16,231 nucleotides of DNA from Anaerolineales bacterium (GTDB lineage: Bacteria; Chloroflexota; Anaerolineae; 4572-78; J111). The notes below the pieces were generated by a model that had not been told where the DNA came from, did no database searches, and saw only the letters and a list, made by a program, of their open reading frames with translations. The position numbers and the translations under genes were made by a program. This document shows, piece by piece, positions 1 to 16,231 of the stretch (positions within the stretch are counted from its first letter, which is position 1; every line of letters begins with the position of its first letter). The stretch lies in contig JAAUSP010000113.1 in assembly GCA_012032575.1 (NCBI GenBank), forward strand, positions 1 to 16,231, given 5' to 3'.

Positions 1-367
1 GTCGAGAAGATTCAGCTAACTGCTCGACGGTCACATCGTCCAGGAAGTCATTTTCGGTGCTGACAGCCACGACGAGCGCATCGGTGCCGACGCGGAACTC
101 GATGGGAGTGCGGCCAATGGCTTCGCAGGAGGCGATTTCTTCCTCTTTGATGGCGCGGGAGGCATTGGAGATGTCGGTTTCGCCGGCCACGCAGAAGCGC
201 TCGAAGCCAGCGCCAGTGCCGATGCTGTCAATGGTGATGTTGCCGGCATAGCCTTCATCCTGGAACCGTTCAGCCATCCGTTCAGTCAACGGGAAGACGG
301 TCGAGCTGCCCGCCGTGATGATGTCGCCCGTTACATCCAACGCATTCACTTCCGGCAACTTTACCCG
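1..367. repeat. Second copy of the 873-nt tandem PstS repeat (partial)
   Basis: Positions 1-367 repeat 874-1240 at a constant offset of 873 nt with only scattered substitutions, most of them silent or conservative. The copy is in frame with the first and is truncated by the window edge. Confidence 0.85.
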
Positions 368-1318
368 GCTCATGTTAACAGTGCCGTCTAACCAGGCTTG
401 TTTAGCCAGGTTGATGGAAGAGTCGGACGCGGGGAAGTAGCCGACATCGAGGATTTCTTCGTTGACGTAGGTCAGATAGAAGTTGATGAAGTCGGCCACC
501 TGGGGCTTGCTGGACATAATGTTGGCATCGGAATAGATGAACAACGGGCGAGCCAGGGGATAATCGCCGCTTTCGGCGGTTTCAGCGGTCGGGGCGACCC
601 CGCCGATGGAGAGGGCTTTGAGCGCACCCTGATTGGCCTGATAGTAAGCAAAACCAAAGTAGCCGATGGCATAGGGGCTGCCTTCGACACCCTGCACCAG
701 GACGTTGTCATCCTCGGACAGTTGCAGGTTTTCGGCGCTCAACAGGGGGGCTTCATCTTCGTCAAAGATTTCTTCGACGAAGTAATCGAAGGTGCCGCTG
801 TCGGTGCCGGGGCTGAAGCGCAGGATCGGCTCAGCCGGCCAGTCGGCCCGAACATCGGCCCAGGTGGCGGCGGTGGAGTAGGCCATCGCCAGTTCTTCCG
901 CGGTGATGTCGGTCAGAAAGTCGTTTTCGCTGCTGACCACCACGGCCAGCGCATCGGTGCCGACGCGGAACTCGACCGGGGTGCGGCCAATGGCTTCGCA
1001 GGAGGCGATTTCTTCCTCTTTGATGGCGCGGGAGGCATTGGAGATGTCGGTTTCGCCGGCCACGCAGAAGCGCTCGAAGCCAGCGCCGGTGCCGACGCTG
1101 TCAATGGTGATGTTGCCGGCATAGCCTTCGTCCTGGAACCGTTCAGCCATCCGCTCGGTCATGGGGAAGACGGTCGAGCTGCCCGCCGTGATGATGTCGC
1201 CCGTTACATCCAACGGGTTCACTTCCGGTAAAACGATACCCTGGCCCAGGGCCGCGCCGGGAAGCATCATTAAAACTACAAATATTAAAACCAACAAACC
1301 GAACAATTTTTTGTTCAT
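1..1318 (-). CDS. pstS: Tandem double-domain PstS-type phosphate-binding protein, 3' end cut by window
   Basis: Likely periplasmic or surface phosphate-binding component of the Pst ABC importer. The frame is open for 439 codons from ATG at 1318 to the window edge. Residues 1-26 form an export signal (MNKK, hydrophobic stretch, then small residues around AALG) with no lipobox. A full PstS unit follows at about residues 31-320. It contains the AGSSTVFP phosphate-loop motif at 45-52, GTGAGFERFC near 77-85 and a DISNASRA segment near 91-98. At residue 322 the sequence restarts with PEVN and repeats the same motifs at an exact offset of 291 residues (873 nt). There is no stop or signal peptide between units. 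DNA identity between copies is very high, with an identical stretch of roughly 100 nt around 111-216 versus 984-1089. GAGG precedes the ATG at usual spacing. PstS proteins normally have one such domain, so the tandem form is unusual. Function in phosphate binding is inferred from motifs; other PBP-like ligands are possible. Confidence 0.85.
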   Translation of the reverse strand, partial: MNKKLFGLLVLIFVVLMMLPGAALGQGIVLPEVNPLDVTGDIITAGSSTVFPMTERMAERFQDEGYAGNITIDSVGTGAGFERFCVAGETDISNASRAIKEEEIASCEAIGRTPVEFRVGTDALAVVVSSENDFLTDITAEELAMAYSTAATWADVRADWPAEPILRFSPGTDSGTFDYFVEEIFDEDEAPLLSAENLQLSEDDNVLVQGVEGSPYAIGYFGFAYYQANQGALKALSIGGVAPTAETAESGDYPLARPLFIYSDANIMSSKPQVADFINFYLTYVNEEILDVGYFPASDSSINLAKQAWLDGTVNMSRVKLPEVNALDVTGDIITAGSSTVFPLTERMAERFQDEGYAGNITIDSIGTGAGFERFCVAGETDISNASRAIKEEEIASCEAIGRTPIEFRVGTDALVVAVSTENDFLDDVTVEQLAESSR

Positions 1319-1331
1319 CGTGAAACCTCTT

Positions 1332-1427
1332 TCACTCCTTGAAATTTGATAGATTGGCCTGGTCGTCTTGAAGCAAAATGCTCAAGGTTCGTACTTGTTT
1401 AGCAGGGAGACTCTGCCCTACAGTCAA
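1332..1427 (-). CDS. Possible 31-codon leader ORF upstream of pstS
   Basis: A strong Shine-Dalgarno sequence (AAAGGAGG, about 1436-1443) is followed after about 7 nt by TTG at 1427 and an open frame of 31 codons ending in TGA at 1332-1334. The stop lies 13 nt before the pstS ATG, close enough for translational coupling. The peptide has no recognisable domain or membrane segment. The RBS is better than the one directly ahead of pstS. It could be a leader peptide, an upstream ORF that helps load ribosomes, or chance. Confidence 0.3.
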   Translation of the reverse strand: MTVGQSLPAKQVRTLSILLQDDQANLSNFKE

Positions 1428-1488
1428 TAAATAACCTCCTTTTTCCTTAAGTTCCGATAACTGGATTATTTAAACGAGGCTGAATACC

Positions 1489-1516
1489 CTAAAAGTTGGG
1501 CTAAGACAACTTTTAG
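1489..1516. repeat. Perfect 10-bp inverted repeat in the pstS leader
   Basis: CTAAAAGTTG (1489-1498) and CAACTTTTAG (1507-1516) are exact complements around an 8-nt loop. It would form a hairpin near the 5' end of the predicted pstS transcript. No U-run follows, so a stabilising 5' hairpin or an operator is more likely than a terminator. Confidence 0.55.
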
Positions 1517-1533
1517 AGTATAACCGAATGTTG

Positions 1534-1539
1534 ATTATA
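1534..1539 (-). promoter_or_regulatory. -10 box of the pstS promoter
   Basis: A perfect TATAAT lies on the minus strand immediately downstream of the 11-bp repeat array. There is no good -35 hexamer, as expected for an activator-dependent promoter. Predicted transcription start is near 1527, giving a 5' leader of about 210 nt. Confidence 0.5.
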
Positions 1540-1548
1540 TGGAGCGTT

Positions 1549-1609
1549 CTTTAACTGCAATTTAAGTGTCTGTTAAATACTCGTTAAGATTCTGTTAATA
1601 TTTTGTTAA
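1549..1609 (-). promoter_or_regulatory. Pho-box-like operator: six TTAA-cored hexamers at exact 11-bp spacing
   Basis: TTAA cores start at 1551, 1562, 1573, 1584, 1595 and 1606, always 11 bp apart. Read in the pstS direction the hexamers are TTAACA, TTAACA, TTAACG, TTAACA, TTAAAT and TTAAAG with 5-bp spacers. The proximal copies overlap the -35 position relative to the TATAAT at 1539-1534. Known PhoP boxes in Bacillus are TTAACA-like direct repeats with about 11-bp period. Together with the downstream phosphate-binding gene, a PhoP-type response regulator is the natural candidate. Confidence 0.7.
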
Positions 1610-1731
1610 GTAAACTGTTGGCATCGGTTTCCCTCCGCTGTTTATGAGGGGGTTACGGGTGGGTTAGACTATTTCCAGATTTTGGAATTGTCTACTGATA
1701 AGGGGGGCTGATGACTATTACTATCCCGCAC

Positions 1732-3204
1732 TCAGGCTATTAATTTCTCGGCAATTTTGGCCGATGATAGCACCCCCGGCAGGCCGGCCCCCGGATGGGT
1801 GCCAGCGCCGACAAAGTAGAGGTTGTCGAACTCTTCAGAGCGATTGTGGGGCCGGAACCAGGCCGATTGGGTCAAGATTGGCTCAACCGAGAAGGCGGAA
1901 CCGAGGTAGCTGTTGAGCGAGTTCTGGAAGTAGCGCGGGTCAATATGGTGCTCAACCACGATATTGGCCTGTAAATCGGGCAGGTAGTTGTCTTCCAAAA
2001 ACTGCATAATCCGATCGCGGTAGGGTTTGGCCGCCTGACTCCAATCCATGCCGGAGCCGAGGTGGGGCACCGGCGACAGCACATAAAAGGCTTCGCAGCC
2101 ATCCGGGGCCAGCGAACGGTCTGTGACGGTGGGCCAGTGCAGATAGAGCGAAAAATCGTCGGGGAGCTGTTTTTTGGCAAAAATGTCGTCCAGCAGCTCC
2201 CGGTAGCGCTCCCCTAAAATGATGTTATGGTGGACTAATTTGGTATCGGTGTAGCGCCGGTTGACTCCAAAATAGATTACAAATAGGGAGGGGCTGTAGC
2301 GCATTGTTTCGATTTTGCGGTTGGTATATTTGCGCCGGTGCGGCGCGGCGATGAGGCTGCGGTAGGTAAAAGCGACATCGGCATTGGAGACAATCACATC
2401 GGCCCGGTGAATTGTGCCATCGGCCAGACGAACTCCGGTCACGCGCCGGCCCGCCACCAGAATTTCGGTTACTTCGCAGTTGGTACAAATTTGCCCGCCC
2501 AGTTCCTCAAACAGCCGGCCCAACCCTTTGACAATCGTTCCGGTGCCGCCCATAGCATAGTGGACCCCCCACTCCCGTTCCAGGTAATGGATCAGAGCAT
2601 AGATCGAGGTGGTTTCAAACGGGTTGCCGCCAATCAGCAGGGGATGAAAAGAAAAACAGCGGCGCAGAAAATCATCCTGTACAAACTGCGAGACATATTT
2701 GTAAACACTCTTGTACGATTGCAGTTTGATCAGGTCGGGGGCCACGCGCAGCATGTCCAACGGGCTGAGAAAAGGTTGGTCAGATAATTCCACAAAGCCT
2801 TTTTCAAAAATGGCGCGCGTAGACTGGATAAATTTTTGATAACCGGCTTTGTCGGCCGGATTCCAGCGGTCAATTTCATTTAAAGTGAACTCAAGGCTGT
2901 CATTGTAGTCAAAATGGCGGCCCTGGTGATTAAAAATGCGATAAAAGGGCTGGCAGGGCGTCAGTTCAAAATAATCTTCGCGCCGCCGGCCGGCGGCCTG
3001 GAAGAGGTCATCAAACATAAACGGCGCGGTGATAACGGTTGGCCCGCTGTCAAAACGAAAGCCGTCCGTTTCATAAACGTAGGCCCGCCCGCCCAATTTA
3101 TCCCGTTTTTCAAAAAGTTGGACCTCGTGCCCCTGAATAGCCAAACGAATAGCAGCGGCTAATCCCCCAAAGCCGCTGCCAATAACCACAATCTGTTTTT
3201 TCAT
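1732..3204 (-). CDS. crtI: CrtI-type phytoene desaturase
   Basis: FAD-dependent carotene desaturase that introduces double bonds into phytoene on the way to lycopene- or neurosporene-type carotenoids, probably membrane-associated. The 490 residues are typical for the family. The N-terminal dinucleotide motif ([12 protein letters not shown], residues 7-18) is followed by the ELFEKR-like and LGGRA segments. The C-terminus has the carotenoid desaturase signature ([15 protein letters not shown], about residues 465-479). The start at 3204 has AAAGG about 6 nt upstream. It lies 52 nt downstream of hemA on the same strand, so the two are probably cotranscribed. A perfect TGAGCC/GGCTCA hairpin (3214-3228) sits in that gap just ahead of the RBS. 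Related desaturases (CrtD, CrtN) share these motifs, so the exact substrate is inferred, supported by crtB nearby. Confidence 0.88.
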
Positions 3205-3213
3205 AATTACCTT

Positions 3214-3228
3214 TGAGCCGCCGGCTCA
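3214..3228. repeat. Intercistronic hairpin between hemA and crtI
   Basis: TGAGCC (3214-3219) and GGCTCA (3223-3228) pair exactly around a 3-nt loop, immediately upstream of the crtI RBS in the minus-strand transcript. It could stabilise a processed crtI mRNA or modulate initiation. Confidence 0.45.
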
Positions 3229-3256
3229 CCCCCGCGCAGGCGGTGTGAGTTTTTTA

Positions 3257-4564
3257 TTAAGACGTTCTGCTAATCTCCGGGGCTGCTTTGTCCAGGGCAA
3301 AGAGATGGCGCAGGGTGGTGATGTAGGCGGCGCCGTTGCCATGGGCTGCCTCTTTTTTGAGGCGGAGGGTTGGTTCATGCAGAATTTTGTTAATCAGCCG
3401 GTGCCCCATCGCGGCCACCATTTCCTGCTGAGCTTCGTCCAGGTCAAGGCGGTGAAAGAGGCGGTCAAGCTCGTTTTGGCATAAATGGTTGACCTGCTCG
3501 CGCAGACCGGTGATAGTTGAGACAACATCAAGCGAGGAAAGCCAGTCGAGGTAATGGGTTACTTCCTGGTCAATAATGGCTTCTACGCACGGAATTTGCG
3601 ATTCCCGCTCACGGACATTCTCATCGGTCTGGTTTTGCAAATCGTCAATATCGTGCAGGTGAACCTGAGGGATATCCCGCACATTGGGGTCAACGTCGCG
3701 GGGAACGGCGATATCAAGGATAAATAACGGGCGTTCGGGCCGGCTATCCATAACAGGCTGCAACAGGTCACGATTCAGGATAGTGTGCGGCGCGCCGGTC
3801 GAGGTAATGATAATATCCACCTCGGTCATGGCCTGCGGGAGCTGCTCGAAGGTGATGGCTCTGCCGCTCCAGGCCTGAGCCAACTGCATCGCATTATTGA
3901 AGGTCCGATTAGCCACGATAATGTCAGAAACACCTCGATTGAGCAGGGAGCGCGCAGCCGTTGCGCCCATCTCGCCCGCCCCAATCAGTAATACCTGACA
4001 TTTGGCTAGATCTCCCAATAAGCGGGTGGCCAGGCTGGCCGCTACGGAACTGATCGAAGAGGGGTTGACGCTGATAGTAGTTTCAGTGCGGGCGCGTTTG
4101 CCGGTATGGATGGCCGTTCTGAAAAGCATAGACAAAACGGTGCCGGCCGCCTGCTGCGAGAGGGCGGCCTCGTATGCCGTAGTAATCTGGCCCAGGATTT
4201 GCGGTTCACCGAGGACCATGGAATCCAGGCCCCCGGCCACGCGTAAAAGATGGCGAACGGCTTCGTCATTATGCAGGATATAGAGATAGGGGGTAAAAAG
4301 CGTGAGTGGAACATTACAGCTCTGGCTTAAAAACTTGACGATGCTCTCTTGAGCGATCTCAGGATTGTTCACCAGAGCATAAATTTCCATCCGGTTACAG
4401 GTCGAGAGAATAATGCCTTCTTTAACGTGGTCCAGATGAGCGTGCTCGTGGGTGGCATCAAAATGGGTCAACGCTGAACGAAGCATCGTAGGGTTAAAAG
4501 CCAAACGCTCTCGTACCTCAACCGGGGCAGTTTTATGATTGAGACCAACAAGCAGAATATACAT
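3257..4564 (-). CDS. hemA: Glutamyl-tRNA reductase
   Basis: Catalyses NADPH-dependent reduction of glutamyl-tRNA(Glu) to glutamate-1-semialdehyde, the first committed step of the C5 route to 5-aminolevulinate, and so feeds heme, cobalamin and bacteriochlorophyll. The 435 residues cover the full family length. The N-terminus reads LLVGLNHKTAPVEVRE, with the catalytic Cys56 in STCNRMEIY. The conserved GLDSMVLGEPQILGQ block and the NADP-binding GAGEMG motif follow, then a helical C-terminal dimerisation region. It is the first gene of the hemA-crtI pair. Putting the entry enzyme of tetrapyrrole synthesis beside pigment and electron-transfer genes suggests supply matched to photosynthesis. The RBS ahead of the ATG is weak. 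Confidence 0.96.
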   Translation of the reverse strand: MYILLVGLNHKTAPVEVRERLAFNPTMLRSALTHFDATHEHAHLDHVKEGIILSTCNRMEIYALVNNPEIAQESIVKFLSQSCNVPLTLFTPYLYILHNDEAVRHLLRVAGGLDSMVLGEPQILGQITTAYEAALSQQAAGTVLSMLFRTAIHTGKRARTETTISVNPSSISSVAASLATRLLGDLAKCQVLLIGAGEMGATAARSLLNRGVSDIIVANRTFNNAMQLAQAWSGRAITFEQLPQAMTEVDIIITSTGAPHTILNRDLLQPVMDSRPERPLFILDIAVPRDVDPNVRDIPQVHLHDIDDLQNQTDENVRERESQIPCVEAIIDQEVTHYLDWLSSLDVVSTITGLREQVNHLCQNELDRLFHRLDLDEAQQEMVAAMGHRLINKILHEPTLRLKKEAAHGNGAAYITTLRHLFALDKAAPEISRTS

Positions 4565-4772
4565 GGCTTAGATTACCGTCATTTCATCATTGAACTCGTA
4601 TCTTGCCAAACCCGCCTGGTCCAAAATTGAAAATAACAAACCCCTCCCTCGTTAAGTAAGGACGCTGAAAGTGATCGGATGGTGTTGTGAGGAGTAGTGC
4701 ATCCTCAGATGCCCAGTAATCTGTGGCATGACATCTGAGGATGCTGGATTTTCAAAGTTGGATCTGCCGAGA
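4565..4772. other. hemA upstream region
   Basis: A 208-nt gap between the auracyanin stop and hemA. It contains a perfect 13-bp inverted repeat (4699-4744). A weak minus-strand promoter candidate (TTGGAC at 4624-4619, GATACG at 4602-4597, 16-bp spacer) could serve hemA, with low certainty. Confidence 0.3.
4699..4744. terminator. Perfect 13-bp inverted repeat downstream of auracyanin, possible terminator
   Basis: GCATCCTCAGATG (4699-4711) and CATCTGAGGATGC (4732-4744) are exact complements with a 20-nt loop, starting about 29 nt past the auracyanin stop. The position fits a 3' hairpin protecting or ending that transcript. There is no U-tract on the minus strand, so classic intrinsic termination is not supported. 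A regulatory site upstream of hemA is the alternative. Confidence 0.4.
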
Positions 4773-5243
4773 CTACTTTACAATGAGTTTGCCCTGCATG
4801 CTGGGGTAGTGACCAGCCACGGTGCAGATAATTTTATATTCTCCGGGCAACGGCGCGGTAAGATCATAGCTGCCGGTTTTGCCAGCAGCGGTAAGGCCGG
4901 TTTGGGCCAGGATAATGTCCTTGTTATCTGCCTCGATAAAGGGTTCTGGCACTTCTGCGCCCTGTTTAACAATGGCCCAGTTATGTTCCAGCGCTCCATT
5001 ATTTTTGACATTGACTTTAATTTTAGCTCCGGCAGGAACTTCCCAGACGGGAGGCTTGGTAGCGTTATCGGGGGTTTTGCCGTAATAAATGTCGCCCTGT
5101 TCGATGTCAAGGGTGACGGCTTGGGCTTTAGGGGCTTCCGCCGGCGCTTTTTCTTCAATTTTTTGAGCGCCGCCCCCGCCGCCACATGCTGCCAGTAAAA
5201 TCGTGGCAATGATCGTTACAACAGTGATTACATAAAGTTTCAT
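4773..5243 (-). CDS. Auracyanin-type blue copper lipoprotein
   Basis: Type 1 copper electron carrier, expected to shuttle electrons from alternative complex III to the reaction-centre cytochrome in filamentous phototrophs. The 156-residue protein has an N-terminal hydrophobic signal ending in the lipobox LLAAC, with Cys20 as the lipid-anchored residue. A Gly-rich and Ala/Glu/Pro/Lys-rich tether of about 25 residues follows, then the cupredoxin domain. Candidate copper ligands are His87 (EHNWAIV), Cys140, His145 and Met149 (CTVAGHYPSM). GGAGGG lies upstream of the ATG at good spacing. It has its own near-consensus promoter (5283-5311). Auracyanin is a hallmark of Chloroflexota phototrophs. Plastocyanin-like proteins of non-phototrophs share the fold, but the context supports auracyanin. 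Confidence 0.88.
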   Translation of the reverse strand: MKLYVITVVTIIATILLAACGGGGGAQKIEEKAPAEAPKAQAVTLDIEQGDIYYGKTPDNATKPPVWEVPAGAKIKVNVKNNGALEHNWAIVKQGAEVPEPFIEADNKDIILAQTGLTAAGKTGSYDLTAPLPGEYKIICTVAGHYPSMQGKLIVK

Positions 5244-5282
5244 TAGGACCCTCCATTGGATTATGAGTTAATGACACGTCTT

Positions 5283-5311
5283 ATTAAAGCAAAAGTCTAA
5301 ATGAATGTCAA
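5283..5311 (-). promoter_or_regulatory. Sigma70-type promoter of the auracyanin gene
   Basis: On the minus strand TTGACA (5311-5306) is separated by exactly 17 bp from TTTAAT (5288-5283). Transcription would start near 5276, about 33 nt before the ATG at 5243. The -35 lies inside the third copy of an 11-bp direct repeat. Confidence 0.65.
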
Positions 5312-5334
5312 ATTATTGTTGAATTTATGTTGAA
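5306..5334 (-). promoter_or_regulatory. Three 11-bp direct repeats overlapping the auracyanin -35 (CarH-type operator candidate)
   Basis: Read on the minus strand, TTCAACA (5334-5328), TTCAACA (5323-5317) and TTTGACA (5312-5306) are spaced exactly 11 bp apart with 4-nt spacers. Each contains T-n-n-ACA. From memory, the characterised Thermus CarH operator is a set of three 11-bp direct repeats with a T-nn-ACA core overlapping -35. A CarH-like regulator is encoded at 8060-9411, so it is the leading candidate. The link is inference. Confidence 0.5.
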
Positions 5335-5362
5335 GATTAGGGCTGTTTTTTGCCTTTTTTGA

Positions 5363-5383
5363 GCGCTGTTTAAGCGACAGCGC
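5363..5383. repeat. Hairpin embracing the pucC stop codon
   Basis: GCGCTGT (5363-5369) and ACAGCGC (5377-5383) pair exactly around a 7-nt loop containing the pucC TAA stop (5370-5372). Reading along the minus-strand transcript it is followed by A-runs rather than U-runs, so termination is not supported. mRNA 3'-end protection is possible. Confidence 0.4.
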
Positions 5384-6755
5384 CCGCTTCCATGGCTCGC
5401 AAGGTGTCGGCCTGGGTGAGATGGGTGTGGACCTCCTGAAAACGGGCAATACTAATGCGCCACAAAAGGAGGGTTGCCAGGAGCATACCGATTGCTTCGA
5501 CGCCAAAGATAAGGCAGTAAGCCAGATTTGGGCTTAAAAAACCCGTTTCGATCAACCCCGTATGCAAAGCTCCGCCGCCAAAAGCCGCGATACCGGTGCC
5601 AAAAGCCTGGGCCACTCCCCACAAGCCCATAAACAGGCCGGTGGCCCCTTCGATGGTCATATCCATCATCAGCGAAAGCGCGCCGACGTTGAAGACGCCG
5701 GTAAATAATCCCATCATCACCAGGGCCGGGCTTACCAGGCTTTGCTGCCGGGTGAGGGCGGCCAGGGCTAAAAACAACATGCCCAGCGCTGTCCCCAAAC
5801 TCCCAACCAGGGCGATGGTGCGTTTTTTGAGCGAAAAGATGGCGCTAATCGCTCCCATCAGCAGCATCCCGGCCAGCACTCCGCCGCCCCAAATGGGTTG
5901 AAATTTCGTCGTTCCCGCCACCGACAGTCCGAAGACCTCAGCGCCAAATACCTCCAGGATATTATCCTGCAAAAAGATAGAGAAGATGGCTGCAAAGATA
6001 AAGGTAAAAAAATCGCGGGCCTGGGAATTCTCAGTGAGAATTTTTAGGGCTACCTGGATGGAGTTTCCCTCTGGAGTAACTTTTTTAGCCTGTTTAACGA
6101 TTTTAGCCAACTCTTCTCCCTTCAATCGCTTCTCCAGGCCAACCGTGCCAAGCAACATGGACCCGATCACAATAAAAGGCGTGAGGTTGTACAACCACTG
6201 CATTGCCGCAAAACTGTACTCCTGGCGGACAATGTTAAAAATAATGGCGGCTATAATGGTGCTGATAATGGTGAAGGTCCAGACGACAGAAATGACCGCG
6301 CCGCGATAGTGCGGCGCGGTCACTTCGGCGATGAGGGCATGGTGAGCATCACCAATAACGCCAATAGCAATGCCGTAAATAAAAAGCAGGCCAAAGCCGG
6401 CGGCGAAGGCTAGATTAGAACCCTGACTCATGGCGTGGGCCACAGAAGGCAGCGCCACAAAAATCAAACTGCCGGCAATGCCGCTCAGCAACAAATAGGA
6501 GGTCCGGCGCAGCCCAAAAATGGGGTAGCGGTCGCCAATTCGACCCGCAATTACCTGAAACGGCGACAAGAAATGATGCATCGCCAGCATGGCCGTAATC
6601 ACCACAGCCGTAATCCCTAATTCGACAATAGCGATACGATTGAAGTCAATCGTGAGGAGGGCAAACATCCAGCCCACGCCCAGCTTGGGCAGAGCCAGCC
6701 GTATTGTTTTGAATGCTACTTGAAAAAAGGCGAGGCTTTTGGTGACTTTAGCCAT
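5370..6755 (-). CDS. pucC: PucC-family MFS protein (bacteriochlorophyll delivery / LH assembly)
   Basis: Polytopic inner-membrane protein of the PucC/LhaA/Bch2 branch of the major facilitator superfamily, implicated in pigment delivery to and assembly of light-harvesting complexes. The preferred start is ATG at 6755 (MAKVTKSL, 461 residues), preceded by AAAGGAG. A TTG 39 nt upstream lacks an RBS. Sequence features include LGVGWMFALLTIDFNRIAIVEL, the AGRIGDRYPIFGLRR cytoplasmic loop, a GDAHHALIAE segment and multiple hydrophobic helices to the C-terminus. Family assignment rests on this conserved N-terminal pattern and on context. It is divergent from crtB and lies 126 nt upstream of auracyanin on the same strand. 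The 150-nt mRNA leader is unusually rich in complementary segments (6785-6868). Confidence 0.82.
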   Translation of the reverse strand: MAKVTKSLAFFQVAFKTIRLALPKLGVGWMFALLTIDFNRIAIVELGITAVVITAMLAMHHFLSPFQVIAGRIGDRYPIFGLRRTSYLLLSGIAGSLIFVALPSVAHAMSQGSNLAFAAGFGLLFIYGIAIGVIGDAHHALIAEVTAPHYRGAVISVVWTFTIISTIIAAIIFNIVRQEYSFAAMQWLYNLTPFIVIGSMLLGTVGLEKRLKGEELAKIVKQAKKVTPEGNSIQVALKILTENSQARDFFTFIFAAIFSIFLQDNILEVFGAEVFGLSVAGTTKFQPIWGGGVLAGMLLMGAISAIFSLKKRTIALVGSLGTALGMLFLALAALTRQQSLVSPALVMMGLFTGVFNVGALSLMMDMTIEGATGLFMGLWGVAQAFGTGIAAFGGGALHTGLIETGFLSPNLAYCLIFGVEAIGMLLATLLLWRISIARFQEVHTHLTQADTLRAMEAGAVA

Positions 6756-6784
6756 CAGTAAACCAACTCCTTTGTTAATAACCC

Positions 6785-6868
6785 TCACCCTCAACTACAG
6801 GAGCCAGGCTAAAGATATCCACCACATTGAGTGCTTTTCCCAAAAATGGACTGAGGGTGACCAATGTG
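6785..6868 (-). promoter_or_regulatory. Interleaved inverted repeats in the pucC leader (possible RNA pseudoknot)
   Basis: In the pucC leader CAATGTG/CACATTG (6862-6868 with 6823-6829; nine pairs if G-U is allowed) forms one stem. Its loop carries TCACCCTCA (plus strand TGAGGGTGA, 6852-6860), which is complementary to a 9-nt segment 3' of the stem (6785-6793). The order b'-a'-b-a is that of an H-type pseudoknot. The last strand ends about 10 nt before the SD. Confidence 0.35.
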
Positions 6869-6910
6869 ATCTGTACGATCATCCTGCTGAACACCGGCGA
6901 ACAAGCGCCT

Positions 6911-6938
6911 ATTATAACTGACTTTCATATATTGACAA
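6911..6938 (-). promoter_or_regulatory. pucC promoter
   Basis: TTGTCA (6938-6933) and a perfect TATAAT (6916-6911) on the minus strand are separated by 16 bp, predicting a start near 6904 and a leader of about 150 nt. Confidence 0.55.
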
Positions 6939-6959
6939 AACTTCAATTAAAGCTAACAT
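6932..6959 (+). promoter_or_regulatory. crtB promoter candidate
   Basis: A perfect TTGACA (6932-6937) is followed after 16 bp by TAACAT (6954-6959). The -35 box coincides base for base with that of the opposite pucC promoter, so one bound protein could block both. Confidence 0.4.
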
Positions 6960-7112
6960 ACAATGAATTTTTTGCTTTGTACATTGCCACAAAGCGCCTC
7001 CATTTCTAAACTTAAGTACCCAAATACTAACAAAATATTCAATGACTTTATATTCGAGACCTTATTTTAGTAGCGCTTGCTAAAACCAAACAATGGGGGA
7101 GAAGGAATTCGT

Positions 7113-8078
7113 ATGGCATTACACGTTGCTGCGTGGGAGCAGCGCCTTATCGAACGATCGCAAGTATCCCCGGAGAGAGAAAAGCCCCATTGGGTATTAC
7201 CTATCAACGGCAAGCAGCTCAAACAGGCGTACACTCTGTGTGATACAATTACAGCCGAACATAGTCGCACGTTTTACCTGGCCTCATCGTTGCTGCCCTC
7301 AAGCCAAAAGCGCAGTATTCGAGCACTCTATGCTTTTTGCCGTCGCAGTGATGATTTGGTTGATCGCTTTAGCGGCGACCGGCGGACCGAATTTGAGCAG
7401 TGGCAAGCCCGTATTCTGGAGAACCATCCAGAGGATGATGACCCGGTTGTTTTAGCCTGGGCTGATACGCGGGCCAGGCATCATATCCCTACCACTTATG
7501 TAAAACAATTTATTGAAGGCGTGGCCGCTGATTTGACTATCACTCGTTACGCCACCTTTGCCGACCTGGCCGAATATTGTTATGGCGTGGCCGCCACAGT
7601 TGGATTAATGTCCATGCATATTGTTGGTTTTTCCACCCAGGAAGCTATTCGCTATGCGGTGAAGTTAGGGGTAGCGCTCCAGATGACCAATATTCTGCGG
7701 GATGTGGGAGAGGATTGGGCCAATGGCCGGTTATATCTGCCCCAGGATGAGTTGCAAGCCTTTGACCTGAGCGAAGAAGATATTGCGGCCCAGCGGGTGG
7801 ACGAGCGCTGGCAAGCCTTTATGCATTATCAAATCCAGCGCACCCGGCAGCTTTACGCCGAGTCCCGGCCCGGAGTAGCGCTTTTACACCGCAATGGTCG
7901 GCTGGCAATTGCCGCCGCGGCCGAACTCTACCGGGCAATTCTCGACGATATTGAACTGCATCACCACGATGTATTTAATCATCGAGCCTATGTGAGCGGG
8001 CGAAGCAAGCTTTGTAAATTACCGGGCATCATCTGGCGAGTTATCATCAACCGGCATCATCAAGCTTGCGCCAACTGA
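7113..8078 (+). CDS. crtB: Phytoene synthase
   Basis: Condenses two geranylgeranyl diphosphates to phytoene, the first step of carotenoid synthesis. The preferred start is ATG at 7113 (321 residues) because GAAGGA lies 8 nt upstream; a TTG at 7077 is in frame but has no RBS. The two Asp-rich diphosphate-Mg motifs of trans-isoprenyl synthases are present: RRSDDLVD (Asp80, 81, 84) and RDVGEDWANGRLYLP (Asp197, Asp201). The HSRTFYLAS segment typical of squalene/phytoene synthases is at about residues 50-58. The last 19 nt overlap, in antisense, the 3' end of the CarH-like gene. The product is the substrate of the CrtI encoded 4 kb away, so the pathway is split across the cluster. Squalene synthase is less likely given the desaturase and photosynthesis context. 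Confidence 0.93.
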   Translation: MALHVAAWEQRLIERSQVSPEREKPHWVLPINGKQLKQAYTLCDTITAEHSRTFYLASSLLPSSQKRSIRALYAFCRRSDDLVDRFSGDRRTEFEQWQARILENHPEDDDPVVLAWADTRARHHIPTTYVKQFIEGVAADLTITRYATFADLAEYCYGVAATVGLMSMHIVGFSTQEAIRYAVKLGVALQMTNILRDVGEDWANGRLYLPQDELQAFDLSEEDIAAQRVDERWQAFMHYQIQRTRQLYAESRPGVALLHRNGRLAIAAAAELYRAILDDIELHHHDVFNHRAYVSGRSKLCKLPGIIWRVIINRHHQACAN

Positions 8079-9411
8079 AGGTCTGACCTGACTCGATCCA
8101 GCCACTCGATAATGGGTGTGCCAACCTCATTCAGGTTTTTCTCGACCGCTCTAAAATAAGCATCGAAATAGCTGGTCTGCCAATTCTGGGATATGCCATA
8201 GTTGGAGATAAGCTTCTGCGACAGCTTCATCTCTGGATTAATAAAATTCATATCCCCTAATTGCAAAGCGGCCAAAATATCGCGGGCGAGCCGGGAGTTG
8301 GTCTTGTCCAGAAATTCAAAATACGATTTTTTGCTCTCCAGCATTTGCATCGTATCTAACTCGATCAAATTACGTTTGACCCGATAATTGAGCGAAGCTT
8401 GCTCGTAAACATCGGAAACAGGTTCGATGTGGGATACAGACGGCTTAAAGGTCATGATCTGACCGATAGCGGTTACGGCATCTTCTATACTTTCACCCAG
8501 AAAATGGCTGTAAACCCGTTGGCGCAGGCCGGGAGTAAGGTTGAAAATCGAACCGCCATAGGCGGAATTGACACGCCTCTTGTGCAAAAGTTCAGCCGTT
8601 TGGGCCAGGGTTGCGGCTGTTTGCAGTCGTTGGGCCGAGAGAATAACTAATTCCGGTTTAACCGCTTCAAGGGTGGACTCGAGTTGACTGAGCGGTACAT
8701 TGGCCCCCAGATAAACCACATCCCAGCCGCGATACCGCAGCAGCAACGACAGCAACAGCATAACAATGGTGTGTTCTTCATAGGGGGGACAGAAAACAAG
8801 AATACGACCGATCCGTGTGGGTGGGGGAGAGCCGCCAGCAAAGCATTCAAGCGTTCCAGAACAAGCGCTGAAACAAAATGTTCCTGCTGCACGGTTGCCG
8901 AATTTTTAAACCAGAGACTTCCCACCTGGGTTAAGCCCTTTTGTAATATCTCGGTGCAAACCATGTGAATGGGATAAATGGCAAATGCCTGGGTCAAAAC
9001 GCTTTCAGCGCTGGCTTTGTCAAACCTTAAACACTGCTCAACCCATTTCCGGCGCAGGTCGGTGAGGGCATCCTCTGCGCCGGGGCTGACCGGAACTTTG
9101 GCTGTCTGATAGGCTGCCCCCTTTAACGAGTCGCCGGCTTTCCCTTCCAGATGATGCCACAGTTCAACCGCGCGGCTGATGGTCATGCCTTCATCCTGGC
9201 GGGCCATTAGCCATTTAACAATTTCAATGTCTTGCTGGGTGTAAGTGCGGTGGTTGCCCTGCGTGCGCTGAGGGCGGGGCAGACCATATCTTTGCTCCCA
9301 AATGCGCAGGGTGTGAGGTTTTATGCCCGTTTCCAAAACGACGGCTTTGAGATTGAAAGTGGGCGAGGTTTCAGAAGTGTTCATCAAAACTCTTTTTTCG
9401 TTCTTAACCAT
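8060..9411 (-). CDS. CarH-like MerR-family B12-binding photoreceptor regulator, frame broken once
   Basis: Likely light- and adenosylcobalamin-dependent transcription factor. The N-terminal MerR winged helix (FNLKAVVLETGIKPHTLRIW, about residues 19-38, then RYGLPRPQRT) is followed by a helical domain with W167-x9-E177-H178, the CarH W-x9-EH signature over the corrin. A B12-binding Rossmann domain follows (EEH with candidate cobalt ligand His214, then RGWDVVYLGANVP). Beyond the usual CarH end there are about 125 further residues, rich in helix-forming residues, that I do not recognise. The frame changes at the G5 run 8823-8827 (C5 in the coding strand). Adding one base restores ALPPPTRIGRILVFCPPYEEH and gives about 450 residues. 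Met at 9384 is an alternative start; neither has a strong RBS. The gene is divergent from puf and overlaps crtB by 19 nt tail to tail. Regulation of puf, crt or auracyanin is inferred from position and operator-like repeats. Confidence 0.82.
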
Positions 9412-9459
9412 AAACTACTTGATTTTTGTCCCGGGAGGGGTTTGTTAAAAATAAAACAA

Positions 9460-9502
9460 ATGACAAATGTCACTAGGAATTAGTGACTATGACAAATTGA
9501 CA
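9460..9502. promoter_or_regulatory. Operator-like palindrome and repeat cluster at the puf / CarH-like gene border
   Basis: TGACAAATGTCA (9461-9472) has inverted TGACA/TGTCA ends. GTCACTA (9469-9475) and TAGTGAC (9481-9487) form a perfect inverted repeat around 5 nt. ATGACAAAT occurs twice 29 bp apart (9460-9468, 9489-9497), and the second copy runs into the puf -35 TTGACA. This is a dense binding-site pattern between divergent genes, suited to autoregulation plus puf control. Confidence 0.5.
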
Positions 9503-9526
9503 TTTACTAGAGAAAGGTGTTAAAAT
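9497..9526 (+). promoter_or_regulatory. puf operon promoter candidate
   Basis: A perfect TTGACA (9497-9502) is followed after 18 bp by TAAAAT (9521-9526). It is oriented toward pufB, and the -35 overlaps the repeat cluster. Predicted start is near 9533, about 300 nt before pufB. Confidence 0.55.
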
Positions 9527-9557
9527 CTTCACTGTAGGTAAGGTTTTTTATAGGTAT

Positions 9558-9624
9558 TGTTTAAGTTATTGTAGCACGAGAATCGCCCGTTCTAAATATC
9601 TGTTTAAGTTTTTGCTAAATATCT
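9558..9624. repeat. Direct repeats in the puf leader
   Basis: TGTTTAAGTTATTG (9558-9571) recurs with one change at 9601-9614. CTAAATATCT occurs exactly at 9592-9601 and 9615-9624. The repeats lie in the predicted 5' leader, downstream of the promoter. Function unknown. Confidence 0.45.
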
Positions 9625-9835
9625 AAGCTTTTGTTTGATAGAGGTTTACATCGTCGTAAAGCAGTTTAGTAATAAACTGATGGTCAAGAAGAAAAGCTGA
9701 TTTCCCCTTTTTCTCCTCTCCTCATTCCTTGATCGAATAGTCTAAAATCAGACTCTTTGCCTCCAGCGGTTGCTGTTTAACCCCGATGAAAACCTTTGAT
9801 TTATATTATTATAATCAAAACAAGGAGGTTTCACA

Positions 9836-10015
9836 ATGGCTAGAGAAAATGATGTTTACAACAATGATCAGGTTCCTGCAAAGTGGAAGAGTTTATTCTC
9901 GAACGATGAATGGTATGTCCACGACATTGTTGTAAAATCCACTTATGGCTTTGGGGCGATCGCGATTGTTGCCCATATTCTGTGTATGATGTGGAAACCC
10001 TGGCTCGGCAACTAA
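9836..10015 (+). CDS. pufB: Light-harvesting complex beta polypeptide
   Basis: A 59-residue single-span antenna polypeptide that binds bacteriochlorophyll a around the reaction centre. AAGGAGG lies 6 nt before the ATG. The sequence has the beta-type pattern: a polar N-terminus, WKSLF, then [17 protein letters not shown] and a transmembrane helix. His47 (AIVAH) is the candidate ligand of the strongly coupled bacteriochlorophyll pair, and His29 near the membrane surface is the candidate for a monomeric (B800-type) pigment. The C-terminal WKPW segment (Trp53, Trp56) follows the helix. The HDIVVKS-YGFG core matches what I recall of the Roseiflexus beta polypeptide. First gene of the operon, 72 nt ahead of pufA. 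Confidence 0.93.
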
Positions 10016-10087
10016 ATCATTAGCCCCCAGTACTATCGCCGCAAGTAGATTGTTGTTCTAAGTAAATGAAAGAAAGAGAGGTTTCTC

Positions 10088-10234
10088 ATGCCACTAGATA
10101 ATAATTCACGACCGGAACGATCTTTTGAGTTCCGCACCAATGTCTTTTTGTACATCCTGTTGGGCCTCGTGGTTGCGCTGTTGATTCACTTCATTCTGCT
10201 CAGCACGCCCACCTATAACTGGCTCGCTGGTTGA
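10088..10234 (+). CDS. pufA: Light-harvesting complex alpha polypeptide
   Basis: A 48-residue partner of PufB. A short polar N-terminus with FEFRTNVF leads into one transmembrane helix. His34 (ALLIH) is the axial ligand of the antenna bacteriochlorophyll, and the C-terminal YNWL carries a conserved aromatic residue. GAGAGG precedes the ATG at 10088. The FEFRT and LLGLV-ALLIHF segments agree with my recollection of the Roseiflexus alpha polypeptide. A hairpin starts 10 nt past the stop, followed by a 446-nt gap to pufLM, an arrangement that in purple bacteria favours excess antenna mRNA. Confidence 0.93.
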
Positions 10235-10243
10235 GGTTCGACA

Positions 10244-10284
10244 ACTCAAAAGATATCGCTTTTGAGTGCCACGATCAAGCGATA
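10244..10284 (+). promoter_or_regulatory. Alternative, mutually exclusive stem-loops after pufA
   Basis: Stem A pairs ACTCAAAA (10244-10251) with TTTTGAGT (10260-10267). Stem B pairs TATCGCTT (10254-10261) with AAGCGATA (10277-10284). Both are perfect 8-bp stems. Stem B consumes the loop and part of the 3' arm of stem A, so only one can form at a time. No U-tract follows either. Confidence 0.45.
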
Positions 10285-10624
10285 ATCTCGTCACCGCATC
10301 CTGTAAGGGTAAGTCTTCACCCTTCTTAGTCATACTACAACTTAATAGGTAATTTAAGGCCGTTAGGTTGTTCGTTTATCTTTGGCACTGATGAAGGAAT
10401 AACCTGATGGCCTTCTTCTAAAATTTTTTACCGAATTTGGTAAATGCTTATCTCCACACATTCAAACTGTTTTGCGTTGGTTGCAGTTGTTTGACCGAGC
10501 TAATCACCTGTTATAACGTTGAGCCAGTGGTTATGCAAATAGCTGCTGGTCATTACGCACAATGTGTATAGTCTAGATAGCATCTCCTCTGACATAAGCG
10601 CCATCATAGTTGAAGGCGCCCGAT

Positions 10625-10679
10625 GGTTGCCTATGCCAGTGAAATCCGTGTTCGGTCTTTTAGAAAGGAGGAGGCAACC
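10625..10679 (+). promoter_or_regulatory. pufLM ribosome-binding site with complementary upstream segment
   Basis: AAAGGAGGAGG (about 10664-10674) places the start at GTG 10681. AGGCAACC (10672-10679), which runs from the end of the Shine-Dalgarno to the base before last ahead of GTG, is exactly complementary to GGTTGCCT (10625-10632) with a 39-nt loop. Folding would partly hide the site. Confidence 0.45.
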
Positions 10680-10680
10680 T

Positions 10681-12570
10681 GTGGTTACAAAAATCATAAC
10701 TCCAACAGTAATTGACCAAAAACTAAATATTGAACGCGATCGTCCGGCGGCTGAGCGTTTGAAAGAAGGCAGCAGGATTCCCTTCACTGAAGTGGAAAAG
10801 CAGTATAAAAAACCTGGTGGGACCTTAACCTACGCCTTGTTTGGCGCTGATCCTCTTGACTTTTGGTTTGGACGTTTCTATGTTGGCACCTTTGGTGTCG
10901 TCTCTGTTATCGGGATATTTTTTGGCGTCGCCTGTTATATGTATCAGGCCTGGGTTGTCGAGGGCGCTTTCAATATCCTGCGCGCCCGCATTGATCCCCC
11001 GCCCATTACCAACGGACTGCGGCTGGCCCTCCCCGGCGAGCCGGGCTTTATGTGGCAGTTAATCGTTTTGTTTGCGACAATTGCCTTTTTGGGCTGGATG
11101 TTACGCCAGGTTGATATTTCCCGCAAGCTCGATATGAGCTATGAAATCCCCATGGCTTATGGGGCTGTTGTCACCTCTTGGCTTACCCTGCAATGGCTGC
11201 GGCCGTTAGCGATGGGCGCCTGGGGTAACGGTTTTCCTCTTGGTATTACCCATCACCTCGACTGGGTTTCTAACATTGGCTACCAATACTATAACTTCTT
11301 CTTTAACCCGTTCCATGCCATTGGCATTTCGCTGTTGTTTGCTTCTACCCTGATCCTGGCGATGCATGGTTCGGCCATTCTGAGTACAGTCAACCGGCCC
11401 GAACTGAACGAGCGCAATGTGGATGGTTTCTGGCGGAATCTGCTGGGCTATAGTATTGGCGAAGTTGGCATCCATCGCCTGGGCTTTTGGATGGCGATGG
11501 CTGCGGTGCTGTTTGCTAACCTCTGTATTTTCCTCTCCGGGACGCTGGTCTTTAACTGGAACAACTTCTGGACCTTTTTTGACAACATGCCGTTCTGGGA
11601 AACTACCGCTGCCGGTACCCTCTTCCTGGGTGGGGCGGCCATAGCCAGCATCGCCTGGCGTGGGATCAAACAGCCAGACGTAGATATGGAAGAAGTTGAA
11701 TATGGTGGGATTGGGCTGGAATCAACAGCCTGGCGAAAACCCCAAAATGTTGATTTCTTCAGACGGCTTTTTGGCGTGGGTCAGGTGGGACCGGTCTACC
11801 TGGGTCTTGCCGGAGCTATCGCGGTGGTTTTTGGTGGTTTGGCCGCACTCATCATTCTGGCAGAATATCTGTATCAGGTCGGTTATAACCCCATTCTTTT
11901 CTTGCGCGAATTCTTTGTTCTGACGGTTAATCCACCCGCGATGTCGTATGGCCTGGGTATTGGCCCCTGGCATGAGGGTGGAGCCTGGTTCTTTGCCACC
12001 TTCTGTCTCCACATCGCCATTCTGGCCTGGTGGGCCAGGGTTTACTTCCGGGCTAAAGCTGCCGGCTTGAATACACAATTAGCGTGGGCCTTTGCCTGGG
12101 CGATGTTCCTGTACTTCATCATCTACCTGGTCCGGCCGCTCATCATTGGGAATTGGGCCCAAGCTCCCGGCCAGGGCTTCAAAGCCCTGCTGGATTGGAC
12201 CAACAACGTCAGCATCCAGTTTGGTAACTTCTACTATAACCCGTTCCATATGCTCTCTATCTTCTTCTTACTTGGGTCTACCTTGCTGCTGGCTATGCAC
12301 GGTGCTACCATCGTGGCTACCTCCAAGTATGGCTCTCACCGTGAAATTGAAGAGATGATGGTCGAGGGGACGGGCACCCACCGGGCGCAGTTGTTCTGGC
12401 GCTGGACGATGGGCTTCAATGTAAATTCCAAAACAATTCACGACTGGTGCTGGTGGTTCGCCGTTTTTACTGTCATTACGGGTGGTATTGGTATATTGCT
12501 CTCCGGTACGCTAATCACCGATTGGTATACCTGGGCGCATAGCATTGGCATTGTGGCTCCTATACCATGA
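10681..12570 (+). CDS. pufLM: Fused photosynthetic reaction centre L-M protein
   Basis: Encodes both core subunits of the type II (quinone) reaction centre as one 629-residue chain from GTG 10681, chosen for its AGGAGG. The L half (about 1-320) starts with KKPGGTLTYALFGADPLDFW and carries His192 and His212 (L153, L173 equivalents) and the iron ligands His229 and His265. The M half (from about 345) has FGVGQVGPVYLG, His523 (M202), iron ligands His540 and His587, and LLSGTLI near the end. At the M182 position (KALLDW) Leu503 replaces His, so the accessory bacteriochlorophyll on that side should be bacteriopheophytin, as in Chloroflexus and Roseiflexus. The M210 Tyr equivalent is Leu. The halves are joined by an acidic linker near residues 331-345 (PDVDMEEVEYGG). 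There is no start codon with RBS at the junction. A fused gene is known from Roseiflexus castenholzii. Followed 56 nt later by pufC. Confidence 0.97.
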   Translation: MVTKIITPTVIDQKLNIERDRPAAERLKEGSRIPFTEVEKQYKKPGGTLTYALFGADPLDFWFGRFYVGTFGVVSVIGIFFGVACYMYQAWVVEGAFNILRARIDPPPITNGLRLALPGEPGFMWQLIVLFATIAFLGWMLRQVDISRKLDMSYEIPMAYGAVVTSWLTLQWLRPLAMGAWGNGFPLGITHHLDWVSNIGYQYYNFFFNPFHAIGISLLFASTLILAMHGSAILSTVNRPELNERNVDGFWRNLLGYSIGEVGIHRLGFWMAMAAVLFANLCIFLSGTLVFNWNNFWTFFDNMPFWETTAAGTLFLGGAAIASIAWRGIKQPDVDMEEVEYGGIGLESTAWRKPQNVDFFRRLFGVGQVGPVYLGLAGAIAVVFGGLAALIILAEYLYQVGYNPILFLREFFVLTVNPPAMSYGLGIGPWHEGGAWFFATFCLHIAILAWWARVYFRAKAAGLNTQLAWAFAWAMFLYFIIYLVRPLIIGNWAQAPGQGFKALLDWTNNVSIQFGNFYYNPFHMLSIFFLLGSTLLLAMHGATIVATSKYGSHREIEEMMVEGTGTHRAQLFWRWTMGFNVNSKTIHDWCWWFAVFTVITGGIGILLSGTLITDWYTWAHSIGIVAPIP

Positions 12571-12626
12571 GGCCACAACTATCTTATACCAATATCTTAC
12601 CATTAACTAATAATTAGGAGAAGACT

Positions 12627-13570
12627 ATGCGTCGCGATTTAGAGAATATAATCGACCCAAAGTTTTCATACTGGCTCGTCTTTCTAATCGTAAGTGGTGT
12701 TTTAGTCGGCGGCGCTTTCTGGGTAATTGGTTTTGTGCGCAGTAAAGCGGTTTCGGCGGCGGAAGAAGAGATAATTCTCAATCCTGCTTTTGTCAATTAC
12801 TCCACCGCCGGCGATTATGTCAGCCCGGAGTCACAGGCAGCGATTCAAACATATATTGCCGAATTTCCAGAACCGCAAAATGCCCAGGTGTTGGTTAACA
12901 TGAATACCTCTGAACTCTACAATTTCATGACAACCTACATGTCGGGCGGCTTAAAACAGGATTGTACGTACTGCCACAATACTGCCAACTTTGGCGCAGA
13001 GGGCGCTGACATTGGTGATGACACCATAGCGACTCGCAAAGATACAGCCCGCCTCCATTTGCAGATGGTCGCTGATCTTAACCAGAATTGGATAACTCAA
13101 TTGGCTCAGATTGAAGGCAAAAAGCCTTCGGGCGCTCAAATCGCCTGCGCCACCTGTCACAACGGCGAAGCCATTCCGGTGGCCTGGCCGGCCGATCAGC
13201 ACGCCCTGCCCGATGACTATCGTTTACCGCTGGGCAACCTTGAGGTCTTGACCATCACCGGGAACTCGATATCTCGCTGGATACCGTTCAATACAACCAG
13301 CACACCATGACCCATTTAATGGACAGCCTGGGTGTGGGTTGTACCCATTGTCACAACTCCCGCTACTTCCCCAGTTGGGAACAGCCGGCCAAGACCTATG
13401 CCTTCACTATGTTGCAGATGTCCGAGCATATCCAGGCTACGTATAAGGAGTCGATGAACAACCAAGACCCCTCGTGCTACCTGTGCCACCGGAATCAGGT
13501 CCGCCCGCCGGGAGCGGTTCAATCGGAAGTATTCCTGCCGGAACCGTTGAGATCAAGCTACAAACCGTAA
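12627..13570 (+). CDS. pufC: Reaction-centre tetraheme cytochrome c subunit, frame broken once
   Basis: Re-reduces the photo-oxidised special pair, taking electrons from auracyanin or another carrier at the outer membrane face. The start at 12627 follows TTAGGAG. Residues 14-36 form an uncleaved N-terminal membrane anchor. Four CxxCH heme motifs are present: CTYCH (113-117), CATCH (174-178), CTHCH (about 239) and CYLCH (about 284). The first two lie in one frame and the last two in another. The first frame ends at 13310 after a non-conserved tail. Adding one G to the GGG at 13260-13262 restores TITGELDISLDTVQYNQHTM leading into heme 3, giving about 314 residues, normal for the family. Candidate axial Met residues precede each heme. 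As written the gene would give a diheme fragment. I treat the break as a probable sequencing indel. Confidence 0.9.
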
Positions 13571-13655
13571 CAAGCAGTGTCGTTGTCAGTTGAAGATACA
13601 AAAGGCATCAAGAGTTACTTAATAAAAAACCATCAGTAGTTCATTGAACAAAACT

Positions 13656-14567
13656 ATGGCTTCTATTGACACATTGGCGCCATCGGCCCGAACCGAACAA
13701 CCAGCTTTATTACACCGCTCATTAATCTTAATGAAGCCGATTACCTGGTTTGGGCCGATGTGGGCGTTTTTATGCGGCGCCATTGCCAGTGGCGCAACAG
13801 ACTGGTCCTTCCACAATATCGGCCTCGTCGTCCTGGGAATGCTCATGGCGGGACCGGTATTGTGCGGCCTGTCGCAGGTCATCAATGACTACTGTGATCG
13901 AGAGATTGATGCCATCAATGAGCCGCACCGGCTCATTCCGTCGGGGCTTGTCTCAACCAGGCAAGTCTTTGTAACTGTAGCAGTTTTACTACTGTTGGGG
14001 TTGCTGTTGGGAAGTTATCTGGGGTCAGGGGTGATGCTGTTGGTTTCCACCGGCGTGCTCCTGGCCCTGCTTTACAGCGCCCCGCCGTTCAGGGCCAAAC
14101 GCAATGGCTGGATCGGCAACGCCCTGGTCGCCATTTCTTACGAAGGGCTGGCCTGGCTGGCCGGACATCAGGCCTTTGCCTCATTGACCGGGTTGAGCAT
14201 TTTAATTGCCGTGCTTTACTCAGTGGGTGCGCACGGAATTATGAGCATCAACGATTACAAAAGTATCAGCGGTGATACAGCGGCCGGTATTCGTTCTATT
14301 CCGGTTCAATACGGCCCGCAGCGAGCCGCCTGGCTCATCGTGTTGACGATGAATCTGGCTCAAATCGGGGTGATAGCTGCGCTCTTTTATGCCGGGCTGT
14401 GGCTGGCCGCTGTGATAATTTTGGGTATTGTGTTAGTGCAACTGCCCCAACAATGGAAGTTTTTGCAACAACCGGTCGCCTATCATCTCAAATTCAGCGC
14501 GATCGGGGTGAGTTTTTATGTGTGGGGCATGATGGTTGCGGCGATAGGGCTGCGCTGGCTGGCCTGA
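13656..14567 (+). CDS. bchG: Bacteriochlorophyll synthase (UbiA-type prenyltransferase)
   Basis: Esterifies bacteriochlorophyllide a with geranylgeranyl or phytyl diphosphate in the membrane. From ATG 13656 the protein has 303 residues; a TTG at 13644 would add four. Neither start has a clear RBS, so coupling to pufC (about 86 nt upstream) is possible. Diagnostic motifs are the first Asp-rich site NDYCDREIDAINEPHRLIPS (about 77-96), with Asp78, 81 and 85, and the second NDYKSISGD (about 199-207). About eight hydrophobic helices span the chain. The INEPHRLIPSG pattern separates chlorophyll synthases from UbiA and heme O synthases. It is directly followed by bchP, which acts on the same alcohol tail. 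Confidence 0.94.
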   Translation: MASIDTLAPSARTEQPALLHRSLILMKPITWFGPMWAFLCGAIASGATDWSFHNIGLVVLGMLMAGPVLCGLSQVINDYCDREIDAINEPHRLIPSGLVSTRQVFVTVAVLLLLGLLLGSYLGSGVMLLVSTGVLLALLYSAPPFRAKRNGWIGNALVAISYEGLAWLAGHQAFASLTGLSILIAVLYSVGAHGIMSINDYKSISGDTAAGIRSIPVQYGPQRAAWLIVLTMNLAQIGVIAALFYAGLWLAAVIILGIVLVQLPQQWKFLQQPVAYHLKFSAIGVSFYVWGMMVAAIGLRWLA

Positions 14568-14596
14568 TCTCGCAACCCTGGGAAGGGGGAAGTCGC

Positions 14597-15807
14597 TTGA
14601 AACCCATATTGGTCGTCGGCGCATCGGTGGGAGGAGCCACTGCCGCCAACACACTGGCCGAAGCCGGAGTCCCGGTGATAATGTTGGAACGGGACCTGGC
14701 CTGGGTTAAGCCGTGTGGCGGGGCTTTACCCCCCAAAGCATTCGTCGAATTTGATATTCCCCAGGCCCTTATCTCGCGCAAAGTACACAAAACGATGATC
14801 CACTCCCCCTCGGAGCGGACGACCGAGATCGAAGTGGCCGGGTTGCAGAAAGGGGCCGACGATTATGTGGCCATGGTCTGCCGGGAAGAGCTTGACCCTT
14901 ATCTACGCCAGCGAGCCGTAGCCAGGGGCGCTCAGTTGATCGAAGGGAAACTGCTGGACCTGAAGGTGGCTGCCGACGGCGTGACCGTGACCTATCGGGA
15001 GAAAGACAGTTCCGCCAAAGCAACCATGCAGGTGGAAACGGTCATTGGCGCGGATGGCGCTTACTCGACCACCGCCGAGGTGTTAGGGCTGCCCCGGCTG
15101 CCCCGTTGTATCGCCATCCAGGAACGCATCCGTCTGCCGGAAGATAAAATGAAGCGTTGGGAAGATATGGCCGACCTGTACCTGGGCCATGATGTCAGCC
15201 CCGATTTGTACGCCTGGGCCTTCCCCAAGGCCGACCATATCGCGGTCGGCTGTGGAGCCGGACCCGGCAACACCGCTCAGGCCCGCCAGTTGTTAGCCAA
15301 TCTGAAACAACGAATTGCCCCGGAATTAGCCGGCGGCGAAGTTTTTCTGGAAGAAGCCCACGCTCTGCCCATGCATCCTCGCCCTCACTTTGCTTTCGAG
15401 CGGGTGATGCTGGTGGGGGATGCGGCCGGGTTGGTGGTCAGCACCTCCGGCGAAGGCATTTACTGGGCCATGAAAAGTGGTCAGTACGCGGCCCAGACTT
15501 TGATTGAAGTTCTGCCGGATGTGTCCGCACAGGCCCTGCGGCGTTATGAAAAGCACTGGTGGCAGGAGTACGGTAAGATGTACCGCTTCTTGCGCTGGCT
15601 GCAAAATGGGGCTACGGCAACGAGCGGCAAATGGAAGTCTTTACCGATATGTGCCGGAACAAAGATGTGCAGCAGCTCACCTTTGAGTCCTATATGCACA
15701 AGAATATGACCCCGGTGCCGTGGCTGGCCCAGATGCGGATGACCGGCGACATCGTGGCGGCGCAGGTGCGGCACTACCTGTTCCCCCGGCGGAGACAGCA
15801 AGCCTGA
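14597..15807 (+). CDS. bchP: Geranylgeranyl reductase, frame broken once
   Basis: NADPH- and flavin-dependent reduction of the geranylgeranyl tail of bacteriochlorophyll a to phytyl. The start is TTG at 14597, 29 nt after the bchG stop, with GGAAGGGGG upstream; earlier in-frame codons would read back through bchG. The N-terminal FAD motif VVGASVGGATAA (6-17) is followed by VKPCGGALPP (38-47), typical of BchP/ChlP, and by the second FAD motif LVGDAAG (about 272). The frame is lost at the A4 run 15603-15606 and would end at 15709 in a nonsense tail. One added A restores KWGYGNERQMEVFTDM through to the TGA at 15805-15807, giving about 403 residues, a normal BchP length. The stop overlaps the puhE start (TGATG). 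Confidence 0.92.
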
Positions 15808-16231
15808 TGCAGCCTCTGGTGTTTATGTCGGCGGTGGTGTATGCGCTGTTTTTGTGGTGGTTTGTGACGGGGTTGATCATCGTGGTGTATGGCCGGTCGC
15901 GGCGGGTGACGGATTTGTATTTTGCCTGTGCCACGATAGTGATGATACTGGCGTTGATGGGATTGGGCTTGAGCCGCGATGAAACCAGTCCGGCAGGCGT
16001 GTATCTGGCCCTGACCTGCGGCATTCTGTTGTGGGGCTGGCAGGTGACGGCTTACTACCTGGGCTATGTGACCGGCCCGCAGAGTGAAGCGACGGTACGG
16101 GAGATGGCGGGACGGCCCTTGAGTTTGGGGCTGCGCTTTCGGTATGCGTTGCAAGCCAGCCTGTTTCACGAGTTGTCAATTGTAAGCCTGGCGCTGGTAC
16201 TGGTGGGACTAACCTGGGCAGCGGCCAATCA
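15807..16231 (+). CDS. puhE: Photosynthetic complex assembly protein PuhE (DUF3623), 5' part
   Basis: Membrane protein of the PuhE family, associated with reaction-centre and light-harvesting complex assembly; biochemical role not settled. The start ATG shares one base with the bchP stop (TGATG), which points to translational coupling. About 141 codons are present before the right edge, roughly half of a normal PuhE. Visible features are ALFLWWFVTGLIIVVYGRSR at 14-33, a second helix, TSPAGVYLALTCGILLWGWQ, GYVTGP and LFHELSIV followed by GLTWAAAN, with at least four hydrophobic segments. These segments match my recollection of the family. No frameshift is seen in the visible part. Confidence 0.85.
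   Translation, partial: MQPLVFMSAVVYALFLWWFVTGLIIVVYGRSRRVTDLYFACATIVMILALMGLGLSRDETSPAGVYLALTCGILLWGWQVTAYYLGYVTGPQSEATVREMAGRPLSLGLRFRYALQASLFHELSIVSLALVLVGLTWAAAN

Follow-up and report, generated by a model that had tools for sequence, protein, structure and literature searches.

The stretch of DNA analyzed here (the window) comprises 16,231 nucleotides from an Anaerolineales bacterium (contig JAAUSP010000113.1) and carries a photosynthesis cluster made up of a crtI-like gene, hemA, a cupredoxin gene, a PUCC-family transporter gene, crtB, a regulator gene, pufB, pufA, a fused pufLM, pufC, bchG, and bchP (Table 1). The names bchG, bchP, and crtI were assigned from Pfam classes and alignment. 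The regulator gene lies between crtB and puf, where the first-pass annotation had placed a CarH-like photoreceptor gene. At the edge of the window, a PstS-like open reading frame (ORF) (2-1318, minus strand) holds two tandem copies of phosphate-binding protein sequence, the second of which is cut by the window edge.

The annotation had assigned positions 8060 to 9411 to this gene; a gene of a family with 446 relatives does occupy them, but not as one open frame. The first ORF departs from the family sequence past ..NALLAA (~8830), and the remainder is read in another frame, so that the 254-amino-acid (aa) product contains the MerR helix-turn-helix (HTH) and the B12 cap and the 233-aa product contains most of the Rossmann domain and the C-terminal part. 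The regulator, pufC, and bchP are all open in the comparison genomes L001 and L002 where the window is broken. Three breaks of the same sort within 16 kb fit indel error better than decay, so indels introduced during base calling or assembly probably account for them. A programmed frameshift in the regulator was considered and rejected, since the break lies near 8830 and not at the G6 run at 8783, relatives are intact, and two other genes are likewise broken.

Table 1 Positions of genes, protein domains, and candidate regulatory sites in the window
Feature	Position	Strand	Remarks
Cupredoxin gene	4773-5243		
Three tandem 11-bp TnnACA repeats	5302..5346	-	Upstream of cupredoxin gene; matrix score 15.5; last repeat holds -35-like TTGACA
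Partial operator-like site	6919-6952		Upstream of crtB; score 9.3
crtB phytoene synthase	7077..8078	+	PF00494, 258.6 bits; convergent with regulator, 19-bp overlap
MerR-B12-photoglobin regulator gene	8060..9411	-	Two frames: ORF 9411..8647 (254 aa) and ORF 8761..8060 (233 aa)
C-terminal photoglobin	8060..8428	-	Phycobiliprotein-like globin fold, 122 aa
B12-binding Rossmann domain	8525..8803	-	PF02310, 31.2 bits (cutoff 32.1), scored on cut ORF
Lower-axial-ligand His (PPYEEH)	8771..8773	-	In second frame
Regulator frame break	8815..8835	-	Family sequence goes on in another frame
B12 cap (B12-binding_2)	8839..9051	-	Four-helix bundle; PF02607, residues 121-191, 35.9 bits (cutoff 23)
W-x9-EH motif (W167, E177, H178)	8878..8913	-	Conserved in relatives
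MerR-type DNA-binding domain	9160..9354	-	ORF residues 20-84; PF13411, 49.5 bits (cutoff 21.6)
Divergent regulator-puf intergenic region	9412..9835		424 bp; best CarH-operator score 11.1
Perfect 7-bp inverted repeat, loop 5	9469-9487		Just upstream of puf -35 box
Sigma-70-like promoter towards puf	9497-9526		11/12 matches
pufB antenna polypeptide	9836..10015	+	PF00556; divergent from regulator
pufA antenna polypeptide	10088..10234	+	PF00556
Fused pufLM reaction-center gene	10564..12570	+	PF00124, 490.6 bits, two stretches
pufC	12627..13570	+	PF02276; frame-broken near 13262
bchP	14597-15804		Frame-broken near 15605

Domains and predicted ligand contacts of the regulator

The domain assignment is firm. 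All three domains of CarH (MerR HTH, B12 cap, and Rossmann domain) are present, spread over the two frames, and Pfam finds each of them, the Rossmann domain at 0.9 bits below its cutoff on the cut ORF, which bears out the CarH-like architecture originally proposed. The MerR region matches the CarH structures 3whp and 5c8d in a comparison with the PDB, and the Rossmann domain of the family matches CarH and photocobilins both by profile and by fold. Against the NCBIfam CarH equivalog, with its cutoff of 400 bits, the two cut ORFs reach no more than 88.9 and 22.1 bits. The W-x9-EH signature and the lower-ligand His noted in the first pass are also kept: nine residues separate W167 from E177-H178, and the His is found at the expected place, read in the other frame. 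The Gly and Trp of G-x-x-W, the Glu of EH, and the lower-ligand His occur in all 136 relatives compared, and the His of EH occurs in 135 of them; a further set of 18 copies, from reaction-center (RC) genomes, includes 17 with the lower His and 6 with the Pro of GxxxP.

The signature of light-responsive B12 domains is GxxW, EH, GxxH, and GxxxP (PMC11796333). The window protein keeps GxxW, EH, and GxxxP and falls short of the full four-part signature, as the Gly of GxxH is Tyr; that Gly is present in only 20/136 relatives. At the G/P place three residues past the ligand His, the window protein has Val. His132 of Thermus CarH, the residue after the Trp, has a known role in the light state. This position is Phe in the window and Tyr or Phe in 125/136 relatives, so a different light state would be expected; photocobilins carry Gln and Tyr there. 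Judged by alignment, the main adenosylcobalamin (AdoCbl) contact residues are conserved in the window protein. Cobalamin adenosyltransferase was found in 34 of 36 genomes tested.

About 122 to 125 residues follow the B12 domain, an extension that had been noted and described as an added domain of unknown role. Its kind is in fact a known one, since by fold and profile comparison it groups with the photoglobins of photocobilins. These are a published class of B12 photoreceptors (PMC10979010) whose layout, a B12 domain fused to a C-terminal photoglobin, is that of the regulator. The concern that the segment might come from a known family with another function was half justified: the family is known, but its function is light sensing. 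Foldseek run on the C-terminal part alone gave no match under an E value of 0.001; above that value, the first two rows were a heme globin (6wk3) and most of the others were phycobiliproteins, and comparison by VIA-align gave a phycobiliprotein list. Eight genomes with unfused RC genes (G464, G494, G501, G592, G599, G620, G627, and G658) encode proteins that match the profile over its B12 and photoglobin portions, with spans from 73-109 to 389-428 and little or no HTH; these are apparently free-standing photocobilins.

In the photocobilin SasPcob, Asp270 and Trp296 contact biliverdin, the latter at the D ring, and AbPcob, which has His for the Asp, binds biliverdin weakly (PMC10979010). The manual, HMMER, MAFFT, and hhalign registers disagree at the Asp270 place, which is Asn or Arg in the window depending on the register and never Asp; in the MAFFT register, itself uncertain, Asp stands there in 8 of 155 rows. 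The Trp296 place is Leu in the window and in 19 of the 23 rows of its clade (described below) versus Trp in 112/114 others. One Asn in the photoglobin helix is kept in 22/23 clade rows and 93/114 others. Heme oxygenase (PF01126) was found in none of the 66 distinct genomes with family members or shorter relatives (0/50 and 0/18), and in 3 of the 24 other Chloroflexota genomes searched in the same way. Since the Trp site is Leu, the Asp place is non-Asp, and PF01126 is missing in these 66 genomes, biliverdin appears unlikely as the photoglobin ligand in the window family.

Relatives of the regulator and linkage to puf

A search with residues 205 to 440 of the hand-assembled read-through protein (E ≤ 0.001) returned 446 proteins matching the second half of the regulator. 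Among the 120 of these that were listed, 109 had MerR and both B12 domains, 10 were shorter (274 to 398 aa) and had no MerR domain, and one lacked the PF02310 mark; the closest of the listed matches is intact and 90% identical over the second half. A plasmid search with the second half gave no match. Relatives are encoded in 235 stretches of GTDB genome contigs, of which the best 80 were used as loci; by their titles, all 80 are from metagenome-assembled genomes and are named as Chloroflexota groups apart from one titled “bacterium.” At an E value of 1e-40, 182 of 396 genomes of the window's class (a sample of the larger group around the L001 genome) have a match, shorter CarH-like proteins without the C-terminal part included. 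The regulator is a real, conserved MerR-B12-photoglobin protein and a new variant of CarH and photocobilins.

In a quick tree, 20 metagenomic proteins group with those of the window, L001, and L002 in one 23-row clade (SH-aLRT, 100), within which the latter three are not each other's nearest rows. Genomic context is available for 3 of the 23 rows, and all three lie beside puf, the window copy also beside crtB. L001 and L002 show the same divergent arrangement of regulator and puf as the window, and CrtB was not found in the regulator flanks examined of these two. Residue 33 of the HTH is His in 23/23 rows of this clade versus Asp in 111/114 others.

Photo_RC was found in 48 distinct genomes (18 of the 396 from the class and 38 of 400 from the phylum, both sets being samples of larger groups). 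PufLM is fused in 9 of the 48, and 9/9 have a divergent CarH-like gene 1.2 to 2.0 kb from the RC gene. This conserved divergent linkage supports the idea of reaction-center control, but the nine genomes represent few lineages, and we therefore claim no significance for it. Among the 39 unfused genomes, a relative near puf was found only in G201, where it shares the strand of the RC genes and follows them at ~3 kb, past pufC and a PUCC-like gene; for the others, listed gene positions were compared, and the puf flanks of 15, some ending with the contig, were inspected. We rejected puf linkage as a property of one tree clade: with the G201 copy, 4 changes are needed, no better than in shuffles (mean, 4.0).

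Seven of the fused-PufLM genomes (L174 to L180), which we call Roseiflexus-like as a working label, each have a MerR-B12 gene divergent from pufB that encodes 333 to 387 aa and no photoglobin. Their puf-linked proteins have lost the EH of W-x9-EH (ER, EQ, or VQ), so that control of puf there need not be based on AdoCbl and light; a second, crtB-linked copy keeps EH in all four Roseiflexus-like genomes inspected. In the tree, the seven puf-linked proteins stand on their own branch (100/100), apart from the MerR-photoglobin family that includes the window protein, and it seems that two different CarH-like stocks have each supplied a regulator to the place beside puf. In five of the seven genomes, which are close kin, three or four tandem 11-bp TGCATA/TGCACA units lie ahead of the puf promoter (0 to 2 of 200 shuffles). 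G751 has TGCGTA-like repeats and passes the four-unit count only (0 of 200; three-unit count, 153 of 200), and in G543 neither the three- nor the four-unit count exceeds shuffles.

Operators of the family and candidate sites in the window

In Thermus and Bacillus, the DNA sites bound by CarH are tandem 11-bp repeats of the form nnnnTnnACAn (PMC9304148). We counted pairs of TnnACA spaced 11 bp apart within 350 bp upstream of family genes, using 79 upstream regions (those of the 78 of 80 loci with enough upstream sequence, and the window). Such a pair was present in 39/79, compared with 1.26 on average and at most 4 in 100 shuffles; other spacings from 7 to 30 gave 0 to 6 each, and elsewhere in the same loci the pair occurred in 10 of 2,150 blocks. 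A position weight matrix built from 47 sites, with the window, L001, and L002 excluded, located sites in the 400 bp preceding CrtB or CrtI genes, away from the regulator, in 11 of the 31 loci holding either gene, and 18 other sites elsewhere in about 1.27 Mb. Roughly half of the promoters of the family genes themselves, and some of those of crtB/crtI, thus carry a CarH-type operator, and its presence at crt promoters ties the family to carotenogenesis, as for CarH. CrtB is found within the flanks examined of 28/80 family loci.

Within the window, the matrix picks out the sites listed in Table 1. The promoter scan listed no promoter at the TTGACA upstream of the cupredoxin gene. The region upstream of the L001 cupredoxin orthologue scores 15.0, on the opposite strand. 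Upstream of the homologous genes in G145, G276, and G319, the best scores range from -2.6 to 6.4, and no operator is present. In a null set of 140 AT-rich blocks, which may themselves contain real operator sites, 3.6% reach the score of the cupredoxin site, 4.3% that of the puf site, and 5.7% that of the crtB site, and single sites are therefore weak evidence. The regulator-puf region of L001 scores 6.4, a value reached by 12.9% of null blocks. None of the regulator-puf regions of the window, L001, and L002 holds a CarH-type tandem TnnACA pair, and period-11 repeats in these regions were within shuffles (97, 91, and 170 of 200, respectively); a changed DNA specificity of the clade would explain the missing operator. 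The inverted repeat near the puf promoter, which the scan took for a minus-strand terminator-like element, could be a MerR-type palindrome.

The best matrix score in the window (20.0; 1589-1622) was rejected as a CarH site because it falls in Pho-box-like repeats upstream of the pstS-like gene, where four TTAACA-like units with 11-bp spacing (1567-1622, minus strand) form what we take to be probably a Pho box. The matrix can confuse CarH-like operators with Pho boxes. In seven loci from other RC genomes (L153, L154, L157-L160, and L166), TTGACAAACATTGGACA-like tandem repeats lie just upstream of regulator copies, with matrix scores of 7.2 to 12.7 that suggest a CarH-type operator.

Proposed regulation and comparison with known systems

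We consider it somewhat probable that this MerR-B12-photoglobin regulator acts as an AdoCbl-based light switch on the puf, cupredoxin, and perhaps crtB promoters; as parts of this reading, the light mechanism is likely, and puf is a plausible target. A photocobilin-type globin would pack against the B12 domain of a CarH-type DNA-binding and AdoCbl-sensing core. When loaded with AdoCbl in the dark, the protein would oligomerize and occupy promoters (the divergent regulator-puf region, the cupredoxin promoter, and perhaps that of crtB), and light would break the Co-C bond and release the regulator from DNA, so that antenna, reaction-center, electron-carrier, and carotenoid genes would be set by light and B12. 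The photoglobin would cover the corrin edge as in photocobilins and tune the switch; in the puf-linked clade it would probably be without biliverdin, having either no chromophore or another ligand, and the puf-linked copy would have a DNA specificity of its own, not the classic CarH one. Several observations weigh against this reading: the lack of a tandem CarH operator in the regulator-puf regions, the loss of EH in the puf-linked genes of the Roseiflexus-like genomes, Phe at the His132 place, the Tyr and Val at the GxxH and G/P positions, the cupredoxin homologues without an upstream operator, and the frame break of the gene in this contig.

The regulator could instead control only carotenoid genes and its own gene, with its place beside puf inherited from a shared cluster and without regulatory meaning. 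The crtB gene adjoining it in the window, CrtB in the flanks of relatives, operators at crt promoters, and the lack of a tandem operator at puf would all fit, but the nine fused-PufLM genomes sampled keep a divergent CarH-like gene drawn from two separate branches, and CrtB did not turn up in the L001 and L002 flanks; we regard this explanation as possible but on the unlikely side. The protein could also depend on B12 without being released by light, sensing redox or the form of cobalamin as for AerR/PpaA, or be independent of B12 like CarA. AerR/PpaA employ hydroxocobalamin (PMC10890935), and the puf-linked genes of the Roseiflexus-like genomes lack EH; retention of the AdoCbl contacts W, E, and H and of the lower His in the window protein makes this unlikely. 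A true two-chromophore photocobilin, in which biliverdin in the photoglobin passes red-light energy to AdoCbl and puf is under red and green control, would share its fold and domain order with SasPcob and AbPcob, for which optical coupling has been shown (PMC10979010); with no Asp at the Asp270 place of the window protein, the Trp296 contact replaced, and PF01126 in 0/66 genomes versus 3/24 others, we find it quite improbable. Decay of the gene to a pseudogene would account for the break near 8830 but is very improbable given an other-frame reading 90% identical to an intact relative and the like breaks in pufC and bchP.

Extending our preferred reading, the AdoCbl light switch, to all fused-PufLM Chloroflexota gives a picture that we put forward tentatively and rate as rather unlikely to hold as a whole. 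In it, puf would be under a resident divergent MerR-B12 regulator, a post filled twice, by an EH-less CarH relative in the Roseiflexus-like genomes and, in the window's lineage, by the photoglobin protein. This second regulator would set reaction-center synthesis by linking the photochemistry of AdoCbl to a globin whose tetrapyrrole pocket has changed its ligand (not biliverdin; possibly heme or a tetrapyrrole of the bacteriochlorophyll pathway). In the open-license literature, we found no described light regulator of reaction-center genes in Chloroflexota. The regulator is a concrete candidate, with a predicted ligand, predicted targets (puf, cupredoxin, and crtB), and a testable family-wide operator; it would link CarH repressors, photocobilins, and anoxygenic photosynthesis, and would reveal the role of a photoglobin once its biliverdin contacts are lost.

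In purple bacteria, the antirepressors PpaA/AerR and the SCHIC domain of AppA act on PpsR/CrtJ. PpaA/AerR has a B12 domain without a MerR DNA-binding domain of its own, unlike the regulator described here, and we know of no MerR HTH combined with a photoglobin among these proteins. The puf-linked genes of the Roseiflexus-like genomes resemble the regulator in being MerR-B12 genes at the same position, divergent from pufB, and differ from it in the shorter, photoglobin-free product, the lost EH, and the separate tree branch. CarH/LitR (Thermus thermophilus, 5c8d and 3whp; Myxococcus; Bacillus megaterium) shares with it the MerR HTH, the W-x9-EH cap, and the Rossmann domain with E-x-H lower ligand, as well as linkage to crt genes and, for the family, operators of 11-bp TnnACA tandem repeats (PMC9304148). 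Unlike CarH/LitR, whose myxobacterial relatives have 286 to 330 residues (PMC9304148), the regulator has ~122 extra residues past the Rossmann domain and Phe at the His132 place, and the puf-linked copy shows no tandem operator at its own promoter. The photocobilins SasPcob and AbDPcob (8j2w, 8j2x, and 8j2y; PMC10979010) have no output domain or a diguanylate cyclase, whereas the output of the regulator is a MerR domain, and of the SasPcob contacts to biliverdin, Trp296 has given way to Leu and the Asp270 place holds no Asp in the window in any register compared.
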